Source: Candidatus Caenarcanales bacterium (GTDB lineage Bacteria; Cyanobacteriota; Vampirovibrionia; 2-02-FULL-35-15). Taken from it: DNA of 64,000 nt. The position numbers and the translations under genes were made by a program. The notes below the pieces were generated by a model that made no database searches, had not been told where the DNA came from, and worked only from the letters and a program-made list of their open reading frames with translations. Position 1 is the first letter of the stretch; every line of letters begins with the position of its first letter. The DNA lies in assembly GCA_020050435.1 (NCBI GenBank), contig JAGVKQ010000027.1, forward strand, positions 1-64,000, read 5' to 3'. This document shows positions 1 through 64,000 of the stretch, in pieces.

Positions 1-675
1 AGCTGTACCACCGATAGTAACTGAGGTAGCACCGGTGAGATTGGTTCCATTAATAAGAACATTAGCACCCATTGCACCAGAAGCAGGTGTAAAGGAAGAG
101 ATTGTTGGTGTAGCTACTGGGCAATTAAAATTAGTCATAATTGATGCAGTGCTTGATTCATTTGAATTGAAAGTTGCTTTTACTGTAGTTGAGAGAGCAC
201 TTGTGCTACAAGCAAAATTAGCAGGAATATCAAAGTTAAAGTCTAGATCTAATCCATTTCCCATAGCAGTTCTGCTAAAAGTACTACATACGACAGTGGT
301 ACCTGAAGGGCTACAAGTAACTGTATTATCTGATCTAACAGGAAGTCCACTCCATGTCCATGAAGATGAAGGAAATGGAAATGTTAGCATGATGTTATTT
401 GCATTAGCTGAGCCATTATCAATAGCTTTAATTGTATATTTTATTCTTGTTCCTGGGGTTGCTGTAAATGTTGATGTTGAATTTTCTGCAGGACTACCAT
501 TTCTAACTATAAGATCTAAGTTGACTGAAGCATGAGCTGCATGAAAACTAAAGCCTGGAATAACAAAAAGATTAAAAAAGTTAAATCCTAATAAGGAAGC
601 TGTAGGAATATTAAGCAAAACTACTAAGAATAAACTTAGTAGTGGCTTAATTAACTTTTTAGGTTTTCCTCTCAC
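1..675 (-). CDS. Secreted surface protein, DUF11-like plus IPT/TIG domain (C-terminus beyond left edge)
   Basis: This gene is not in the ORF track because it runs off the left edge and starts with GTG. Frame-checked reverse translation gives MRGKPKKLIKPLLSLFLVVL, a basic start and hydrophobic signal segment. A beta-sandwich region follows, resembling DUF11 surface repeats (VNLDLIVRNGSPAENSTSTF), with several Cys. Then comes a recognisable IPT/TIG start (PTISSFTPASGAMGANVLI, then NGTNLTGATSVTIGGTA) that continues off the window. An in-frame TAA lies just upstream of the GTG, and AGGAG sits about 13 nt before it, so no longer start is possible. It lies 33 bp downstream of the beta-propeller gene on the same strand and is probably co-transcribed. 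The likely role is an exported or cell-surface adhesive protein, by inference from domain type only. The total length is unknown. Confidence 0.75.
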   Translation of the reverse strand, partial: MRGKPKKLIKPLLSLFLVVLLNIPTASLLGFNFFNLFVIPGFSFHAAHASVNLDLIVRNGSPAENSTSTFTATPGTRIKYTIKAIDNGSANANNIMLTFPFPSSSWTWSGLPVRSDNTVTCSPSGTTVVCSTFSRTAMGNGLDLDFNFDIPANFACSTSALSTTVKATFNSNESSTASIMTNFNCPVATPTISSFTPASGAMGANVLINGTNLTGATSVTIGGTA

Positions 676-708
676 TTTTCTTTCTCTACTCCTTTTGTAG
701 TTCTTCTA

Positions 709-1947
709 TTAGTTGGAATTAGACTTGGGTAGTGGTATCGCTCCATACTTTGAATCGGGGGAAATTATTAGTTTTGTATTTAACTTATTTGCTGAAACAG
801 TATATTCATTTATGAGAGTCAAATCTTTTAGTGAAAATACCTTTAAAACTTTATTTGAGTTTTTTAGTGTAAGAATAAAAAGTTTTTGCTGGTCAGTAGA
901 AATATCTAAATCAATGATAGAGGTACTGTCATTGATAGTTATAGTTTTTAGAATACTTGGGGACAATGGATTACTTACATCTGTTTTGTATACTTTTATA
1001 GTGACTGGGTTGGTGTTGTTGATACCTGCAGAAATAACTGTACTTCCATCAGGATAAATTGCAGATAAAGTAAGCCCATCTGAATTTGGATTTAGAATCT
1101 TTACAATCATCTTTTTGTTTTTTAAATCTAATAAATGTAGAACATGATTTCCGCCTATTGAAGAAATAACTGTTTTTGTACCTAATAAATTAAAGCTGTT
1201 AGAAAAAAGGAAATTATGTACTAGGAAAAATATATCTGGTGGTGTTTCAAAGTCTTTGGAACCTTCAGTTTCTAGATCGTATACTGTTGCAGTTTGATTG
1301 TTTATACCTCTGTATGTGATTATTGCATGTTTGTATTTAGGGGAAACTTTTACTGAATTAGGAGTATCTTTGATATTGATTGTTTTTTCTATTTGATCGT
1401 TAACTGTGTTAACTATAAAAAGTTTTCCTTGAGAGGCGTTGCTATTTCCTGCAATTATTTTTTTACCTTCGCTATCAATGAATGCAATAGAGTTAGGGAG
1501 TGGGCTGTCTGAGTTTAAGCAATTTAAAGATTTTGTAGTATTTGTGACTAAATCAACAATTATAAGAATTCCGCTTTGACCATCAGGCTTGCCATATACT
1601 AATGCTTTTTTATTATCTTCGCTAATGTCAATTTCAAATTCTGTAGAGTTTGTATTTGAAATGTTTAATGGTATGATTCCATCTTCGGTAAAACCACCAG
1701 CAGTAATTTTAATTTTTCTAATATATGGATTTTCTGATGAATCAATTGTTAGTAGATGGTTTCCATCGCTTGAAACCGTTATATTATTTGGTTTTGATAA
1801 ACATTTATTGTTTGTACAGTTCTCTATGAAGCCTACTGTTTCAGCTTTGCATGAATAAGCAATTGGTGAAATTAAAGCAATAATAATTATGGCCTGGAAT
1901 GCCACACTTACGTAATTGATAAGTGATATTTTTATTTTACTAATCAT
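709..1947 (-). CDS. Secreted beta-propeller (YVTN/WD-like) repeat protein
   Basis: The 412-residue protein begins with a hydrophobic export signal of about 30 residues ending near SPIAYSCKAE. The Cys could be a lipid site, but the -3 residue is Ala, not the usual Leu, so lipidation is uncertain. The rest is a series of units of roughly 45-60 residues with phrases such as VSPKYKHAIITYRG, ISEDNKKALVYG, IYPDGSTVISAG and ISPDSKYGAI. These are typical of YVTN/lactonase-like beta-propellers, in which each blade carries an SPDG-like turn. No catalytic residues were recognised, so a binding or surface role is more likely than an enzyme. It is followed by the IPT-domain gene on the same strand. No good ribosome site is visible before the ATG. 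Confidence 0.7.
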   Translation of the reverse strand: MISKIKISLINYVSVAFQAIIIIALISPIAYSCKAETVGFIENCTNNKCLSKPNNITVSSDGNHLLTIDSSENPYIRKIKITAGGFTEDGIIPLNISNTNSTEFEIDISEDNKKALVYGKPDGQSGILIIVDLVTNTTKSLNCLNSDSPLPNSIAFIDSEGKKIIAGNSNASQGKLFIVNTVNDQIEKTINIKDTPNSVKVSPKYKHAIITYRGINNQTATVYDLETEGSKDFETPPDIFFLVHNFLFSNSFNLLGTKTVISSIGGNHVLHLLDLKNKKMIVKILNPNSDGLTLSAIYPDGSTVISAGINNTNPVTIKVYKTDVSNPLSPSILKTITINDSTSIIDLDISTDQQKLFILTLKNSNKVLKVFSLKDLTLINEYTVSANKLNTKLIISPDSKYGAIPLPKSNSN

Positions 1948-2328
1948 TTTGAAAATAAGACAAACCTTAATTTTTACTCCCCTGTATACTCACTTACCCT
2001 TGTCCAAGCTCTTTTCATTTCACTTGTAAACTACGATGTTTTATATGGAAATCATTGGGGTATCCAGCAATTGATGTATATAGGGCTTGCCCCGTAACAT
2101 AGGTTATATCTTAAAAACATGGGGTTTTTGTTCTAGCGTTTTCTTTGTATGTTGGGATGTCCCCATTAAAAGTTAAGTTTAAATTTTAAAAACACTAATT
2201 TTTTGTTTGTGGGTTATTGCTACTAATCTAAACAACCTAGAATTACCCCTTTACGTGTTCCAGCAAGACGATTTTTTTTATTAAAGATTGGTATAAATAT
2301 AAAAGGGTTAAAAGTTTACGGATTTATT
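1948..2328. other. Intergenic region between divergent secreted-protein genes (381 bp)
   Basis: No ORF, tRNA or convincing structured RNA was seen. The region is A+T-rich with poly-T and poly-A runs. A TATAAAT sequence near 2292 could be the -10 of the rightward gene, but no -35 stands out. A short GGGCTTGCCCC-like dyad lies near 2087. Promoters for both flanking genes must lie here. Confidence 0.4.
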
Positions 2329-3153
2329 ATGATTAAAAAAAATCTTTTTTCTATTATTTTTTTATCACTTAGTATTTCTTTGTTAAATTCTATTATGATT
2401 AATAGTGCTATAGCTCAGGACACCTCTGGTCCGCCTGCTACTCCAGATACAGTTTTTGAAACTTCAGGGGAGCCCTTGAATGATTTCATTGATTCTCTTG
2501 CTGGTTCTAATCCACTAGGACATGTAGGAAGATTAGACTTTAAAATATATACAAATATCCCAAGTGTTTCTGGTTATCTTAGTTCTTTGAATAGTAATAT
2601 AGCAAGATCTAGATGGGGCGAAATTACTCATGATAAAGAAAACGGAATAGCATTTTTTAGAATTTTAACTACTTCTACTCCTCCTGAAATAGACGAGCAA
2701 AATCTTTATAATTTTGCAAATGTTACATCCAGTGAAATCCTTTCTTCATTAAGAGGAAATATTAAAAGTAAAAAAATCCAAGCCACATATACAGCCAAGA
2801 AAAAATTACCCAATGGAGATATTTTAAATGTAAGTGCTGAAAGTTTAGATGCAGATGCACATTTAGTTCTTAAGAAAGGTATAAGAGATTCTATGGGTGT
2901 TGCACTTACAGGCTTTGAGAAAATCACTTTTTATGATCCTGAAATCACCTTAACTAGAGCAAATGGTACCGTAGAGGTTTTAAGTTCTCGTAAAAACAGA
3001 TCATTATTTCAATCTCAGCAAGAGCCTAATACTTTAGTCTTGCTTGCAAAGTTTACTAAATGTCCATTCAACCCAATTAATCTAGATCAATACGTTCCAG
3101 AGGGTGAAACCCTGGAAGGAATATTTGATAGTTTAACTGGAAGTATAGAATAG
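2329..3153 (+). CDS. Secreted protein of unknown function
   Basis: The 274-residue protein has a classical signal peptide: MIKKN, a long hydrophobic stretch, and an AIAQ-type cleavage site near residue 30. The mature part begins with a Pro/Thr-rich linker. The remainder is a mixed, soluble-looking sequence with no family I recognise and one Cys near the C-terminus (FTKCPFNP). A weak ACGGA may serve as ribosome site. It converges on the pseudo-matrixin gene with only 5 bp between stop codons. The setting among exported proteins suggests an envelope or extracellular role, but nothing in the sequence shows what it does. Confidence 0.55.
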   Translation: MIKKNLFSIIFLSLSISLLNSIMINSAIAQDTSGPPATPDTVFETSGEPLNDFIDSLAGSNPLGHVGRLDFKIYTNIPSVSGYLSSLNSNIARSRWGEITHDKENGIAFFRILTTSTPPEIDEQNLYNFANVTSSEILSSLRGNIKSKKIQATYTAKKKLPNGDILNVSAESLDADAHLVLKKGIRDSMGVALTGFEKITFYDPEITLTRANGTVEVLSSRKNRSLFQSQQEPNTLVLLAKFTKCPFNPINLDQYVPEGETLEGIFDSLTGSIE

Positions 3154-3158
3154 AAATA

Positions 3159-4967
3159 TTATTCTCTAACTATTAGCCCACCACTAATTTGATCTCTTAA
3201 TCCGAAGTTTGGATTCTCTGCATCTAATTTGTCTGCTGTGTAAATTATATTTCTTGGTCCTGGTAATGCATCTGCAGCACAAGTGATATCTGCAGTTATT
3301 CCAGGCAATTCATCTGCCTGTTTTACAACTTCTTGACTTGCAGAACAAAGCTCTAAATTTCTATTACATGGAGGACCGTCAGGTATACCATCTGCAGGTT
3401 CCTCATCTACAGGATCTTCACAGTCTGCACATTCGCGCTCGTCAGAAATCCTTACACTTTTATTTGCCACATTATTTACTGTACAACCTTCTCCACTAAC
3501 GGTTAGAGTACCAAATCCATCATCTAGATTTATTCCCCAGAATTCTAAATCAGTAATTGTTTCTCCAGGACTTATTGATATAGGCGATACAGCATGTCCA
3601 CCTATATCATCAACTTCTTTCGTAGTGAAGAGAGAGAACATTTTAGGGTTAATATTAAAAGCACTTCCAGTGGTTTCTCTTACAGGAATTATTACTCTTG
3701 TCTCTTTCCCCGCATTAATCGATACTACTTTATCAGCAACTCCTGTCGTAAAGTTTAGGTCTGCATTCCTTGGGAAAAAAGATTGTGGGTCAAATTTCTT
3801 AGCTCTGATTGCACCATCTAAAGGTTCTGCATAAGCTATGTAATCTCCTTGAGGGATGTTTATTATTTCAAAACTACCATTTATATCTGTTATTGTACCT
3901 GCTGTTACTTCGCCAGTGTCTTTGTTTTCTAACACTACATGAGCACCTAAAACTGGTGATTTATTTAAAGTTACCTTTCCTGAGAATTTTCCTCTCTCTT
4001 TTAGCTTTGAAACCTTTGGGTAAATATTTGCTAGTCCTATTTCATCATCAGGAGTTAGAGCGTATCTAAGCATATTTAATCCTACTTCTGCTGTTGCAGA
4101 ACTGACTAGTGCAGAAGTGTCTAAACCTAAAAGTCTACCTAAAGCTATTGTTGCACTATTAGTTACATCGTTTCCCGAAACCTTATTGTCACAAGTTTTT
4201 TCTGCCAGGATATTATCAACACCACCTTCTCCAATTGGAGCTTGAGGGTCCCCACCAATTTTTATATCTCCAGTTGTGGTAAAAAAGACAGAACAAGGAT
4301 TATTAGATGGATCAAAAATAGTGTCTACATCTAACAAAGTCCCAGGCTTTACCATAATTGTTTCACCATTAAAAACTACACTATTAGTTTTTGCAATAGA
4401 GGTCACGGTAAAAACTCTGCTACCTAAAGCCCCACCACTAAATCCTTCTGGTGGTATATCAGTTTTTGCAGATATTAGATTTAAACCATCGTTAGGATTC
4501 ATCATAGAAGTAGTAAATTTGGGAGATAAGATTTTCATATCTGCAAACTCTACACCATTCCAAAGATCTATAGATTCTTGGACAGCATTGTAAAATGCTG
4601 AGCTTGTAATAGGTAGTTGAACATCACCAGTACTTTTTACAAGTAGGGTGGAGTTATCTATTTCGAATTGAATCTCTTTAGGCTTTGCTTGAAATGCTTT
4701 TACAGTTTGCGGTTTAGCTACTTTAGGTTTTTTCTGAGTTGTTCCTCCACTAGTAGAGCTAGTGCCGGAAGATTCTTCTGTAAAAACCTCTTGATTTTTT
4801 AAAGTACGATTTTTGCCTTTTTTACCATTTCTTATAGTGTCGAGGTTTGCTGGATCAAAAGACCCTCCATTGATAACTAAATCAGTAATTCTTGTAAATG
4901 CCATACCGTAGGGCATTTGTAACATTAAAGATATTATTGTTACTGCTGATACTATTGCTTTTTTCAT
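3159..4967 (-). CDS. Secreted pseudo-matrixin protein with CarboxypepD_reg-like domain
   Basis: The track ORF starts at 4979, but the internal ATG at 4967 fits better. It overlaps the upstream stop as ATGA and has GGAG 5 nt before it, giving 602 residues beginning MKKAIVSAVTIISLML (signal peptide). A Ser/Thr/Lys linker follows. Then comes a region laid out like an M10 matrixin, with a helix around NAVQESIDLWNG and a segment TIALGRLLGLDT where HEXGHALGLDH is expected, then LTPDDEIGLANIYP, matching the matrixin end signature. All three His ligands and the catalytic Glu are absent, so it should be inactive. A CarboxypepD_reg fold follows (GKVTLNKSPVLGAHVVLENK; GSFEIINIPQGDYIAYAEP), then a Cys-rich C-terminus. 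The matrixin assignment is my reading and unverified. Confidence 0.65.
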   Translation of the reverse strand: MKKAIVSAVTIISLMLQMPYGMAFTRITDLVINGGSFDPANLDTIRNGKKGKNRTLKNQEVFTEESSGTSSTSGGTTQKKPKVAKPQTVKAFQAKPKEIQFEIDNSTLLVKSTGDVQLPITSSAFYNAVQESIDLWNGVEFADMKILSPKFTTSMMNPNDGLNLISAKTDIPPEGFSGGALGSRVFTVTSIAKTNSVVFNGETIMVKPGTLLDVDTIFDPSNNPCSVFFTTTGDIKIGGDPQAPIGEGGVDNILAEKTCDNKVSGNDVTNSATIALGRLLGLDTSALVSSATAEVGLNMLRYALTPDDEIGLANIYPKVSKLKERGKFSGKVTLNKSPVLGAHVVLENKDTGEVTAGTITDINGSFEIINIPQGDYIAYAEPLDGAIRAKKFDPQSFFPRNADLNFTTGVADKVVSINAGKETRVIIPVRETTGSAFNINPKMFSLFTTKEVDDIGGHAVSPISISPGETITDLEFWGINLDDGFGTLTVSGEGCTVNNVANKSVRISDERECADCEDPVDEEPADGIPDGPPCNRNLELCSASQEVVKQADELPGITADITCAADALPGPRNIIYTADKLDAENPNFGLRDQISGGLIVRE

Positions 4968-5419
4968 TTCTTCTCCCATTTAAATTTGCATACACTATCA
5001 CCAGAAATTATCCCGTCTCTTGAGATTGTAAAAAGATTTTTTTTCTTTGACATTGTTTCTTCCAGGAATAAAATCACATCTTCATTTAGTGGCATATGGT
5101 CAGGAGTTGTAGATGCTTTTATCAGAAGCCCTTCTTTCTCTAAATCAGCACCAAAAACATTTATTTTCAAATATTTTTTCTGTGCAACCTTTTCTTTTTT
5201 ATAAAACCATTTTTTTGGTTTAAATTTATATTGTGTTAAATAAAAATCTCCTCTTTTAAAGACCTTCTTCTTAATTAAATTTCCCAAAACTATTGCTTCA
5301 TAATTCCTATTATTGAGATTTGTAAGATTATTAGGAAAAGTCTTTAAAAAACTTGAATCAAATAACAGTATTATCAATAACAAGAGTATACTTATAGTTT
5401 TTTTATTCTTAGTGCTCAT
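4964..5419 (-). CDS. Small membrane-anchored or secreted protein, companion of the pseudo-matrixin
   Basis: The 151-residue protein has a basic N-terminus and one hydrophobic segment (residues about 8-26) without an obvious cleavage site. The soluble region has the pattern YEAIVLGNLIKKKVF...YLTQYKFKP...YLKINVFGADLEKEGLLI...PLNEDVILFLEE...FTISRDGIISG. Small secreted proteins with this rhythm (Y-x-I-x-V core, a GG or GxDLxxxG turn, then VxLFL) are ones I associate from memory with matrixin-type genes. This neighbour relation is therefore suggestive rather than proven. It is translationally coupled (ATGA) to the pseudo-matrixin downstream, so the two products probably act together. Confidence 0.55.
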   Translation of the reverse strand: MSTKNKKTISILLLLIILLFDSSFLKTFPNNLTNLNNRNYEAIVLGNLIKKKVFKRGDFYLTQYKFKPKKWFYKKEKVAQKKYLKINVFGADLEKEGLLIKASTTPDHMPLNEDVILFLEETMSKKKNLFTISRDGIISGDSVCKFKWEKK

Positions 5420-5470
5420 AGGGATAGCACTAACTTAGACTGATTTAATTTGTATATTGTTGCAAGGCAA

Positions 5471-5594
5471 GGCACATATGGCTTATAGGGCTGATAAGGC
5501 TGATAAGGCTGATAAGGCTAATATGGCAGATAATGAAATATAGAATTCCATATAAGCCTTATATGCCTTATAGTCCTTACATGCCTTATTAGCC
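5471..5594. repeat. 9-bp periodic array with opposed arms
   Basis: The left arm is seven consecutive 9-nt units from 5471 to 5533, including three exact GGCTGATAA copies (5489-5515). The right arm, from 5556, has the complementary units GCCTTATAT, GCCTTATAG, TCCTTACAT and GCCTTATTA. Read on either strand, the two arms form a long imperfect inverted repeat with a 9-nt period. The right arm includes the stop codon of the SufA/IscA-type gene. It could act as a terminator or mRNA 3' hairpin for that leftward gene, which is inference. Confidence 0.75.
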
Positions 5595-6002
5595 CTTGTT
5601 CTCCGATGGGCAAACATTTTTAGCAGATTTTCCAGCAAACTCTAATACTATATCTTTATCACCTACAGAAAAAGAAGTGCCACATCCACAGCTTTTACTA
5701 GCATTTGGATTTTCAAAAACAAAGCCTCTTCCATTTAATCCACCTTGGTAATCAAGGTTTAAGCCCGTTATATATAGAGCGCTTTTTGGATCGATTAAAA
5801 CTTTAATTCCTTCATATTCATCTATGTAATCATTTTCTAAGGTTTTACCAAAATCAAGAATATAAGAAAGTCCAGAGCAACCCCCAGCTGATAGGCCGAT
5901 TCTTACTCCATCAGGATAATTAGCTTCTTCTTTAATAAGATTAGCTAATTGTTTTCTAGCAGAATCTGTTAAATTTACAATTTTTTGTTGTTTAGTTTCC
6001 AT
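5589..6002 (-). CDS. A-type iron-sulfur carrier (IscA/SufA/ErpA/HesB family)
   Basis: The 137-residue HesB-fold protein is expected to accept or carry Fe-S clusters from the SUF scaffold to target proteins in the cytoplasm. It shows LTDSARKQLANLI at the N-terminus, VRIGLSAGGCSGLSYILDF with the first conserved Cys, and SCGCGTSFSV with the C-x-C pair. These are the three cluster-ligating cysteines of the family. A C-terminal extension of about 20 residues (ending CPSENKG) goes beyond the usual length of about 110 and carries one more Cys. The gene diverges from the Rrf2 regulator upstream of the SUF operon. The shared intergenic dyad suggests common Fe-S-responsive control. SufA, IscA and ErpA cannot be told apart from sequence alone. 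Confidence 0.9.
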   Translation of the reverse strand: METKQQKIVNLTDSARKQLANLIKEEANYPDGVRIGLSAGGCSGLSYILDFGKTLENDYIDEYEGIKVLIDPKSALYITGLNLDYQGGLNGRGFVFENPNASKSCGCGTSFSVGDKDIVLEFAGKSAKNVCPSENKG

Positions 6003-6070
6003 GAAATTAATCCTTGAATTCGTCTTACTTATAGGTGTGATATATGCTTGAATCTTCCTATATATTCATT

Positions 6071-6124
6071 ATTATACCCCACTTTGGCTAATCTTGACTT
6101 TTTAGTCAAGATTAGGGGTATAAT
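6071..6124. promoter_or_regulatory. Divergent promoter with IscR-like operator dyad
   Basis: A perfect 11-bp inverted repeat, TAATCTTGACT / AGTCAAGATTA (6089-6114, loop TTTT), lies between the A-type carrier and the Rrf2 regulator. It is flanked by outward-facing GGGGTATAAT elements: 6115-6124 rightward and the mirror ATTATACCCC at 6071-6080 leftward. The core YYGACT-N4-AGTCRR closely resembles the type 1 IscR site as I remember it, with a spacer one base shorter. This is most likely the autoregulatory operator of the adjacent Rrf2 protein. Confidence 0.7.
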
Positions 6125-6189
6125 ATTGATAGGCGAAAGCACGTGCCATGCTGAGGAGATATAAAAATAATTTTGCATTGACAATAAAA

Positions 6190-6263
6190 GGATTTGTCCG
6201 ATTTATTCGGTAAATCCGATCAAGTGAGAGGCTTGACCAAAGGAAGGTTCAGCTTGTCTGAAC
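6190..6263 (+). promoter_or_regulatory. Structured leader of the Rrf2 gene (two hairpins)
   Basis: Downstream of the rightward promoter the leader can fold GGATTT-gt-CCGA/TCGG-t-AAATCC (6190-6217) and GTTCAG-cttgt-CTGAAC (6247-6263). The only Shine-Dalgarno-like run, AAGGAAGG (6240-6247), lies about 28 nt before the ATG. The second hairpin sits between them and could bring the two closer. This is a structural observation; its function is unknown. Confidence 0.4.
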
Positions 6264-6275
6264 TTAAACAAATAA

Positions 6276-6740
6276 ATGAAAATAACCTCACAAGAAGAAT
6301 ACGGATTAAGATGCTTGCTTCAAGTAGCACAGCTAACTGTTAAAAATGAGTTAGCTTCATTAGAAGGCATTGCAAAAGCTGAGCATATGACTACTGACTA
6401 TGCAGCTAAGCTTTTAAGCATTTTGCGCAATGCAAACTTGATAGAAAGTGTCCGTGGAAAAAGTGGTGGTTATAAATTATCTCGATTACCATCAGAAATT
6501 AAATTAGATGAAGTAATAAAAGTGTTAAGTGGGGAGTTGTTTGAAGTAAACTCATGCGAGCAATTTCCTGGAAACGATGATAAATGTGTTCATATTGATT
6601 GTTGTTCTATTAGGTCTGTTTGGTTTTCTGTGTCACATATTTTATTTGCATTGTTAAAACAAGTTACATTGGAGGATTTGCTTAAAAAAGAAGATTTATT
6701 AAGTAAATATCTAAAAAAGGAGTTAATTCTAAATCTATAA
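6276..6740 (+). CDS. Rrf2/IscR-family Fe-S-sensing transcriptional regulator
   Basis: The 154-residue winged-helix protein starts MKITSQEEYGLRCLLQVAQL, the typical Rrf2 N-terminus, with a recognition region LASLEGIAKAEHMTTDYAAKLL and the wing LIESVRGKSGGYKLSR. The C-terminal half carries a Cys cluster, NSCEQFPGNDDKCVHIDCCS, in the position where IscR and its relatives bind a 2Fe-2S or 4Fe-4S cluster. It most likely senses iron-sulfur status and controls the flanking SUF genes, playing the role SufR has in cyanobacteria. It is divergent from the A-type carrier and about 130 bp upstream of sufC. The IscR-like dyad in its own promoter suggests autoregulation. Confidence 0.88.
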   Translation: MKITSQEEYGLRCLLQVAQLTVKNELASLEGIAKAEHMTTDYAAKLLSILRNANLIESVRGKSGGYKLSRLPSEIKLDEVIKVLSGELFEVNSCEQFPGNDDKCVHIDCCSIRSVWFSVSHILFALLKQVTLEDLLKKEDLLSKYLKKELILNL

Positions 6741-6750
6741 AAGATACGTT

Positions 6751-6776
6751 GTAAAGACGTTGTATACAACGTCTCT
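6751..6776. repeat. Palindromic repeat, AGACGTTGTATAC type
   Basis: A perfect 20-bp palindrome, AGACGTTGTATACAACGTCT (6755-6774), is preceded by GTAA. Nearly the same sequence recurs at 28943-28966 inside the 3' end of the GT9 gene. It is a member of the GTARRG palindrome family of this window. It lies between the regulator and the sufC promoter. Confidence 0.8.
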
Positions 6777-6801
6777 AAAAAAAATATAAATGTCGGAAAA
6801 G

Positions 6802-6824
6802 TTGAAAAAAAAGTCAAGTATAAT
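6802..6824 (+). promoter_or_regulatory. sufC promoter with second IscR-like half-conserved operator
   Basis: TTGAAA-AAAA-AGTCAAG (6802-6818) is followed directly by TATAAT (6819-6824). The right half, AGTCAAG, and the 4-nt spacing equal those of the dyad at 6089-6114, while the left half keeps only TTGA. The site overlaps the -35/-10 region, so a bound regulator would block transcription of the SUF operon. No separate consensus -35 is visible. Confidence 0.6.
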
Positions 6825-6829
6825 GTGAA

Positions 6830-6851
6830 GGCTAGATTTGCAAATCTAGCC
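6830..6851. repeat. 22-bp perfect palindrome in sufC leader
   Basis: GGCTAGATTTG is followed directly by its complement, CAAATCTAGCC. It lies between the sufC -10 and the ribosome site and would form a stable hairpin in the operon leader. Its TTTGCAAA centre matches the palindrome at 50239-50266. Confidence 0.8.
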
Positions 6852-6874
6852 GAGATAAGAAGAGGAAATTAAAA

Positions 6875-7636
6875 ATGTCAGAGTTATTAAAAATTGAAAA
6901 TTTACATGCAGAAATTGATGGAAAAGAAATCCTTCATGGTGTTGATTTAAAAATTGAAAAGGGCGAAATCCATGCAATTATGGGAAGAAATGGATCTGGA
7001 AAAAGCACATTCTCTAATACTATTATGGGGCATCCAGCATATAAAGTTTCAAAAGGAAATATAGTTTTTAATGGTCAGGTAATAAATGAATTAAAAACAA
7101 ATGAAAGAGCAAAACTAGGTTTATTTTTAGGATTTCAATATCCACTTAGTATTCCAGGCGTTACAGTCGCTAATTTTTTAAGACAAGCTATAAAAGCAAT
7201 TAAGGGTGAAACAGTTTCCCCTAAGGATTTCAGAAAACTTCTATATGAAAAAATGGATGATTTAGAAATTGATCATGCATTTGCCACAAGATATGTAAAT
7301 GAAGGATTTTCAGGTGGTGAGAAAAAGAGAATGGAAATTCTTCAGATGGCACTTCTTGAACCAAAGCTTGCAATATTAGATGAACCTGATTCAGGACTTG
7401 ATATTGATTCACTTAAGTTAGTAACTACTAGCATAAATAAATTTAAGGAAACAAATCCTGAAATGAGTTTAATCTTAATTACTCACTATCAAAGAATTCT
7501 TGATCATGTTAAACCTCAGTTTGTACATGTAGTTTCAGAAGGAAAAGTTGTAGAGTCAGGTGGTCCTGAACTTGCATTAGAGTTAGAAAAACGTGGATAT
7601 GATTGGTTGACGGATAGAGAGGTATCTTCGGTATAG
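6875..7636 (+). CDS. sufC: SUF iron-sulfur assembly ATPase SufC
   Basis: The 253-residue ABC-type ATPase powers the SufBCD scaffold on which Fe-S clusters are built in the cytoplasm. Walker A is GRNGSGKSTFSN, the signature is GFSGGEKKRMEILQM, and Walker B is LAILDEPDSGLDID. These are the SufC-specific forms; the signature with KKRMEILQMALLEP is diagnostic. Length and start (MSELLKIENLHAEIDGKEIL) match the family, and GAGG lies upstream of the ATG. It is first in an operon sufC-B-D-Rieske-S-U-T, all on the plus strand with small gaps, and is expected to be repressed through the AGTCAAG site overlapping its -10. Confidence 0.97.
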   Translation: MSELLKIENLHAEIDGKEILHGVDLKIEKGEIHAIMGRNGSGKSTFSNTIMGHPAYKVSKGNIVFNGQVINELKTNERAKLGLFLGFQYPLSIPGVTVANFLRQAIKAIKGETVSPKDFRKLLYEKMDDLEIDHAFATRYVNEGFSGGEKKRMEILQMALLEPKLAILDEPDSGLDIDSLKLVTTSINKFKETNPEMSLILITHYQRILDHVKPQFVHVVSEGKVVESGGPELALELEKRGYDWLTDREVSSV

Positions 7637-7642
7637 AAGAGG

Positions 7643-7667
7643 GTAAAGACTTGCCATGGCAAGTCTC
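7643..7667. repeat. Palindromic repeat between sufC and sufB
   Basis: GTAA is followed by the perfect 20-bp palindrome AGACTTGCCATGGCAAGTCT (7647-7666). It belongs to the GTARRG family. It occupies most of the 45-bp gap between sufC and sufB without replacing the sufB ribosome site (CAGGAG). Confidence 0.8.
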
Positions 7668-7681
7668 AACAGGAGCAATAA

Positions 7682-9085
7682 ATGGCAACAGAATTAAATG
7701 ACGATTACAAGTATGGCTTTCATGATTCAGAAGAAAACTATGCTTTTAAATCTGGGCGTGGATTAACTAAAGAAATAGTTTTAAGTATTTCTAAGATGAA
7801 AAAAGAGCCTGCCTGGATGACAGAGTTTCGTTTGAAATCTCTTGAAATCTTTCTTAAAAAACCTATGCCAAAATGGGGAAGCACACAGCTTTTAAGTGAA
7901 ATTGATTTTGATAATATTTTCTACTATGTAAAATCTGCAGATAAACAAGGTAAAACCTGGGAAGAAGTTCCTGCTGAAATTAAAAACACTTTTGACAGAT
8001 TGGGAATTCCTGAAGCAGAAAGAAAATTCTTGGCTGGGGTCTCAGCACAGTATGAATCTGAAGTTGTTTATCACTCTATCCGTGAAGATCTTGAAAAATT
8101 AGGAGTTATTTTCCTTGATATGGATACAGCTCTTCGTGAGCAGTCAGAAATTGTAAAAAAATACTTCTCTACTATTATTCCTTCTGAAGACAATAAATTT
8201 GCTGCATTAAACAGCGCTGTCTGGTCAGGTGGTTCATTTATTTATGTACCTAAAAATGTAAAAGTAGAAATCCCACTTCAGGCATATTTCAGAATCAATA
8301 CAGAAAATATGGGGCAGTTTGAAAGAACACTTATTATTGCTGATGAAGGAAGCTCTGTTCATTATATAGAAGGATGTACAGCACCTACATATAGTTCAGA
8401 TTCTTTACACTCAGCAGTTGTTGAATTGATTGCTTTAAAGGGTGCAAAAATCAGATATACCACTATCCAGAATTGGTCAAAGAATGTTTTTAATCTTGTA
8501 ACTAAAAGATCTGTTGCTCATGAAGATGCAGTGGTTGAATGGGTTGATGGAAATCTTGGTTCGAAATTAACTATGAAATATCCTGCTATTTATTTAGTGG
8601 GCGAAAGAGCACATGGCGAAGTTCTTTCAGTAGCTATGGCTAGTGGAAATGATCAGCATCAGGATGCTGGAGCAAAAATAATTCATGCTGCTCCTAATAC
8701 TACATCTGTGATTACATCTAAATCTATTTCAAAAAGTGGTGGTAGAGCTAGTTACCGTGGTCTTATAAAGGTTCACAAAGGTGCTACAAATGTAAAGTCT
8801 ACTATTAAGTGTGATGCACTTATGCTGGATGAACATTCTCGTTCTGATACGTATCCTACTATGGAAATTGATGAGAAAGATGTTCGTATAGAACATGAAG
8901 CTACTGTAAGTAAGATAGAAGATGAAAAGCTTTTTTATCTTATGAGCCGTGGACTTTCAGAAGACCAGGCAAAATTAATGATAGTAAATGGTTTTATGGA
9001 GCCTTTTGTTAAAGAGCTTCCTATGGAATATGCAGTGGAATTAAACAGACTTATAGAAATGGAAATGGAAGGGTCTATAGGCTAA
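7682..9085 (+). CDS. sufB: SUF scaffold protein SufB
   Basis: The 467-residue protein has the all-beta helical SufB/SufD core (about residues 140-440). It forms the SufBCD complex that receives sulfide and iron and assembles a nascent cluster. Family markers are the N-terminal [20 protein letters not shown], the core [37 protein letters not shown], and the C-terminal [20 protein letters not shown]. The last holds the conserved region at the SufB-SufD interface. Length and start agree with cyanobacterial and Gram-positive SufB. The CAGGAGCAATAA ribosome site supports the ATG. The sufD start lies one base past its stop, so translation is probably coupled. Confidence 0.97.
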
Positions 9086-9086
9086 T

Positions 9087-10268
9087 ATGACTCAATTAAA
9101 AGAGAAAATTAATGAACCTCAATGGCTTCTTGATAAAAGAAGAGCTGCTAATGATTCTTATAAGGTGGCTTCTGCTCCTGATCGGGTTTCACATCTGTGG
9201 AAATATACTGATCCTTCTATTTTTTTACCTGAGTTAAATGGGTTAAAGTTGGGTGAATCAAAAATTGAACTTCCTTTAACTGAGGAAGCTTTAAAAAAAG
9301 GTGTAGTTTTACTTGAAATAAATTCTGCAATGAAAGAGAAAAGTAATCTTTTGGCTAATTACTTTGATAGATTGGCTTCGAAGGAATTAAATAAAATAAA
9401 TCTTTTAAATGAAGCACTCTGGAGTACAGGGTATTTTTTATATATTCCAAAAGGAGTAAAAGTTGAAAAGCCTGTTGTTATTAAATCTTCACTTCCGAGA
9501 GATTTTGAAGCAAGAAGAATTTTAATTATTTTAGAAGAAGGATCCTCCGTAAATTTAATAGATGAAAATTTGTCTTCAGATAGTGAAGCCTTCATTAATA
9601 CTGTTTCAGAGATATATTTAGGAAAAGATTCAGAATTAACTTATTTAAATATTAATCTCAATGGGAAACAAACTATTAGCCACTTATTCCAAAGAACTTC
9701 TTTGGGGCAGAATTCTAAGCTTACAAATCTAGTGGTTGCTTTGGGTGGAAAAATCTCAAAGGCAGACATACGTTATATCTTAAATGAAGAAAGTGCAGCT
9801 TCACATACATATGGAATAGTTTTAGGTGATGACAAACAACATTTTGACCATCATACTATTCTGGACCATCAAGCTTCTTTTACAAAATCTAGCTTAAATT
9901 TTAGAGTAGCTCTTAAAGATAAAGCAAGGTCAGCATATACTGGAAATCTGAAAATTATTCATGAAGCTTTGAAATGCAGTGCTATTCAGGAAAATAGAAA
10001 CCTTCTTTTATCTAAAGATGCAAAAGCAGAATCTATTCCTGAACTTGAAATCCTTACTAATGATGTAGAAAGATGCAGTCATGGAGTTACTATGGGGCAG
10101 GTGGATAAAGATCAGATTTATTATTTGATGTCACGCGGATTGTCTCAGAAAGAAGCAGAGAAAATGGTTATAGAAGGATTCTTAGAGCCTACCATTTCAA
10201 GGATTCCTGATGAAGTTTTGCGTGAAGAAGTAAAGTCTCGCATTGAAGAGAAGTTGAAAACTTTATGA
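9087..10268 (+). CDS. sufD: SUF scaffold protein SufD
   Basis: The 393-residue SufB paralog forms the other half of the SufB-SufD heterodimer. The N-terminus, QWLLDKRRAANDSYKVA...LWKYTDPS, is the usual SufD alpha-helical domain. The core has FLYIPKGVKVEKPVVI and HFDHHTILDHQASFTKS. The C-terminus NDVERCSHGVTMGQVDKDQIYYLMSRGL contains the conserved Cys and His (ERCSHG) near the proposed cluster site. It overlaps the Rieske gene by 4 bp (ATGA), which suggests coupled translation. Position directly after sufB is typical. Confidence 0.96.
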   Translation: MTQLKEKINEPQWLLDKRRAANDSYKVASAPDRVSHLWKYTDPSIFLPELNGLKLGESKIELPLTEEALKKGVVLLEINSAMKEKSNLLANYFDRLASKELNKINLLNEALWSTGYFLYIPKGVKVEKPVVIKSSLPRDFEARRILIILEEGSSVNLIDENLSSDSEAFINTVSEIYLGKDSELTYLNINLNGKQTISHLFQRTSLGQNSKLTNLVVALGGKISKADIRYILNEESAASHTYGIVLGDDKQHFDHHTILDHQASFTKSSLNFRVALKDKARSAYTGNLKIIHEALKCSAIQENRNLLLSKDAKAESIPELEILTNDVERCSHGVTMGQVDKDQIYYLMSRGLSQKEAEKMVIEGFLEPTISRIPDEVLREEVKSRIEEKLKTL

Positions 10269-10579
10269 TAAAAACTAAAATCAAAAAATCAGAAATTAAA
10301 GAAGGTAAAGCAAAGTCATTTACTCTTGGAGATGAAAAAATAGTTATAAGTAATGTCTCTGGTGAGTATTTTGCTGTTAGTGATGTCTGTTCTCACGATG
10401 ATGGTGAGCTGGTTTCAGGGGAATGTGATCTTGTGGAAAATTGTCAGATAGTATGTCCTAGGCATGGTGCCAGGTTTGATGTGAAGACAGGAAAAGCCAC
10501 ACGCATGCCTGCCATAGCGCCAATCGCTACATTTAAGGTTAATGTCGTAGGCGATGAAATAGAGGTAGAGGCAACGTAG
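10265..10579 (+). CDS. Rieske-type [2Fe-2S] ferredoxin of the SUF operon
   Basis: The 104-residue single-domain Rieske protein has box 1 DVCSHDDGEL (C-x-H) and box 2 IVCPRHGARFD (C-x2-H), supplying the two Cys and two His cluster ligands. It lacks membrane segments, so it is a soluble electron carrier like those of some dioxygenase systems. Similar small Rieske genes occur inside suf operons of other bacteria, in my recollection, where they may supply electrons for cluster assembly. The start overlaps the sufD stop (ATGA). Its own stop codon TAG is part of the palindromic repeat that follows, so the original C-terminus may have been altered by the insertion. Confidence 0.9.
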   Translation: MIKTKIKKSEIKEGKAKSFTLGDEKIVISNVSGEYFAVSDVCSHDDGELVSGECDLVENCQIVCPRHGARFDVKTGKATRMPAIAPIATFKVNVVGDEIEVEAT

Positions 10580-10600
10580 GGGCAGGTTGCAACCTGCCCA
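10576..10600. repeat. Palindromic repeat GTAGGGGCAGGTT type
   Basis: GTAG is followed by a perfect 20-bp palindrome, GGGCAGGTTGCAACCTGCCC (10580-10599). It is the same GGCAGGTT/AACCTGCC core as the copies inside coding genes at 40784 and 63389. The TAG of the Rieske gene is within it. Confidence 0.85.
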
Positions 10601-10633
10601 CCGATGAGTGGCAATGTTTTGCAAAGGTTATTT

Positions 10634-11944
10634 ATGTTTGACGTAAAGAAAATTCGTAAAGATTTTAAGATTTTAAATAGAGAAATCTGGGATGACAAGC
10701 TTCTTGTTTATTTGGATAATGCAGCGACTACTCAAAAACCTAATTGTGTTATTGACTCCATTGTTAATTACTATGAAAACTATAATGCAAATATTCATAG
10801 GGGTGTTCATAAGTTGGCTGAAGAAGCCACTGTTGCTTATGAAAATGTAAGAGAAAAAGTCTCAAGGTTTATAAATGCCAGTGATGAAGATGCTGTAATC
10901 TTTACCAGAAATGCTACTGAATCTATGAATCTTTTAGCTTTTTGCCTAGGTGAATCTTTAAAAGAAGGGGATGAAGTTATTATCTCTGAGATGGAGCACC
11001 ATGCAAATATTATTCCTTGGTATTTATTGAGAGATAGAAAAAAAATAACAATTAAATTTATTCCTATTACAGAAAAGTATGAATTAGACTATGAAGCTCT
11101 TGAAAAATTGATTACTAAAAAGACAAAAATAGTTTCTATAACTCAGAAATCCAATGTTTTAGGAACAGTTAATGACATAAAGAAAATCTCAAAACTTGCT
11201 AAAACTGTAAATGCTATTGTGATTGTAGATGCTGCTCAAAGCGCTCCCCACATGAAGATTGATTTCAGTAATTTAGGGGCTGATTTTATAGCTTTCTCTT
11301 CGCATAAAATGTGTGGACCTACAGGTATTGGTGTATTAGTAGGTAAAAAAGAACTTTTAGAAAAAATGCCACCATATATGGGTGGTGGGGAAATGATTAG
11401 GAAAGTAACTTTTGAAGATTTTACTTGTAATGATGTTCCTTGGAAATTTGAAGCTGGTACTCCTAATATCGCTGATGTTATTGCATTTGGTGTTGCACTT
11501 GATTATTTGGAAAACATTGGAATTGAAAATATCTATGAATATGAAAAAGAGCTTACTTTATATGCTCTTGATAAGATGAAGCAATTTGAATTCTTGAAGA
11601 TTTATAATTCACGAGCTGCGAGCTGCGAGCAGGGATCTGGGAATTCTTCCTCTCAGGACGCAGGACGCGGCTCGGGTATCGGTCTCATAACCTTCTCTAA
11701 CCCAGTAGTTCATCCTCATGACATAGCTACGATAGTAGATCAATATGGTGTAGCCATAAGAGCAGGGCATCACTGTGCACAGCCTTTAATGAAAAAACTT
11801 GGTGTGTCATCTACATGCAGAGCCAGCTTTTATTTTTATAATACAAAAGAAGAAATTGATATTTTTATAAATGTATTAAAGAAAGCGTTAGAATATTTTG
11901 AAATTGGAGCATGCAAAACATTAAAAACTGTTTTGCCAAAATGA
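10634..11944 (+). CDS. sufS: Cysteine desulfurase SufS with in-frame GC-rich insertion
   Basis: This PLP enzyme takes sulfur from cysteine and passes it, normally through SufU or SufE, to the SufBCD scaffold. The track ORF begins at 10604, but the family start MFDVKKIRKDFKIL at 10634 has AAAGG 6 nt before it, giving 436 residues. Visible features are LVYLDNAATTQKP, EMEHHANIIPW, VDAAQSAPHM, the PLP lysine in FSSHKMCGPTG, and the catalytic Cys loop STCRASFYFYNT near the C-terminus. Between KIYN and GIGLITF lie about 24 extra residues (SRAASCEQGSGNSSSQDAGR) encoded by GC-rich repeat-like DNA. This loop is short in other SufS proteins. Catalytic residues are intact, so activity is probably kept. 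Confidence 0.95.
   Translation: MFDVKKIRKDFKILNREIWDDKLLVYLDNAATTQKPNCVIDSIVNYYENYNANIHRGVHKLAEEATVAYENVREKVSRFINASDEDAVIFTRNATESMNLLAFCLGESLKEGDEVIISEMEHHANIIPWYLLRDRKKITIKFIPITEKYELDYEALEKLITKKTKIVSITQKSNVLGTVNDIKKISKLAKTVNAIVIVDAAQSAPHMKIDFSNLGADFIAFSSHKMCGPTGIGVLVGKKELLEKMPPYMGGGEMIRKVTFEDFTCNDVPWKFEAGTPNIADVIAFGVALDYLENIGIENIYEYEKELTLYALDKMKQFEFLKIYNSRAASCEQGSGNSSSQDAGRGSGIGLITFSNPVVHPHDIATIVDQYGVAIRAGHHCAQPLMKKLGVSSTCRASFYFYNTKEEIDIFINVLKKALEYFEIGACKTLKTVLPK
11611..11674. repeat. GC-rich imperfect inverted repeat inside sufS
   Basis: The left end, CGAGCTGCGAGCTGCGAGC, is matched imperfectly by the complement of the right end (GGACGCAGGACGCGGCTCG). Each side has a 7-nt period, and the centre is GGGAATTCTTCC. 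Its high G+C contrasts sharply with the surrounding gene. The length added leaves the reading frame open. Confidence 0.7.
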
Positions 11945-11951
11945 GGACAAT

Positions 11952-12422
11952 ATGACAACAGCGATTATGGATAGATCAACACCACAATTAGATGAATTAT
12001 ATAAAGAAATAATTCTTGAGCATTATCGTCATCCATGCGGTAGAGAGCCTCTTGAAAGAGTAGATCTTGAAGCAGAAGGACTGAATCCATTGTGTGGAGA
12101 TGAAGTCAAGTTAGGACTTCAAATAAAAAATAATGTAATTGAAAAGGTCCATTTAGAAGGACATGGTTGTTCTATAAGTACTGCTTCAGGTTCTATTTTG
12201 GCTGATATCTTAAAGGGCAAAACTCTTGATGAGGCAAAAAAATATTTAACATATGTAAAAGAAACTATGCATAATAAGCCTCACTCTATTGATGTTGAAG
12301 AGGGCGATTTAGAGGTTCTCGAGGGTGTTAAAAGATTTCCAGTCAGAATTAAATGTGCATTATTGCCATGGACTACATTGGAAGAAGCAATGGCTGGACA
12401 CAAACACGTGGAAATCTCATAG
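11952..12422 (+). CDS. sufU: SufU, zinc-type sulfur-relay partner of SufS (IscU-like)
   Basis: The 156-residue protein takes persulfide sulfur from SufS and delivers it to SufB. It has the SufU form of the IscU fold: LYKEIILEHYRHPCGREPL, NPLCGDEVKLGLQI (first Cys plus Asp), LEGHGCSISTASGSILADIL, and VRIKCALLPWTTLEEAM (third Cys). The extra segment of about 20 residues before the last Cys (SIDVEEGDLEVLEGV) is characteristic of SufU rather than IscU scaffolds. GAGGAC lies upstream of the ATG. The presence of SufU and absence of SufE fit Gram-positive-like and some other SUF operons. Confidence 0.95.
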   Translation: MTTAIMDRSTPQLDELYKEIILEHYRHPCGREPLERVDLEAEGLNPLCGDEVKLGLQIKNNVIEKVHLEGHGCSISTASGSILADILKGKTLDEAKKYLTYVKETMHNKPHSIDVEEGDLEVLEGVKRFPVRIKCALLPWTTLEEAMAGHKHVEIS

Positions 12423-12426
12423 GGCT

Positions 12427-12451
12427 GTAGGGGCATATTGCATATGCCCAT
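12427..12451. repeat. Palindromic repeat between sufU and sufT
   Basis: GTAGG is followed by GGGCATAT-tgc-ATATGCCC (12431-12449), with perfect 8-bp arms. It is the same GTAGGGGC head as the copy at 10576, with a different core. It lies in the 64-bp gap before sufT. The long track ORF starting inside sufU merely reads through it. Confidence 0.8.
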
Positions 12452-12486
12452 CTAATGAAAAAAAATTAACAATAACGGAGAAAAAA

Positions 12487-12795
12487 ATGCCTACAAAAGA
12501 AGAAGTAATAGAAGCGATTAGACCAGTTAAAGACCCAGAAATGAATATTAGTGTAGTGGATCTTGGACTTATTTATGACGTTAAATTTTTAGATGAAGGA
12601 AAAAAAGCTTTTGTTGAAATGACATTAACTAGCCCAGGATGTCCTGTGGGACCACAAATTATGGCAGCAGTTCATGGAAAAGCACTTGAAGTACCAGGTA
12701 TTGAAGATGCTGAGGTTAAGTTAATCTGGACACCTAAATGGGATCCAAAAATTATGGCATCTGAGGATGCTAAGGATATGCTAGGTATTTTTTAG
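12487..12795 (+). CDS. sufT: SufT / MIP18 (DUF59) family Fe-S maturation protein
   Basis: I take the start as the ATG at 12487 (MPTKEEVIEAIRPVKDPEMN), preceded by GGAG at 12477-12480. The longer track ORF overlaps sufU in another frame and crosses a palindromic repeat. The 102-residue protein has the DUF59 pattern IRPVKDPEMNISVVDLGLIYDV, then VEMTLTSPGCPVGPQIMAAV with the conserved Cys of the family. MIP18/SufT proteins assist late steps of Fe-S delivery to particular targets. The C-terminal tail WTPKWDPKIMASEDAKDMLGIF is typical. It is the last gene of the operon, followed by an intergenic repeat. Confidence 0.93.
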   Translation: MPTKEEVIEAIRPVKDPEMNISVVDLGLIYDVKFLDEGKKAFVEMTLTSPGCPVGPQIMAAVHGKALEVPGIEDAEVKLIWTPKWDPKIMASEDAKDMLGIF

Positions 12796-12803
12796 GACAA
12801 TTT

Positions 12804-12846
12804 GTCATTGCGAGGAGATGCGAAGCATCGACGTGGCAATCTCATT
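12804..12846. repeat. GTCATTGCGAG-type dispersed repeat
   Basis: The sequence starts GTCATTGCGAGGAGATGCGA and ends GTGGCAATCTCATT. Related copies occur at 27221 and, as an inverted pair, at 37965-38063. It lies directly after the SUF operon. Confidence 0.75.
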
Positions 12847-12973
12847 CAAATCTTGAGGTTTATTAAATAGATTTAACCTAATAAACTCAAAATTTTAAGA
12901 TTCTTTTTATTTTTCTTATTGATTAATATTTTCTCTTAGGCTATTCTAAAGAATATTAAATTAGGAGATTGTA

Positions 12974-13261
12974 ATGGGTGTATATTTAAATAATGTGAGT
13001 CTAGTTAGACAGCTTGGCACTTATATTGGTTCAGCAACAGGACGTGAAGATTGTGAGCCAGATCTTACAGAGCGTCCTGCTGTTCCAGAAGGGAAAATTC
13101 TTGTAGCAGTTTTATCTCACCCCACCCGTGCAGAAGAACGTGCAGCGGTTGTTACAGCAAAGAGGGAATATACTAGAGTCTATAATGCTCATACAAGAGC
13201 TGTATGGTTATACATGAATTTGTACACGCTTGATAGAGATAAACAAGCACTTTGTAATTAG
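12974..13261 (+). CDS. Small protein of unknown function
   Basis: The 95-residue ORF has a good ribosome site (TTAGGAG, 7 nt before the ATG) and an A+T-rich upstream region. There is no signal peptide, membrane segment or motif I can name. It has two Cys (EDCEPDL, QALCN) and a charged helical middle (PTRAEERAAVVTAKREYTRV). It converges on the lipoprotein gene, and the stop codons of the two genes sit in the arms of a short inverted repeat. I support it as real on start signal and fit between neighbours only. Confidence 0.55.
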   Translation: MGVYLNNVSLVRQLGTYIGSATGREDCEPDLTERPAVPEGKILVAVLSHPTRAEERAAVVTAKREYTRVYNAHTRAVWLYMNLYTLDRDKQALCN

Positions 13262-13273
13262 AAATCTCTAATT
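13256..13273. terminator. Short inverted repeat spanning two convergent stop codons
   Basis: AATTAGA-aatc-TCTAATT has 7-bp perfect arms containing the TAG stops of both convergent genes. It may end transcription in both directions, but it is A+T-rich and lacks a T-run, so this is weakly supported. Confidence 0.35.
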
Positions 13274-14395
13274 CCCACTTAAAACTTGTGGCTGATCTTT
13301 TTGGTTATTGTAGGAAGGTGGTGTAAAAACCATTTCATTAAAATTATCATCAAATGGTTCATGAAAAGGGTATGCTAACTGAGCCATTGTAATAGGACCT
13401 TCGAACTTAAATGTTTTTTCCCAGAAAAATCCTAATTTTTTGAAAGCTCCTAAACAGCCATTTTGCGCTCCTAAAAGTGAAAAATGCCTTGCATCTTTTT
13501 CATCTTGTAGCATTGTTTTATAATTTCTGTGAAAAATATCATTATATTGTTGAAGAGTAATTTTTCCTGAGTCTTTTGCCTTTTCTAATGCTATTGGGAA
13601 AACATACTTTAGTAAAAAGTGAGCTCTCATTCCACTTAAATAATTATAAGGAAATTCTGGTAAATAATCATTTGATTTAGCTAAAAGTTCTATAGTAGTT
13701 TTTTCATCTAAGAGCCCTTTTGAATACACTTCAAAAATCTTATTAGCCACATTGTAATCCTCTGAAAAAACAAAGGCTGCTCTTAATTCCTCAGATATAT
13801 TATTTTCTGCTGCAGAGGTTAAATTTGTTAGCATTTTCTTGACTTCATTAAATGGTCTTCTGCCTTCTATCCATTTTTGTGAATTAAACCAAGCATACTC
13901 TTTTTCATCTATCACCCAGCATGCATAAGCTGAATCAATATACTCTTTTTCGTAAATTGCATTTCTGATTTCTCCTAAAGAAGGGAGATCTTCATGTGAA
14001 ATTAAATCTTGTTCTAGATATGCGTTGAATAGTGCATTGAAGAAATCATATCTCTCTTTACTGATAGCATTATTTTTTCTTGATTCTTCTAAGTAGGATT
14101 TTGATATCAAAAATGAAATGTATTCTTCGCTTTTTCCTGAAGAGTCCTGATAATATTTTTCTGCAGCATCTTTAAACTCAAAATTAGACTCACTTCCAAT
14201 ATCTCTTTGTGCTAAATATCTTCCATGGCTAGCTAATCGTGAAATTACAACTTCTTTGCTTACCTTTTCATCTGCCTTTTCTAAGTAGACATTGACTGCT
14301 TCCGTTCTTTCTGTTGGCTTATGATTAGATAAGCAGCCTATTAGGCCGCTCCCTATAATTAGTGCTGGTGCTAATATCCTTCTTATAGATAACAT
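13268..14395 (-). CDS. Predicted lipoprotein of unknown function
   Basis: The 375-residue protein has a clear lipoprotein signal: MLSIRRILAPALIIGSGLIGC, with LIGC as lipobox, so it is likely anchored to a membrane by its N-terminal Cys. The mature part is mainly helical and rich in Glu, Lys and aromatic residues, for example YAWFNSQKWIEGRRPFNEVKK and ISEELRAAFVFSEDYNVANK. No catalytic motif or known family was recognised. TPR- or Sel1-like helical repeats are possible but I cannot define a period. It has its own promoter region, facing the porA promoter. Confidence 0.6.
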   Translation of the reverse strand: MLSIRRILAPALIIGSGLIGCLSNHKPTERTEAVNVYLEKADEKVSKEVVISRLASHGRYLAQRDIGSESNFEFKDAAEKYYQDSSGKSEEYISFLISKSYLEESRKNNAISKERYDFFNALFNAYLEQDLISHEDLPSLGEIRNAIYEKEYIDSAYACWVIDEKEYAWFNSQKWIEGRRPFNEVKKMLTNLTSAAENNISEELRAAFVFSEDYNVANKIFEVYSKGLLDEKTTIELLAKSNDYLPEFPYNYLSGMRAHFLLKYVFPIALEKAKDSGKITLQQYNDIFHRNYKTMLQDEKDARHFSLLGAQNGCLGAFKKLGFFWEKTFKFEGPITMAQLAYPFHEPFDDNFNEMVFTPPSYNNQKDQPQVLSGN

Positions 14396-14586
14396 TTATA
14401 CTCTTCTAAAATGGGTTTTTTTAATGGTTAATATATTCTAATACGAAGGGAATTGATAAATAATTAATTAAATTTCATTTAAGATTATCTATGAACCCTA
14501 AATCTATCTAGGGGAGTAAGTTTAAGTAAATAGTAATATCAATTTAGATCTATTTTTACTAATCCTCAATATTCTTTTTTTGAAGG

Positions 14587-14592
14587 TATAAT
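14587..14592 (+). promoter_or_regulatory. Putative -10 element of the porA-porB operon
   Basis: A perfect TATAAT lies 36 nt before the porA ATG, followed by an AAGGA ribosome site. No consensus -35 is present at the expected distance. Confidence 0.5.
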
Positions 14593-14627
14593 AGTTAAGA
14601 ATTATTTATAGAAGGATTTTAAAAAAT

Positions 14628-16421
14628 ATGACAAGTAAAAATAACATTATTGTAAGAATTGCTGGAGCTGCCGGAGATGGTATTCAATCTACTGGCGAGC
14701 TTCTTGGTAAAACAATCTCAAGAATGGGATTGCACGTCATGGCTTATAACTCATTCCAATCAGCTATTCGTGGTGGACATGTTTGGTTACAAATGAGCAT
14801 TGGTGCTGATAAACAATTAGATCATGGTGAAGAGCCAGAAGTAGTTTTGCTTTTTAATAAAACCTCTCCAGCAGTTCATGTACCTGATGTTAAAGCAGGT
14901 GGAGCAGTATTTTATAATGCAGGCACTATAAAAAAAGAAGAAATTGAATCTCTTCGTTCAGATGTAAATTATTATGGTTTGGATTTCAAGGCTATGACTG
15001 ATGCAGCAGGACTTAAAGATGTTAGCCCAGTCATGATAAACGTAATGCTTGCAGGAGCATTGGTTCAGACTTTACATTTAGATCCTAAAGTTACTCTTGA
15101 GTTTATTGCACACAAATTTAAGAAAAAAGGTGATGAGATTGTTAATTTAAATCATGCTATTTTTAACCTTGGTTTTGAGTGGACAAAAGCAAATGTCAAA
15201 AAAATTGATGTAGAGCTAAAAGGAAATGGTAAACCAAAACTTTTCATGTCTGGAAATGATGCTTTAGGAATGGGTTTGGTAGCTGGTGGACTTAAGTTCT
15301 ATGCAGCTTATCCTATGAGTCCAGCAACAGGCATTCTTCACTATATCTCTACCATTGCTCAGTCAGATAAGATTGTTGTAAAACAAGTAGAAGATGAATT
15401 AGCAGCGATTAACTGGGTAGTTGGTGCAGGAAATGCTGGCGTACGTGCAGCGACTGCTACAGCTGGTGGTGGTTTCTGTTTAATGGTAGAAGCTCAAGGT
15501 CTTGCTTCAATGATGGAAGTTCCAGCAGTTACAGTTCTTGTACAGCGTGGAGGTCCATCTACTGGAGTTCCTACGAAACAAGAACAAGCAGACATTGCAC
15601 TTGCTATGAGTGGTAATGGAGAATTTCCTAAGTTTGTTTTAGCTCCTAAAGACATGGAAGATTGTTTTTATCAGGCAGCTCGTGCACTTAATATAGCTGA
15701 AAAATACCAAGTTCCAGTTATTGTCATGAGTGATTTCTTCTTATCAGAGCATTTTGAAACAGTAGATGATTTAGATTTTTCTAAAATTACTATTGAGCGC
15801 GGAAAGTTTATGACTGAGTGGACTTCTAAAGAAAAATATAAACGTTATGCTTATACTGAAGACGGCATTTCACCTAGATTACGTCCTGGTGCACCTGGTG
15901 CTATGTACACAGTAGTGAGTGATGAACATAATGAATATGGTCATGTAATGTCTGACGTAGAAGCAGGTTTACCTCATGCACGTGAAGGTCGTATTAAGAT
16001 GCATTCTAAGCGTATGAAGAAAATTGAAACCATGATAGTAAATGGTGATGCTCAGCCTCCTACATTAGAAGGTGAAGCTAATGCAGAAACTACATTTGTT
16101 ACATGGGGTTCTACATATGCTTATGTTCAATCAGCGATTAAGCTTCTTGCTAGTGAAGGTATTAAAGTTAACCACGTTAACTTCACAGATATTTATCCAA
16201 TACCTCGCGAGAAAACAGTTGCAGTGTTAAAAGGCTGTAAACGTCTTATCTCAGTAGAAGCAAATATGTGCAATTCTCTCTGTCGCCAAATCCTTGGTGA
16301 GACTGGATTTGAGATATCTGAACATATTAACCGTTTTGATGGAGAACCATTTACAGGTGAATATATCGTAAAGGAATTTAAAAAACTAGGCTCAAAAAAA
16401 AAGCAGTTAGTTAGCGTGTAA
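14628..16421 (+). CDS. 2-oxoacid:ferredoxin oxidoreductase, fused gamma-alpha subunit
   Basis: The 597-residue subunit belongs to a CoA- and ferredoxin-dependent 2-oxoacid oxidoreductase of the two-subunit KorAB/PorAB type. The N-terminal gamma domain (about 1-190) has IVRIAGAAGDGIQSTGELLG and FQSAIRGGHVWLQM. The alpha domain (about 200-590) has MSGNDALGMGLVAGGLKFYAAYPMSPATG, QVEDELAAINWVVGAGNAGVRAATATAGGG and VPAVTVLVQRGGPSTGVPTKQEQADI. The substrate, pyruvate or 2-oxoglutarate, cannot be settled from sequence alone. The enzyme makes acyl-CoA and reduced ferredoxin and is oxygen-sensitive, fitting an anaerobic or microaerobic life and the neighbouring Fe-S machinery. Confidence 0.93.
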   Translation: MTSKNNIIVRIAGAAGDGIQSTGELLGKTISRMGLHVMAYNSFQSAIRGGHVWLQMSIGADKQLDHGEEPEVVLLFNKTSPAVHVPDVKAGGAVFYNAGTIKKEEIESLRSDVNYYGLDFKAMTDAAGLKDVSPVMINVMLAGALVQTLHLDPKVTLEFIAHKFKKKGDEIVNLNHAIFNLGFEWTKANVKKIDVELKGNGKPKLFMSGNDALGMGLVAGGLKFYAAYPMSPATGILHYISTIAQSDKIVVKQVEDELAAINWVVGAGNAGVRAATATAGGGFCLMVEAQGLASMMEVPAVTVLVQRGGPSTGVPTKQEQADIALAMSGNGEFPKFVLAPKDMEDCFYQAARALNIAEKYQVPVIVMSDFFLSEHFETVDDLDFSKITIERGKFMTEWTSKEKYKRYAYTEDGISPRLRPGAPGAMYTVVSDEHNEYGHVMSDVEAGLPHAREGRIKMHSKRMKKIETMIVNGDAQPPTLEGEANAETTFVTWGSTYAYVQSAIKLLASEGIKVNHVNFTDIYPIPREKTVAVLKGCKRLISVEANMCNSLCRQILGETGFEISEHINRFDGEPFTGEYIVKEFKKLGSKKKQLVSV

Positions 16422-16440
16422 ATGACTGTTGACGTGTTTT

Positions 16441-16466
16441 GTAAGGGCATGTTTGAAACTTGCCCA
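16441..16466. repeat. Imperfect palindromic repeat between porA and porB
   Basis: GTAA is followed by GGGCATGTTTGAAACTTGCCC (16445-16465), an imperfect palindrome of the GTARGGGC family. It sits in the 64-bp gap before the true porB start. Confidence 0.7.
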
Positions 16467-16485
16467 AAGAAAAAAGGAAAAACCC

Positions 16486-17394
16486 ATGACAATGAATGTA
16501 GCAGACAGAAAAGCAAGACCAGCAATAGATGCTAAAGAATACAAAGGTGAAGTCCACCCAGACTGGTGTCCAGGATGTGGAGATTTCGGTGTATTGAACT
16601 GTGTACAACGCGCATTAGGCGAATTAGGAATACCACAGCATGAAGTGGCTGTTATTTCTGGAATCGGCTGTTCATCTAACTTACCAGGGTTTATAAACAC
16701 TTACGGTATGCATACATTACATGGTAGATCATTACCAAATGCTCAAGGTTTTAAAATTGCTCACCATGATATGACGATAGTTGCAGTTGGTGGAGATGGA
16801 GATGGTTACGGTATTGGAGCTGGACATTTAATCCATGCTTTAAGAAGAAATATAGATATGACTTACATCGTAATGAATAACTCTATTTATGGACTTACGA
16901 CAGGTCAAACCTCACCTACTAGTAGCTTTGGTATGAAAACAAAATCTACTCCATTTGGTAATCCAGAAGCACCTTTAAACCCGATAGCTTTAGCATTAGG
17001 ATCTGGAGCTAGTTTTGTAGCTCGTGCATTTTCAGGAAACCCTAAGCAGGCAGTTGAGATTTATAAGAAAGCTATTATGCATAAAGGTTTTGCATTGATA
17101 GATACTTTTTCACCATGCGTAACCTTTAATAAAGTAAACTCAGCATCCTTTTACAGAGATAATACTTATGATATGAATGCTGAAGGTCATGATCCTTCTA
17201 ACTTAGATGCAGCATTTAAAATAGGCATGATTACTCCTGATGGTAGCGAGCGCATAGCTACAGGAATCTTTTATATAAATGAACGCTCATGTTATGAAGA
17301 AACAGAAAAAGAAACATTAGCTACTCCTATCTGTGATCATAAATTAGGAATTACAGCTGAAAGAGCTGAGAAGTTAAAAGCAACGTTTAGGTAA
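16486..17394 (+). CDS. 2-oxoacid:ferredoxin oxidoreductase, beta (TPP-binding) subunit
   Basis: The track ORF begins at 16429 but would translate a palindromic repeat. The ATG at 16486 (MTMNVADRKARPAID) has AAAGGA upstream and gives 302 residues. This subunit binds thiamine diphosphate and a 4Fe-4S cluster. Visible are HPDWCPGCGDFGVLNCVQRAL (cluster Cys pair), GIGCSSNLPGFINTYGMHTLHGR, the TPP motif VGGDGDGYGIGAGH...MNNSIYGLTTGQTSPTS, and a later Cys (FSPCVTFN). It completes the PorA/PorB pair as one operon. Confidence 0.93.
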   Translation: MTMNVADRKARPAIDAKEYKGEVHPDWCPGCGDFGVLNCVQRALGELGIPQHEVAVISGIGCSSNLPGFINTYGMHTLHGRSLPNAQGFKIAHHDMTIVAVGGDGDGYGIGAGHLIHALRRNIDMTYIVMNNSIYGLTTGQTSPTSSFGMKTKSTPFGNPEAPLNPIALALGSGASFVARAFSGNPKQAVEIYKKAIMHKGFALIDTFSPCVTFNKVNSASFYRDNTYDMNAEGHDPSNLDAAFKIGMITPDGSERIATGIFYINERSCYEETEKETLATPICDHKLGITAERAEKLKATFR

Positions 17395-17440
17395 TACGTT
17401 TTCACTTCCTTTGCTATATTAAATTTTTAATGATAAAAAT

Positions 17441-17464
17441 TAAGACGAGGTCTTAGGCTATAAT
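17441..17464 (+). promoter_or_regulatory. Operator-like dyad and -10 of the response regulator gene
   Basis: TAAGAC-gag-GTCTTA (17441-17455) is followed by TATAAT (17459-17464). The dyad covers the -35 region, where no consensus -35 exists. The ATG begins only 7 nt after the -10, implying a leaderless mRNA. An activator or repressor probably binds the dyad. Confidence 0.5.
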
Positions 17465-17471
17465 ATTTTCC

Positions 17472-18317
17472 ATGCAGGTTTCAGGGAATGTTTATGACAA
17501 GCGTCCTACCCATTTTTTTTATGGGTTTGATGATGTTAGTAGATTACGTCAAATAGCACAAGAGCAAATAGATTTATCTAGGAATGTCTTGGAAGTTTCA
17601 AGTAGATTATGTTCGGGTAGTCCAGAGACTTTAAGGCTAGAGACTTTAGCTACTGCTGGAAACAGGCTTGGACATCTTTTAAATAGTCATTTTGCAGCGA
17701 ATAGCAACGGTCAATTATTTCCTATGTTAGAAAGTATAAATGGAGATAGTTTTCCTGTAGCAGATTCAAATAGTCAGTTCTTTATCCCATTTGCTTTGGC
17801 TACTGGTTTAGAGGTTCCGCCATTATCTAATTTTAGGAGATTGCCTGACTGGGTTTCAGATGTATCTGAAAAACTAACAAATGCTACAGAGCTAGAACTC
17901 AATAGAATAAAATCTTTAGATTTAACAACTTCAGCTATTCTTGCTCCTAGATTACTTATAGCTGAAGATTCAAAGGCTGCATTTGAAAGGTTAGAATATA
18001 TTTTTTCTAATGCAGGTTTTCAAGTTACAGTAGCAACCGATGGTGTAGAGGCTCTTGAAACATTTAGAAATGGTGAGTTTGATATTGTTATAACTGACAA
18101 TAATATGCCACGAATGAATGGCACTGATTTAGTCCCAAGGATTAGAGCTTTGAATTCTAGTATTCCAATAATTATGTTTACAAACGATAGTTATTTAGTT
18201 AAAAATTCTCCTGAAGGTGTAAATGCATCAATTGATAAGTCTCTTACCAGACAAGGCGAACAAGAATTTATTGAGAGAGCTAGAGGATTTATTGCTGAAG
18301 CTGCTAGTAGAAATTAA
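17472..18317 (+). CDS. Response regulator with C-terminal receiver domain
   Basis: The 281-residue protein has an N-terminal half I do not recognise (helical start RLRQIAQEQIDLSRNVLEVSSRL). The C-terminal CheY-like receiver domain spans about 160-275 and is complete: acidic pair in LLIAEDSKAA, phospho-acceptor Asp209 in DIVITDNNMPRMNG, Thr237 in IIMFTND, and Lys256 in NASIDKSL. Receivers are usually N-terminal, so this order is less common; the N-terminal part may be a sensory or binding module controlled by phosphorylation. No histidine kinase gene is adjacent. No Shine-Dalgarno is present, which fits the leaderless start. Confidence 0.8.
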   Translation: MQVSGNVYDKRPTHFFYGFDDVSRLRQIAQEQIDLSRNVLEVSSRLCSGSPETLRLETLATAGNRLGHLLNSHFAANSNGQLFPMLESINGDSFPVADSNSQFFIPFALATGLEVPPLSNFRRLPDWVSDVSEKLTNATELELNRIKSLDLTTSAILAPRLLIAEDSKAAFERLEYIFSNAGFQVTVATDGVEALETFRNGEFDIVITDNNMPRMNGTDLVPRIRALNSSIPIIMFTNDSYLVKNSPEGVNASIDKSLTRQGEQEFIERARGFIAEAASRN

Positions 18318-18586
18318 AAGCTAAGTTTAGATAGTTTAAATTTAATCTTTTTTCAAATTTCTCACTGAAAATAAAAAAAATTTAATCTTGGAGAATCTTA
18401 ACTCTAAAGTTGAAAATTCGTGCGAATTAAGCCAAAATAAGAAAGAGTAAATAGTCAATTCATTAAAACAAAACTTTTTAAATAAAGTGTTCATCTATAT
18501 TTCAAAAGCTTTCTTATAGAGTAATATTTTCTAAATCTCTATAGGGATTTGAGTTTTATATAGTGTAATTCAAGGAGGAAGTAAAA

Positions 18587-19813
18587 ATGGCAGGAAGAAT
18601 TGAATCAGTAGGGCAATTTCGTGAGGGAATGATTGGAAGACCATTGCTAGAAATTTGGAGAGATATTAAAGCTCCATCAAAAGATGAAAAAGCTTCTATG
18701 GTGAAAACATTAGCTGTAAAAGATCATGAAAGCCATCCAGCAGTTTTTAATGGTGGAATGGCAGGTATGCCTCTTGATCAATTTGCTGCAGTTTATAGTG
18801 GAGAAGCAGGTGCACAAGGGTTAGAACTTGGACATTGGACTCAAAACCTGTCTAATGGTGTTGCTTTAGATTGGAGTAAATTATCTACTGACCCAGCATA
18901 TGCAGAAAGAGTAAATCAAATTGTAATTGATAATGGAATGCCAAAAGGTATTATTGCACTTAGCTCACACCTTCTTGGGCAAGTGGTGAGTGATGCTGTT
19001 CTCCATGATGGACATCAAGCAATTCTTTCTCCTAACATCTGGGGAAAAACAAAAGTTGATGAAAATGGCATTGTTACAAATAAAAGACAGCAAAATGAGT
19101 TGAGAACAAGAGCTAAGAAAGAGCTTATTAAAGGATTACAAGTAGCTGTAAATTTAGGATTGCCAGCTTTAAAAGGCTTTACTGGTTCTAGAAGTTGGAA
19201 TAGAGAAGCATATTCATTTCCTCCTCATAGCAAGCAACAATATATGAGAGAAATGCAACTTTTCAGAGATGATTGGATGCCTTTACTAGATGAGTTTGCA
19301 GCAAGAAATCTTAAATTTGCTAAGGAAATACATCCTACTGAGCAAGCATTTGATCCAATGACATTCTTGTATACAATGCTTGCTTTAGAGTCTAGAGAAG
19401 AGTACGGTGTCAACTTTGATCCAAGCCATACAGTACACCAACAAGGATATACACCAGAAGAGGCATTAACTATTTATATTTTACTTGCCAGACTCTATGC
19501 AGTGCATGTAAAAGATTCATCAGTAAATCCAAATGGTAAGGCTGGGAAATATCAGGCTGGACAACCTTTCGGAAGCCCACAAAATGGTTGGGATTTCAAA
19601 ACTCCTGGTAGAGGTGATGTTAAGTGGTATGAATTAGCAAAAACATTACATGCTAACGGTATCCACAAACTTCCTTTACCAATCGAATGGGAAGAAAATG
19701 GAAGAATGCCAGTAGAAGGTGTTAAAGAAGCAGTTGATGTAATTAAGAGAGATATGCTTTGGACTTATAACGCAGCTGACTTTCAAGAAGGAATGGAAAG
19801 TAGTAGTAAATAG
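18587..19813 (+). CDS. Sugar isomerase/epimerase-like TIM-barrel protein (AP_endonuc_2 superfamily)
   Basis: The 408-residue cytoplasmic enzyme has the xylose isomerase-like TIM-barrel layout. LELGHWTQNLSNG comes early, then KGFTGSRSWNREAYSFP. The metal-site segments FAKEIHPTEQAFDP, VNFDPSHTVHQQG and AVHVKDSSVNPNGKAG follow, and LPIEWEENGRMP at the C-terminus carries the last acidic ligand. This pattern (E-x-H-P, D-P-S-H, H-x-K-D, E) is seen in sugar phosphate isomerases/epimerases. The substrate is unknown. A strong AAGGAGG ribosome site and a clear terminator suggest a well-expressed single-gene unit. Confidence 0.78.
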   Translation: MAGRIESVGQFREGMIGRPLLEIWRDIKAPSKDEKASMVKTLAVKDHESHPAVFNGGMAGMPLDQFAAVYSGEAGAQGLELGHWTQNLSNGVALDWSKLSTDPAYAERVNQIVIDNGMPKGIIALSSHLLGQVVSDAVLHDGHQAILSPNIWGKTKVDENGIVTNKRQQNELRTRAKKELIKGLQVAVNLGLPALKGFTGSRSWNREAYSFPPHSKQQYMREMQLFRDDWMPLLDEFAARNLKFAKEIHPTEQAFDPMTFLYTMLALESREEYGVNFDPSHTVHQQGYTPEEALTIYILLARLYAVHVKDSSVNPNGKAGKYQAGQPFGSPQNGWDFKTPGRGDVKWYELAKTLHANGIHKLPLPIEWEENGRMPVEGVKEAVDVIKRDMLWTYNAADFQEGMESSSK

Positions 19814-19840
19814 TCTAAAAACAACCCCTACTCAAATCTT

Positions 19841-19875
19841 AAAGACCTACTCAAAGTCGAGTGGGTCTTTTTTTT
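19841..19875 (+). terminator. Rho-independent terminator
   Basis: AAAGACCTACTC-aaagtc-GAGTGGGTCTTT forms a 12-bp stem with one mismatch, followed by a run of T. It lies 28 bp after the TIM-barrel gene. Its left arm preceded by A-rich sequence could also serve leftward transcription. Confidence 0.9.
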
Positions 19876-19890
19876 GTAAATAAACTTTTA

Positions 19891-20619
19891 TTAGAAGATG
19901 TTTAGATTGGGGGTTGAGGATTTCATATAGTCAAGAAAACTAAATAGTAGTTTGTTCATTGACTTATAGTCATGTGATCTTAAGCTCCCTGCATCTTCTA
20001 TATATGGAAGTGATTTATACACTTCTAATTCATGTGAACAATTTTGAATCATTCCTTCTATCGAGTCAGGTGTAAATTCAAAATGACATTGAAATCCATA
20101 AATCTTAGGTGAGTATTTTACAATCTGGCGAGGACAGCCTTCACTACTTGCTAAGACTTTTGATTCTTTTGTAAGTCCTGGCATATCTCCATGCCAATGT
20201 CCTACCATAAACTTTTCTGGAAATGTCCCGATGATTGGATCCAGTTTTCCATCTTCAGTAAGAGTTAATTCAAAAACGCCTATTTCTCTATTTGGGCTGT
20301 GATAAAATTTTGCTCCTAATGCTTCACCTATGAGCTGAGCACCTAAACAAATCCCAAAAATAAATTTGTTTTTTTCTATGCACTGTTTAATAAAAGCAAT
20401 TTCTTTATTTGCATTAAAATGAGGGCATTCACTGAGTGTAGTATCGGGTGACTGAGGTCCACCCATAATAATAAGAAAGTCAAAGCTCTTAGTACTTTCA
20501 GGAAGAGTATCTCCGTCATAAAGTCTAGTATATGAAATTCCACAATTGTTTAACTTAAGCCACTTTTCTATAGCTCCAGGAGCTTCGAAGCTTTCATGCA
20601 TGATTATGTGAATGTTCAT
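19891..20619 (-). CDS. Class I glutamine amidotransferase-like protein (GMP synthase GATase type)
   Basis: The track start is a TTG at 20637; the ATG at 20619 (MNIHIIMHESFEAPGAIEKW) matches the family start better and gives 242 residues. The fold is the class I GATase: LIIMGGPQSPD, the nucleophile Cys in FIFGICLGAQLIGEALGAKF, and the His/Glu pair in YGFQCHFEFTPDS. Stand-alone members are hydrolases or amidotransferase-like proteins of uncertain substrate, often called GMP synthase-like. It has no synthetase partner nearby. It is not of the CobQ/GatD type, so it should not be read as the missing partner of the MurT-like ligase further right. Confidence 0.85.
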   Translation of the reverse strand: MNIHIIMHESFEAPGAIEKWLKLNNCGISYTRLYDGDTLPESTKSFDFLIIMGGPQSPDTTLSECPHFNANKEIAFIKQCIEKNKFIFGICLGAQLIGEALGAKFYHSPNREIGVFELTLTEDGKLDPIIGTFPEKFMVGHWHGDMPGLTKESKVLASSEGCPRQIVKYSPKIYGFQCHFEFTPDSIEGMIQNCSHELEVYKSLPYIEDAGSLRSHDYKSMNKLLFSFLDYMKSSTPNLNIF

Positions 20620-20723
20620 ATGTGCTAATGATATCAAATAGTACAGGAATCAAAGGTATTTGCAGAGAGTATTTAAGTCATTTAATCCCCACTTAACCCG
20701 AATTATTTAAACTAGTAAAAACA

Positions 20724-21818
20724 ATGAACCCAGCCAGAAATATATTTCAAGCTAGTGGGAGTGCTAGAGTAGCTACTCCTGGTTCATTATTGGCTAAATC
20801 TACTTTAGTAGAAAAAAGAGATGTTCTTTTAGAAAGATGGCAAAGTGCTGATATTCCTAAAGATTCTATACAAGATTGGAGAGTACTTGATTCTTCTGTT
20901 CAAAAACTTATAAGTGAATATTATAAAAAAATTGATGCTTTTATTCTTCGATTTAATGATGAAATGAAAAGAGAGGGACTCGTAGATGGTATAGCTGGTT
21001 CTGGTGGATCATCAGTAGGATTTCATGTGTCATCAGGAAATAAAAAAGTAGTGATGAAGCTTCCTTTAACCCCTCATGTTGGGAAAATGATTCTTCCGAT
21101 TGAACAAGAAAATTTGCAAAGATTAGCCGACAGCAGAAATACACCGGATTTTGTACAAAGACTAAGCGTAGATGAGAGTGGACTTATATTAAGTAAAGAA
21201 GGTGAAGTCTTGGTAACTGATTTATTGCAAGGAGCTTCTGTATCTGACAGAAAGGGCATAAATCCAGCTTATTTTAGCCACCACATTCATGAAGATCAAA
21301 TACCTGAGATTGTTAGATTTTATACTAATGCTTGTGCTGCACGTGTTTCATTGCTTGATGTAGGTGGAGTAAATAATTCTTTATTTGAGGTAGTAGATAA
21401 AGGTAAAATAATAGTTAAACTTTTTGATTTCGGATCAGGAAAAGGTCCAGAAGTTGATGCTATTACGGAAAGATTTTCAAAAGATCCTCTACAAGGAGCT
21501 ATTCATCACTTAATGATAAAGGACTTATTGTTTGAGGGAATTCTAAGAAGTCCAGAGCATGAAAGAAAACCTAAAATACTAGAATTGTTAAAAGCTCAAG
21601 GAAACAATACTTTTTTCGAATATAGATTCCAACAATTAAAAGAAGGATTAACGAAATTAGCAGATGCGAGATTTGTAACTAGAGGTAATATTGTAAGATC
21701 AGTCTCTGATTTGATTTCAATTCAAACAACAAGCACTGATCAATATTTGCTTCTTACAAAAGAAGGAGTAGATCGTTTGCATAATTTAAAAGATCATTTT
21801 CAAAGTGCTCTTTCTTGA
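20724..21818 (+). CDS. Divergent protein-kinase-fold protein
   Basis: The 364-residue protein is not in a family I can name, but it shows the ordered landmarks of a kinase fold. These are a Gly-rich loop GIAGSGGSSVGFHV (about 90-102), an ATP-site Lys in KKVVMKLPL (Lys112), a hinge-like EVLVTDLLQG, a catalytic-loop pattern SLLDVGGVNNSLFEV (Asp212, Asn217), and a metal-binding DFG in VKLFDFGSGKG (235-237). It may phosphorylate a protein or a small molecule as APH-like kinases do. The N-terminal 80 residues are helical and unrecognised. It is transcribed alone and is followed by a dispersed repeat and tRNA-Arg. Confidence 0.6.
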   Translation: MNPARNIFQASGSARVATPGSLLAKSTLVEKRDVLLERWQSADIPKDSIQDWRVLDSSVQKLISEYYKKIDAFILRFNDEMKREGLVDGIAGSGGSSVGFHVSSGNKKVVMKLPLTPHVGKMILPIEQENLQRLADSRNTPDFVQRLSVDESGLILSKEGEVLVTDLLQGASVSDRKGINPAYFSHHIHEDQIPEIVRFYTNACAARVSLLDVGGVNNSLFEVVDKGKIIVKLFDFGSGKGPEVDAITERFSKDPLQGAIHHLMIKDLLFEGILRSPEHERKPKILELLKAQGNNTFFEYRFQQLKEGLTKLADARFVTRGNIVRSVSDLISIQTTSTDQYLLLTKEGVDRLHNLKDHFQSALS

Positions 21819-21850
21819 TACTTGCAACTTGAAGCTTGAAACTTTCAAGG

Positions 21851-21888
21851 TGTTCTTCCTTGAAACTTTAGACTTGCAACTTGAAACT
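21851..21888. repeat. Dispersed repeat TTGAAACTTTAGACTTG, copy 1
   Basis: TGTTCTTCCTTGAAACTTTAG followed by ACTTGCAACTTGAAACT recurs at 48496-48532 with one indel and two substitutions. The flank 21820-21850 contains further CTTGAA units. It is non-coding and sits between the kinase-fold gene and tRNA-Arg. Confidence 0.75.
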
Positions 21889-21893
21889 AAATT

Positions 21894-21965
21894 TGCCCCC
21901 ACCAGGAATTGAACCTGGACCAACGCCTTCGGAAGACGGAGCTCTATCCTTTGAGCCATGAGGGC
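21894..21965 (-). tRNA. tRNA-Arg (anticodon CCG)
   Basis: Read on the minus strand the acceptor stem is GCCCTCA/TGGGGGC, the D-arm GCTC...GAGC, the anticodon loop TTCCGAA (CCG, for CGG codons), and the T-arm CCAGG-TTCAATT-CCTGG. The outermost anticodon-stem pair is C-T, a mismatch. The 3' CCA is not encoded. Confidence 0.9.
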
Positions 21966-21974
21966 ATAAAATTA

Positions 21975-22985
21975 TTATAACTCTTTTGAGATTTTATCTA
22001 TTTCTTCTAAGTTCCGCCGCTTTTCTTTTTCAGAAAGGAATGATGCTTTAAATGAGTTTTTGGCTAGCATAATAATATCTTTTTTATTTAAGCCTAATGC
22101 TTTTTGAATCCCTATATAATTATCATTTATATACCCACCAAAATAGGCAGGGTCATCAGAATTAATTGTAGCAATAAGATTATTATCTAAAAGCTGTTTT
22201 ATATTGTGCTTTTTTAAGTCTTTAAAGACCTTTAACTTAACATTTGAAAAGGGACAAACTGTAAGCGGAATCTTCCTTTTTACCAATTCTTTAATAAGTT
22301 TTGGATCTTCCAGGCATCTTACCCCATGATCGATTCTTTTTACTTTTAACTCATCTAATGCTTCCCAAATATAATCTGGATGACCTTCTTCACCTGCATG
22401 GGCTACAGTGAGATAGCCATAATTAATGGCTTTTTTAAAAACAGCTTTAAATTTCTTGGGTGGATTTCCTACTTCAGATGAATCTAATCCCACAGCAATA
22501 ATTTTGTTTTTAAATGGAAGCGATTCTTCTAATGTTTTCATGGCTTCATTTGCACTTAAGTGTCTTAAAAAGCACATTATGAGATGGTATGAAATTCCAA
22601 ACTTCTTTTTTCCATCCTCACAAGCTTTGCTTATGCCATTAATAACTGTTTTAAAAGGAATCTTTCTGCTTGTATGACTTTGCGGATCAAAAAAAATCTC
22701 AGCATGCTTTATATTGTCGGCATGAGCTTTTTTAAGATATGCAAATGTCATGTTGTAAAAATCTTTTTCAGTAATAAGCACGTTAGTGCCTTTATAGTAA
22801 ATATCTAAAAATGATTGTAGGTTGTTGAAATTATATGCAGTTTTTAAATGTTTAATAGAAGAGTAAGGTAATTTGATTTTATTTCTCTTTGCTATTTTAA
22901 ACATTAACTCAGGTTCCAGTGAACCTTCTATGTGAATGTGCAATTCAGCTTTAGGAAGCTTTTTAATTAAATTTTTAATACTCAC
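21975..22985 (-). CDS. Adenosine/adenine deaminase family protein, adenine deaminase-like
   Basis: The 336-residue zinc hydrolase removes the amino group from adenine or adenosine for purine salvage. Metal and catalytic motifs are KAELHIHIEGSL (H-x-H), the His and Glu in LTVAHAGEEGHPD, the His in RIDHGVRCLED, and NSDDPAYFGGY (Asp pair). The segment IAVGLDSSEVGNPPKKF is the form I associate with the adenine deaminase branch rather than true adenosine deaminases, which have IAGDE there. The cytidine/guanine deaminase-like gene upstream ends 3 bp before its start, so the two form an operon for purine base deamination. Confidence 0.85.
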   Translation of the reverse strand: MSIKNLIKKLPKAELHIHIEGSLEPELMFKIAKRNKIKLPYSSIKHLKTAYNFNNLQSFLDIYYKGTNVLITEKDFYNMTFAYLKKAHADNIKHAEIFFDPQSHTSRKIPFKTVINGISKACEDGKKKFGISYHLIMCFLRHLSANEAMKTLEESLPFKNKIIAVGLDSSEVGNPPKKFKAVFKKAINYGYLTVAHAGEEGHPDYIWEALDELKVKRIDHGVRCLEDPKLIKELVKRKIPLTVCPFSNVKLKVFKDLKKHNIKQLLDNNLIATINSDDPAYFGGYINDNYIGIQKALGLNKKDIIMLAKNSFKASFLSEKEKRRNLEEIDKISKEL

Positions 22986-22988
22986 TAA

Positions 22989-23480
22989 TTAATAGACTTT
23001 TTTACTCTTTGATTTGAGCCAAGTCGTAAACACTTCTTTGCATTCAGATCTTAAAAAGTCTTCTTTTATCTTTATTTTGCTATTTCCTTTTTCTTTCATC
23101 GTTTTATTTGAAATGGTTAATTCTCTAAACCCTGCATTTTGTGCATCTTTTATTCTTGTTCCAAAATAAATCTTATCTATGTTTGCCCAGTGAATGGCAC
23201 TAAAACACATTGGGCATGGTTCTGTAGTCGTATATATTTCACAACCAGACAGATCTATAATTTTTAGTTTTTTACAGGCTTCTCTAATTGCAGTTACTTC
23301 AGCATGAGCTGTAATATCTGTAGTTTTCCATACGGAATTATGTGCAGATACTATTACTTTTCCATTCTTGACAATACATGCTCCAAAAGGACTTTGCCCC
23401 TTTGAAATAGCTTCTTTAGCTTTTTCTATAGCAAGTTTCATAAAATATTTAGATTGGTTTTTTTGTATATCTTTTTTCAT
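22989..23480 (-). CDS. Nucleobase deaminase of the CDA fold, guanine deaminase-like
   Basis: The 163-residue zinc deaminase has the H-A-E site in TAHAEVTAIREACKKL and the zinc Cys pair in TTTEPCPMCFSAIHWANI. The continuation IYFGTRIKDAQNAGF and the C-terminal charged helix resemble Bacillus-type guanine deaminase (GuaD). In those enzymes, A-x-x-A-G-F follows at this point. The product would be xanthine from guanine. It is paired with the adenine deaminase-like gene 3 bp downstream, which supports a purine substrate. Other CDA-fold activities cannot be excluded. Confidence 0.8.
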   Translation of the reverse strand: MKKDIQKNQSKYFMKLAIEKAKEAISKGQSPFGACIVKNGKVIVSAHNSVWKTTDITAHAEVTAIREACKKLKIIDLSGCEIYTTTEPCPMCFSAIHWANIDKIYFGTRIKDAQNAGFRELTISNKTMKEKGNSKIKIKEDFLRSECKEVFTTWLKSKSKKVY

Positions 23481-23536
23481 AAATGGGATAAATCTATTTT
23501 AACATCGTTATCATAGTTGTTGGTGTTGGAGTGTAT

Positions 23537-25144
23537 GTGAGAAAAAAAATAAGTTTATTATTAGCAGTGTTTGTTTTATCCAGTTGCTTAAATGCATTTG
23601 CAGAGCCCGCATGGAAAAACACCTGGTCAGAAAAAGTTTTTGAAGATGCTAAAACTGAAAACAAATTTGTAATTTTAGATCTTGAAGCCATCTGGTGTCA
23701 TTGGTGTCATGTGATGAAATCTACGACTTATGCTGATCTTCAGGTACAAAAGGTGTTGGAAGAACATTATATTCCTGTAAGAATAGATCAGGATAGTAGA
23801 CCAGATTTAGCTAATAAATATAAGAGTTATGGATGGCCTGCTACCATTGTTTTCAACTCTAAAGGTGAAGAAATTGTAAAAAGATCAGGTTATATTTCTC
23901 CTGATGATATGAAATTATTACTAGAGAAAATTGTTCAAAATCCATCTCCTGAAGATACCCCTTTAGATTTTTCTAAAATCAAGTTTTCAAATAAACCGTA
24001 TTTATCTAATGAATTAAAAAGTCAGTTGTTGAAAATGCATAGAGATAGTTTTGATGAACAATTGGGTGGTTTAAAACTGGCTCAAAAATTTTTAGACAGA
24101 GATTCTGTAGAATACTCCATAAGTAAATTGAATGATAAAAAAGAAAAAGATATGGCAGTTAAAACATTGAATGCTGCTTTGAAACTTATAGATCCTGCTT
24201 GGGGTGGTGTATATCAATATTCTACGATGAGCGGTTGGGATTATCCTCATTTTGAAAAATTGGCTACTATTCAGGGAGAATATTTGAGAATATATTCTCT
24301 TGCATATAAAGCCGCAAATGATGAGAAATATCTTAAAGGAGCTTTTGATATTCATAAATATATAAATAATTTCTTGAAAGATAAAGATGGTGCTTTTTAC
24401 ACTAGTCAGGACGCTGATCTTGTTGAAGGTGAGCATGGCGGCGAATACTATAAGTTGAATGATGAAGAAAGAAGAAAATTAGGAATCCCTAGAGTTGATA
24501 AGCATATTTACTCTAGCCAAAATGGAGTAATTATAAGTGCTCTAGCTAACCTATTCATAGTGTCATCTGATACTAACTATCTGGATGAAGCAGAAAAAGC
24601 AGCTCGTTGGATTGTAAAAAATAGAGCTATTCAACCAAGTATAAAAAATACTTTAAAATGGATTTTTTCTGATATGGATGTGTTTCTTGAAAGAATGAAG
24701 TGGATGCTTACTAACCAAGCTTGGGTTGAAAGAGGGTTTCATCATGGTGAAAATGACCCCGCTGGTCCTTTTCTGAATGACACTTTAAATATGGGCAAAG
24801 CATTCTTAGCTTTATATGAAGCTACTGATGATTACAGATGGTTTGTTAAAGCTGAGCAGGCTGCTAGGTTTATAAGAAGAAATTTTGAAGCACCGATTGC
24901 TGGTTTTGCTACTTCTAAATCATCCTGTGAAATGTGTGCAGTTAGAAATCCTGATATCTTAACTGAAGAAAATATTGAGATAGTTAGATTGGCTTCAAAG
25001 CTTTATAAGAAAACAAAAAATGAAGAGTATAAATTTATAGCTGAACACGCTATGAAATATCTTGCTACACCTGAAATTGCTACTAGGTCTATAGTGGAGT
25101 CCGGGGTTCTAATTGCTGATGAAGAGTTGAAGGCAGCATTGTAA
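23537..25144 (+). CDS. Exported thioredoxin-domain protein, DUF255/YyaL-like
   Basis: The track start GTG at 23531 overlaps GGAG. The next GTG at 23537 has that GGAG 5 nt away and gives MRKKISLLLAVFVLSSCLNAFA, an export signal. The mature protein begins with a thioredoxin domain carrying WCHWCHVMK (active site C-H-W-C) and a cis-Pro segment YGWPATIVF. A long alpha-helical region follows, with ESQDADLVEG-like (TSQDADLVEGEHGGEYY) and FLNDTLNMGKAFLALYEAT segments, as in YyaL/SSP411 family members with a six-hairpin barrel. It is shorter than the full family (537 here against more than 650). An envelope thiol-redox role is plausible but not shown. Confidence 0.8.
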   Translation: MRKKISLLLAVFVLSSCLNAFAEPAWKNTWSEKVFEDAKTENKFVILDLEAIWCHWCHVMKSTTYADLQVQKVLEEHYIPVRIDQDSRPDLANKYKSYGWPATIVFNSKGEEIVKRSGYISPDDMKLLLEKIVQNPSPEDTPLDFSKIKFSNKPYLSNELKSQLLKMHRDSFDEQLGGLKLAQKFLDRDSVEYSISKLNDKKEKDMAVKTLNAALKLIDPAWGGVYQYSTMSGWDYPHFEKLATIQGEYLRIYSLAYKAANDEKYLKGAFDIHKYINNFLKDKDGAFYTSQDADLVEGEHGGEYYKLNDEERRKLGIPRVDKHIYSSQNGVIISALANLFIVSSDTNYLDEAEKAARWIVKNRAIQPSIKNTLKWIFSDMDVFLERMKWMLTNQAWVERGFHHGENDPAGPFLNDTLNMGKAFLALYEATDDYRWFVKAEQAARFIRRNFEAPIAGFATSKSSCEMCAVRNPDILTEENIEIVRLASKLYKKTKNEEYKFIAEHAMKYLATPEIATRSIVESGVLIADEELKAAL

Positions 25145-25145
25145 T

Positions 25146-25214
25146 GTCATACCCGCAAAAGCGGGTATCCAGAACTAACGTAAGACCTGGATTCCCGATC
25201 AAGTCGGGAATGAC
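25146..25214. repeat. Paired inverted repeats GTCATACCCGC / GGGAATGAC
   Basis: GTCAT-ACCCGC-aaaa-GCGGGT-ATCCAG is followed by CTGGATTCCCGatcaagtCGGGAATGAC. The outer GTCAT/ATGAC ends and the inner CCAG/CTGG make one compound palindrome of about 69 bp. It lies between convergent genes and encodes the last residues and stop of the leftward nucleotidyltransferase-like gene. A related unit is at 37935. Confidence 0.85.
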
Positions 25215-25579
25215 ATCTTGTGTTTATTAATTAATTCAAGATCTTTTAAATCCTTCTCTCTTCCCATAGCTTTTTTCCATTCAATAACATAATCCAATTT
25301 TACAAAAGGAAACCCGTTTATTATTTCAGCAGTATTTATTAGTTCACTTACATCGTTGAACCATGGTGACCAATTCTTGAAAATTTCTATATTGCCGGTT
25401 TTAATTGATTCTTTTTCTACTGGGTAAATAGTTGATAAGTAATCCCATAGATCATCTTTAACTATAATGTCTATGTCATTGGCTTCTCTTAAGCCTCTTA
25501 TACAAATAGGACCACTTCCAAATATTGCATATTTATCTTTAGGAAGATTTAAATTTTCTAATTCACTAAGTAATTTCAT
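25199..25579 (-). CDS. Small nucleotidyltransferase-fold protein
   Basis: The 126-residue protein has AIFGSGPICIRGLREANDIDIIV near the N-terminus, matching the G-S/G...D-x-D core of minimal nucleotidyltransferase domains. WFNDVSELINTAEIINGFPFVKL and a C-terminal EWKKAMGREKDLKDLELI follow, typical of this superfamily's small members. Its substrate is unknown. It overlaps the GNAT acetyltransferase gene by 14 bp, so the pair is co-translated. The C-terminal MSFPT and stop codon are encoded by the compound palindromic repeat downstream, so the original end may have been replaced. Confidence 0.65.
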   Translation of the reverse strand: MKLLSELENLNLPKDKYAIFGSGPICIRGLREANDIDIIVKDDLWDYLSTIYPVEKESIKTGNIEIFKNWSPWFNDVSELINTAEIINGFPFVKLDYVIEWKKAMGREKDLKDLELINKHKMSFPT

Positions 25580-26114
25580 ACTTGTTTTGAAAGTTTGGAT
25601 TAAACCAGACTAAAGCTACGTCAGATTCTAATTCTCCATTTGGCTTGAAATATCTTTTTTCAAATCTACCTTCTTCTTTAAATCCAAAACTCTTATAGAA
25701 ATCAATTCCTTTTGCATTTGATTCTCTGATCATGACTTCTAATCTTAGGATATATGGATAATCTTTTTTTACGATCGTTAATAAAACATTGAGTAATGCC
25801 TGACCTAGATTTTTCCCATGAAATCTAGGATCGATTATAAAACCTAATTCTCCAAGGACATGACTTACCGCAGCACCTTCCATTTTATGTGCATGTATTT
25901 CGCCTATAATTTCTTCAGTATCCTTAGTCTCAATAAGTAAAAATATTCCTTTATTAATTGAGTTCTTGTAAACCTTTTCTATAGCTTTAAGTTCATGCCC
26001 ATGAGACATTTCTTTTTTCTTATTATGTTCTTCAACAATTTTATAGAGTTTGATGACTGTAGAAAAGTCATCATGTGTAGCATCTCTAATAGTGATATTT
26101 TCTAGCATTTCCAT
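25566..26114 (-). CDS. GNAT-family N-acetyltransferase
   Basis: The track start at 26153 lies inside tRNA-Arg and cannot be right. ATG at 26114 (MEMLENITIRDATHDDF) or 26108 fits, giving about 182 residues. The GNAT fold is visible: TIRDATHDDFSTVIKLYKIV (motif C/D), LGELGFIIDPRFHGKNLGQALLNVLL (acetyl-CoA loop of the R/Q-x-x-G-x-G/A type, here HGKNLGQ), then LRLEVMIRESNAKGIDFYKSFGFKEEGRFEKRYF. It probably acetylates a small molecule or a protein N-terminus. It is co-transcribed with the nucleotidyltransferase-like gene. No clear ribosome site is seen for either start. Confidence 0.82.
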   Translation of the reverse strand: MEMLENITIRDATHDDFSTVIKLYKIVEEHNKKKEMSHGHELKAIEKVYKNSINKGIFLLIETKDTEEIIGEIHAHKMEGAAVSHVLGELGFIIDPRFHGKNLGQALLNVLLTIVKKDYPYILRLEVMIRESNAKGIDFYKSFGFKEEGRFEKRYFKPNGELESDVALVWFNPNFQNKYEIT

Positions 26115-26146
26115 TTCGTTGATTTCTACCCCATCATTTATGAAAT

Positions 26147-26220
26147 CGTCCACGAGAGGAGTCGAACCCCCGACCTAGGCGTTAGGAGTGCCTTGCTCTA
26201 TCCAACTGAGCTACGTGGAC
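26147..26220 (-). tRNA. tRNA-Arg (anticodon CCT)
   Basis: On the minus strand: acceptor GTCCACG/CGTGGAC, D-arm GCTCAGTTGGATAGAGC, anticodon loop CTCCTAA (CCT, for AGG codons) with an A-C mismatch closing the loop, and T-arm GGGGG-TTCGACT-CCTCT. The CCA is not encoded. Confidence 0.93.
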
Positions 26221-26361
26221 ACCGTTAACATTTTAACCCATAAATAACATGTATTTAACTGTTACGCCTAGAGTTCTCACTGAAATACAGAAAATTGGGA
26301 ATATTAACTTTATAAAACAACTTGATTTGGTTAACGTCTATTTAACCTAGAAATTTAGATA

Positions 26362-27216
26362 ATGAATAATATGAATAAAACCACTAAGATTTTTTTAACT
26401 TTAATAGTTACTTTGTTTTTTACTGTAAATATTTCTCAAGCAAAAGAAATTAAAACCTCGGTAACTGATGGTAAAGGTATTTGGATAAATATTTGGAATT
26501 ATCCATCTAATCCAGATTCTTACTGTAAGTATATGAAGTCCAAAGGAATTGATACTATTTATCTTCAAGTGTTTAGAAGCAATACGCCAGCTATTTATTC
26601 TCGTGAAAAATTAGATAAGGTTTTATTGGCTGCTCATAAAAATGGGATAAAAGTTGTCGGGTGGGGATATGTCTTTTTAAAAAATCCTATAGAAGATGCT
26701 AAGAAGTATCTAGTAGCTATAAATTATAAATCTAAGGATGGCGAGTCTCTTGATGGAATGGCAGCAGATATAGAAGAAGTAACAAACCCTAAAGTTATAG
26801 ATACTTTTGCCAGGTATGTAAGAAGTCATGTGAAGAATGATTACCCCATGATTGCTATTACTTTTTCTCCCATGTTTAAAAGAGCAGATCCTAAAAAATA
26901 TGCCTGGAAAACAATTGCAAATAATTTTGATATTATTGCACCTATGACATACTGGCATGCTTTGAAAGATAAGCAATCACAAAAAGGTGCATATGATTTT
27001 ACCGCTGAGACTGTTTCTAGAATTAAAGAATATACAGGTAAAAGCGATATAAAAATTCACATTATTGGTGATGGTCAAAAAACTAGCAGTAGTGAAATAG
27101 TAGGCTTTTTAAAAGCTGCAAATGATCATAAAGTAAATGCTGGAGTTAGTTTATATCCTATGCATGTACCTAAAAAACACCAGATTGATACATTGGCTGA
27201 ATTTAAGATGAACTAG
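26362..27216 (+). CDS. Secreted glycoside hydrolase-like TIM-barrel protein
   Basis: The 284-residue protein has a signal peptide (MNKTTKIFLTLIVTLFFTVNISQAKE; the true start may be the second ATG at 26371). The mature part follows a beta/alpha-barrel pattern: GIWINIWNYPSNP, GIDTIYLQVFRSN, GIKVVGWGYVF, DGMAADIEEVTNP, YPMIAITFSPMF, and FDIIAPMTYWHALK. The acidic DIEE and the APMTYW segment resemble putative glycoside hydrolases of the GH18-like/DUF4015 kind. A sugar substrate in or outside the envelope is likely, but the family is not certain. It is a single-gene unit. Confidence 0.65.
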   Translation: MNNMNKTTKIFLTLIVTLFFTVNISQAKEIKTSVTDGKGIWINIWNYPSNPDSYCKYMKSKGIDTIYLQVFRSNTPAIYSREKLDKVLLAAHKNGIKVVGWGYVFLKNPIEDAKKYLVAINYKSKDGESLDGMAADIEEVTNPKVIDTFARYVRSHVKNDYPMIAITFSPMFKRADPKKYAWKTIANNFDIIAPMTYWHALKDKQSQKGAYDFTAETVSRIKEYTGKSDIKIHIIGDGQKTSSSEIVGFLKAANDHKVNAGVSLYPMHVPKKHQIDTLAEFKMN

Positions 27217-27220
27217 AATT

Positions 27221-27252
27221 GTCATTGCGAGGAGCCATGCGACGAAGCAATT
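27221..27252. repeat. GTCATTGCGAGGAG repeat, truncated copy
   Basis: GTCATTGCGAGGAGCCATGC then GACGAAGCAATT, the same family as 12804 and 37965. It lies in the gap between convergent genes, directly after the glycoside hydrolase-like stop. Confidence 0.7.
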
Positions 27253-27256
27253 ACAA

Positions 27257-27715
27257 CTATGCCCTTGCTTTCTTAAAAAATTCTTTTAAAAGACCACTAC
27301 ATTCTAACTCTAAGATTCCACCAATAACTTCTATATTGTTTTTTTCTAAGTCATGAAATAGATTGATTTTTGATCCACAAGCACCCTGAATTAAATCATA
27401 TGCACCGAATACTATCTTTGAAATCCTTGAGTTAATAATAGCTCCTGTACACATTGCACAAGGCTCGAGGGTAGTATAAAGAACACATTCATTCAATCTC
27501 CAGTCACCTAATTTTTTAGAAGCTTCATGAATGGCTACTATTTCAGCATGAAGTACAGCATTTTTCTTCTCTTCAATTTCATTTACTCCACGGCTGATTA
27601 ATAAATCATCTTTTACTATAATTGCTGCAATAGGAATATCTGTAGTCGTTGACTTTGTAAGATTTATGGCTTCATTCATCCAATACTGATGACTAAATTG
27701 TTTAAAGCTATTCAT
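27257..27715 (-). CDS. tadA: tRNA-specific adenosine deaminase TadA
   Basis: The 152-residue zinc deaminase converts A34 to inosine in tRNA-Arg(ACG). The catalytic site is NAVLHAEIVAIHEAS (H-A-E), and the zinc Cys pair is TTLEPCAMCTGAIINSRI. FGAYDLIQGACGSKINLF is the TadA-specific continuation (G-A-x-D-x-x-x-G-A-x-G-S), which separates it from guanine deaminases such as the gene at 22989. The N-terminus HQYWMNEAINLTKS is typical. It heads toward the intergenic repeat and is downstream of rseP by 9 bp, so it is probably the end of a minus-strand operon. Confidence 0.93.
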   Translation of the reverse strand: MNSFKQFSHQYWMNEAINLTKSTTTDIPIAAIIVKDDLLISRGVNEIEEKKNAVLHAEIVAIHEASKKLGDWRLNECVLYTTLEPCAMCTGAIINSRISKIVFGAYDLIQGACGSKINLFHDLEKNNIEVIGGILELECSGLLKEFFKKARA

Positions 27716-27724
27716 TCGAATAAA

Positions 27725-28924
27725 TTAATTCTTACTCTCAGTTTTTTCTTTGCTGTTCATATCGAACTTTCCTGTACAAAGTCCTCTGATGTCATTAAAT
27801 AAAACAAAGAACATTAAAACCATAAGAAGCATAAAACCTGCCTGGATAGCTTTTTGTTGAAATTTTTCTGCCAATTTTCTACCACGTATTTTTTCTATAA
27901 ACATAAATAGCAAATGTCCACCATCAAGGGCAGGAATAGGTAATAAGTTAATTATGGCAAGGTTGATACTTATAAGAGCTGTCCATCTATATACTTCTCT
28001 GAAGTCTAATGTAATTGCTTGGGCAAATACAGAGACAATGGCAATGATTCCATGCAAGTCATCTGCTTTAACTTTAGGTGTTCCTGTAGGTGAAAATCCA
28101 AATATATTAGCAAACATAAAAAAGAGTCCAATTAACATGTTTAAAGTCCACTCAAGCATTACTTTTCCTGCTTGGTAAAACCAAATGAGTGGATTGCTAG
28201 ATGGTTTATCATACTCTCCACTAGAAACTAACCCTAACCCTACACCAATTCTTCCTTCACTATTTGGAATTACAGATACATTTAAGATCTCTTTTTGTTT
28301 TTTATTATTATTTATGTAAGTTCTTTGGACTTTGAAAATAACTGGTTTTAATTTACTCTTACTAACAAGAGATACTACATCATTTGGTTGTTTTACACTT
28401 GTATCATTAATGCTTAAAATAACATCTTTCACTCTAAGACCAGCTTCTCTAGCAATTACATTTGGGGTGGAATCATACTCTTTTGCTTCTTGTGTTGATG
28501 CAAGGAGATTCGTAATCATTACATTGCCTTTAGAACTGGGAGCGCCTACTGTAGCTACCATTATTAGACATGTAAAATAAGCAAAAATTATATTAAAAAT
28601 TACACCTGCAGATGCAACTGCAACTCTTTTCCAAATAGCAAAAGACTGAAGAGGCTTAAGATCCGGTAACTCTTTTGCAATCTCATCTCTAGACTCATCA
28701 CCAAGCTCTGGAATAGCTACATAGCCGCCCAGAACAAACCAGTGAAATCTGAATTCTGTTTCTTTCCACTTTCCTAAAGTTATATGATTCCCAAATGGTA
28801 ATCCAAAACCAAATATTGGGGTTTGAAATCCTAATTTTCTTGCTACTATCCAATGTCCAAATTCATGAACAATAATCATTATGCTAAGAAGTGCAAGAAC
28901 AAGTATTATATTTAAAATAACCAT
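27725..28924 (-). CDS. rseP: RseP/M50-family intramembrane zinc metalloprotease
   Basis: The 399-residue membrane protease has the zinc site IIVHEFGHWIVARKLG in the first membrane segment and the third ligand in LLPIPALDGGHLLFMFIE near the C-terminus. One PDZ domain lies in between (REAGLRVKDVILSINDTSVKQPNDVV). Several hydrophobic segments fit the four-helix core. RseP cuts anti-sigma factors or signal peptides in the membrane. The anti-sigma factor encoded at 41869 lacks a membrane segment, so it is not an obvious substrate. Length (399) suits single-PDZ cyanobacterial and Gram-positive forms. It is in a minus-strand run of envelope genes. Confidence 0.92.
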   Translation of the reverse strand: MVILNIILVLALLSIMIIVHEFGHWIVARKLGFQTPIFGFGLPFGNHITLGKWKETEFRFHWFVLGGYVAIPELGDESRDEIAKELPDLKPLQSFAIWKRVAVASAGVIFNIIFAYFTCLIMVATVGAPSSKGNVMITNLLASTQEAKEYDSTPNVIAREAGLRVKDVILSINDTSVKQPNDVVSLVSKSKLKPVIFKVQRTYINNNKKQKEILNVSVIPNSEGRIGVGLGLVSSGEYDKPSSNPLIWFYQAGKVMLEWTLNMLIGLFFMFANIFGFSPTGTPKVKADDLHGIIAIVSVFAQAITLDFREVYRWTALISINLAIINLLPIPALDGGHLLFMFIEKIRGRKLAEKFQQKAIQAGFMLLMVLMFFVLFNDIRGLCTGKFDMNSKEKTESKN

Positions 28925-28936
28925 TTCATCATTTTA

Positions 28937-28967
28937 TCACGTAGAGACGCTGTATACAACGTCTCTG
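28937..28967. repeat. Palindromic repeat forming the 3' end of the GT9 gene
   Basis: AGAGACGCTGTATACAACGTCTCT (28943-28966) is a near-perfect palindrome, almost the same as 6755-6774, with GTAGAG at the left. On the minus strand it is translated as the last residues VRDVVYSVST of the glycosyltransferase and delivers its TGA. Confidence 0.85.
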
Positions 28968-29932
28968 ACCTTATTTACCACATACCCAGGAAGTAGTTTT
29001 TTCATACAGTCATGATGTTTTAAAGGACAAATCTTTTTTTTACAAGGTAAACAATTGAGTTCTGAAAGATAAAGGCTATTTTCAATGGATTTATAGGGAC
29101 CATTCCTAAGTATTGATGTTGGACCATAAATGCCAATTACATTTGGAGAGCCAAAGTCATTTTTAACAGCACTTGCTATATGAAGACCTGCAGAATCCAA
29201 TCCAATAACAAGATGACTTCTTTGAATTAGAAAAAATAAGTCTTTAATACTTGTTTTTCCAATCAAATTATTAAAATCAATATTGTTTTCTGAAAGCTTT
29301 GTCGTTAAATAAGACAATTTATCTAGTTCAGATTTCGATGCAAGAATTGATACGTCATACTCACCGTCAATTTCTTTAATCAACTCAAACCAGTAATCAT
29401 TTTCCCAATGCTTACTGTCCCATGTAGTGGAAGGAAATAAAAGAGCAGATTTTTTACTGGACGAATTAATTGTAATGCTTGATTCGCATATTTCAGGAAT
29501 GAGAAATTTTATTTCTTTTACTTTGTTTAAACTAGAAATAACCTGAAGATTTAAATCCACTATGTGAGTTTTTGTTTTAAACAGATTGCCTACATCTACT
29601 TTCTCATCATAAAAAATATGAGCAAATTCCCTGGTATTTTTAAACCCAATCAATTTTTTCCCTAAGCAGAGTTTTCCAACTAGAGCAGTTTTGAATAAAC
29701 CCTGAACATCTATTACATAGTCATAATTTTCTTTTTGTAGTTTTTGAATGATTTCTGGTGTTAATATATGCAAAGTATCAATTTCTTTTACCAAAGATAA
29801 AATTTCAATACCTTTTTCTCCTGTCAACCAATCTATTTGTGCATTTGGGTAAGACTTTCTTAAAGCATTTAATACTGGAAGAGTATGAATAATATCTCCC
29901 AGGCTACTTAAACGTATGATTAAAAATTTCAT
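28937..29932 (-). CDS. Family 9 glycosyltransferase, heptosyltransferase-like
   Basis: The 331-residue GT-B enzyme starts MKFLIIRLSSLGDIIHTLPVLNALRKSYP, the hallmark of WaaC/WaaF/RfaQ. Later come YDYVIDVQGLFKTALVGK and, in the donor-binding half, HLVIGLDSAGLHIASAVKNDFGSPNVIGIYGPTSILRNGPY. A Cys cluster, ELNCLPCKKKICPLKHHDCM, near the C-terminus is common in this family. It likely adds a heptose or similar sugar to an LPS core, supporting a Gram-negative outer membrane. The last ten residues are encoded by a palindromic repeat. It overlaps no neighbour; the PHP gene ends 1 bp before its start. Confidence 0.88.
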   Translation of the reverse strand: MKFLIIRLSSLGDIIHTLPVLNALRKSYPNAQIDWLTGEKGIEILSLVKEIDTLHILTPEIIQKLQKENYDYVIDVQGLFKTALVGKLCLGKKLIGFKNTREFAHIFYDEKVDVGNLFKTKTHIVDLNLQVISSLNKVKEIKFLIPEICESSITINSSSKKSALLFPSTTWDSKHWENDYWFELIKEIDGEYDVSILASKSELDKLSYLTTKLSENNIDFNNLIGKTSIKDLFFLIQRSHLVIGLDSAGLHIASAVKNDFGSPNVIGIYGPTSILRNGPYKSIENSLYLSELNCLPCKKKICPLKHHDCMKKLLPGYVVNKVRDVVYSVST

Positions 29933-29933
29933 T

Positions 29934-30707
29934 TTAAATGGGTAAAAGGGTCATTTTGTGATTGTCAAATACAGCCACTTCGCTAAAACCAACTTTTTTT
30001 ATGACTTCATAAAGTCTGTCATAAGAATGAGCTAAATCTTTTGCTGTATGTGCATCGGATGCAGTAGTTATAGGAATATTTAATTCTTTTACTTTTTCTA
30101 AAATTTTAACTTCTGGATAAACTTCATTTACAGGCTTTCTCCACCCAGCAGTGCTTATTTCTAAAGTTAAATTTTTTTCTTTAATAAGCTTTAAAACATC
30201 ATCAGTAAAATAGGAAATATCTTTTTTAGGTCTGTATCCAAAAATCTTAATAAGGTCTAAGTGAGCCAACCCATCTATAAGCCCTTTATTTATTAGTTTT
30301 TTTATGTTTTCAAAATATGCAGAATATAAATCGTCATTGTCCCATTTCTTATATTCTTCTTTAAAGTTAGGGTGATCATAAGCCCAGTCACCTATGAAAT
30401 GAACAGAACCCAGAACAAAATCTAATTTATCGTAGTTTTTTTCAATCCATTTATAGTCTTCAATAGATGTTTCTGGATCATTATCTATTTCTATTCCTAT
30501 CTTAAATTTCACATCTTTTACACTATCTCTGAACTTGAAAAATTCATCGAGCTTAATCCCTGGATGGTATCTGCCATGATCAGTAAGTGCTACATCTTTG
30601 AGATTTGCTTTTTTTGCAAATACACCCCAAGGTGCAAGATTCTCTTGTGTGTAAGCTAGATCTTCTCTATGTGCTTGTGGATGATTGTGGTAGTCAGAAA
30701 ATAACAT
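29934..30707 (-). CDS. PHP-domain phosphatase, histidinol-phosphatase (HisJ/HisK)-like
   Basis: The 257-residue metal-dependent PHP phosphoesterase has metal motifs in order: FSDYHNHPQAHREDL (H-x-H), VALTDHGRYHPG, the Glu in FKIGIEIDNDPE, LGSVHFIG, DGLAHLDLIKIFG, and TTASDAHTAKDLAHSYD. These agree with PHP-type histidinol phosphatase, which makes histidinol from its phosphate in histidine synthesis. Other small phosphates are also possible substrates. No other his gene is in the window, so the role is not certain. It lies in a tight minus-strand run between the ArnT-like and GT9 genes. Confidence 0.82.
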   Translation of the reverse strand: MLFSDYHNHPQAHREDLAYTQENLAPWGVFAKKANLKDVALTDHGRYHPGIKLDEFFKFRDSVKDVKFKIGIEIDNDPETSIEDYKWIEKNYDKLDFVLGSVHFIGDWAYDHPNFKEEYKKWDNDDLYSAYFENIKKLINKGLIDGLAHLDLIKIFGYRPKKDISYFTDDVLKLIKEKNLTLEISTAGWRKPVNEVYPEVKILEKVKELNIPITTASDAHTAKDLAHSYDRLYEVIKKVGFSEVAVFDNHKMTLLPI

Positions 30708-30733
30708 ATGAACATTATATCGTGCTTACGTTC

Positions 30734-32599
30734 TTATGTACCTGTCTTCCTACGAAAAAAACTATTAATACGTGACTTCTTTTTTTGTTTTTCAACTACT
30801 GGTTTATTTATGGGTTTGATTTCTACTTTCTTTTTGGTTAGCTCCTTGGGAGGGGTGGGTGTAGGCTTAACTTCTACTTTTTTCTTAATTGGCTGGCTGA
30901 CTTGTGGAATTATTGGCTCAATATTTTCTTTCTTCTTAATAGGCTCATTATTTTTTGTAGATTCAATCTTTCCATAGTTCGTGTAAAACACATATCTATT
31001 GTCTGAGCCCCATTTAGATACATTGATTAGAGTTTTACCTTCTAAAAATGTCTTCTTAGTTACAAATGCAAATTTCTTTTCACTATTAATTCTTTCTTGC
31101 AACTTCTTGAAGTTATCAATTTTTCCGATTTTTCTTTTTGCGTAAAAAGTAAGACTTGGTTTTACAATTTGATAAGTAGATATTTCAACATCTCTTGGCA
31201 TGTCTTTTGCAAAAGTTCTTAGTAAGTATTGTGAATGTTTATCTATTTTTGGGAGTAGAAGAGAGATTGATAGGAAATACGTTAGAAAAAATGTAGAAAG
31301 AATTATCGTAAACGTCAATGATAAATCTTTCTGACTACTTGCCCACGCCATGCTGACTCCGACAAATAATAAGAAAGCAAGAGTTAAAATCTGGAAATCT
31401 AGCTTTAATGTTTTTAATTCTCTTGGCATTATTATATTTAACTGAAATAAGCAAACATATAAAAGAATGATACAAATTAAAAAGAAAACACCTAAACCAA
31501 TAACTACCCCTAAATTGCTTTTACCTTTTTTTATTAACCCATCAAACCATATTGCTACTAATATGCTTAGCGCTGGAAATACAGGAAGAATATAGGTCAA
31601 AAGCTTTGTTTTGCTGACGCTGAAAAAGAGAAAAATTACGAGGAACCACCAAAAACAAAACCATGGCACTTGATCTTTTGAAGATGTTTGTAAAACTCTA
31701 AGACCTCTTTTGAAAAGAGACCAGATTGATTGTGGTAAGAAAAATATCCAAGGTAAAAACCCGATTAATACAACAGGTATAAAATAGAAATAATTTCCTT
31801 TATGTCCTGAAACCACCTTTGTGTATCTATCAAAATTGTGTAATCCAAAAAATGTATTTGTGAAATCTCCATTTGTAGCATTGTGAACAGCAATGTACCA
31901 AGGGAGAATCAATGCTATAAATAAAAGAAACCCGACCCAAAAAGCTTTACTTTTTAAGAAGTAATCCGTTTTCCCAATCCACCAGAAAAAGGGTAAGAAT
32001 GTAAGTGAAACTAAAACAATACTCACAGGTCCTTTTGTTAAAAAGGCACAAGCAAGAAAGATAAAGCCAAGCAAATACCAATAAGTAAATTCTTTTATTT
32101 GATGTTTGAAAACCTTATGAGAATTAAGAATTTGATCATACCCAAGAAAAAAACAGAAAAAAGCAGAAGATATAAAACAGGATAAGGTCATATCTGTTAC
32201 GGAAAATCTTGCAAGTGCTGCAAACTCAAGGGACGACATTAGTATAAGTGAGCCAATTAATGCACATGTAGACCCGTAAAATCTATTGAGAAAAGTATAT
32301 AAGAAATAAACACAAATTAATGCACATAGAACTGATGGTAGTCTGGCACTAAATTCATTTACTCCAAAAGCAGCCATGCTAAGGGCTTCAAGCCAGTAGA
32401 AAAAAACTGGTTTATCATATCTGACTACATAATTAAAATATGGAACTATCCAATCCCCTGACTCAAGCATTTCTCTGCCTGCCTCTGCATATCTAGGTTC
32501 ATCTACATCAAGCAATCCGATGTTTCCAAGGAAAAAGAAATAAAGGACAATAAATGCCAAGAGAGAAATGCTTAATACTAGACCTAAGTTTCTTTTCAC
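30734..32599 (-). CDS. ArnT/PMT-type membrane glycosyltransferase with Lys/Pro-rich tail
   Basis: The 621-residue polytopic GT-C enzyme carries the family motif NIGLLDVDEPRYAEAGREMLESGDWIVP (acidic pair for catalysis) and RYDKPVFFYWLEALSMAAFGVNEFSARLPS. About 12 hydrophobic segments follow. These transfer sugars from polyprenyl phosphate, as ArnT does to lipid A or others do to proteins. After the last membrane segment and a soluble part comes a tail of roughly 75 residues, low in complexity and rich in Lys, Pro and Glu (PIKKKENIEPIIPQ; KVEVKPTPTPPKELTKKK), ending RRKTGT. That tail is unusual for the family. The gene starts 1 bp upstream of... lepA's end side, with lepA transcribed before it. 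Confidence 0.85.
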   Translation of the reverse strand: MKRNLGLVLSISLLAFIVLYFFFLGNIGLLDVDEPRYAEAGREMLESGDWIVPYFNYVVRYDKPVFFYWLEALSMAAFGVNEFSARLPSVLCALICVYFLYTFLNRFYGSTCALIGSLILMSSLEFAALARFSVTDMTLSCFISSAFFCFFLGYDQILNSHKVFKHQIKEFTYWYLLGFIFLACAFLTKGPVSIVLVSLTFLPFFWWIGKTDYFLKSKAFWVGFLLFIALILPWYIAVHNATNGDFTNTFFGLHNFDRYTKVVSGHKGNYFYFIPVVLIGFLPWIFFLPQSIWSLFKRGLRVLQTSSKDQVPWFCFWWFLVIFLFFSVSKTKLLTYILPVFPALSILVAIWFDGLIKKGKSNLGVVIGLGVFFLICIILLYVCLFQLNIIMPRELKTLKLDFQILTLAFLLFVGVSMAWASSQKDLSLTFTIILSTFFLTYFLSISLLLPKIDKHSQYLLRTFAKDMPRDVEISTYQIVKPSLTFYAKRKIGKIDNFKKLQERINSEKKFAFVTKKTFLEGKTLINVSKWGSDNRYVFYTNYGKIESTKNNEPIKKKENIEPIIPQVSQPIKKKVEVKPTPTPPKELTKKKVEIKPINKPVVEKQKKKSRINSFFRRKTGT

Positions 32600-32600
32600 C

Positions 32601-34403
32601 TTATTCGCCTTCGAGTTTAAGTACAGCCATAAATGCTTCCTGAGGGATTTCTACTCTTCCAACAGATTTCATTCTTTTTTTACCTTCTTTTTGTTTCTCA
32701 AGAAGTTTTTTCTTTCTGGTTATATCTCCACCATAGCATTTTGCAATAACATTTTTCTTTACTGCGCTCACTGTTTCTCTAGCTACAACTTTCCCACCAA
32801 TAGCAGCCTGTATCGGGACTTCAAAAAGTTGTCGCGGAATTAATTCTCTCAACTTGCTAGTAAGCAATCTACCAAAATAAGGAGCTTTATCTGAATGTAC
32901 AATGGCTGAAAGTGCATCCACTGGTTCTCCAGCTATTAAAACATCTAATTTTACAAGCTTTGATTCTCTGTATCCTATAAGCTCATAGTCCATGCTTGCA
33001 TAGCCTTTTGAACGAGATTTTAATCCATCAAAAAAATCAGTAATAATTTCTGCAAGTGGCATGTCATACGTTAGCTGAACTCTTTTTGTGTCGATATATT
33101 TCATATCTTTAAAAACGCCACGTCTTGCCTGGCAAAGCTCCATTACATTGCCCACAAATTCGTTTGGAAGAAAAATGTGTAGTAAAACAAAAGGCTCTTC
33201 AATTTTTTCTCTGTGGTTTGCATCAGGTAAAAAAGCAGGATTTTCTATTTCTATAACTTCACCCTTATGTTTTGTGACTCTGTAAATTACACTTGGGGCA
33301 GTAGCAATTAAGTTTAGTTTATATTCTCTTTCCAGCCTTTCCTGAGCTACTTCCATGTGTAGTAATCCAAGAAATCCACATCTAAATCCAAGACCAAGCG
33401 CTCCAGATGATTCAGGTTCATAGCTAATAGAGCTATCATTTAATTTTAATTTTTCAAGAGCATCTTTTAAAACAGGATATTGATCAGCATCAATTGGATA
33501 TAATCCACAAAATACCATAGGTACAGCAGGCCTATATCCTATCAATGGTTCTGTAGCTCTATTTGATGTAGTCGTAACAGTGTCACCCACTAGTGAGCTT
33601 ACTTCTTTAATAAAACCAGCCAAATATCCAACTTCCCCAGCTTTTAATTCTTTTTGTGGAAGTTGTCCAGGATTTAAATACCCAAGTTCACTTACAATAA
33701 ATTTTTTCTCATTAGCCATGAAAGATATTTCATCACCAACTTTGATTCTTCCATCAAACATTCTAAAATAAACAATAATACCTCTGTAACTTTCAAAATA
33801 ACTATCAAAAATTAATCCTCTTGGAGGTAAATCAATGGTATTTCTCGGAGGTGGAATATACTTTACTACTGCTTCTAATACTTGATCAATGTTTAAACCT
33901 GTTTTTGCACTTATGTAGATGACATTTGATGTATCAATTCCTATCAAGTCTTCAATTTCTTTTTTTACTCTTTCAGGTTCTGCACCAGGTAAATCAACTT
34001 TATTTATTATGGGAATGATTTCAAGTTTATTTTCTAATGCAAGATAAACATTTGCTAATGTTTGTGCTTCAACGCCTTGACTGGCATCTACGATTAAGAG
34101 CGCTCCTTCACATGCAGCCAGACTTCTTGACACTTCATAGGTAAAATCTACGTGACCAGGAGTATCTATAAGATTTAAAACATAATCTTGCCCATCATTT
34201 GCTTTATATTCCATTCTGGCTGTCTGAAGTTTTATTGTGATGCCTCTTTCACGTTCAAGATCCATGTTATCCAGAACTTGTGCCTTCATTTCTCTTTTTG
34301 AAATTGCACCAGTAGTTTCAAGTAATCTATCTGCAAGAGTAGATTTCCCATGATCAATATGGGCAATAATACAAAAGTTGCGAATGTTTAACTTAGTCGA
34401 CAT
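32601..34403 (-). CDS. lepA: Elongation factor 4 (LepA)
   Basis: The 600-residue translational GTPase back-translocates or remodels ribosomes. The track start is a TTG at 34418; the ATG at 34403 ([22 protein letters not shown]) is the family start. G1 is [11 protein letters not shown]2 is [11 protein letters not shown]3 is [10 protein letters not shown], and G4 is NKVDLPGA. The LepA-specific C-terminal domain has [27 protein letters not shown] and [26 protein letters not shown], and the total length is normal. It diverges from yvcK. The ArnT-like gene starts 1 bp after its stop, suggesting shared transcription. Confidence 0.97.
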
Positions 34404-34507
34404 AAAATTTCCAGTCAAAAGATGACAGTCTTTTATTATAGAGTATTTCGTATATTTAAAGTACTGGTGTAAGATTTTGATTAGTACGCTATACGCTATT
34501 TCTTAGT

Positions 34508-34513
34508 TATAAT
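34508..34513 (+). promoter_or_regulatory. Putative -10 of yvcK with very short leader
   Basis: TATAAT lies 13 nt before the yvcK ATG, and no Shine-Dalgarno sequence is present between them. Transcription would begin about 7 nt before the start codon. A direct repeat, TACGCTA twice (34485-34498), lies in the -35 region. Confidence 0.45.
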
Positions 34514-34526
34514 AAGTAATGCATTT

Positions 34527-35870
34527 ATGGCAAATAAACAAGAAATAAATATTAGGCGATATCTTTTACCTGGTTTAAAAAAATGGATTTTGACAGGACT
34601 TGTGGGACTTGTAATTGGTGTACTTGGCTTAGCCCTTTTTTTTGATTTAAGACCTGTTACAAGATTAGGAAGTTTACTTAGGTCATTTCTTGAGACTTTA
34701 GCAGGAATTTTCCCTCCACAAATCTCAGGTGCAATAGCAATTCTTCTTTGTATTGTAATGATTACTTACGCTCTTATTAAAGCCAGTAATCAAATTGTCA
34801 AAGCTTTAGATCCAAATCTTGCTGACAAATCTGTACTTGATGCTCTAGATCAAGTCCATTCTTTAAGTCGCGGTGTAAAAATAGTAGCTATAGGTGGTGG
34901 AACTGGACTAAGCACTTTACTTTCAGGTTTAAAACATTACACTTCAAATATCACTGCAATTGTTACCGTGGCAGATGATGGTGGAAGTTCTGGAAGACTT
35001 AGAGAAGAGCTTGGAATTATTCCTCCAGGAGATATTAGAAATTGCATAGCAGCTTTAGCTGATGAAGATAAAATAATCACTGAACTTTTTCAATATCGTT
35101 TCACGAGTGGGCAAAATCTTGAAGGGCATAGTTTTGGAAATTTATTTTTATCTGCTCTGAGTGAAGTAATGGGTGGGGATTTTATAAAAGCTGTAAAAGC
35201 AGCTACTCTTATTTTAAGAAGCCGTGGAATGGTATTACCATCATCTCCTGAGCCTATGAAAATAATTGCTGAGATGGAAGATGGAAGAATTATTGAAGGT
35301 GAGTCGAAAATCCCTGAAGCAAATGGAAGAATAAAAAGAATTTATTGTGAACCTGAAAAGCCTAAAGTACAGCAAGAAGCTATTGATGCATTGTTAAATG
35401 CAGAATTAATAATTTTTGGACCAGGAAGTTTGTATACATCTATTATTCCTAATTTATTAGTTACTGATATTGTGAAAGCTATTAAAAAATCTCCTGCTCA
35501 TAAACTTTATGTTTGTAATATCATGACTCAACCTGGAGAAACTACGGGTTATAAAATTAGTGATCACTTGAAAGCTTTAATTCAGCATTCAGGAGAAAAA
35601 GATTTAATAGAAGTTGTAATTGCTAGTGACAGATACCCTAAAAGATTATTAGAAAAATATAAAGAAAAAGGACAAGAGCCTGTATTGATTGATGCTGAAG
35701 AGGTTCAAAAACTTGGAGTTAGGGTAGTAGCGAGAAATCTTATAAAAGAAGAAGATTTAGTTAGGCATGATCCTGCTTTATTAACAAGAGCAATTTTACT
35801 TTGGTATAAAAGATGGCAAAAGTATCCTGTTAAGAAAATTGAAGAAGAAAAGACAATGGTAGGACTATAA
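34527..35870 (+). CDS. yvcK: YvcK/GlmR-family protein with N-terminal membrane anchor
   Basis: The 447-residue CofD-like fold protein binds UDP-sugars and regulates carbon flow to peptidoglycan in Bacillus. The core starts at VKIVAIGGGTGLSTLLSGLK (about 116). It then has IVTVADDGGSSGRLREELGIIPPGDIRNCIAALA, ELFQYRF...LEGHSFGNLFLSAL, and FGPGSLYTSIIPNLLV. Unlike the roughly 320-residue Bacillus protein, it has about 110 extra N-terminal residues with two hydrophobic segments (WILTGLVGLVIGVLGLALFF and ISGAIAILLCIVMITYALI). I recall this form from cyanobacteria. A very short leader and no ribosome site suggest near-leaderless translation. Confidence 0.93.
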   Translation: MANKQEINIRRYLLPGLKKWILTGLVGLVIGVLGLALFFDLRPVTRLGSLLRSFLETLAGIFPPQISGAIAILLCIVMITYALIKASNQIVKALDPNLADKSVLDALDQVHSLSRGVKIVAIGGGTGLSTLLSGLKHYTSNITAIVTVADDGGSSGRLREELGIIPPGDIRNCIAALADEDKIITELFQYRFTSGQNLEGHSFGNLFLSALSEVMGGDFIKAVKAATLILRSRGMVLPSSPEPMKIIAEMEDGRIIEGESKIPEANGRIKRIYCEPEKPKVQQEAIDALLNAELIIFGPGSLYTSIIPNLLVTDIVKAIKKSPAHKLYVCNIMTQPGETTGYKISDHLKALIQHSGEKDLIEVVIASDRYPKRLLEKYKEKGQEPVLIDAEEVQKLGVRVVARNLIKEEDLVRHDPALLTRAILLWYKRWQKYPVKKIEEEKTMVGL

Positions 35871-35907
35871 AGATTATGCTAAATTCTTATTTATTAGGAG
35901 AGTGCTC

Positions 35908-36720
35908 ATGTCAAACTACTGGTTAGAAGAATTAATATCAAATCCAAGAGATTTTATAGATAGTTTTTACAAACAAGGCAAATACTATCAAAAAATTAGA
36001 AGTTGGGATAAGAGTAATAAAAAAAGAAAAGTCCCTAGAACATATTTTGTTTTTACCTTGGATGAAGAGGATGCTAAAAAAAATGCTACTTTTTCTACAT
36101 ATGAATTTGGAATAAAAGAACATATGATAAATAGAGGCTATCTCTGTAAAGCAGCTAGTCTTATGCCGCTCACCCCTTTGAAATATAATTTATTAAAATT
36201 AGCAGGTGTACAAATAGAAGAAGATGTTTTTATCGCTCCAGAAATAACCCTTGATGGTGTTTTAAGAGGCTGGACAAGATTTAGAAGAGGTTCATCCATA
36301 GGCTGGGGTACAAGATGTTTTAATCATCTTTTTGAAGAAGATGGAAAGATTATAGTTGGATATATTGATGTCGGTGAAGAAGCTTCTATCGGTGGTTTTG
36401 TCTCTATAACTCCAGGAGTTGTTATCGGTAAAAAAGCAAATATAGGTGCAGAAGTAAAACTTGGACCAGGAGTTCATGTAGGAGATCATGCAAAAGTAGG
36501 TGCTGGGTCTATAATCACTCCATTTGTAACCATTGGAGAAGGGGCTGAAGTCATGATGGGCAGTGTAGTTACAGTGAATGTACCTCCTCATTCTAAGGTT
36601 CAGGGGAATCCAGCTAAAATTGTCCAAGATCAGATAAGAGATCGTAAACCAAAGCTTGATTTAATTATTAATCCAAATATGGAAATAGAACATATAGATA
36701 AAACGAATAAATCAAGCTGA
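35908..36720 (+). CDS. Hexapeptide-repeat (left-handed beta-helix) acyltransferase
   Basis: The start at 35908 (MSNYWLEELISNPRDF) has AGGAG 7 nt upstream; the track GTG at 35902 is too close to it. The 270-residue protein has a helical N-terminal region. From about residue 110, hexapeptide repeats follow: IEEDVFIAPEITLDGVLRG, IDVGEEASIGGFVSITPGVVIGKKANIGAEVKLGPGVHVGDHAKVGAGSIITP. The end is the usual VPPHSKVQGNPAKIV of O-acetyltransferases. It probably acylates a sugar or surface polymer. It follows yvcK by 37 bp. Its stop overlaps that of the convergent gene by 9 bp. Confidence 0.85.
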   Translation: MSNYWLEELISNPRDFIDSFYKQGKYYQKIRSWDKSNKKRKVPRTYFVFTLDEEDAKKNATFSTYEFGIKEHMINRGYLCKAASLMPLTPLKYNLLKLAGVQIEEDVFIAPEITLDGVLRGWTRFRRGSSIGWGTRCFNHLFEEDGKIIVGYIDVGEEASIGGFVSITPGVVIGKKANIGAEVKLGPGVHVGDHAKVGAGSIITPFVTIGEGAEVMMGSVVTVNVPPHSKVQGNPAKIVQDQIRDRKPKLDLIINPNMEIEHIDKTNKSS

Positions 36721-37773
36721 TGCAATTGTTGATTTTTCTATAGTAAGTTTGTTCTTGAGTTCTTGGGTGCTAGCAAGTCTTATTTTGTCAGCAGCAGCTA
36801 TTAAATCATTTTGCTTGTCTTGTTCTTTAGCTTCTTTTTCTTTGTGTGTTCCGCTTAATCTTTGTGCATCAGTAAGAGTTTTATCAGCCTCTCCTTCTAC
36901 GGGATTTCCTATTTGTTCTATTATTTCATCTGATGCCTCATATTCTGTAGTTTCTTCACAACTTGTATGTTCAAAACTGAGTTCACCTAAGCCGTCATCA
37001 ACTATATTTCCGTCAGCATCTTCAAAGTGGAAAGATGTGGTGGTAACTTCAGTAGTAGTTGTGTTAAAAGCTGTTAGATTTTCAATATGATGATCTGATA
37101 AGTGGCATTCACCATTACAAGCTGATTGGGGAATACCACCAGAAAGAATCCCGCTGAGTGCTGTTGCTGCATCTTTGTTTCCATTTTTAGCTTGCACTTT
37201 TGCATCGTACTGAGCATGTGCAACTTCTAGCTGAAGACAAGATCCTGCTAAAGCTTTAGCTTCAGGTGTTTGTAAGGACCCCATAATATTTATTAGTGAG
37301 GCAACTACAACGTTAGGAAAGCTGCCACCCATTGCCATTAAAACTCTTTCAATTTCTTGGCTTGCTCTAGAACTTTGTAAGCGTGAATTGAGCATTGCAC
37401 TAAGCATTTTAGAGTCATCATTATGAACACTTCCTAGAGCTTCAGAAAGTTTTTGTTTGTCTGGACACTTATGTGTTTTTGTTTCAGAACACACAACTTT
37501 GTGTCCTCTTGCAAGTGCTTTTGCTATTCTTTCCCCATGCTCTGGGTGTTCTAAAACTGTGGAAACTTCAGCAGCTGGAATACCAGCATCAATTAATGCA
37601 CCTGCAGCAGACTTTCCAACTCTAGCCTGATCAAATGGTGAGTCTTCTATTCTTCCAAAAGATTCAAAAGTAGGTTCCTTCTTTTCTTTTTCTTTTTCTG
37701 CAGGCTTAGGTTTTCCAACAAGCTCAATTGCTGGTGGCTTTGTTAGGCCTGAATTACTTACTGAATTTGACAT
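36712..37773 (-). CDS. Ala/Glu-rich protein of unknown function
   Basis: The 353-residue protein has no signal peptide or membrane segment. A disordered Pro/Lys/Glu-rich start (KPKPAEKEKEKKEPTFESF) leads to a helical Ala-rich centre (AAGALIDAGIPAAEVSTVLEHPEHGERIAKALARGH). Cys pairs are scattered (VVCSETKTHKCPDK; SACNGECHLSDHH), the latter with nearby His that could bind metal. A Thr-rich stretch (NTTTTEVTTTSFHFED) and a charged C-terminal helix follow. I do not recognise the family. The N-terminal half resembles small helical repeats but no period is certain. It is expressed alone. Confidence 0.55.
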   Translation of the reverse strand: MSNSVSNSGLTKPPAIELVGKPKPAEKEKEKKEPTFESFGRIEDSPFDQARVGKSAAGALIDAGIPAAEVSTVLEHPEHGERIAKALARGHKVVCSETKTHKCPDKQKLSEALGSVHNDDSKMLSAMLNSRLQSSRASQEIERVLMAMGGSFPNVVVASLINIMGSLQTPEAKALAGSCLQLEVAHAQYDAKVQAKNGNKDAATALSGILSGGIPQSACNGECHLSDHHIENLTAFNTTTTEVTTTSFHFEDADGNIVDDGLGELSFEHTSCEETTEYEASDEIIEQIGNPVEGEADKTLTDAQRLSGTHKEKEAKEQDKQNDLIAAADKIRLASTQELKNKLTIEKSTIASA

Positions 37774-37934
37774 ATAAATTTCTTCTCACGATAAATAAAC
37801 ATTATCTATATCTTCTATAGATAGAATGGCTTATTTGAATTGATTTTGACAAGGTTAGTTTAAGATATGTTTAAGGAAGCGTTCTAATTAATAAATAAGG
37901 GTCAGTTTTAATCTTAATTTAAGATTCTTGCGTT

Positions 37935-37960
37935 GTCATCCCCGCGAAAGCGGGGATCGA
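37935..37960. repeat. GTCATCCCCGC repeat unit
   Basis: GTCATCCCCGC-gaaa-GCGGGGATCGA is a hairpin of the same kind as the left half of the compound repeat at 25146. It lies in the 294-bp gap between the orphan Ala-rich gene and ispE. Confidence 0.8.
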
Positions 37961-37964
37961 CAAT

Positions 37965-38063
37965 TGTCATTGCGAGCCCTGAATGAAATGAAGGGCGTGG
38001 CAATCTCATTTTGCATTATTGAATTGTGAGATTGCTTCGGGCTTTTAGCCCTCGCAATGACAC
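37965..38063. repeat. Long inverted pair of GTCATTGCGAG repeats
   Basis: The left arm begins GTCATTGCGAGCCCTGAATG and ends GTGGCAATCTCA. The right arm is its inverted relative, TGAGATTGCTTCGGG to CTCGCAATGAC. The two form a hairpin of about 99 bp with arms of 35-45 bp. The inner part of each arm has its own small hairpin (CCCT...AGGG; GGGCttttaGCCC). The end is next to the ispE stop. Confidence 0.85.
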
Positions 38064-38067
38064 GTTC

Positions 38068-38868
38068 TCATCTGATTCCATAGACAGCAGAGCCAGAGCC
38101 ACATAAATTCACTGTTTTATAGCCCTCTTTTATAAGTTCATTCCTAATCTTTAATAGCTCTGGATAATAGGAAAAAACTACCATTTCAAAGTCATTAAAT
38201 GTATTTTTAAACAATAATTCTTTATCTCCAGTTTTTAAAGCTTGAATTATTGATTCTATTTCTTTTTTGTGATCAGCTATAAATTCTCTAGAGTCTATTT
38301 GTTCATAAGCCCATTTTGTGGAAATAGAAATACCTTCAGGTTTTATTATTTTAACTTCTAAGTCTAAATTATTTTCTATAGTTTCAAGAATCTCGCCTCT
38401 TCCTTTTCCTAAACAAGTCCCACCATAAATAAAAAAAGGAACATCTGATCCGAGTTCACTAGCTAATAAAAGCAACTCAGTTTTGTTTAGTGGATTCCTA
38501 AGTAGAGTGTTTAAGCCTTTTAATACTGTGGCTGCATTTGAGCTTCCCCCACCAAGACCGGCTTCTGCAGGAATGTTTTTATTTATTTTAATATTGCATA
38601 TTCCTGTGGTTCTAGTTTTATTAAAAAACAAATTAGTAGCTTTAGTCGTTAGATTTTTTTCTGAAGGAATTAAATCGTTTAAGTTATCTTCTGTAAAAGA
38701 TGAGGTTACACTAGTATTTTTATCTTCTTGAAAGCTAATTTCTATCTCGTCATAGAGATTTTTATTCTCAAGAAAAACTGTTTCTATATCATGAAATCCA
38801 TCTTCTCTTTGTTCTTTTATCCAAAGACCTAGATTTACTTTACTGAAGGATTTTAAAGTCAGCATCAA
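38068..38868 (-). CDS. ispE: 4-diphosphocytidyl-2-C-methyl-D-erythritol kinase (IspE)
   Basis: This GHMP kinase of the MEP isoprenoid pathway has 266 residues, slightly short. It starts MMLTLKSFSKVNLGLWIKEQREDGFHDIETVF, the usual K-x-N-L-G-L...DG-H motif. The ATP loop is IPAEAGLGGGSSNAATVLKGLN, and the third motif is NLCGSGSAVYGI at the C-terminus. LGSDVPFFIYGGTCLGKGRGE is also specific to IspE. Together with ispD at 51167 it shows an MEP pathway. It overlaps ftsX by 4 bp, so the order is ftsE-ftsX-ispE on the minus strand. Confidence 0.93.
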   Translation of the reverse strand: MMLTLKSFSKVNLGLWIKEQREDGFHDIETVFLENKNLYDEIEISFQEDKNTSVTSSFTEDNLNDLIPSEKNLTTKATNLFFNKTRTTGICNIKINKNIPAEAGLGGGSSNAATVLKGLNTLLRNPLNKTELLLLASELGSDVPFFIYGGTCLGKGRGEILETIENNLDLEVKIIKPEGISISTKWAYEQIDSREFIADHKKEIESIIQALKTGDKELLFKNTFNDFEMVVFSYYPELLKIRNELIKEGYKTVNLCGSGSAVYGIR

Positions 38869-39752
38869 ATTTTCAAGTATTTTCTAGTAGACATATAGCA
38901 TCCTGTGCCTGTAACTACCATTCCTACTACAAGGAGTATGTAATAAATCTGACAAATGTTACTTGCCTGAAATTGTGGTAGCCCTGTAGGAAGTATGCTG
39001 CCTATTAGGTTTTGTGCTGTTTCCCATAGGAATGTTTGAAGTATATATAAAGGAATGATTGCAATGGTAGCGGCAACTACAGCATAAAATACTCCTTGTA
39101 AAACAAGAGGTCCTTTTATATACCAATCATCAACACCCATTAGTCTTAAAACTTCAATTTCATTTTGCCTGGAATGAATTACAAGCTGAATTGTATTTGC
39201 TGTAATTACTATCGTTACCAGACCTAAAAGTACTGAGAGAACAGAACCTGATATCAGTAAAAAGTTCTTAAATTTATTTATAAAGCCTAAAACACCAGGT
39301 GCATAATTTAAATCAATAACACCAGGTAGACTTTTAACTTTTTCAATTGTTGATCCTAGAACGTCAGCTTTTGTAACTCTTACATGAAGCGTACTAGGTA
39401 ATGGATTTGGGAAATCATCACCAATAGTAAAGTTCTTTTTAAACTCAAACCATGCAATATCCCTATCTATAACTTCTACTCTTTTTATGTAGGGTAATTT
39501 ACCTAGATTTAAAGCAAAATCTCTAACATCTACATCGTTAGATAAGTAAACAGAGAACTCCATTTGATCACTAAGTTTTTGACCTATAACTTTTAGACCA
39601 AATGAAACTTGAAGTACAAAACCAAAAATTGCAAGAACTGATGTAAGAATACTAATAACTATCCAGTTAGACCAACCCCCACGCCAAATATCTTGGGTAG
39701 CTTCGTAAAGCATCCTGTAACCTAATCTAAAATTTTGACCGCTTATGTTCAT
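38865..39752 (-). CDS. ftsX: Cell-division membrane protein FtsX
   Basis: The 295-residue membrane protein pairs with the ATPase FtsE to activate peptidoglycan hydrolases at division. It has the first membrane segment WIVISILTSVLAIFGFVLQVSF, then an extracellular domain (QKLSDQMEFSVYLSNDVDVRDFALNLGKLPYI...VEVIDRDIAWFEFKKNF). A C-terminal block has three more membrane segments with FtsX-typical IVITANTIQLVIHSRQNEIEVLRLMGVDDWYI. It starts 7 bp after ftsE. Confidence 0.92.
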   Translation of the reverse strand: MNISGQNFRLGYRMLYEATQDIWRGGWSNWIVISILTSVLAIFGFVLQVSFGLKVIGQKLSDQMEFSVYLSNDVDVRDFALNLGKLPYIKRVEVIDRDIAWFEFKKNFTIGDDFPNPLPSTLHVRVTKADVLGSTIEKVKSLPGVIDLNYAPGVLGFINKFKNFLLISGSVLSVLLGLVTIVITANTIQLVIHSRQNEIEVLRLMGVDDWYIKGPLVLQGVFYAVVAATIAIIPLYILQTFLWETAQNLIGSILPTGLPQFQASNICQIYYILLVVGMVVTGTGCYMSTRKYLKI

Positions 39753-39759
39753 TTTCTTT

Positions 39760-40440
39760 TTAAACTGCGTGGTAACTACCAGATTTTATATCACTAGTAA
39801 TCTTTCCATTTGACATGGTGATTACTCTTTTCTTCATTTGATCGACCATTTGTTGATTGTGAGTAGCAATTAAAACTGTTGTTCCTTTTTGATTTATCTT
39901 TTCTAATAACTGAAATATTTCCATTGATGTATTCGGATCTAAATTTCCAGTAGGCTCATCTGCAATGATTAATGATGGTCCTTGAACAATAGCTCTTGCT
40001 GTACCTACTCTTTGTTGTTCTCCACCAGATAGGTTTTTTGGAAAATCATTTGCTTTATTCGATAAACTTACTACTTTTAGAGCACCATGTACTCTTCTTT
40101 TAATTTCAGCATTATCCATCCCAATTGCAAAAAGAGGATAAGCTATATTTTCAAATGAGGTTTTATTTGGTAATAGTTTAAAGTCTTGAAAAATGATACC
40201 CATTCTTCTTCTTAAAATAGGTGTTTGACCATTTGGAAGTCTTGATACATCTACATTTGACACAAAAACCTGTCCTGACGTAGGTTTCTCTTCTCTGTAG
40301 AGTAATCTTAAAATTGTGGATTTACCTGCTCCACTAGGACCTACAAGAAAAACCATTTCACCACTAGCAATCGAAAAGCTAATATTGTCTAGTGCTCTTA
40401 GCTCGCCGTATATCTTGGTAACATTAATAAACTGGATCAT
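39760..40440 (-). CDS. ftsE: Cell-division ATP-binding protein FtsE
   Basis: This is a 226-residue ABC ATPase. MIQFINVTKIYGELRALDNISFSI starts the domain. Walker A is LVGPSGAGKSTILRLLYREEKPTSG, the Q-loop MGIIFQDFKLLPNKT, the signature LSGGEQQRVGTARAIV, and Walker B LIIADEPTGNLDPNTS. The RRRMGIIFQDFKLL sequence is typical of FtsE. It forms the FtsEX complex with the next gene and is the first gene of the ftsE-ftsX-ispE run. Confidence 0.93.
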   Translation of the reverse strand: MIQFINVTKIYGELRALDNISFSIASGEMVFLVGPSGAGKSTILRLLYREEKPTSGQVFVSNVDVSRLPNGQTPILRRRMGIIFQDFKLLPNKTSFENIAYPLFAIGMDNAEIKRRVHGALKVVSLSNKANDFPKNLSGGEQQRVGTARAIVQGPSLIIADEPTGNLDPNTSMEIFQLLEKINQKGTTVLIATHNQQMVDQMKKRVITMSNGKITSDIKSGSYHAV

Positions 40441-40572
40441 TTTTATATCTTTGGGTATTTCTTAGGTATTTCTTGAAATAGCCTCTACTCTTTTTAATGT
40501 TAACACGGAAATCATGCTGATTTCTTAGTTTACGCCCGAGAGTAAAAAAAGTAAAATTCATAAGAACTAAAA

Positions 40573-40589
40573 CAAGACATACATGTCTT
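40573..40589. promoter_or_regulatory. Operator-like dyad AAGACAT-ac-ATGTCTT
   Basis: A perfect 7-bp inverted repeat lies between the divergent ftsE and the Lys-rich protein gene, followed by TATATTAT. It shares the AAGAC/GTCTT ends of the dyad at 17441, with wider spacing. A regulatory role is inferred from its position only. Confidence 0.35.
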
Positions 40590-40615
40590 ATATTATTGAG
40601 AGAAAAATAAAATAA

Positions 40616-41899
40616 ATGGAAGCAGACAAAAAAGAACAAATATTTTTTTACATAAAACTTCTTTTATGTACTTCCCTTATTGGTGTATGGATTGGTTGTT
40701 TAACAATGTTTCCTGAGTCGAAGAATTATAAAGTAAAAAAAATAGTAAAGAAAATTCAAGAAATTGAGACTCCTAAAAAAGAGGTAGGGGCAGGTTTAAA
40801 ACCTGCCGGTACAGAGATCCAATATGGAGATATTAAATTAGATTCAAGTAAAATTGTTTTAAGTACAAAAAAAACTGAAAAAAAAGAAGAACCTAAGCTA
40901 GTTGTTAAAAAGCAAGAAAATCTAATCGTCAAAAAAAATATAGAGGTGGGGGTAAAGCCTACTATTGCAAAGCCTCTACAAGTTGCTAAAATTGCTGAGA
41001 CTAAAGTTCAAATTAAAAAACAGCCAGTACAGACCAAAATAGCAAATTCTCCAAAGACTAATATTAAACAAGCAAAACCAATTAAGCTCCCATCTCAGGC
41101 ATTACCAGTGAAAAGTGAGACAAGTAAAGAAATACATTTGGCTAATAAACAAGAAGTGAAAAATGCACTTAAAAACGGCTGGCAGGGAGAAAAAATAGTT
41201 AAGGATATAAAAGAAAAACTAAGTAAGCCAGATCAAAAGGTTGCCGTAACTCAGAAACAAGAAACTCAAAAGCAGGAAACGCAAAAGCCGGAAGTTCAAA
41301 AACAAGAAAATAAAAATGAAGTTGTTAAAGATGTTAAGAATGCTGAAGTGAAGCCCCCAGAAAAAATTGCTGAAGAACCAAGTGTTAAAAATGACATTGC
41401 AGAACTTAATTTTGTAAATTTAGATTTCCCCTCAGTTGCTGGAGCTACAAGAAAAGCTCTTGAGTCAAATAAAGAGCCTGTTAAGAATAAAGAAGTTGAA
41501 AACTCTGATTCTCCCTCTCAACTTCGACATAAAGTCCCTGTAGAAAAAAATGTGCCAGCCTCAATGCAGTCAAAGCCAACAAACCTTGCTAAACAAGAGG
41601 AGTGGGTGCCACGATATTTAGTTGCTGAAAAGAAACATCTAGAACAAAAGTTAGATAATCTTACTGACGATTTAGAAAAAATATCAAATCAAATAGAAGT
41701 TACCGGTTTTGTAGATAATCAAAATGGTCAAAAATCAGTAATTATAAGAAATACCACTAGTAACAAAGTTGAAATTTTAAATAAAGGTGAAAAATATCAA
41801 GGAGTACTTAGAGTCTTAGATGTAAATAATGATGAAGTTGTATTAGGAAATGAAGAGTTGAAAAAAACTTATGTTAAAAGAATAGCTCCTGTAGAGTAG
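40616..41899 (+). CDS. Membrane-anchored Lys/Gln-rich protein with PilP/GspC-like C-terminus
   Basis: The 427-residue protein has one membrane segment near the N-terminus (IKLLLCTSLIGVWIGCLTMF) and then a disordered Lys/Val/Gln/Pro-rich region of about 270 residues with short repeats (QKQETQKQETQKPEVQKQE). A coiled coil (LEQKLDNLTDDLEKISNQIE) leads to a compact C-terminal domain, VTGFVDNQNGQKSVIIRNTTSNKVEILNKGEKYQGVLRVLDVNNDEVVLGNEEL. That domain looks like the PilP/GspC fold (G-x-x-x-x-G beta-turns). It may link an inner-membrane assembly to the envelope. The segment EVGAGLKPAGTE is encoded by a palindromic repeat. The 3' end overlaps the anti-sigma gene by 31 bp. Confidence 0.6.
   Translation: MEADKKEQIFFYIKLLLCTSLIGVWIGCLTMFPESKNYKVKKIVKKIQEIETPKKEVGAGLKPAGTEIQYGDIKLDSSKIVLSTKKTEKKEEPKLVVKKQENLIVKKNIEVGVKPTIAKPLQVAKIAETKVQIKKQPVQTKIANSPKTNIKQAKPIKLPSQALPVKSETSKEIHLANKQEVKNALKNGWQGEKIVKDIKEKLSKPDQKVAVTQKQETQKQETQKPEVQKQENKNEVVKDVKNAEVKPPEKIAEEPSVKNDIAELNFVNLDFPSVAGATRKALESNKEPVKNKEVENSDSPSQLRHKVPVEKNVPASMQSKPTNLAKQEEWVPRYLVAEKKHLEQKLDNLTDDLEKISNQIEVTGFVDNQNGQKSVIIRNTTSNKVEILNKGEKYQGVLRVLDVNNDEVVLGNEELKKTYVKRIAPVE
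40784..40811. repeat. Palindromic repeat in frame within the Lys-rich gene
   Basis: GTAGGGGCAGGTTT-A-AAACCTGCCGGTAC, with perfect 9-bp arms (GGCAGGTTT/AAACCTGCC, 40789-40807). It is translated as VGAGLKPAGT. The core is identical to the element at 63389 and to 10580. Confidence 0.88.
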
Positions 41900-42246
41900 G
41901 TTCTAAAAGAGTAATTAAGGACTTTTTTTTTATCCAGAAGGTCATTGTAGTTTTTACGGCACTCTTTACATTTCAGTAAATGGTCAGTAATAGCTTTATG
42001 TTTTAAAGATTGAACTTGATTATTTAGATATTCTTCTAAACCCATCCAGTATCTTTCTTCTTCAGTCAAGATGGATTCTTTTTCATCAGAAATCCTGTCA
42101 CTTAGAATCTCTTTGTGAAAAAGTGAATCTAGCTTTTTTGAGAGTTCATCCCAGAACTCATTATTGCTAATTTCATTTTTTGGTTTATAAAATTTCTTCA
42201 GTAAGTCACTAACATCTTCATACTTATCATTTTCATCGTTAGCCAT
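41869..42246 (-). CDS. Anti-sigma factor with zinc-binding (ZAS-like) motif, soluble
   Basis: The 125-residue protein directly follows the ECF sigma gene with an 8-bp overlap, the usual place for its anti-sigma factor. The zinc signature is ITDHLLKCKECRKNYNDLL (H-x3-C-x2-C). In most ZAS proteins it lies near the N-terminus; here it is close to the C-terminus, after an acidic helical region. No membrane segment is present, so it would act in the cytoplasm, perhaps as a redox-responsive switch. The last residues come from DNA shared with the 3' end of the convergent gene. Confidence 0.7.
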   Translation of the reverse strand: MANDENDKYEDVSDLLKKFYKPKNEISNNEFWDELSKKLDSLFHKEILSDRISDEKESILTEEERYWMGLEEYLNNQVQSLKHKAITDHLLKCKECRKNYNDLLDKKKVLNYSFRTYSTGAILLT

Positions 42247-42871
42247 TTAGGTTTACTGTTCTCTTCTCTTGTCTTTTATCAATATATGGACTTAGTATTT
42301 CTTGCAATCTGCCTCTTGCTCTTGCAATTCTGCTTTTAACAGTACCAAGTTCACAACCAATTGATTCAGCTATTTCCTCATAGCTTAAGCCCTGTAATTC
42401 ACGCAGGACGATGGCTGTTCTGAACTGTTCCGGTAATTGAGACATAGCTTTTTTGATTACATTGTCCAATTCTGATGCCAATGATATTTCATCAGGCTTC
42501 ATCGAAGGATCAGGGATTTCCCTAACTAAATCGGATTCACCATGATCACTTTCAATTGGGGCATCAATAGAAATGGTGGGTAATCTTCTAGGTCTTCTTC
42601 TCAACTCATCATAAAAAAGATTAACAACGATTTGATTTAACCAGGATCTAAAAGTCTTTGGATTTCTGAGTGAATGAATTCCTCTGTATACTCTGATAAA
42701 TACTTCTTGAGATAAGTCAGAGGTGTCACTCCAGTCCGGTGCGAGTTGATAAAGTAATGAGCTTACTGACCTTTGATGTTTTTTTACTAAACATTCCATT
42801 GCTTCTTTGCTACCTGCTTGGCAGGCTATTACTAGCTCTGAGTCGTCATATTGTGTTATTGTTTTGCTCAT
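42239..42871 (-). CDS. ECF-type RNA polymerase sigma factor (RpoE/SigW-like)
   Basis: The 210-residue sigma-70 family protein has region 2 (LVIACQAGSKEAMECLVKKHQ...DWSDTSDLSQEVFIRVYRGIHSLRNPKTFRSWLNQIVVNLFYDELRRR) with the usual D-L-x-Q-E-V-F-I-R-V core. An acidic linker follows, then region 4 (ISQLPEQFRTAIVLRELQGLSYEEIAESIGCELGTVKSRIARARGRLQEIL) with the helix-turn-helix. Region 3 is absent, which defines the ECF group. It is followed by a coupled anti-sigma gene. It is divergent from the STAS/SpoIIE pair, so a stress-signalling role is likely. Confidence 0.93.
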   Translation of the reverse strand: MSKTITQYDDSELVIACQAGSKEAMECLVKKHQRSVSSLLYQLAPDWSDTSDLSQEVFIRVYRGIHSLRNPKTFRSWLNQIVVNLFYDELRRRPRRLPTISIDAPIESDHGESDLVREIPDPSMKPDEISLASELDNVIKKAMSQLPEQFRTAIVLRELQGLSYEEIAESIGCELGTVKSRIARARGRLQEILSPYIDKRQEKRTVNLNG

Positions 42872-43244
42872 TTAATTTCCTCAAAAATTGTTCTTTTATC
42901 AACCAGCGAAAATCGATAGAAATTATCTTAACATCGAATTAACTATTTTTTAATATTGTAACCGTCTTGATTTACAAAGCGTTAGAATCGGCCTGAAAAG
43001 TTCCCGTTAGGCCGACAAAAGGCCGGAAATCAAAACAATTTATATAATTTTTTAATCAAGTAGTCTGACGTTGGTATATTTAAGGAATGCTTAAGAAGGT
43101 GTATAAAACTAATATAAAAGAATTATCTTTTATATAGAATGTTCAACAATTATCTTGAAGTAAGCACTTTTATGTTAGGGAAAGCCCATTTTGTGGAAAT
43201 ACTTAAGTATGGAATTGATGCTTTTCAATCAGAAAGGTTGAATT
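42872..43244. other. Intergenic region between sigma factor and STAS genes (373 bp)
   Basis: No ORF or tRNA. A G+C-richer patch near 42980-43026 contains GGCCT...AGGCC and a further GGCCGG, which could form a hairpin. AAAAGA-atta-TCTTTT is a dyad near 43119. GGAACTT on the minus strand, near 43001-43007, recalls ECF -35 elements, but the spacing to a -10 is not right. Promoters for both genes must be here. Confidence 0.4.
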
Positions 43245-43562
43245 ATGAAACTGGATGTACATGATGAAAATGACAGGCTCTTTATTAAGATAGGGGGTCA
43301 GCTCTTATATAGTGAAGCCGATCACTTTAAGGAAGAAATACTTCCTAAGATAGGTCAGCACAGTCTTGTTACTGTAGATTGCCAGGACTTAGAGTTTATT
43401 GATAGTGCAGGCACTGGCGCAATTGTTAGGCTATGGAAAGAATGCCGAATGGTTGGCGCTGAACTTGAGCTAATAAAAGTAGTTCCAGAAGTACAGAAAC
43501 TTTTACACCTAACAAGATTACATCAACTAGCAAAGGTTAGAGGGCTGGACGACGCAGCATGA
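43245..43562 (+). CDS. STAS-domain anti-sigma factor antagonist (SpoIIAA/RsbV-like)
   Basis: The 105-residue protein is a single STAS domain: LFIKIGGQLLYSEADHFKEEIL, then SLVTVDCQDLEFIDSAGTGAIVRLWKECRMVGAELELIKVVPEVQKLLHLTRL. The Ser in FIDSAGTGAIV is the phosphorylation site in such antagonists. It is translationally coupled (ATGA) to the large phosphatase/kinase downstream. The pair is a partner-switch module: phosphatase restores the antagonist, and a kinase domain inactivates it. AAAGGTTGAATTATG gives a usable ribosome site. Confidence 0.9.
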   Translation: MKLDVHDENDRLFIKIGGQLLYSEADHFKEEILPKIGQHSLVTVDCQDLEFIDSAGTGAIVRLWKECRMVGAELELIKVVPEVQKLLHLTRLHQLAKVRGLDDAA

Positions 43563-45985
43563 CACTAAATGAAAGTAAAACTTTTTCTCTTGACTTTGCA
43601 AAGCTAAGAGATGTTGACTCTTGCATTTCAGAGTTAAAAAAACTTCACACTCAGCTTGAAGAAGAGAGATCTGTTGCTCAAAAAAAAGAAAGAATGATGA
43701 CAAATAGCTTGCAAGAAAGTAAGCAAATGTCTAACCATCTTCAGCAGATTACTCATGCTCTAACAAGAGAAAGAAAACAAGCATCAGAAAAAACTGAAAG
43801 AGAAAGACTTCTTTGGAGATTGATTGAAAGAATAAATTCAACTTTTGACCTTGATCATATACTACAGGCTACAGTAGATGAACTTGGACATTATTTTAAA
43901 GTAAATCGTTGTGGAATTATAATTCCTAATTATAAAAAGAATAAAGATTTAGTCAGAGAATTTGCTATGGGTGAATGGAGCAGGACCCAGGATGTTTACT
44001 CTCAAGTTACCCTTTCTGTTCTTTATAGGACAGTTATTAAAACAATGCAGCCTTTGATAATAAATGATACGTTAACTCATGAACTAACTTCAGGACATTT
44101 AAGTGAAGACTTAAGGTCTCTTCTAATGGTCCCTCTTGTTAGGGGAAATAATGAGCTTGTAGGTGTTGTTTATCTCCATCAATGTAGAACGCAAAGAACA
44201 TGGGGTGAACATGAAACCTCAATGCTTCAGTCTGCTGCTGGTGCAATTGCAACTGCCGTAGAAAAATCAAAACTTTTTAACAGAGCAAGATCATGGGCTT
44301 CAAGAGAAAAGCTTTTAAATAGACTTACTTCAAGAATCAGAGGTACTTTAAATATCAATGTAATCCTTGAAAGAACTGTTGTTGAGCTTGGTCAGGCTTT
44401 AATGGCAAGTAGATGTTTTATTAGTATTATTGATCCAAAGACATCTAGGGAAAAAATTTCACATGAATATACTGCAAAAAATGCAACTCCTTTAGGAGTA
44501 AAAAAAGAGTTTCCTCTTATAATCAACAAACTTATAGAAAAGAATGTAGATTGTGTTGCAATTACTGATATATATAAAGAACCAAGATTAGCTAAGTTAA
44601 ACAATAAAGAAATCGAACAAATTTATCAAACAAATGCCAGATCGTTTCTTGCTGTTCCAATATCATTTCAGACAAAACTTTTTGGATGGCTTTGTTTCCA
44701 TCAATGTAACGTGCCTAGAAATTGGTCAGAAGAAGAGATTGCTTTTATACAATCTGCAGCAAGTCAGGTTGGTGTAGCCATTAACCAAGCAGAGATGGTT
44801 GAAGAACTTACTGAATATCAGACGAAGTTATCAAGAGAATTAAAACAAGCTGCTAATCTTCAATCAGTTTTATTAAGTGCAGGATCTGATACGAAAAAAA
44901 ATCTTCCCATTGCTGTTTCATATCACCCTCACCATAATGTCTCAGGAGATTTTTATTGGATTTGTGAGCTTGCTCCACATGTTGTGGGTATTTTAATCGG
45001 TGATGTTTCAGGAAAAGGTCCTGCTGCAGCACTTCTAACTGGATATATTATTGGTGAAATAAAAGGGCTTTTAGAAAATCAGGATACAGCATGGCATCCA
45101 GAAAAATTTCTTACTGCTTTAGGTGATTCAATATATGAACAGAATCAATATTCTGATTTTTATGCTACAGCTTGGTATGGAATATTTAATATTTTAGAAA
45201 ACAAAATTATTTGTAGTAATGCAGGTCATCCCTCTCCTTATTTAATGGATGGGCAAAGTATTTCAAAACTTTTAGATGATCCTGGTGCTCCGCTTGGCTT
45301 ACTCTCTACAAAAGATGTTGGCGCTTATGTTGACAAGGAATTTAAACTGAAAACTGGTGACAGGGTTATGATTTTTACTGATGGATTGACTGAACAAAGA
45401 CAGCTAGAAGGAAATTTCTTGCCAGAGTCTTGGTTAAGTGATGCTTTGAAAAATCACGATAAATATGAATTGAAAGATTTACCTGAAGAGATTATTAGGA
45501 AGTTGAATATTGCAAGTAAAGCTGCTCCGCAGGATGATGACAGGCTTGTTGTCGCCATAGAAATGCCAGAGAAGAATATAATAGAATTTTATGATGATAA
45601 GCAGGATTATTTAAATGAGAGAGTCCAGCAAATAATTGATGATGCTGTGAGTAAAGGACTTCCTTCTGCTTTTATTTCAAATGTAAAATTAGGACTAATT
45701 GAAGCTTTATATAATTCTTTTAGACATGGACTTACAAAAGAAAATAGAGAAAAGAAGCAACCCGTTTCTATTGTTTGGTGGGTGAAAGACTCTACTTTTT
45801 CATGTGCTATTAAAGATCCTGGACCAGGTTTTGATTGGCAAGATGCACTTAGAAAAAAGAGTAAAATGACTGATGTCGATATACTCTCTGAAGGTGGACG
45901 AGGCGTTCCTCTTCTTATGGAAATATTTAATAAAGTTAACTGGAATCCAGAAGGTAATGAAGTTGGTTTAGTGCTTAAGTGGTAA
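43559..45985 (+). CDS. GAF-GAF-SpoIIE phosphatase-HATPase fusion protein
   Basis: The 808-residue cytoplasmic signalling protein starts with a coiled coil (LKKLHTQLEEERSVAQKKERM). Two GAF-like sensor domains follow (about 75-245 and 250-420; each with LLMVPLVRGNNELVGVVYLHQC or FLAVPISFQTKLFGWLCFHQC). Then comes a PP2C/SpoIIE phosphatase (about 445-660) with HHNVSGDFYWICEL, GDVSGKGPAAALLTG, SNAGHPSPYLM and IFTDGLTEQR. The end is a RsbW-like HATPase kinase (about 675-805) with EALYNSFRHG (N box), KDPGPGFDWQDAL and GGRGVPLL. It probably controls the STAS protein before it and, through it, a sigma factor. Phosphatase and kinase in one chain is notable. Confidence 0.88.
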   Translation: MTLNESKTFSLDFAKLRDVDSCISELKKLHTQLEEERSVAQKKERMMTNSLQESKQMSNHLQQITHALTRERKQASEKTERERLLWRLIERINSTFDLDHILQATVDELGHYFKVNRCGIIIPNYKKNKDLVREFAMGEWSRTQDVYSQVTLSVLYRTVIKTMQPLIINDTLTHELTSGHLSEDLRSLLMVPLVRGNNELVGVVYLHQCRTQRTWGEHETSMLQSAAGAIATAVEKSKLFNRARSWASREKLLNRLTSRIRGTLNINVILERTVVELGQALMASRCFISIIDPKTSREKISHEYTAKNATPLGVKKEFPLIINKLIEKNVDCVAITDIYKEPRLAKLNNKEIEQIYQTNARSFLAVPISFQTKLFGWLCFHQCNVPRNWSEEEIAFIQSAASQVGVAINQAEMVEELTEYQTKLSRELKQAANLQSVLLSAGSDTKKNLPIAVSYHPHHNVSGDFYWICELAPHVVGILIGDVSGKGPAAALLTGYIIGEIKGLLENQDTAWHPEKFLTALGDSIYEQNQYSDFYATAWYGIFNILENKIICSNAGHPSPYLMDGQSISKLLDDPGAPLGLLSTKDVGAYVDKEFKLKTGDRVMIFTDGLTEQRQLEGNFLPESWLSDALKNHDKYELKDLPEEIIRKLNIASKAAPQDDDRLVVAIEMPEKNIIEFYDDKQDYLNERVQQIIDDAVSKGLPSAFISNVKLGLIEALYNSFRHGLTKENREKKQPVSIVWWVKDSTFSCAIKDPGPGFDWQDALRKKSKMTDVDILSEGGRGVPLLMEIFNKVNWNPEGNEVGLVLKW

Positions 45986-46004
45986 ATCGTGTTAAATTTA
46001 TAAT

Positions 46005-47390
46005 GTGAATTTAACTGATCTACAAAACAAGCGTGTCTTAGTACTTGGTGCGGGAAAATCAGGTGTTGCTTCCTGTCGATTCCTTGTAGGTAAAGCTAAG
46101 GAAGTCTTTCTAAGTGAATCAAAAATTGTCTCTGAAATCTTAAAAGAAGAGATTGGAAGGCTTCAAGAAAAAGGATTGAAATTTGAAGAGGGGAATAACT
46201 CTGAAGAGTTTTTAGATAGTGCAGACCTTGTAATTATTAGTCCAGGAATAAGCCCTAGTTCAGAAATAGTAAAAAAACTGTCTGCTAAGAATATTCCTAT
46301 AATCTCTGAGGTAGAGCTTGCTAGTTATTTTATAAAAACCCCTATTATTGCAGTGACTGGTACTAATGGAAAAACCACTACTACTACTTTAATTGCTCAT
46401 TTGATTAATTCTACTGATACTAAAAAAGCAATTGCATGTGGGAATATTGGTTTGCCAATGATAGAGGTTTTGAATAGAAATCTTAATGTAGATTACTGTG
46501 TTCTTGAAATAAGTTCTTATCAAATGTTTTATAGTCCTACTTTGTCTCCTTATATTGCTGTCTTCCTAAATCTTACTCCTGATCATTTGGAGTGGCATGA
46601 AGGCTTAGAGAATTATATGGCTGCCAAGAAAAAACTTTTCCATCAACAGAAATTTAATTCTTATTCGATTTTAAATTATCTTGATCCTGTCGTGAAAGAT
46701 ATAAAAACTGCAGGGAAATTAATATATTTTTCCAGCTTTTTAAAATCAAGGTCAGACCTTGAAGGATTTGAAAATTTTTCTTTCTTTGATGGCGAATCAT
46801 TGAATATTAAATATGAAAATAAAATTTCAAGAATTATCGATAAAAGTGATCTTAAGATTCTAGGATTACATAATATTGAAAATGCTTTAGCAAGTATTTC
46901 TGTCTTGAAAATTCTAGGAATCAAAGATATATTGCTGAGTTCGGGATTGAAAAGCTTTATGGGTGTTGAACATAGGATTGAATTTGTTGATGAAATTAAA
47001 GGAATAAAATTCTATAATGACTCAAAAGCTACAAATCCTGAAGCTACTATAAAAGCTGTGGAAGCGTTTGATTCAGATAGGAAAATTACACTTATTTTAG
47101 GTGGGAGAGATAAAAATACTGACATTTCTGAGATGGTAGATCTGATAAAGAAAAAAGTTGGTGAAGTTATTCTTTTGGGTGAGGCAAAAGACAGATTTAG
47201 GTCTGAACTTGAAAAAAAATCATACAATAAAATAAAAGAAGTAAAAGATTTAGATGAAGCTATAATTAAATCATTACAATCTGGCGCAGAAATTGTTTTA
47301 TTTTCCCCAGCTTGTGCAAGTTTTGATATGTTTAAAAATTATGAGGAAAGAGGAAGAACTTTTAAAACAATTATCAAAGGGCTTAAATAG
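46005..47390 (+). CDS. murD: UDP-N-acetylmuramoylalanine--D-glutamate ligase (MurD)
   Basis: The 461-residue Mur ligase adds D-Glu to UDP-MurNAc-L-Ala. The N-terminal Rossmann part is NKRVLVLGAGKSGVASCRFLV. The ATP loop is IIAVTGTNGKTTTTTLIAHL. SSYQMFYSPTLSPYIAVFLNLTPDHLEWHEG, FYNDSKATNPEATIKAVEAF and ILGGRDKNTDISE are the MurD-specific segments. It starts with GTG at 46005. TATAAT lies directly against this codon, so either it is not a promoter or the start is different. It is followed by ftsW with a 50-bp overlap, an order typical of division and wall clusters. Confidence 0.94.
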   Translation: MNLTDLQNKRVLVLGAGKSGVASCRFLVGKAKEVFLSESKIVSEILKEEIGRLQEKGLKFEEGNNSEEFLDSADLVIISPGISPSSEIVKKLSAKNIPIISEVELASYFIKTPIIAVTGTNGKTTTTTLIAHLINSTDTKKAIACGNIGLPMIEVLNRNLNVDYCVLEISSYQMFYSPTLSPYIAVFLNLTPDHLEWHEGLENYMAAKKKLFHQQKFNSYSILNYLDPVVKDIKTAGKLIYFSSFLKSRSDLEGFENFSFFDGESLNIKYENKISRIIDKSDLKILGLHNIENALASISVLKILGIKDILLSSGLKSFMGVEHRIEFVDEIKGIKFYNDSKATNPEATIKAVEAFDSDRKITLILGGRDKNTDISEMVDLIKKKVGEVILLGEAKDRFRSELEKKSYNKIKEVKDLDEAIIKSLQSGAEIVLFSPACASFDMFKNYEERGRTFKTIIKGLK

Positions 47391-48495
47391 CCTGAATAAA
47401 GTTGATGGTTTTTTTTTGCAACTCACTTTAGCTCTTTGTATTTTAGGATTAGTCTTTGCATTTAGCAGCTCTATTTATGAATCACATAGACTTACGAATA
47501 ATTTTTGGTCTTTAGGGCTAAAACAACTTTTTGCTTTTTCTATTGGCTCTTTTCTTTTATTTACTCTTTGGAAAATAAATTATAAATTTTTATTTGGAAT
47601 AACATGGCAGTTTGCAATAACCATGTTTGTTTTTATGTTATTGCTCTTCACCCCAATTGGTGTTACTAGCGGTGGTTCAAGTCGCTGGATTGACTTGGGA
47701 TTCTTTCAGATTCAACCTGCAGAAATCACAAAACTTGCAGTTGTTTTATTAATATCAAAATTCTTAACTCAATATAAATGGACTGATTTTAAAAAATACT
47801 ACTATCTTATTTTTTCTTTTATTCTTATTGGTTTGGTTCTAGGACAGCCAGACTTAGGTTCGGCAGGAATACTTATAATAATGACGTTAGTTTTACTTTT
47901 TTTATTTGGCTATCCTATATGGATACTGCTTCCTGGATGTGCTTTGGCTATTTGTGGAGTGATTTATAAAATCACCTCGACTCCATATCAAATGAGTAGA
48001 ATTAATTTTTGGCTTAGACCAGAACTTGATCCTCAGGGGCAGGGGTATAATCTTATTCAGGCAAAATATGCATTTGGTCTGGGTGGATTTTTTGGTGCTG
48101 GTCTTGGGAATTCTATACAAAAAGAAGTCGGGCATCTTCCCATTCCTCATGCAGACTTTATTTTTGCAGTAATTTCAGAAGAAATGGGTTTCCTTGGTGC
48201 TACTGCAATTTTAATTTTATACTTAGCCTGGATTTTAAGAGCAATTTATTTAGTTAACCAAGTTCAGGATAAATATGGAAGAATTTTAGGTAGTGGAATT
48301 GTTTATTTGATTACATTTCAGGCAGTAATAAATCTTACTGTAGCCAGTGGTCTAATACCTGTTACTGGAGTGACATTACCATTTTTTAGCTGTGGAGGAA
48401 CATCACTTATGGTTACCTTAGCAATGGTTGGGATACTGTTTAATATACTAAGTGAAAGTAATCAAAAAGAATTACAAAGAAAAACTTCTCCTTAA
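47341..48495 (+). CDS. ftsW: Peptidoglycan polymerase FtsW (SEDS family)
   Basis: The track ORF starts at 47293, inside murD. ATG 47341 (MRKEEELLKQLSKGLNSL) still overlaps by 50 bp but gives a sensible cytoplasmic start before the first membrane segment; TTG 47416 is another candidate. The SEDS protein of about 384 residues has ten or so membrane segments, including RWIDLGFFQIQPAEITKLAVVLLISKFL, GLVLGQPDLGSAGILIIMTL, the long loop YQMSRINFWLRPELDPQGQGYNLIQAKYAFG, and LPIPHADFIFAVISEEMGFLGA. FFSCGGTSLMVTLAMVGILFNI closes it. FtsW polymerises glycan strands with its PBP partner at the division site. Confidence 0.9.
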   Translation: MRKEEELLKQLSKGLNSLNKVDGFFLQLTLALCILGLVFAFSSSIYESHRLTNNFWSLGLKQLFAFSIGSFLLFTLWKINYKFLFGITWQFAITMFVFMLLLFTPIGVTSGGSSRWIDLGFFQIQPAEITKLAVVLLISKFLTQYKWTDFKKYYYLIFSFILIGLVLGQPDLGSAGILIIMTLVLLFLFGYPIWILLPGCALAICGVIYKITSTPYQMSRINFWLRPELDPQGQGYNLIQAKYAFGLGGFFGAGLGNSIQKEVGHLPIPHADFIFAVISEEMGFLGATAILILYLAWILRAIYLVNQVQDKYGRILGSGIVYLITFQAVINLTVASGLIPVTGVTLPFFSCGGTSLMVTLAMVGILFNILSESNQKELQRKTSP

Positions 48496-48532
48496 TGTTC
48501 TTCTTGAAACTTTAGTCTTGTAACTTGAAACT
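48496..48532. repeat. Dispersed repeat TTGAAACTTTAGTCTTG, copy 2
   Basis: TGTTCTTCTTGAAACTTTAG then TCTTGTAACTTGAAACT matches 21851-21888 with one base less and two changes. It fills the 39-bp gap between the convergent ftsW and fabZ genes. Confidence 0.75.
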
Positions 48533-48534
48533 TC

Positions 48535-49005
48535 CTAGACCGATCTACCTGTAGGATTAGGAGCAATAGCAAATAAAACTTCTGCTTCACAGGCTAAAAT
48601 GCCATCTACTGTAGCTGTACCTTTAAATTTACCTATCGGTCCTTTTATTTTTAAAAGTTCTACTTGGAGTATTAATTTATCTCCAGGAACTACTGGTTTT
48701 TTAAATCTAACACCATCTATTCCAGCAAAAAGTCCAATCATTCCTTTATACTCTTCTTTGCATAACATTGTTATGCAGCCTAATTGAGCTAAAGCTTCGA
48801 CAATAAGCACTCCTGGCATAATAGGATTTCCAGGGAAGTGACCTTGAAAAAATGGTTCATTACTCGTTAGATTTTTAAATCCAATACCTTTAATCCCTGG
48901 ATCTATGAAAGTCACCCTATCTACTAATAAAAAGGGGTATCTATGAGGGATTATTTCTCTAATTTTGTTTATATCAAAAACTGTTTCTAATGTTTCTGTA
49001 GTCAT
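48535..49005 (-). CDS. fabZ: 3-hydroxyacyl-[ACP] dehydratase FabZ
   Basis: The 156-residue hot-dog-fold enzyme dehydrates beta-hydroxyacyl-ACP in fatty acid synthesis. [23 protein letters not shown] begins it. The catalytic His and Glu are in [50 protein letters not shown] is the usual FabZ middle. Length and start fit the family. It is transcribed alone, convergent with ftsW and divergent from the DUF212 gene. Confidence 0.95.
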
Positions 49006-49099
49006 AGTAAAAATATTTTAACATAGGCAGTGAATTTGGGTTTATTATCAGGTATGACATAAGATCGGCTCATTACTTCTTTCAAAACGTCATATCAAT

Positions 49100-49116
49100 C
49101 CTATAATAATTATAGG
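49100..49116 (+). promoter_or_regulatory. Dyad-embedded -10 upstream of the DUF212 gene
   Basis: CCTATA-ataat-TATAGG contains TATAAT at 49102-49107, 20 nt before the ATG. The dyad may be an operator, or chance in A+T-rich DNA. No Shine-Dalgarno is visible after it. Confidence 0.35.
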
Positions 49117-49127
49117 TATATAAAAAA

Positions 49128-49565
49128 ATGGGTGAAGGTTTAGAAGTAATAATTTCAGCAGTACTGTCTAATTTTTTAGCACAGTTCTATAAATTTGTTT
49201 CACACCTTATCGTAAATAAAGAATTTAATTTTAAGAGACTTTTTCAAACAGGTGGAATGCCATCTAGTCATAGTTCTTTTATGATGGGCATGACTACTAG
49301 TGTAGGTTTAGTTAAAGGATTTAATACAGCTGAGTTTGCCATAGCATTAACCATTTCATTTGTAGTTATGTATGATGCTGCTGGTTTAAGAAGAGCCGTG
49401 GGAAGACAAGCTTCAGTCTTGAATCAGATTCTTGTTGAAGTGTTTTCTGAACATCCACATTTAAGTGGTCAAAAATTTCGTGAATTACTCGGGCATACTC
49501 CAGTAGAAGTTTTTATTGGTGCTGCTTTAGGGGCAGCCATAGCCGTTCTTGTTCATTGGTGGTAG
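49128..49565 (+). CDS. DUF212 / divergent PAP2-family membrane protein
   Basis: The 145-residue membrane protein has the family motif LFQTGGMPSSHSSFMMGMTTSVGLVKG, related to the PAP2 phosphatase S-R/S-H signature. FVVMYDAAGLRRAVGRQASVLNQIL and LGHTPVEVFIGAALGAAIAVLVHWW follow. Three to four hydrophobic segments are likely. The family is common in cyanobacteria, plants and Firmicutes, and its function is not well established; lipid phosphate hydrolysis is a guess. The start has no ribosome site, and a dyad-embedded TATAAT lies 20 nt upstream. Confidence 0.85.
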   Translation: MGEGLEVIISAVLSNFLAQFYKFVSHLIVNKEFNFKRLFQTGGMPSSHSSFMMGMTTSVGLVKGFNTAEFAIALTISFVVMYDAAGLRRAVGRQASVLNQILVEVFSEHPHLSGQKFRELLGHTPVEVFIGAALGAAIAVLVHWW

Positions 49566-49606
49566 ATTTAACTCTTTTTTAACTCTAATTTATTACTCTT
49601 TCAAAC

Positions 49607-50203
49607 ATGGATATCGGTCTCGTACGAGTAAAACTTAATGCTGCAGTTTTGTATGCTAAAGATGCATATAGGAAAATCTCTGTTGCTGAAAGAGATGAAT
49701 TAGACTTGCTGTCACCAAAATCCTCAATGTATTTTCTTCTGGGAAAGGGGACACCAAGTGTATTTGAAATTGAAAGGCATGAAGCTTTAGACCAAGCTGA
49801 AGGTAAAGAATGGTCTGAAATGGATTTTCATAATGATAAAGTTTTTGAAGCTTATGGAACTATAGACGATAAAGCTAATTTTGTAAATCAATTAAACCCA
49901 GAAGAATTAGAACTTTTAAAACTAACAATAGCTCAAAAAACTTTGCACAATTTAACGCTAGCTATTAGTTTGAATTACAATAGGCGTCCTGTCCCTGATA
50001 TTCAAAAAATAAAAAGAGACCTTGAATTTTGTGGATTAGCAGATCACCCACTTGTTTTAGATGGTTTAGAAAAAGCTCAGTGTCCACCTGAAGATGCTCC
50101 TAAACCAGATAATGGTGTAGGGAGACCATATGATTTGGGTGATTTTTATTGTGACAAAATGAGAGAATCCCTTTTATTTATAGAAACACACTTCAATTCT
50201 TAA
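49607..50203 (+). CDS. Protein of unknown function
   Basis: The 198-residue protein has no signal peptide or membrane segment. It has a helical N-terminus (KLNAAVLYAKDAYRKISVAERDELDLL), an acidic centre, a Leu-rich helix (NPEELELLKLTIAQKTLHNLTLAISLNYN), and three Cys in the C-terminal third. No family is recognised. It lies 41 bp after the DUF212 gene on the same strand and could be co-transcribed. A perfect 28-bp palindrome follows its end and probably separates it from the convergent thrB. Confidence 0.5.
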   Translation: MDIGLVRVKLNAAVLYAKDAYRKISVAERDELDLLSPKSSMYFLLGKGTPSVFEIERHEALDQAEGKEWSEMDFHNDKVFEAYGTIDDKANFVNQLNPEELELLKLTIAQKTLHNLTLAISLNYNRRPVPDIQKIKRDLEFCGLADHPLVLDGLEKAQCPPEDAPKPDNGVGRPYDLGDFYCDKMRESLLFIETHFNS

Positions 50204-50238
50204 GCTAGGCAAGGGTACGTACCTTCAAGGTTTGCCAG

Positions 50239-50266
50239 GAAAGCGAGGTTTGCAAACCTCGCTTTC
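50239..50266. repeat. 28-bp perfect palindrome between convergent genes
   Basis: GAAAGCGAGGTTTG is followed directly by its complement, CAAACCTCGCTTTC. It touches the thrB stop codon. It could terminate transcription from both sides as a hairpin, though T-runs are absent. The TTTGCAAA centre equals that at 6830-6851. Confidence 0.85.
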
Positions 50267-51183
50267 TACTTAATCACAAGGCTTTCTACTTTAGCGCCAT
50301 CCGTGGCTACGCTTAAAACTCTGTAAGTACTTTTAACTTTAAATTCAAGCCATTTTTCTTGAATTACTTTTCCAATTTGTTCTGCTTTTTCTTTTCCAAT
50401 TGTAAATGCAGCTAATGTAGGACCTGCTCCTGATAAGGTCGCACCATATGCTCCAGCTTTAATAGCAGCACTGAAAATAGTATCCATTCCTGGAATTAAA
50501 TCTTTTCTAAATGGTTGGTGAAGTCTATCTTGAAATCCAATTTTTAAACCTTCAAAATCTTTATTTAACAAACATGAAAGTAAATAAGCAGTTCTACTTA
50601 CATTAAAAGTAGCATCACCATAAGTAAGGTTTGCTGGTAATAATTCTCTGGAGATTCTAGTAGGTAATTCGAAATCTGGTGTAACTACCACTATTAAAAG
50701 CTCTTTAGGCCAAGGAAACTGACTTACATAGACATTGTCATCAGAGGAGACGGAGATAGTTAAACCACCATAAATAGCAGCAGCACAGTTATCAGGATGC
50801 CCTTCAATTTTTGTAGCTAAACTTAAAATGTCTGATTTCTTTAATTCATTTCCCATCAAGTGATTTGCAGCTAATAGTCCACTGACTACTGCACTGGCAC
50901 TAGAGCCCAGTCCTGCTGAAAGTGGAATATTACAGTTTATATCTACTTCAATTCCAGGGGGACTTTTTTTCAAAAATTTAAATGCTTCACAGAATGACTT
51001 GTAAACAAGATTTGTACTGTCTTCTGGTAATTTATTTGAATTGGTTTGATTTATTTTTAAACCATCTTTAGTAACTCTAAAAGTAAAATCATTATATAAA
51101 TCTAATGCAAGTGAAAGAGTGTCAAACCCTGGTCCAAGATTTGCAGTGGATGCGGGTACGTTAACTTTAAAAACTTCTGACAT
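50266..51183 (-). CDS. thrB: Homoserine kinase (ThrB)
   Basis: The 305-residue GHMP kinase makes O-phosphohomoserine for threonine synthesis. The N-terminal FKVNVPASTANLGPGFDTLSLALDLYND is diagnostic. The ATP loop is NIPLSAGLGSSASAVVSGLLAAN. KIEGHPDNCAAAIYGGLTIS and AYGATLSGAGPTLAAF also fit. The start overlaps the ispD end by 17 bp, so the two are coupled. No other threonine gene is nearby. Confidence 0.94.
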   Translation of the reverse strand: MSEVFKVNVPASTANLGPGFDTLSLALDLYNDFTFRVTKDGLKINQTNSNKLPEDSTNLVYKSFCEAFKFLKKSPPGIEVDINCNIPLSAGLGSSASAVVSGLLAANHLMGNELKKSDILSLATKIEGHPDNCAAAIYGGLTISVSSDDNVYVSQFPWPKELLIVVVTPDFELPTRISRELLPANLTYGDATFNVSRTAYLLSCLLNKDFEGLKIGFQDRLHQPFRKDLIPGMDTIFSAAIKAGAYGATLSGAGPTLAAFTIGKEKAEQIGKVIQEKWLEFKVKSTYRVLSVATDGAKVESLVIK

Positions 51184-51913
51184 TTTGACCTTCTTTTGCT
51201 AAAAGCCCTTCAACAATTTCTAAATCTTCTTTATAAGTAATTTTAATGTTTTTTCTGCTACCTATTACTAGATTAACAGGTTTTCCCATAAGTTCTACTA
51301 GCTTGGCTTCATCAGTTGCAACACTGTTCGAAAGATTGGATTTTTCATATACATTTTTCAGGAGATTATAAGAAAAAATCTGAGGAGTTTGTATTTGATA
51401 AAGAGAATCCCTATTAATAGTTTTTTCTATATACAATTCGTCTTTATCAGATAAGCCTTTCTTAATCGTATCTACAACTGGTACACAAAGAATAGCTGCT
51501 CCAGATTTAAGAGCAGAACTAATACATTTTTTTACATCATTGATTTCAAATAATGGTCTTCCAACATCATGAATTAAAACTAAATCAGTATTTTTAGATA
51601 AAGCTTTAAATCCATTTTGTACTGATTCTTGTCTTAATTCCCCACCTGGAACACTTTTAATTTCTACTGTACTTTTATTCTTAAAACTACTAATTAAAAT
51701 ATTTGTTTCTTCTGTGTCATTAGTAACAATGACTATTTCTTTTAAATTATCCAGCTGAATAAACTTTTCAAGAGAATAATAAAGAAGAGGTTTCCCGTTG
51801 ACTTTAAGAAATTGTTTACTTTCATTCAATCCAAGTCTGGATGCACTTCCAGCTGCAGCGATAATTACGGAAAGAGCTGCTGGTTTATGGTTAGATGGTA
51901 TTTCTTTTGACAT
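51167..51913 (-). CDS. ispD: 2-C-methyl-D-erythritol 4-phosphate cytidylyltransferase (IspD)
   Basis: The 248-residue cytidylyltransferase of the MEP isoprenoid route starts with the nucleotide loop ALSVIIAAAGSASRLGLNESKQFLKVNGKPLLYYSLEKF. It also has VLIHDVGRPLFEINDV, ILCVPVVDTIKK, IQTPQIFSYNLLKNVYEKS and the C-terminal VIGSRKNIKITYKEDLEIVEGLL. GMGKR in the loop of better known enzymes is replaced by GLNESKQF, but the family remains clear. It precedes thrB on the minus strand. Confidence 0.93.
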   Translation of the reverse strand: MSKEIPSNHKPAALSVIIAAAGSASRLGLNESKQFLKVNGKPLLYYSLEKFIQLDNLKEIVIVTNDTEETNILISSFKNKSTVEIKSVPGGELRQESVQNGFKALSKNTDLVLIHDVGRPLFEINDVKKCISSALKSGAAILCVPVVDTIKKGLSDKDELYIEKTINRDSLYQIQTPQIFSYNLLKNVYEKSNLSNSVATDEAKLVELMGKPVNLVIGSRKNIKITYKEDLEIVEGLLAKEGQNVRSF

Positions 51914-51933
51914 ATAGGCAACTCAACAAGACC

Positions 51934-51960
51934 GTACAGACGCCCCATCGGGGCGTCTCT
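51934..51960. repeat. Palindromic repeat AGACGCCCC-atc-GGGGCGTCT
   Basis: GTAC is followed by AGACGCCCCATCGGGGCGTC and TCT, with perfect 9-bp arms (51938-51958). A degenerate copy occurs at 60874-60901. It fills the 47-bp gap between the DHH phosphoesterase and ispD genes. Confidence 0.85.
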
Positions 51961-52941
51961 TCAAATGCCTTTTCGATATTCTTCCACCACTTTATTTAAA
52001 ATAATGTCCCTCACTTCACTCAAAGGTTTCTTTATATTTATTCCAGCAGCCCTTTTATGACCACCACCACCAAGCTCCATAGCTATTTTACTTACATCAA
52101 AATCAGTGTTTGACCTAAGACTAACTTTCGTTTCATTTTGATCTTCTCTCAGAAAAATCCCTACTTTAACCCCTTTTGCTCTCATCATGTGATCTGCAAT
52201 GTCATCAGTATCTTCTCCTGTAGCAGAATTTAATTTCATGGTTTCTTGATTTAGAAATGTCCAGGCTATTTCTCCACTTTCAAGAAGTTTGATGTCATTT
52301 ATTGCTGATCCAAAAACTTTTATAGCTTTAAATGGTCTTTCAAGGAAAGCTTTTCTATAAACAGTAGTATATTCTGCTCCACTTTCTATTAGTTCAGCTC
52401 CCCATCTAAGTGCTTCTGCATTGGTATTTGTATGAGCAAAGCATGCTGTATCGGTTAGAAGAGTTGTATATAAAAGAGTAGCTATTTCTTTACTTAAATT
52501 TATTTTTAATTCTTTAGCTAACCAGCTAACAACCTGTCCCGTGCTGGTGGCATCGGCTTCTATCCAGTTTAAAGTAGCAAATTTTTCATTTGAAATATGA
52601 TGATCTATGTTTATTGTCTTCTTTGCTTTTGACCACAGCGTTTGAGCTTTTCCTAATCTTTTTACCGATCCACAATCCAGGCTAAATGCTAAATCATAAT
52701 CATTTTGAAGACTTTTATCATCTGGTAATTTTACAAGATCAGTAAATGGAAGAAATTTATAAATTTCGGGTACTGGGTCAGAAATTGCATGGTCTACGCT
52801 ATGTCCTAAATCCTTGAGAATTTTACCTATTGCTAGCATGGAACCTAGTGTATCTCCATCAGGATTTTGATGAGAAAGTACTAAGCTCTTTTTAGAGGAT
52901 TTAATGGCAGATATTATTTCTTGTAGTACTTGGGTATTCAT
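51961..52941 (-). CDS. DHH/DHHA1-family phosphoesterase (NrnA-like)
   Basis: The 326-residue metal-dependent phosphoesterase has DHH motifs LVLSHQNPDGDTLGSMLAIG (D-G-D), DLAFSLDCGSVKRL, TINIDHHISNEKFATLNWIEADATSTGQVV (D-H-H), and ALLYTTLLTDTACFAHTNT-like LLYTTLLTDTACF. The DHHA1 end is IAMELGGGGHKRAAGINIKKPL (G-G-G-H). NrnA degrades short RNAs (nanoRNA) and pAp; related members cleave cyclic dinucleotides. Which it is here cannot be told. It is divergent from hinT and in the same run as ispD-thrB. Confidence 0.9.
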   Translation of the reverse strand: MNTQVLQEIISAIKSSKKSLVLSHQNPDGDTLGSMLAIGKILKDLGHSVDHAISDPVPEIYKFLPFTDLVKLPDDKSLQNDYDLAFSLDCGSVKRLGKAQTLWSKAKKTINIDHHISNEKFATLNWIEADATSTGQVVSWLAKELKINLSKEIATLLYTTLLTDTACFAHTNTNAEALRWGAELIESGAEYTTVYRKAFLERPFKAIKVFGSAINDIKLLESGEIAWTFLNQETMKLNSATGEDTDDIADHMMRAKGVKVGIFLREDQNETKVSLRSNTDFDVSKIAMELGGGGHKRAAGINIKKPLSEVRDIILNKVVEEYRKGI

Positions 52942-52974
52942 AAACCAGCTCTTTTATCAAAACAACAAATAGAT

Positions 52975-52980
52975 TATACT
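52975..52980 (+). promoter_or_regulatory. -10 element of hinT, predicted leaderless
   Basis: TATACT ends 6 nt before the ATG at 52987, so transcription should begin at or next to the start codon. No Shine-Dalgarno is present. Confidence 0.4.
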
Positions 52981-52986
52981 CTAATT

Positions 52987-53334
52987 ATGACAAGTGATAC
53001 TAGCGATTGCATTTTTTGCAAAGTAGTAAAAAAAGAAATAGCAGCAAAAATCATTTACGAAAATGATGATTTCATTGCTTTTGATGACATTAAGCCAGTT
53101 AGCCCTTTCCATGCACTTGTCATACCTAAAAAACATTATAAAAATCTACTTGAAGTTGATGATGTAAATCTTCTAGGAAAACTTATGACTTCTGTTCAAG
53201 AAGTCGCTAAAAAAAATAATTTATCAGATGGTTTTAGAACGGCTATTAATACTGGTGATAATGGTGGTCAGACAGTTTACCATTTACATGTTCACATCTT
53301 AGGTGGGAGATTTCATAAGTGGCCACCAGGGTAG
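52987..53334 (+). CDS. hinT: HIT-family nucleotide hydrolase (HinT-like)
   Basis: The track ORF starts at 52930, but ATG 52987 (MTSDTSDCIFCKVVKKEIAAKIIYEND) is the family start, giving 115 residues. CIFCKVVK carries the common Cys pair. FDDIKPVSPFHALVIPKKHY and the catalytic HIT motif YHLHVHILGGRFHKWPPG are complete. HinT hydrolyses aminoacyl- or amino-linked AMP. It is divergent from the DHH gene by 45 bp and predicted to be leaderless. Confidence 0.93.
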   Translation: MTSDTSDCIFCKVVKKEIAAKIIYENDDFIAFDDIKPVSPFHALVIPKKHYKNLLEVDDVNLLGKLMTSVQEVAKKNNLSDGFRTAINTGDNGGQTVYHLHVHILGGRFHKWPPG

Positions 53335-53364
53335 AACGGTTAATGGTTGATAGTTGATGGTTAA

Positions 53365-54696
53365 ATGCAAAATATTCTTTTTATTCTTTCTATTCTAGCT
53401 GTTAAAACAGTAGCTTTTTTTATATCATTTCTTAAATTAGGACAGGCATCAAATCTTCCAGGCAAAATTGCATTAAAAATTAAAAAAGATATTTTAAAAC
53501 AACTTAAATTTAATGAAGACTTGAAAATCATTGTAATAACAGGGACTAATGGGAAAAGTACCACTAGTGGCATGCTTACTAGTATTTTTAGAGCTACAGG
53601 AAAAACAGTTATAACAAATAGTGCAGGAGCCAATCTATTAACGGGGATTATAACTACTCTATGTAGAAATTCTTCTTTACTTGGAAAAATCAATGCTGAC
53701 TTTTTAGTTCTTGAAGTAGATGAGGCTACATTAAAATATATTACAGAAGCTTTAAAAGTAGATTTGATCTTAGTTACGAATCTCTTTAGGGATCAATTAG
53801 ATAGATTTGGTGAACTTGACACCACTGCGAAATTAATAGAAGAAGGAATTAAAAAATCAAAAAATGCACAAATTGTTTTAAATGCAGATGATCCAAGAGT
53901 AGCTTTCTTAAAAACAGAAACTACTCAAAAGAAAATTTATTACGGGTTGTCTTCTATTTCAAATGATGAAAATAGTTTAAGTTTGTCTGAATGGATGAAA
54001 GATCCAGAAGAGGAAGATTATAAATGTTCACATCGTGAAATTCAAAAACCAGAATTAAATTTTCTAATCTCTGATATTAAAACTGATCATTTGAGCACTT
54101 ATTTTAACTTAATTGAAGTTTCCAATAATCTTCAAAAAAGCAATTTTTTCTTACCAATGGTCGGGATATTTAATCTTTATAATGCAGCAAGTGCCATTGC
54201 TATAGCAAAAACAATATCAAGTCCTACTCAAATGCAGATTCAAAAAGCTTTTCAGGCATATTCTACTTTATTTGGTCGAGGAGAAAAAATAGCCGTAAAA
54301 AATAAGACTGCATGGATTTATCTTATAAAAAACCCAATTGGTACTACAGAGGTTTTAAAAACTTTATCTAAAGCACCTAATGCACGATTTTTAATAGCTA
54401 TAAATGATAACTTCGCTGATGGAAGAGATGTTTCCTGGCTTTGGGATGCAAGATTTGAACTTTTGTCAAATAGTAAAAAAGAAATATTTGTATCCGGTAA
54501 AAGGGCTTTCGATATGGCACTTAGATTAAAATATGCAAATGTAAAACAAGATTTAATTAAAGTAAATGAAAATATAAAAACAGCTTTATATAATGCTCTG
54601 AATACCTTAGAAGATGGTGAAACTCTGTATGTCTTGCCTACTTATACCGTATTGCTTGAGATGCAAAGAAAGAAACTATGTAAGAGTGTAAAGTGA
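53365..54696 (+). CDS. MurT-like Mur ligase (DUF1727), no GatD partner seen
   Basis: The 443-residue protein has a hydrophobic N-terminus and the Mur ligase ATP loop IVITGTNGKSTTSGMLTSIF. LVLEVDEATLKYITEALKVDLILVTNLFRDQLDRFGELDTTAKLI is typical of MurT. The DUF1727 domain has NDNFADGRDVSWLWDARFEL, holding the Asp needed for the GatD-linked reaction. MurT with GatD amidates the D-Glu of lipid II in Gram-positive bacteria. No gatD gene is adjacent or elsewhere in the window. The usual Cys4 zinc ribbon is replaced by a segment with one Cys (YKCSHREIQKPELNF). It may work alone or on another substrate. Confidence 0.82.
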   Translation: MQNILFILSILAVKTVAFFISFLKLGQASNLPGKIALKIKKDILKQLKFNEDLKIIVITGTNGKSTTSGMLTSIFRATGKTVITNSAGANLLTGIITTLCRNSSLLGKINADFLVLEVDEATLKYITEALKVDLILVTNLFRDQLDRFGELDTTAKLIEEGIKKSKNAQIVLNADDPRVAFLKTETTQKKIYYGLSSISNDENSLSLSEWMKDPEEEDYKCSHREIQKPELNFLISDIKTDHLSTYFNLIEVSNNLQKSNFFLPMVGIFNLYNAASAIAIAKTISSPTQMQIQKAFQAYSTLFGRGEKIAVKNKTAWIYLIKNPIGTTEVLKTLSKAPNARFLIAINDNFADGRDVSWLWDARFELLSNSKKEIFVSGKRAFDMALRLKYANVKQDLIKVNENIKTALYNALNTLEDGETLYVLPTYTVLLEMQRKKLCKSVK

Positions 54697-54699
54697 TGT

Positions 54700-54705
54700 T
54701 ATAAT
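54700..54705 (+). promoter_or_regulatory. Putative -10 of mfd, short leader
   Basis: TATAAT lies 4 nt after the MurT-like stop and 15 nt before the mfd ATG. No ribosome site is seen, so the mfd mRNA from here would have a leader of about 9 nt. Confidence 0.4.
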
Positions 54706-54720
54706 TAACAGTTCGCTCAC

Positions 54721-57700
54721 ATGATCATAGATAAATTAAAAGAAGAATTTTTAAACTGCCGGGTAGGACAAACTGTTATACCTAGACTTAAAGCTCAAAG
54801 GGGTAGCGAGCTATATTTCCATGGCATTACAGATCCAGCAAAACCTTTTTTCTTAAGCTCACTTATTAAGCCTGTTAATAGAACAATTTTATTTCTTGCA
54901 AATGATATCAATTCAGCACTTTCTATTTATTTTGAAGTTGTTAACCTGACAAATCTTCCTGTTTTTTACTTCCCCTCTCAAGAAGTGTCACCCTATGATC
55001 AAATATCTAGTGATGCTGAGGTTATTTCTCATCAGTCAAGAACAATATTGCATTTGTTGAATAAAAATGAACCTTGCCTAATTATTTCAACTGCCAAATG
55101 TCTACTTGAGAAAATTTGGAATAAAGATGATTTGAAAAATAATATTTTTGAAATTAATCATGATACAAAAATAGAGCCTCAAGAACTTGCAAATAAATTA
55201 GCAAGACTGGGATATAAAAAAGTGCAAGCAGCTACTAGTAGAGGTGAGTTTAGTATTCGTGGGGATATTTTTGATATTTATCCTATGTGTGGTGATTCTA
55301 GTCGTATTGAGTTCTTTGGAGATGAAATTGAGGCAATAAGAACATTCTTAACTACTACTCAGAGATCTCAAGAGAATACAAATTCAATTTTAATCTCACC
55401 TAGATTTCATGTACTAGATGTTGAAAATAATATAAGTAAGCTTGAAGAGAAAATTCTTTCTATTGCATCTAATGAAGAATTAAAAGAAGTTGCACGTAAA
55501 GATCTAGAAGAAATTAAAACAAATCCATTCTCTGAAATTGTTGAATATTACTCATTGTTTTTAAATCAGAGAAACTCTTCTCTTTTTGACTATTTGTCAG
55601 ATGATGCTTTGATTATTGTAGATGACTATGAATCGAATGCACATTTGCTTAAATCCTGGTTTGATAGAAATGCAGATATTAAGAATGAATTGGAAAAGAA
55701 AAATAAAATAATTCCTTTGCCTGTACCTTTACTGCATGAAAAAGATTCTATTCTAAGTAGTTTGAAAAAATATTCGATTTCTTATCTTGCAATGTTTGAT
55801 GTTTTTGAAAGCAGAAATCCAGAGTCTAGTGTTAGTCTGCAAACAATAAATCTAGGACTAGAGCCATCTCTTAGGTTCCATAATCAGATTGAAAAATTTA
55901 TTGAAACAACTAAAGAATGGATTGAGTTAAATAATAAAATAGTGATTTTTTCAGATCAGCCTCAAAGAGTTAAAGGTGTTTTAAAAGAATGGAATATTTC
56001 TAGTTTATATACTGATGAAATTAGGGATGGTGATTTTGAAAAAGGACATATATTTATAGCAAGAGAAGGAACAGTAAATGGTTTTAAAATACCTTCTGCA
56101 GGTTTAATCATTCTTACTGATCAGGAAATCTTTGGTACAAAAAGAAAAGCCACTCTTCTCAGAAAAACATCTAAGAGTGATAAGTATGATTATTATTCCA
56201 GTATTGAAGATTTGAAACCAAACGATTTTGTTGTTCATATAAAACATGGAGTAGGAAGATATAAAGGGCTAGTAAAAGTATCCCTGGATAATACCTCACG
56301 AGAGTATCTCCTAGTTGAGTATGCTTCTGATGGAAAACTTTATTTACCCGTAGAACAAATAAATCTTCTTTATCGATATAGAGGCTCTGGTGACTCTGGA
56401 CCTAAGCTTTCTAAATTAGGTGGAGCTGATTGGGAATTAACCAAGAAAAAAGTTAAAAAAGCAGTTAAAAAAGTTGCTGAGGATCTTTTAAATCTTTATA
56501 CGGCTAGATCTAAGATGGAAGGGCATGCTTTTAATCCAGACACTCATTGGCAAGTTGAAATGGAAGAAGCATTTTTATATACAGAAACTCCTGATCAATG
56601 GAAAGCTATTTGTGATGTTAAGGCAGATATGGAATCGACTAAGCCTACAGATAGGCTTATTTGTGGAGATGTAGGTTTTGGTAAAACAGAAGTAGCTATA
56701 AGAGCAATTTTTAAAGCTGTTTTATCTAATAAACAAGTTGCCGTTTTAGTACCTACCACTATTCTTGCTCAGCAACATTTTAACGTTATTTCAGAAAGAC
56801 TTGCTCCTTATCCTGTTAGGATAGGGCTTTTAAGTAGATTTGTAAGTCCACGAGAACAAAAAAATGTTATTGCAAAACTAACACTTGGTGAACTTGATGT
56901 AGTTATTGGTACTCATAGACTATTACAAAAAGATGTAATGTTTAAGGATTTAGGATTAGTTGTTATAGATGAAGAACAACGTTTTGGAGTGATTCATAAA
57001 GAAAGATTGAAGCAGCTTAGAGTGACTGTAGATGTTATTACTCTAAGTGCTACACCAATTCCAAGAACTCTTCACATGGCATTAACTGGTGCTAGGGACA
57101 TGTCCTTAATTAATACCCCACCTACAAACAGGTTGCCTATTAAAACTTTTGTTCAGGAATTTAAACCCACGATCGTTAAGACTGCTATTTTGCATGAATT
57201 AGAACGTGGTGGGCAAGTCTATTTTGTTCATAATAGAGTTGAAAGTATTTATAAAACAGCTGCTTATATTCAAGAGCTTGTTCCTGAAGCAAAAACTACA
57301 ATTGCTCATGGTCAAATGAATGAAAAAGAGCTTGAAAGTGTAATGTTTGACTTCTCGTCAAAAATATTTAATGTATTGGTTTGTACTACCATTATTGAAT
57401 CTGGATTAGATATTCCGAATGTCAACACAATAATTGTTGATAATGCTGATCAAATGGGACTTGCACAGCTCTACCAATTAAGAGGTCGTGTAGGGAGATC
57501 TGATCTTCAGGCTTATGCTTATTGTTTATACCCTGAGGATAGGGTTTTGACAGAGACAGCTAAAAATAGATTAATGGCAATAAAAGAGTTTTCTACTCTT
57601 GGTTCTGGATATCAGATTGCACTTAGGGATATGGAAATAAGGGGTGTTGGAAATGTTTTAGGGTCCGAACAGCATGGACATATGATATCTGTAGGCTTTG

Positions 57701-58263
57701 ATTTATACTGTCAACTTTTAAATGAAGCTGTAGATAAGCTTAGAGGTCTTGAAGTCCAAGATGTTGAACTTCAAGCAGTTGTCGATTTAAATATAAGTGC
57801 TTACATCCCTTCTGTTTATATTGAAGATGAGCACCAAAAAGTGATTGAGTATAAGAGATTGTCTACCGTAAAGAATAATAGAGAGTTGGAATTCATAACC
57901 AAAGAATGGAAAGATCGTTTTGGCAACTATCCTGAAGAAGTTGAAAATCTTATTTCTATAGTTGAGTTGAGGCTTTTAGCAAATGAAATTGGTATAAAAT
58001 ACATTAAATCAGAAGGTGGAAGTTCATCCAATATAAAAATTGACCTGAATCTAAGGCTGGATAAATGGCTGTTAATTCAAAAAAGATTTCCACGAAGCCT
58101 GATTATTAGAACTGCTTTTAAATCTTCAGCTAGGGGCGGAGCAGATTCTTCTTCATTTTTACTAGTTAAAGGATCAGATATGAATGCAAAGCAGCAACTT
58201 GACTTGCTTTTTGAGCTAGTAAGAAACCTTAAGGAATATGGCATAAATGAAAAAATTGCATAA
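54721..58263 (+). CDS. mfd: Transcription-repair coupling factor (Mfd)
   Basis: The 1180-residue DNA translocase removes stalled RNA polymerase and recruits repair. The N-terminal UvrB-like module has VFYFPSQEVSPYDQISSDAEVISHQSRTI and FSIRGDIFDIYPM. The RNAP-interacting domain is about 495-565 (LKPNDFVVHIKHGVGRYKGL). The helicase has GDVGFGKTEVAIRAIFKAV (Walker A), VVIDEEQRFGVIHKERL (Walker B), TLSATPIPRTLHMALTG, and LVCTTIIESGLDIPNVNTIIV...LYQLRGRVGRSDLQAYAYC. The TRCF C-terminal domain follows. All parts are present and in normal order. It follows murT-like by 24 bp with its own TATAAT. Confidence 0.97.
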   Translation: MIIDKLKEEFLNCRVGQTVIPRLKAQRGSELYFHGITDPAKPFFLSSLIKPVNRTILFLANDINSALSIYFEVVNLTNLPVFYFPSQEVSPYDQISSDAEVISHQSRTILHLLNKNEPCLIISTAKCLLEKIWNKDDLKNNIFEINHDTKIEPQELANKLARLGYKKVQAATSRGEFSIRGDIFDIYPMCGDSSRIEFFGDEIEAIRTFLTTTQRSQENTNSILISPRFHVLDVENNISKLEEKILSIASNEELKEVARKDLEEIKTNPFSEIVEYYSLFLNQRNSSLFDYLSDDALIIVDDYESNAHLLKSWFDRNADIKNELEKKNKIIPLPVPLLHEKDSILSSLKKYSISYLAMFDVFESRNPESSVSLQTINLGLEPSLRFHNQIEKFIETTKEWIELNNKIVIFSDQPQRVKGVLKEWNISSLYTDEIRDGDFEKGHIFIAREGTVNGFKIPSAGLIILTDQEIFGTKRKATLLRKTSKSDKYDYYSSIEDLKPNDFVVHIKHGVGRYKGLVKVSLDNTSREYLLVEYASDGKLYLPVEQINLLYRYRGSGDSGPKLSKLGGADWELTKKKVKKAVKKVAEDLLNLYTARSKMEGHAFNPDTHWQVEMEEAFLYTETPDQWKAICDVKADMESTKPTDRLICGDVGFGKTEVAIRAIFKAVLSNKQVAVLVPTTILAQQHFNVISERLAPYPVRIGLLSRFVSPREQKNVIAKLTLGELDVVIGTHRLLQKDVMFKDLGLVVIDEEQRFGVIHKERLKQLRVTVDVITLSATPIPRTLHMALTGARDMSLINTPPTNRLPIKTFVQEFKPTIVKTAILHELERGGQVYFVHNRVESIYKTAAYIQELVPEAKTTIAHGQMNEKELESVMFDFSSKIFNVLVCTTIIESGLDIPNVNTIIVDNADQMGLAQLYQLRGRVGRSDLQAYAYCLYPEDRVLTETAKNRLMAIKEFSTLGSGYQIALRDMEIRGVGNVLGSEQHGHMISVGFDLYCQLLNEAVDKLRGLEVQDVELQAVVDLNISAYIPSVYIEDEHQKVIEYKRLSTVKNNRELEFITKEWKDRFGNYPEEVENLISIVELRLLANEIGIKYIKSEGGSSSNIKIDLNLRLDKWLLIQKRFPRSLIIRTAFKSSARGGADSSSFLLVKGSDMNAKQQLDLLFELVRNLKEYGINEKIA

Positions 58264-58337
58264 CGAAATCAACACATATAAGGAACATTGTATTTAGCAT
58301 TATTTTGTTTTAGAATATCCTTGTAAGGAAGATAACC

Positions 58338-60869
58338 ATGAAAAAATATTTATCTGTTTTTCTTGTTTTGGCTTTATTGTCCCCAAAAAGTTCATTTGCA
58401 ATAACCCCACCGTTAGCCAATGAAGAGATTATAGGTACTGTTAATGGTGAAGATCTCCCTCTAAAAGAATTTACTAGACTTATAAATGCTCAAAGAAAAA
58501 CTTTTCGCCAAAGTTTAAATTATGACTTATTTTCAAAGACTTCTTCATCGAAAAGAAAAGAACTTTTAGGAAAAGCTAAAAATGATGGATTGGCTGTTCC
58601 CTATGAAGATTTCAGCATAGCTTGGGGAAATCTATTGAAAAATTATTCTGGGATTGGAAATTTAGAGAAAAAAGGTAAAGAAAATAAACTTCTCCTTGTA
58701 GATATTCAAAGAAAACTTGAAGACAATATTTTATTAGATAAATACTTTGACAAACATATTAAAACAAAGCTTTTAGGTTTAATGGTAGATGAAGCTATTG
58801 TTTTAAGTGAAGCAAAGCAAAGAAATCTTAAAGTTGGTGAAGAAGACATCAGAAATAAGCTTGATCTTATTAAAGAAAAACATGGTGGTGATAGCGGTTT
58901 TATTAAATTTTTAGCAACAAATAATGCAACTGTTGAAGATGCTAAGCAAGAAATTAAAAATCAGCTTTTATATCAAATGGTAAAAGATTCAGTTTCAAAA
59001 GAGTTGCAAACTGATAACAAAGAAAAGATAAAAGCATACTTCAATATTAAAAAACGCAGTGCTGATATAGACATAAGTTCAGAAAAAGTGTTTGGAAAAG
59101 ACACATCTCTTCAAATGGCAGAAATTGTAAAAACTGAGTCCCCCGTTCAAGTAGTTAAAAAACAGCAAATAATTCAAGCTTCTGCTCCTCAAAAAACTAA
59201 AGCTGAAGACTTGCCGAATTTGAGTGAAATTACTCAAAAAATTACTATTGAGGTAAAAAAACAACTTTCTGATGAAATGAAATTACTTCAACAAAAACTA
59301 GAAGAAAATGAAATTCTTGTAAAGAATGAAAAAGAGAAATCAGATAAATTAGCTTTAGAATTGAAGAAGAAAGAAATTGCTGAAAAAGAGCTTCTTAAAA
59401 GACAAGCAGAATCTGAAAGTTTGGCTTTAGGGTTAAAAAAGAAGGAATTAGCTGAAAAAGAGCTTTTAAAAGAAAAAATAGAAACTGAGATGCAAGCAGA
59501 AACTCAAAGATTAGCTTTAGAGCTGAAAAATAAAGAAGAGTCTGAAAAGCAAAAAAATATTGAAGCGCAAAGATTAGCGATTGAACTTAAAAATAAAATA
59601 GAGATTGAAAATCAAAGAAATTTAGAAAGAGAAAAATTGGCTTTAGAACTAAAAAATAAACAGCTAGAGGCTGAAAAACTAACTTTGGAACTTAGAAAGA
59701 AAGAAGAAATAAATAAGGATCTTTTACACAAGCAGGCAGAAGCAGAGAGCATTGTGTTAGAGCTTAATAAGCAAAAAGAAATTGGGAAGCAGTTTTTAAG
59801 AGAAAGTCAAAATAAAGAACATGAAGAGAAGATTTTTGCTGGGAAATTTGAAAAAGAACAAAGAGAAGTTAGGAAAGCTGAAAAAATTGCTGACGGAAAA
59901 ATTTTAAAAGAACAACATGACATGCAAAAAGCAGTAAAAGAAATACAAAGGGCTAAAAAGCTTGCTCAGCAAACAATGCTAAAAGAGCAAAAAGAAATGC
60001 AAATGGCTGAAATGGCAAAAGCTAAAGAAGATAAGTTAGCTCTTGAGAAAAAGTTTAATGAGGAAAGAGAAATGAAAAGAGCTGAAAAGCTTGCTCAGGA
60101 TAAAATGTTGAAAGAGCAAAAAGAGATACAAATGGCTGAGATGGCAAAAGCTAAAGAAGACAAATTAGCTCTTGAGAAAAAGCTTAATGAAGAAATAGAA
60201 ATGAAAAGAGTTGAAAAGCTTGCATTTGAGAACATGTTAAAGGTTCAGAAAGAAATGCAAATGGCTGAAATGGCAAAAGCTAAAGAAGATAAGGTGGCTT
60301 TTGAGAAAAAACTGAAAGAAGAGAGAGAAACTAAAAGAGCACAAGAGATGGCTGAGAGACTTAAATTGAAAGAAGCTAGAATTGCCGAAAGAATGAAAAG
60401 AAAAGAAATAGAGATCAAGTCAATTCAGGATTCCAATCCAAAAATTAGATTTTCATATCAACCTGTTGGCTTTACTCCCGTCCAACCTCCAATTTCATTG
60501 AAAAGTCTGGAAAGCACAATTCCTATGAGTAAGAGTGTTGGATATGTACCTGTTAATAATATTAACTTTAAAGTAACCGCTCCAATGAATAAAAAAATAG
60601 AGTCAAATAAGCCATTAGACGCAATTACAAAGAAAGAGCCTGTAGCTGTAGTTTTTGATAAAAAGCTAGAAGAAAAACGTAAAAAAGATCTTAAGAAAAA
60701 GATTGAAAAATATGCAATGAAAAAGAATCTTAAAAATGGAAACCAACTTGTCCCAGGTGAACCAGTTATTACTGAACGCACAGAAATGGTTGAAGGACAA
60801 CAGCAAAGTGCTCATGAGCTTAGAGAATTAAGAAACAAAGTTGAAGAGAAAAAAATCTCAGGAAATTAG
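58338..60869 (+). CDS. Secreted SurA-N-like protein with long repetitive coiled coil
   Basis: The 843-residue protein has a signal peptide (MKKYLSVFLVLALLSPKSSFA). A domain (about 35-240) looks like the SurA/PrsA N-terminal chaperone fold: IGTVNGEDLPLKEFTRLINAQRK, LMVDEAIVLSEAKQRNLKVGEEDIRNKL, then GGDSGFIKFLATNNATVEDAKQEIKNQLLYQMV. No parvulin domain follows. Instead there is a coiled coil of about 400 residues with LALELK(N/K)KE-type units about every 21-22 residues, then three tandem 43-residue repeats (MLKEQKEMQMAEMAKAKEDK...). The C-terminus is Lys-rich. It may act as a periplasmic spacer or chaperone. AAGGAAG gives the ribosome site. Confidence 0.75.
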   Translation: MKKYLSVFLVLALLSPKSSFAITPPLANEEIIGTVNGEDLPLKEFTRLINAQRKTFRQSLNYDLFSKTSSSKRKELLGKAKNDGLAVPYEDFSIAWGNLLKNYSGIGNLEKKGKENKLLLVDIQRKLEDNILLDKYFDKHIKTKLLGLMVDEAIVLSEAKQRNLKVGEEDIRNKLDLIKEKHGGDSGFIKFLATNNATVEDAKQEIKNQLLYQMVKDSVSKELQTDNKEKIKAYFNIKKRSADIDISSEKVFGKDTSLQMAEIVKTESPVQVVKKQQIIQASAPQKTKAEDLPNLSEITQKITIEVKKQLSDEMKLLQQKLEENEILVKNEKEKSDKLALELKKKEIAEKELLKRQAESESLALGLKKKELAEKELLKEKIETEMQAETQRLALELKNKEESEKQKNIEAQRLAIELKNKIEIENQRNLEREKLALELKNKQLEAEKLTLELRKKEEINKDLLHKQAEAESIVLELNKQKEIGKQFLRESQNKEHEEKIFAGKFEKEQREVRKAEKIADGKILKEQHDMQKAVKEIQRAKKLAQQTMLKEQKEMQMAEMAKAKEDKLALEKKFNEEREMKRAEKLAQDKMLKEQKEIQMAEMAKAKEDKLALEKKLNEEIEMKRVEKLAFENMLKVQKEMQMAEMAKAKEDKVAFEKKLKEERETKRAQEMAERLKLKEARIAERMKRKEIEIKSIQDSNPKIRFSYQPVGFTPVQPPISLKSLESTIPMSKSVGYVPVNNINFKVTAPMNKKIESNKPLDAITKKEPVAVVFDKKLEEKRKKDLKKKIEKYAMKKNLKNGNQLVPGEPVITERTEMVEGQQQSAHELRELRNKVEEKKISGN
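59976..60362 (+). repeat. Three tandem 129-bp repeats in the coiled-coil gene
   Basis: Units start at 59976, 60105 and 60234, each beginning ATG TT/CTA AA(A/G) and encoding MLK(E/V)QKE(M/I)QMAEMAKAKEDK(L/V)A(L/F)EKK. The period is exactly 43 codons. The similarity at DNA level suggests recent duplication; copy three has diverged most at its end. Confidence 0.85.
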
Positions 60870-60873
60870 TAGA

Positions 60874-60943
60874 AGAGATGCCATGACGGGGCGTCTGTAC
60901 GAGAAATAAATCTTTAAGTGATTTTATAATGGCGTCTGTACGG
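60874..60943. repeat. Degenerate and truncated GGGGCGTCTGTAC palindrome copies
   Basis: AGAGATGCCATGACGGGGCG followed by TCTGTACG (60874-60901) aligns with the inverted form of 51934-51960. GGCGTCTGTACGG (60931-60943) is a second partial copy. Both lie between the coiled-coil gene and leuB. Confidence 0.65.
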
Positions 60944-60968
60944 ATTTTAATATCTTTTGTGAAGAGGT

Positions 60969-60974
60969 TATAAT
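60969..60974 (+). promoter_or_regulatory. Putative -10 of leuB
   Basis: TATAAT 23 nt before the leuB ATG, followed by TAGGAG as ribosome site. No consensus -35 is visible. Confidence 0.45.
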
Positions 60975-60997
60975 AATTCTCTGCATAGGAGAATATT

Positions 60998-62089
60998 ATG
61001 ATTTCAAAGAAAATAACTTTATTAAGTGGAGATGGAATAGGACCAGAAGTATCAGTTGAAGCTGAAAAATTATTAAAATTAATCGAAAAAGAATTTAACT
61101 ATAAATTTGAAATAATTAAAAAAGATTTTGGTGGATGTGCCATTGATAAACATGGAGTCCCACTTCCTGAAGACACTTTAGAAACCTGTAAAAAATCAGA
61201 TGCAGTGCTTTTAGCTGCTATTGGTGGACCTAAATACGACAATCTTCCTCGTGAAAAACGCCCTGAAAGTGGTCTGCTTGGTTTGCGTGCAGGTCTTCAA
61301 GCTTTTGCAAATCTTAGACCAGCAGTAGTTTTTGATTCTCTTGTAGATAGTTCTACGATTAAAAAAGAAGTCTTAGCTGGAACAGATATCATGGTTATTC
61401 GTGAACTTACTGGTGGAGTATATTTTGGAAAACCCAGAGGAATTGAAGTAAGAAATGGTGAGAGAGTTGGCTTTAATAATATGATTTATTCTGAGTCAGA
61501 GGTGGTAAGAATAGCTAAAGTAGCTTTTGAGATAGCTAGAAAAAGAAATAAAAAAGTTACATCTATTGATAAAGCAAATGTATTAGATGTCTCACAACTT
61601 TGGAGAGATGTAGTTGTAGAAGTTTCTAAGTCATATTCTGATGTAACTTTAGAGCATCTTTATATAGATAATGCTGCAATGCAACTAATTAAAAACCCAA
61701 AGCAGTTTGATGTGATTTTAGCTGAGAATTTATTTGGAGATATTTTATCTGATGAAGCCAGCATGCTGACAGGAAGTATAGGAATGTTACCTAGTGCATC
61801 TCTTGGAGATGGTACGTATCCTGCTATTTATGAACCAGTTCATGGTAGTGCACCTGATATAGCTGGAAAAAATTTGGCAAATCCTATGGCCATGATGCTT
61901 TCAGTGGCTATGATGTTTAAGTATAGCTTTAACGATGAAAAGGTCTATGATGCTATAAATATCGCTGTTAAGAATGTTCTAGATAAAGGGCTAAGAACAA
62001 AAGACATTTATCAGGATGGGAAAATGTTGTTGGGTACTAAAGAGATGGGTGAAGCTCTATGTAAGGAGTTTTCTGTTTGTAAAGTCTAA
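60998..62089 (+). CDS. leuB: 3-isopropylmalate dehydrogenase (LeuB)
   Basis: The 363-residue NAD-dependent enzyme carries out the third step of leucine synthesis. ITLLSGDGIGPEVSVEAEKLL begins it. LLAAIGGPKYDNLPREKRPESGLLGLR is LeuB-specific (the substrate-binding E-x-G-L-L-x-L-R). MVIRELTGGVYFGKPRG, SIDKANVLDVSQLWRDVV, ENLFGDILSDEASMLTGSIGMLPSASLG and EPVHGSAPDIAGKNLANP are all present. No other leu gene is in the window. The ribosome site TAGGAG is good. Confidence 0.95.
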   Translation: MISKKITLLSGDGIGPEVSVEAEKLLKLIEKEFNYKFEIIKKDFGGCAIDKHGVPLPEDTLETCKKSDAVLLAAIGGPKYDNLPREKRPESGLLGLRAGLQAFANLRPAVVFDSLVDSSTIKKEVLAGTDIMVIRELTGGVYFGKPRGIEVRNGERVGFNNMIYSESEVVRIAKVAFEIARKRNKKVTSIDKANVLDVSQLWRDVVVEVSKSYSDVTLEHLYIDNAAMQLIKNPKQFDVILAENLFGDILSDEASMLTGSIGMLPSASLGDGTYPAIYEPVHGSAPDIAGKNLANPMAMMLSVAMMFKYSFNDEKVYDAINIAVKNVLDKGLRTKDIYQDGKMLLGTKEMGEALCKEFSVCKV

Positions 62090-62186
62090 AGTCCCCTTAT
62101 TTCTCTAGGTCTTATTACCTATCTTCTTTTACTTGCTTTTAACCTTTGACTGTTAGTCTTTTCCTAACGTATAGCGAGGTATTGCT

Positions 62187-63191
62187 ATGTTTTTTTTATC
62201 CATAGTTCCTTATGCACTATTTGGTTATTATGGTTCACAACCAACTACAAAGCTAGGGCAGGCTGAACAATCTTTGATGAACTTAGAATCAACGCTTTCA
62301 AGCATGATTTTAAGTCCTCAGCAAAATGACTCTTATCCAGGAGATGAATCTTCTGACCCCATCGCTGTTCGTAATTCAACTATTACAGAAATTGAAAATC
62401 AAATGAGTGCAAAGAGACAAGAAATTATGGAATCACTTGCACTTGGTAATGCTAGTTCTCAGGAAGCACAAGCTTTTATGAATAGAAGTGAGCAGATAAG
62501 TGCTCAAAAAGTTGGTGTCGAGATTAGATTAAGAGATTTGTCTAAACTGTCTTATGCTTTAGATAATGGAATCGGTCTGAATTATCTCGTATCTGGAGTA
62601 GATAATGCTGACATGTACTCTGTTTACGAAGAGTTAGAGCAAACTTTTGAATACAAAAGCTTCTTAAATAAACAAGGTTCTTTTTGGAAAGAAGTTTCTA
62701 ATATATATTTAAAAGAACAACAAAAAAAATCACCTAACTCGGAAGCTACTAAACAATTTGAACACAATATGCAATTGAGTGCATTTGCTGGACTAGAAAG
62801 AATTATAGGAATTTCAGATTTATATAACTCAACGCTTGCAGGAAAAGGGTCTGCTGATGTACCTGTGCCTGATGCTACAGGAGCTAAAATGAAGCAAGAT
62901 ATTTTTTATGAACAACAGCTTTATTTAAAGGGCTTAAATGATTCTAAAAATAAACCTTGGTATAGTGACATTGTTAAAACAGCCTTGGATAGAAACACAG
63001 ATTTATCTGCAGAGTTGAATAAAGTAAAAGAAACCATAAGACAATATGATGAAAAAATAAATGCTGCTGGATCAAAAAATTATTCTGGAACTGATAAATT
63101 AAGAAGTGAGCAAGAAAGCTATAACAGTTTAAAAACCAGTCTAGAGAGTGAAATCGCATTTGTGCAAGAAATTATTTCTGGTACAACCTAG
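62187..63191 (+). CDS. Protein of unknown function, hydrophobic start and coiled coil
   Basis: The 334-residue protein begins with a short hydrophobic stretch (MFFLSIVPYALFGYYGS) that could be a signal or anchor. Then come helical, Glu/Gln/Ser-rich regions that look like coiled coils (AEQSLMNLESTLSSMIL; ITEIENQMSAKRQEIMESLALG) and a similar C-terminus (KVKETIRQYDEKINAAGSKNYSG; DKLRSEQESYNSLKTSLESEIAFV). No Cys is present. I do not recognise the family. GCGAGG lies upstream of the ATG. It is convergent with a small gene. Confidence 0.5.
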   Translation: MFFLSIVPYALFGYYGSQPTTKLGQAEQSLMNLESTLSSMILSPQQNDSYPGDESSDPIAVRNSTITEIENQMSAKRQEIMESLALGNASSQEAQAFMNRSEQISAQKVGVEIRLRDLSKLSYALDNGIGLNYLVSGVDNADMYSVYEELEQTFEYKSFLNKQGSFWKEVSNIYLKEQQKKSPNSEATKQFEHNMQLSAFAGLERIIGISDLYNSTLAGKGSADVPVPDATGAKMKQDIFYEQQLYLKGLNDSKNKPWYSDIVKTALDRNTDLSAELNKVKETIRQYDEKINAAGSKNYSGTDKLRSEQESYNSLKTSLESEIAFVQEIISGTT

Positions 63192-63245
63192 AGTTAATGT
63201 TTTAAATGGCTAAATAAATCTGCTTTTGTTTACGGTTCCTAATTC

Positions 63246-63467
63246 TTACTTCACTCCTATTAAAATTTCATTTTCAATTCCAGGTGATAACTCCTTTAAC
63301 TCTTTATAAGCTTTCTCCAGAGATTCAGGATTAGGATTATTGTAAAGAACGTCTATGTAGTTTCTAAGTGCTTCTCTTAGGACATGTGTTGAGGCAGGTT
63401 TCAAACCTGCCTTTACTTCTTTTTTAGCACTCCGACACCAAAAGGCTTTCATCGGTAACTCAAACAT
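63246..63467 (-). CDS. Small protein of unknown function carrying a palindromic-repeat segment
   Basis: The track ORF starts at 63539, but a consensus promoter covers that position. The ATG at 63467 (MFELPMKAFWCRSAKKEV) has GAGGGT upstream, giving 73 residues. The segment EVKAGLKPAST is encoded by a palindromic repeat, and the rest is a helical C-terminus (VLREALRNYIDVLYNNPNPESLEKAYKELKEL). No known family was recognised. The ORF remaining open across the repeat, in the same frame as in the gene at 40616, suggests the insertion is tolerated. The protein may alternatively be a chance ORF. Confidence 0.5.
   Translation of the reverse strand: MFELPMKAFWCRSAKKEVKAGLKPASTHVLREALRNYIDVLYNNPNPESLEKAYKELKELSPGIENEILIGVK
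63389..63416. repeat. Palindromic repeat in frame within the small minus-strand gene
   Basis: On the minus strand GTAAAGGCAGGTTT-G-AAACCTGCC, with perfect 9-bp arms (63393-63411). It is translated VKAGLKPAST. The core equals 40789-40807 and 10580-10599. Confidence 0.88.
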
Positions 63468-63510
63468 ATAAGTACCCTCTATTTCTATCAAATTTTTACT
63501 AAGTATTATG

Positions 63511-63539
63511 ATTATACTATAACTGGTAATACATTTCAA
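63511..63539 (-). promoter_or_regulatory. Consensus sigma-70-type promoter
   Basis: On the minus strand TTGAAA (63539-63534), a 17-bp spacer, and TATAAT (63516-63511). This is the best complete promoter seen in the window. It drives the 73-residue gene, with transcription expected near 63504. Confidence 0.75.
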
Positions 63540-63556
63540 GTGGCTTAGGGAACAAC

Positions 63557-64000
63557 TTATTGTTTGTCATCTGACTTCTTCTGTCCTATTTTTGGTTCAG
63601 TTCCATTTAGAAGTCTCTTAATATTATCCTTGTGTCTTATGCCTACTATATATGAAGCAGCTAATATCCCAAAAATTATATATGGTAATGGTCTGTGAAA
63701 AAGAAAAAACCATAGAGGTACCAGTGGTACAGCAATGATAGAACCAACTGAGGAATACTTAGAAGTGTAAACAATTAGAGCCCATAAAACTATAGTAATT
63801 AAGGCTATTTCCCAGCTAAAAGCTGCTACTACTCCAAGTCCTGTAGCAGAAGATTTACCACCCTTAAATCCAAGAAAAATAGATTTACTGTGTCCAAGTA
63901 AACAAATCAATCCAACAACAACAACTATAAAAGAAGAGTCTACAAATTTTGAACAAAAATAAACAGGTAAAAATCCTTTTACAATATCAATAGTAAAAGT
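63557..64000 (-). CDS. plsY: Glycerol-3-phosphate acyltransferase PlsY (N-terminus beyond right edge)
   Basis: The track lists 117 residues from an internal ATG, but the frame is open to the window edge. It adds TFTIDIVKGFLPVYFCSKFV and a further membrane segment, the normal PlsY sequence upstream. PlsY makes lysophosphatidate from glycerol-3-phosphate and acyl-phosphate in the membrane. Markers are DIVKGFLPV, the substrate loop LGHSKSIFLGFKGGKSSATGLGVVAAF (usual form GHxFPxFLxFKGGKGVAT), and the GSIIAVPLVPLWFFL segment. The C-terminal tail is charged (GTEPKIGQKKSDDKQ). Some loop residues differ from the consensus (GHSKS, GGKSSAT). Confidence 0.88.
   Translation of the reverse strand, partial: TFTIDIVKGFLPVYFCSKFVDSSFIVVVVGLICLLGHSKSIFLGFKGGKSSATGLGVVAAFSWEIALITIVLWALIVYTSKYSSVGSIIAVPLVPLWFFLFHRPLPYIIFGILAASYIVGIRHKDNIKRLLNGTEPKIGQKKSDDKQ

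Follow-up and report, generated by a model that had tools for sequence, protein, structure and literature searches.

The SUF locus at 5.6–12.8 kb of the window (the whole 64,000-nucleotide stretch that was analysed) raises the question of which protein controls its promoters, and through which sites. The locus begins with a gene for an A-type Fe-S carrier (ErpA/SufA-like; 5589..6002, minus strand), followed on the plus strand by rrf2 (6276..6740) and by an operon (6875..12795) of sufC, sufB, sufD, a Rieske-type ferredoxin gene, sufS, sufU and a SufT-like gene. The carrier matched TIGR00049 with 107 bits against a cut-off of 58.8; the NCBIfam matches of sufC, sufB, sufD, sufS and sufU lay above the cut-off and that of SUF_assoc/SufT below it. 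The genome (2.49 Mb, 30 contigs) has as its nearest named relatives Candidatus Melainabacteria whose sources are groundwater and the like. What is known of the control of Fe-S supply comes mainly from Proteobacteria (IscR, RirA, RisR), Actinobacteria and Cyanobacteria (SufR). Downstream of the carrier gene, at 5476-5592 of the window, short repeat units GGCTGATAA / CTTATATGCC were observed.

The preliminary description of this DNA had placed a perfect TTGACT-tttt-AGTCAAG dyad between the A-type carrier and Rrf2 genes, and we found it there: the inner dyad TTGACT-TTTT-AGTCAA occupies 6094-6109, within a longer inverted repeat with perfect 12-bp arms, CTAATCTTGACT-TTTT-AGTCAAGATTAG (putative operator 1, 6088..6115, no strand assigned), the conserved core of which, AATCTTGA-N8-TCAAGATT, spans 6090-6113. 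This repeat is flanked by two divergent TATAAT boxes. The one on the plus strand (6119..6124) is the predicted -10 of the rrf2 promoter, for which TTGACT of operator 1 is a possible -35, with a 19-bp spacer here and 17 bp in one relative. The other, on the minus strand (6076-6071; GGGGTATAAT on that strand, ATTATA on the plus strand), is the predicted -10 of the carrier promoter, and its expected -35 site lies under operator 1. The predicted rrf2 leader is long (~145 nt; window 6131-6275), with two more inverted repeats, GGATTT...AAATCC and GTTCAG...CTGAAC.

The second site that had been described, TTGAAA-aaaa-AGTCAAG abutting the sufC TATAAT, is likewise present: the inner dyad TTGAAA-AAAA-AGTCAA (6802-6817) is followed by a single G and then by TATAAT (6819..6824, plus strand), the predicted -10 from which the sufC operon would be transcribed; the sufC gene itself begins 51 bp further on, at 6875. 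Putative operator 2 (AAAGTTGA-N8-TCAAGTAT; 6798..6821, no strand assigned) thus occupies the 17 bp 5' of this -10 and overlaps it, and its left half (TTGAAA) is weakly symmetric in the window genome. Both dyads share the arrangement TTGA-N8-TCAA, so that the claim of one spacing at the two SUF promoters holds.

The protein encoded between the two dyads belongs to the Rrf2 superfamily (TIGR00738, 95.7 bits, cut-off 73.3), and lies far below the equivalog cut-offs of IscR (TIGR02010, 69.7 bits against 207.55), RirA, NsrR, CymR and the SUF-regulator. Its cysteines, C94-x9-C104-x5-C110, are invariant in 23 aligned sequences, and the C-x9-C-x5-C spacing was found in 74 of 90 relatives; the same script read E. 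coli IscR as C-x5-C-x5-C, a spacing that the window protein does not have. When aligned with E. coli IscR, it carries Ala at the position of Glu43, a residue that contacts DNA in IscR (PMC9338935). The SufR model (TIGR02702) gave no match in the genome of the window, and in two other families of the class (f2 and f7) its matches beside sufB stayed below the cut-off.

The preliminary description had proposed a genome scan with the degenerate motif, with enrichment at Fe-S genes as support, and this test failed. A single copy of the exact 12-letter dyad was found in the 2.49 Mb of the genome; at two mismatches, which is the level of the sufC site, there were 131 matches against 199 for a reversed-pattern control, and at three mismatches the window held 40 matches against 54 expected. 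The count for AATCTTGA-N8-TCAAGATT with three mismatches was near its control too. The degenerate pattern alone is therefore random, the sufC site is unexceptional genome-wide by its letters, and no regulon can be drawn from such a scan, since the dyad is no commoner than its reversed control. One-mismatch matches in the window's genome were discarded, as they fell inside genes or in a repetitive stretch, and a count of CTTGA-N(5-11)-TCAAG was dropped as evidence because inverted repeats in general, at mixed spacings, outnumbered those of the control.

The dyad joined to a -10 box is, unlike the degenerate dyad alone, non-random. We scanned 11 genomes of one family (f1: the window genome and 10 relatives) for TTGA-N(6-10)-TCAAG-N(0-9)-TATAAT, with the spacer left free, and obtained 28 matches, compared to 4 on the forward and 5 on the reverse strand for the reversed-pattern control. 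The suf locus accounts for 16 of the 28, all 16 with N8; the 12 matches outside it are spread over N9, N8, N7, N6 and N10 (5, 3, 2, 1 and 1, respectively). As far as it was detected, the regulon hardly extends beyond the suf locus. In one relative (G010, L086, contig C47:22687), TTGA-N8-TCAAG stands beside TTATAAT just 5' of an ispG-like gene, encoding a [4Fe-4S] enzyme; this site, found in a single genome and possibly due to chance, was not counted as part of a regulon. The case for the putative operator pair thus comes from position and conservation, not from genome-wide enrichment.

The rrf2 upstream regions of all 11 f1 genomes contain AATCTTGA-N8-TCAAGATT, matching 13 to 16 of 16 letters. 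TATAAT follows the site shortly, and in most of the genomes ATTATACCC, which is the -10 for the divergent carrier gene, stands before it. At the sufC promoters, where operator and TATAAT adjoin in relatives, AAT[CG]TTGA-N8-TCAAGTAT or a close form, with a clear N8, was found in 9 of 11 genomes; the remaining two comprise one degenerate N8 form and one promoter in which no site was found. The pair is thus conserved in f1. In a second family (f4), rrf2 directly precedes sufB and encodes a protein 35-44% identical to that of the window, and AATCTTGA-N8-TAAAGATT lies upstream of the rrf2-sufB operon in 8 of 8 regions, with 13 to 15 of the 16 letters of the f1 motif. Together, the rrf2 upstream regions of the two families keep the core at spacing 8 in 19 of 19 cases, although the left half may be partly conserved for promoter reasons, given that TTGAC doubles as a -35 element. 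Just upstream of the operator, f4 loci (L027, L028, L030, L031) carry a palindrome resembling a Fur box, with the letters TTGAGAAC[TG]ATTCTCAA or nearly so, which suggests that suf answers to both iron and Fe-S status in this family.

Rrf2 of the window type sits at suf in f1, f4 and a third family, f6. In f6 (L035-L038), reading by eye gave another conserved dyad directly before rrf2, ACTAATAC-N7-GTATTAGT, suggesting that both the operator and its spacing have changed there. No operator was found at the 13 suf loci from families that lack Rrf2 of the window type. Among these families, f2 and f7 (L176-L185, L187-L192) lack Rrf2 of the window type and have a SufR-like gene beside sufB; compared with the Rrf2-bearing families, one operon has thus exchanged its type of regulator within a single class. 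The f5 genomes tested gave no SufB match. In f3 (L197), a perfect palindrome, AAGGTTGACGTTAACGTCAACCTT, occurs in two copies 950 and 873 bp before sufB, 77 bp apart.

The motif reaches beyond the window organism and its relatives, into other phyla. We gathered 80 Rrf2 relatives from genome contigs by protein alone; those outside the class were picked by one conserved N-terminal peptide, and the sample represents one Rrf2 subfamily. The spacer had been set by the window before any of these sequences were seen. Among the 46 YTGAC-bearing rrf2 upstream regions from outside Melainabacteria (Planctomycetota, Acidobacteriota, Omnitrophota and one from Krumholzibacteriota), GT, with which the partner half-site begins, follows at N6 in 45, and at any other spacing in at most 11. 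Because the spacing was fixed beforehand, this is an independent confirmation, with the reservation that related sequences are not mutually independent. The cross-phylum consensus reads AWWCTTGAC-A6-GT[AC]ANGATT; the per-locus best-site heuristic behind it mis-picked L135, L142, L169 and probably L132, upstream of which likelier sites can be seen, and the conclusion on spacing is drawn from the 45 of 46. Directly 5' of rrf2 we saw no operator in the homologues from Bacteroidota, Neomarinimicrobiota, Armatimonadota and Bryobacterales, in which another gene mostly comes first; a position inside an operon, frequently behind sufT (as in Bacteroidota, Armatimonadota, Bryobacterales and other groups), leaves rrf2 with no promoter in which the site could lie. 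On a tree of the subfamily built without RisR, the N6 state is spread across deep branches. Judging by these alignments, the same unusual spacing is kept in at least four bacterial phyla. We lean towards a broad, multi-phylum class of SUF-linked C-x9-C-x5-C Rrf2 proteins with an even-centred GAC-N6-GTC operator, one base pair short of the IscR type 1 and RisR sites. On such an operator the bound dimer would have to set its two reading heads about one base-pair step (3.4 Å, 36 degrees) closer than on known IscR-type operators. The spacing would be older than the split between the regulators of Melainabacteria, Planctomycetota, Acidobacteriota and Omnitrophota, and would have changed in f6.

Several other explanations of the dyads have to be weighed against control by the adjacent Rrf2. 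The perfect 12-bp arms could form an RNA stem, making the first dyad a terminator or attenuator, yet the predicted starts of the two divergent transcripts both lie downstream of it, no run of T follows, and the terminator scan did not report it; moreover, half-site letters and spacing are kept in the relatives, in which the arms are not perfect in every case. We give a hairpin next to no chance. It is also very unlikely that the dyads are strong sigma-70 promoter elements only, each a TTGAC -35 with a chance inverted copy: a promoter does not call for a GTCAAGATT half at a fixed distance in one phylum after another, and at sufC the TTGA half is off the -35 position, the TTGAAA hexamer ending 11 bp before TATAAT, even though TTGAC of operator 1 is usable as the rrf2 -35 and the degenerate dyad is not over-represented genome-wide. 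Terminator and bare promoter were both rejected on position, on the terminator scan and on the exact spacing across phyla.

Binding by some other regulator, such as a second Rrf2, a Fur protein or a further factor, seems quite improbable. There is exactly one other Rrf2 in the genome (G000:C28:28402-28785; also delimited as G000:C28:28396-28788, locus L174, 1462-1938), encoded shortly before a gene for a NifS-like cysteine desulfurase and with counterparts in most f1 genomes, and in f4 the Fur-like box does stand beside the operator. However, this second Rrf2 is devoid of cysteines and groups with E. coli IscR, at a large distance from the window subfamily, and no Fur-like box was noticed by eye at the window's own two sites. 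In addition, the operator is missing at suf loci without the first Rrf2 and lies directly upstream of the gene of that Rrf2 in four other phyla. Since presence or absence of the operator tracks that of the neighbouring Rrf2, this protein is the best candidate regulator of both dyads. As to the sign of its action, an apo-form activator would have a precedent in E. coli, where suf is activated by apo-IscR at type 2 sites (PMC9973013). We regard such a circuit as rather unlikely here: both operators overlap core promoter elements, so that protein bound there is expected to obstruct polymerase, the site is like type 1 and unlike type 2, and RisR, which shares the cysteine spacing, represses in its holo form.

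We therefore consider it likely that the dyads are operators of the Rrf2 encoded between them, and that this protein is an autoregulated, cluster-sensing repressor of three promoters, those of the A-type carrier, rrf2 and the sufC operon. An Rrf2 dimer with an Fe-S cluster on C94, C104 and C110 would bind TTGA(C)-N8-TCAA and block RNA polymerase at all three. Operator 1 covers the predicted -35 region of both the rrf2 and the divergent carrier promoters, and operator 2 fills the -35/-10 spacer of the sufC-B-D-fdx-S-U-T operon. Under cluster shortage, Rrf2 would lose its cluster and leave the DNA, and the assembly genes and their regulator would rise together. Negative feedback on Fe-S cluster supply is what is expected if a regulator that binds a cluster acts both on its own gene and on the assembly operon. 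The sequence elements, their conservation and exact spacing, the overlap with promoters and the co-occurrence with this Rrf2 are observed; binding, cluster occupancy, repression by the holo-form and the occlusion mechanism are proposed after the models of RisR in M. xanthus and of IscR at isc in E. coli. Of the two broader claims of the preliminary description, the Fe-S feedback circuit is thus borne out as regards the operator pair conserved at SUF promoters, while binding and feedback keep the standing of predictions. The other, an IscR-like operator beside its likely regulator, is right in that the adjacent Rrf2 tracks the operator; the protein is not an IscR by cut-off or by cysteine spacing, and the design is closer to that of RisR.

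The kind of system, an Rrf2-type Fe-S feedback repressor, is already known; it is the operator spacing that is probably new, and SUF-linked Rrf2 proteins in several phyla probably share it. In the open-access literature we did not find this spacing described for Rrf2 sites, Melainabacteria or Planctomycetes, which in itself is not proof of novelty. It appears to represent a widespread, so far undescribed variant of iron-sulfur feedback control. The analysis supplies a precise candidate suf operator for Melainabacteria, Planctomycetota, Acidobacteriota and Omnitrophota, for which none was found described in the same literature, and presents an exchange of SufR-like and Rrf2 regulators at one operon within one class. 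It also yields a natural series of spacer lengths, with N6 here and N7 reported for RisR and IscR type 1, which may help to understand how Rrf2 dimers measure the distance between half-sites and how cluster loading sets that distance.

Among known systems, SufR of cyanobacteria is a winged-helix, ArsR/DeoR-type protein with the site CAAC-N6-GTTG. The window Rrf2 resembles it in being a candidate suf repressor encoded next to suf, with the same task in sister lineages, but belongs to another protein family with another site, and SufR-like genes adjoin sufB in other families of the class. RirA and the Iron-Rhodo-box regulators of Alphaproteobacteria are Rrf2 proteins with TGA...TCA palindromes. 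In contrast to the Iron-Rhodo-box, a 19-bp and thus odd-centred palindrome (PMC4618611) serving large iron regulons, the dyad here is even-centred.

E. coli IscR at its type 1 sites (published consensus ATASYYGACTRWWWYAGTCRRSTAT) shares with the window system the Rrf2 family, a nearly identical half-site (ATAnYTGAC/GTCRRnTAT) and the placing of the regulator gene and an Fe-S assembly operon under one type of site. It differs in spacing: type 1 is YYGA-N9-TCRR, and all suf-linked sites here have N8. As a positive control, the same scan read both sites of the E. coli iscR promoter as N9, which confirms the earlier remark that the spacer is one base shorter than in type 1. IscR, in which C-x5-C-x5-C goes together with a His ligand, further differs in this x5-x5 spacing, as opposed to x9-x5, and in Glu43, which is Ala here.

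The closest characterised counterpart, judged by reported cysteine spacing and description, is RisR of Myxococcus xanthus, a member of Rrf2 group IS6, which is reported to include Acidobacteria and Cyanobacteria (PMC9973013). RisR has cysteines C92-x9-C102-x5-C108 and is an autoregulated repressor of suf/isc in its [4Fe-4S] holo form, whose sites overlap -35/-10 and whose reported operator is TtGAC-N7-GTCC (PMC9973013). The window system departs from it in having GAC-N6-GTC in place of GAC-N7-GTC, and in that only suf and the A-type carrier were detected under the putative operators, against isc and suf for RisR. It agrees with RisR in the x9-x5 spacing of C94, C104 and C110, in the linkage to SUF, in the predicted autoregulation and in the predicted operators lying over -35/-10.
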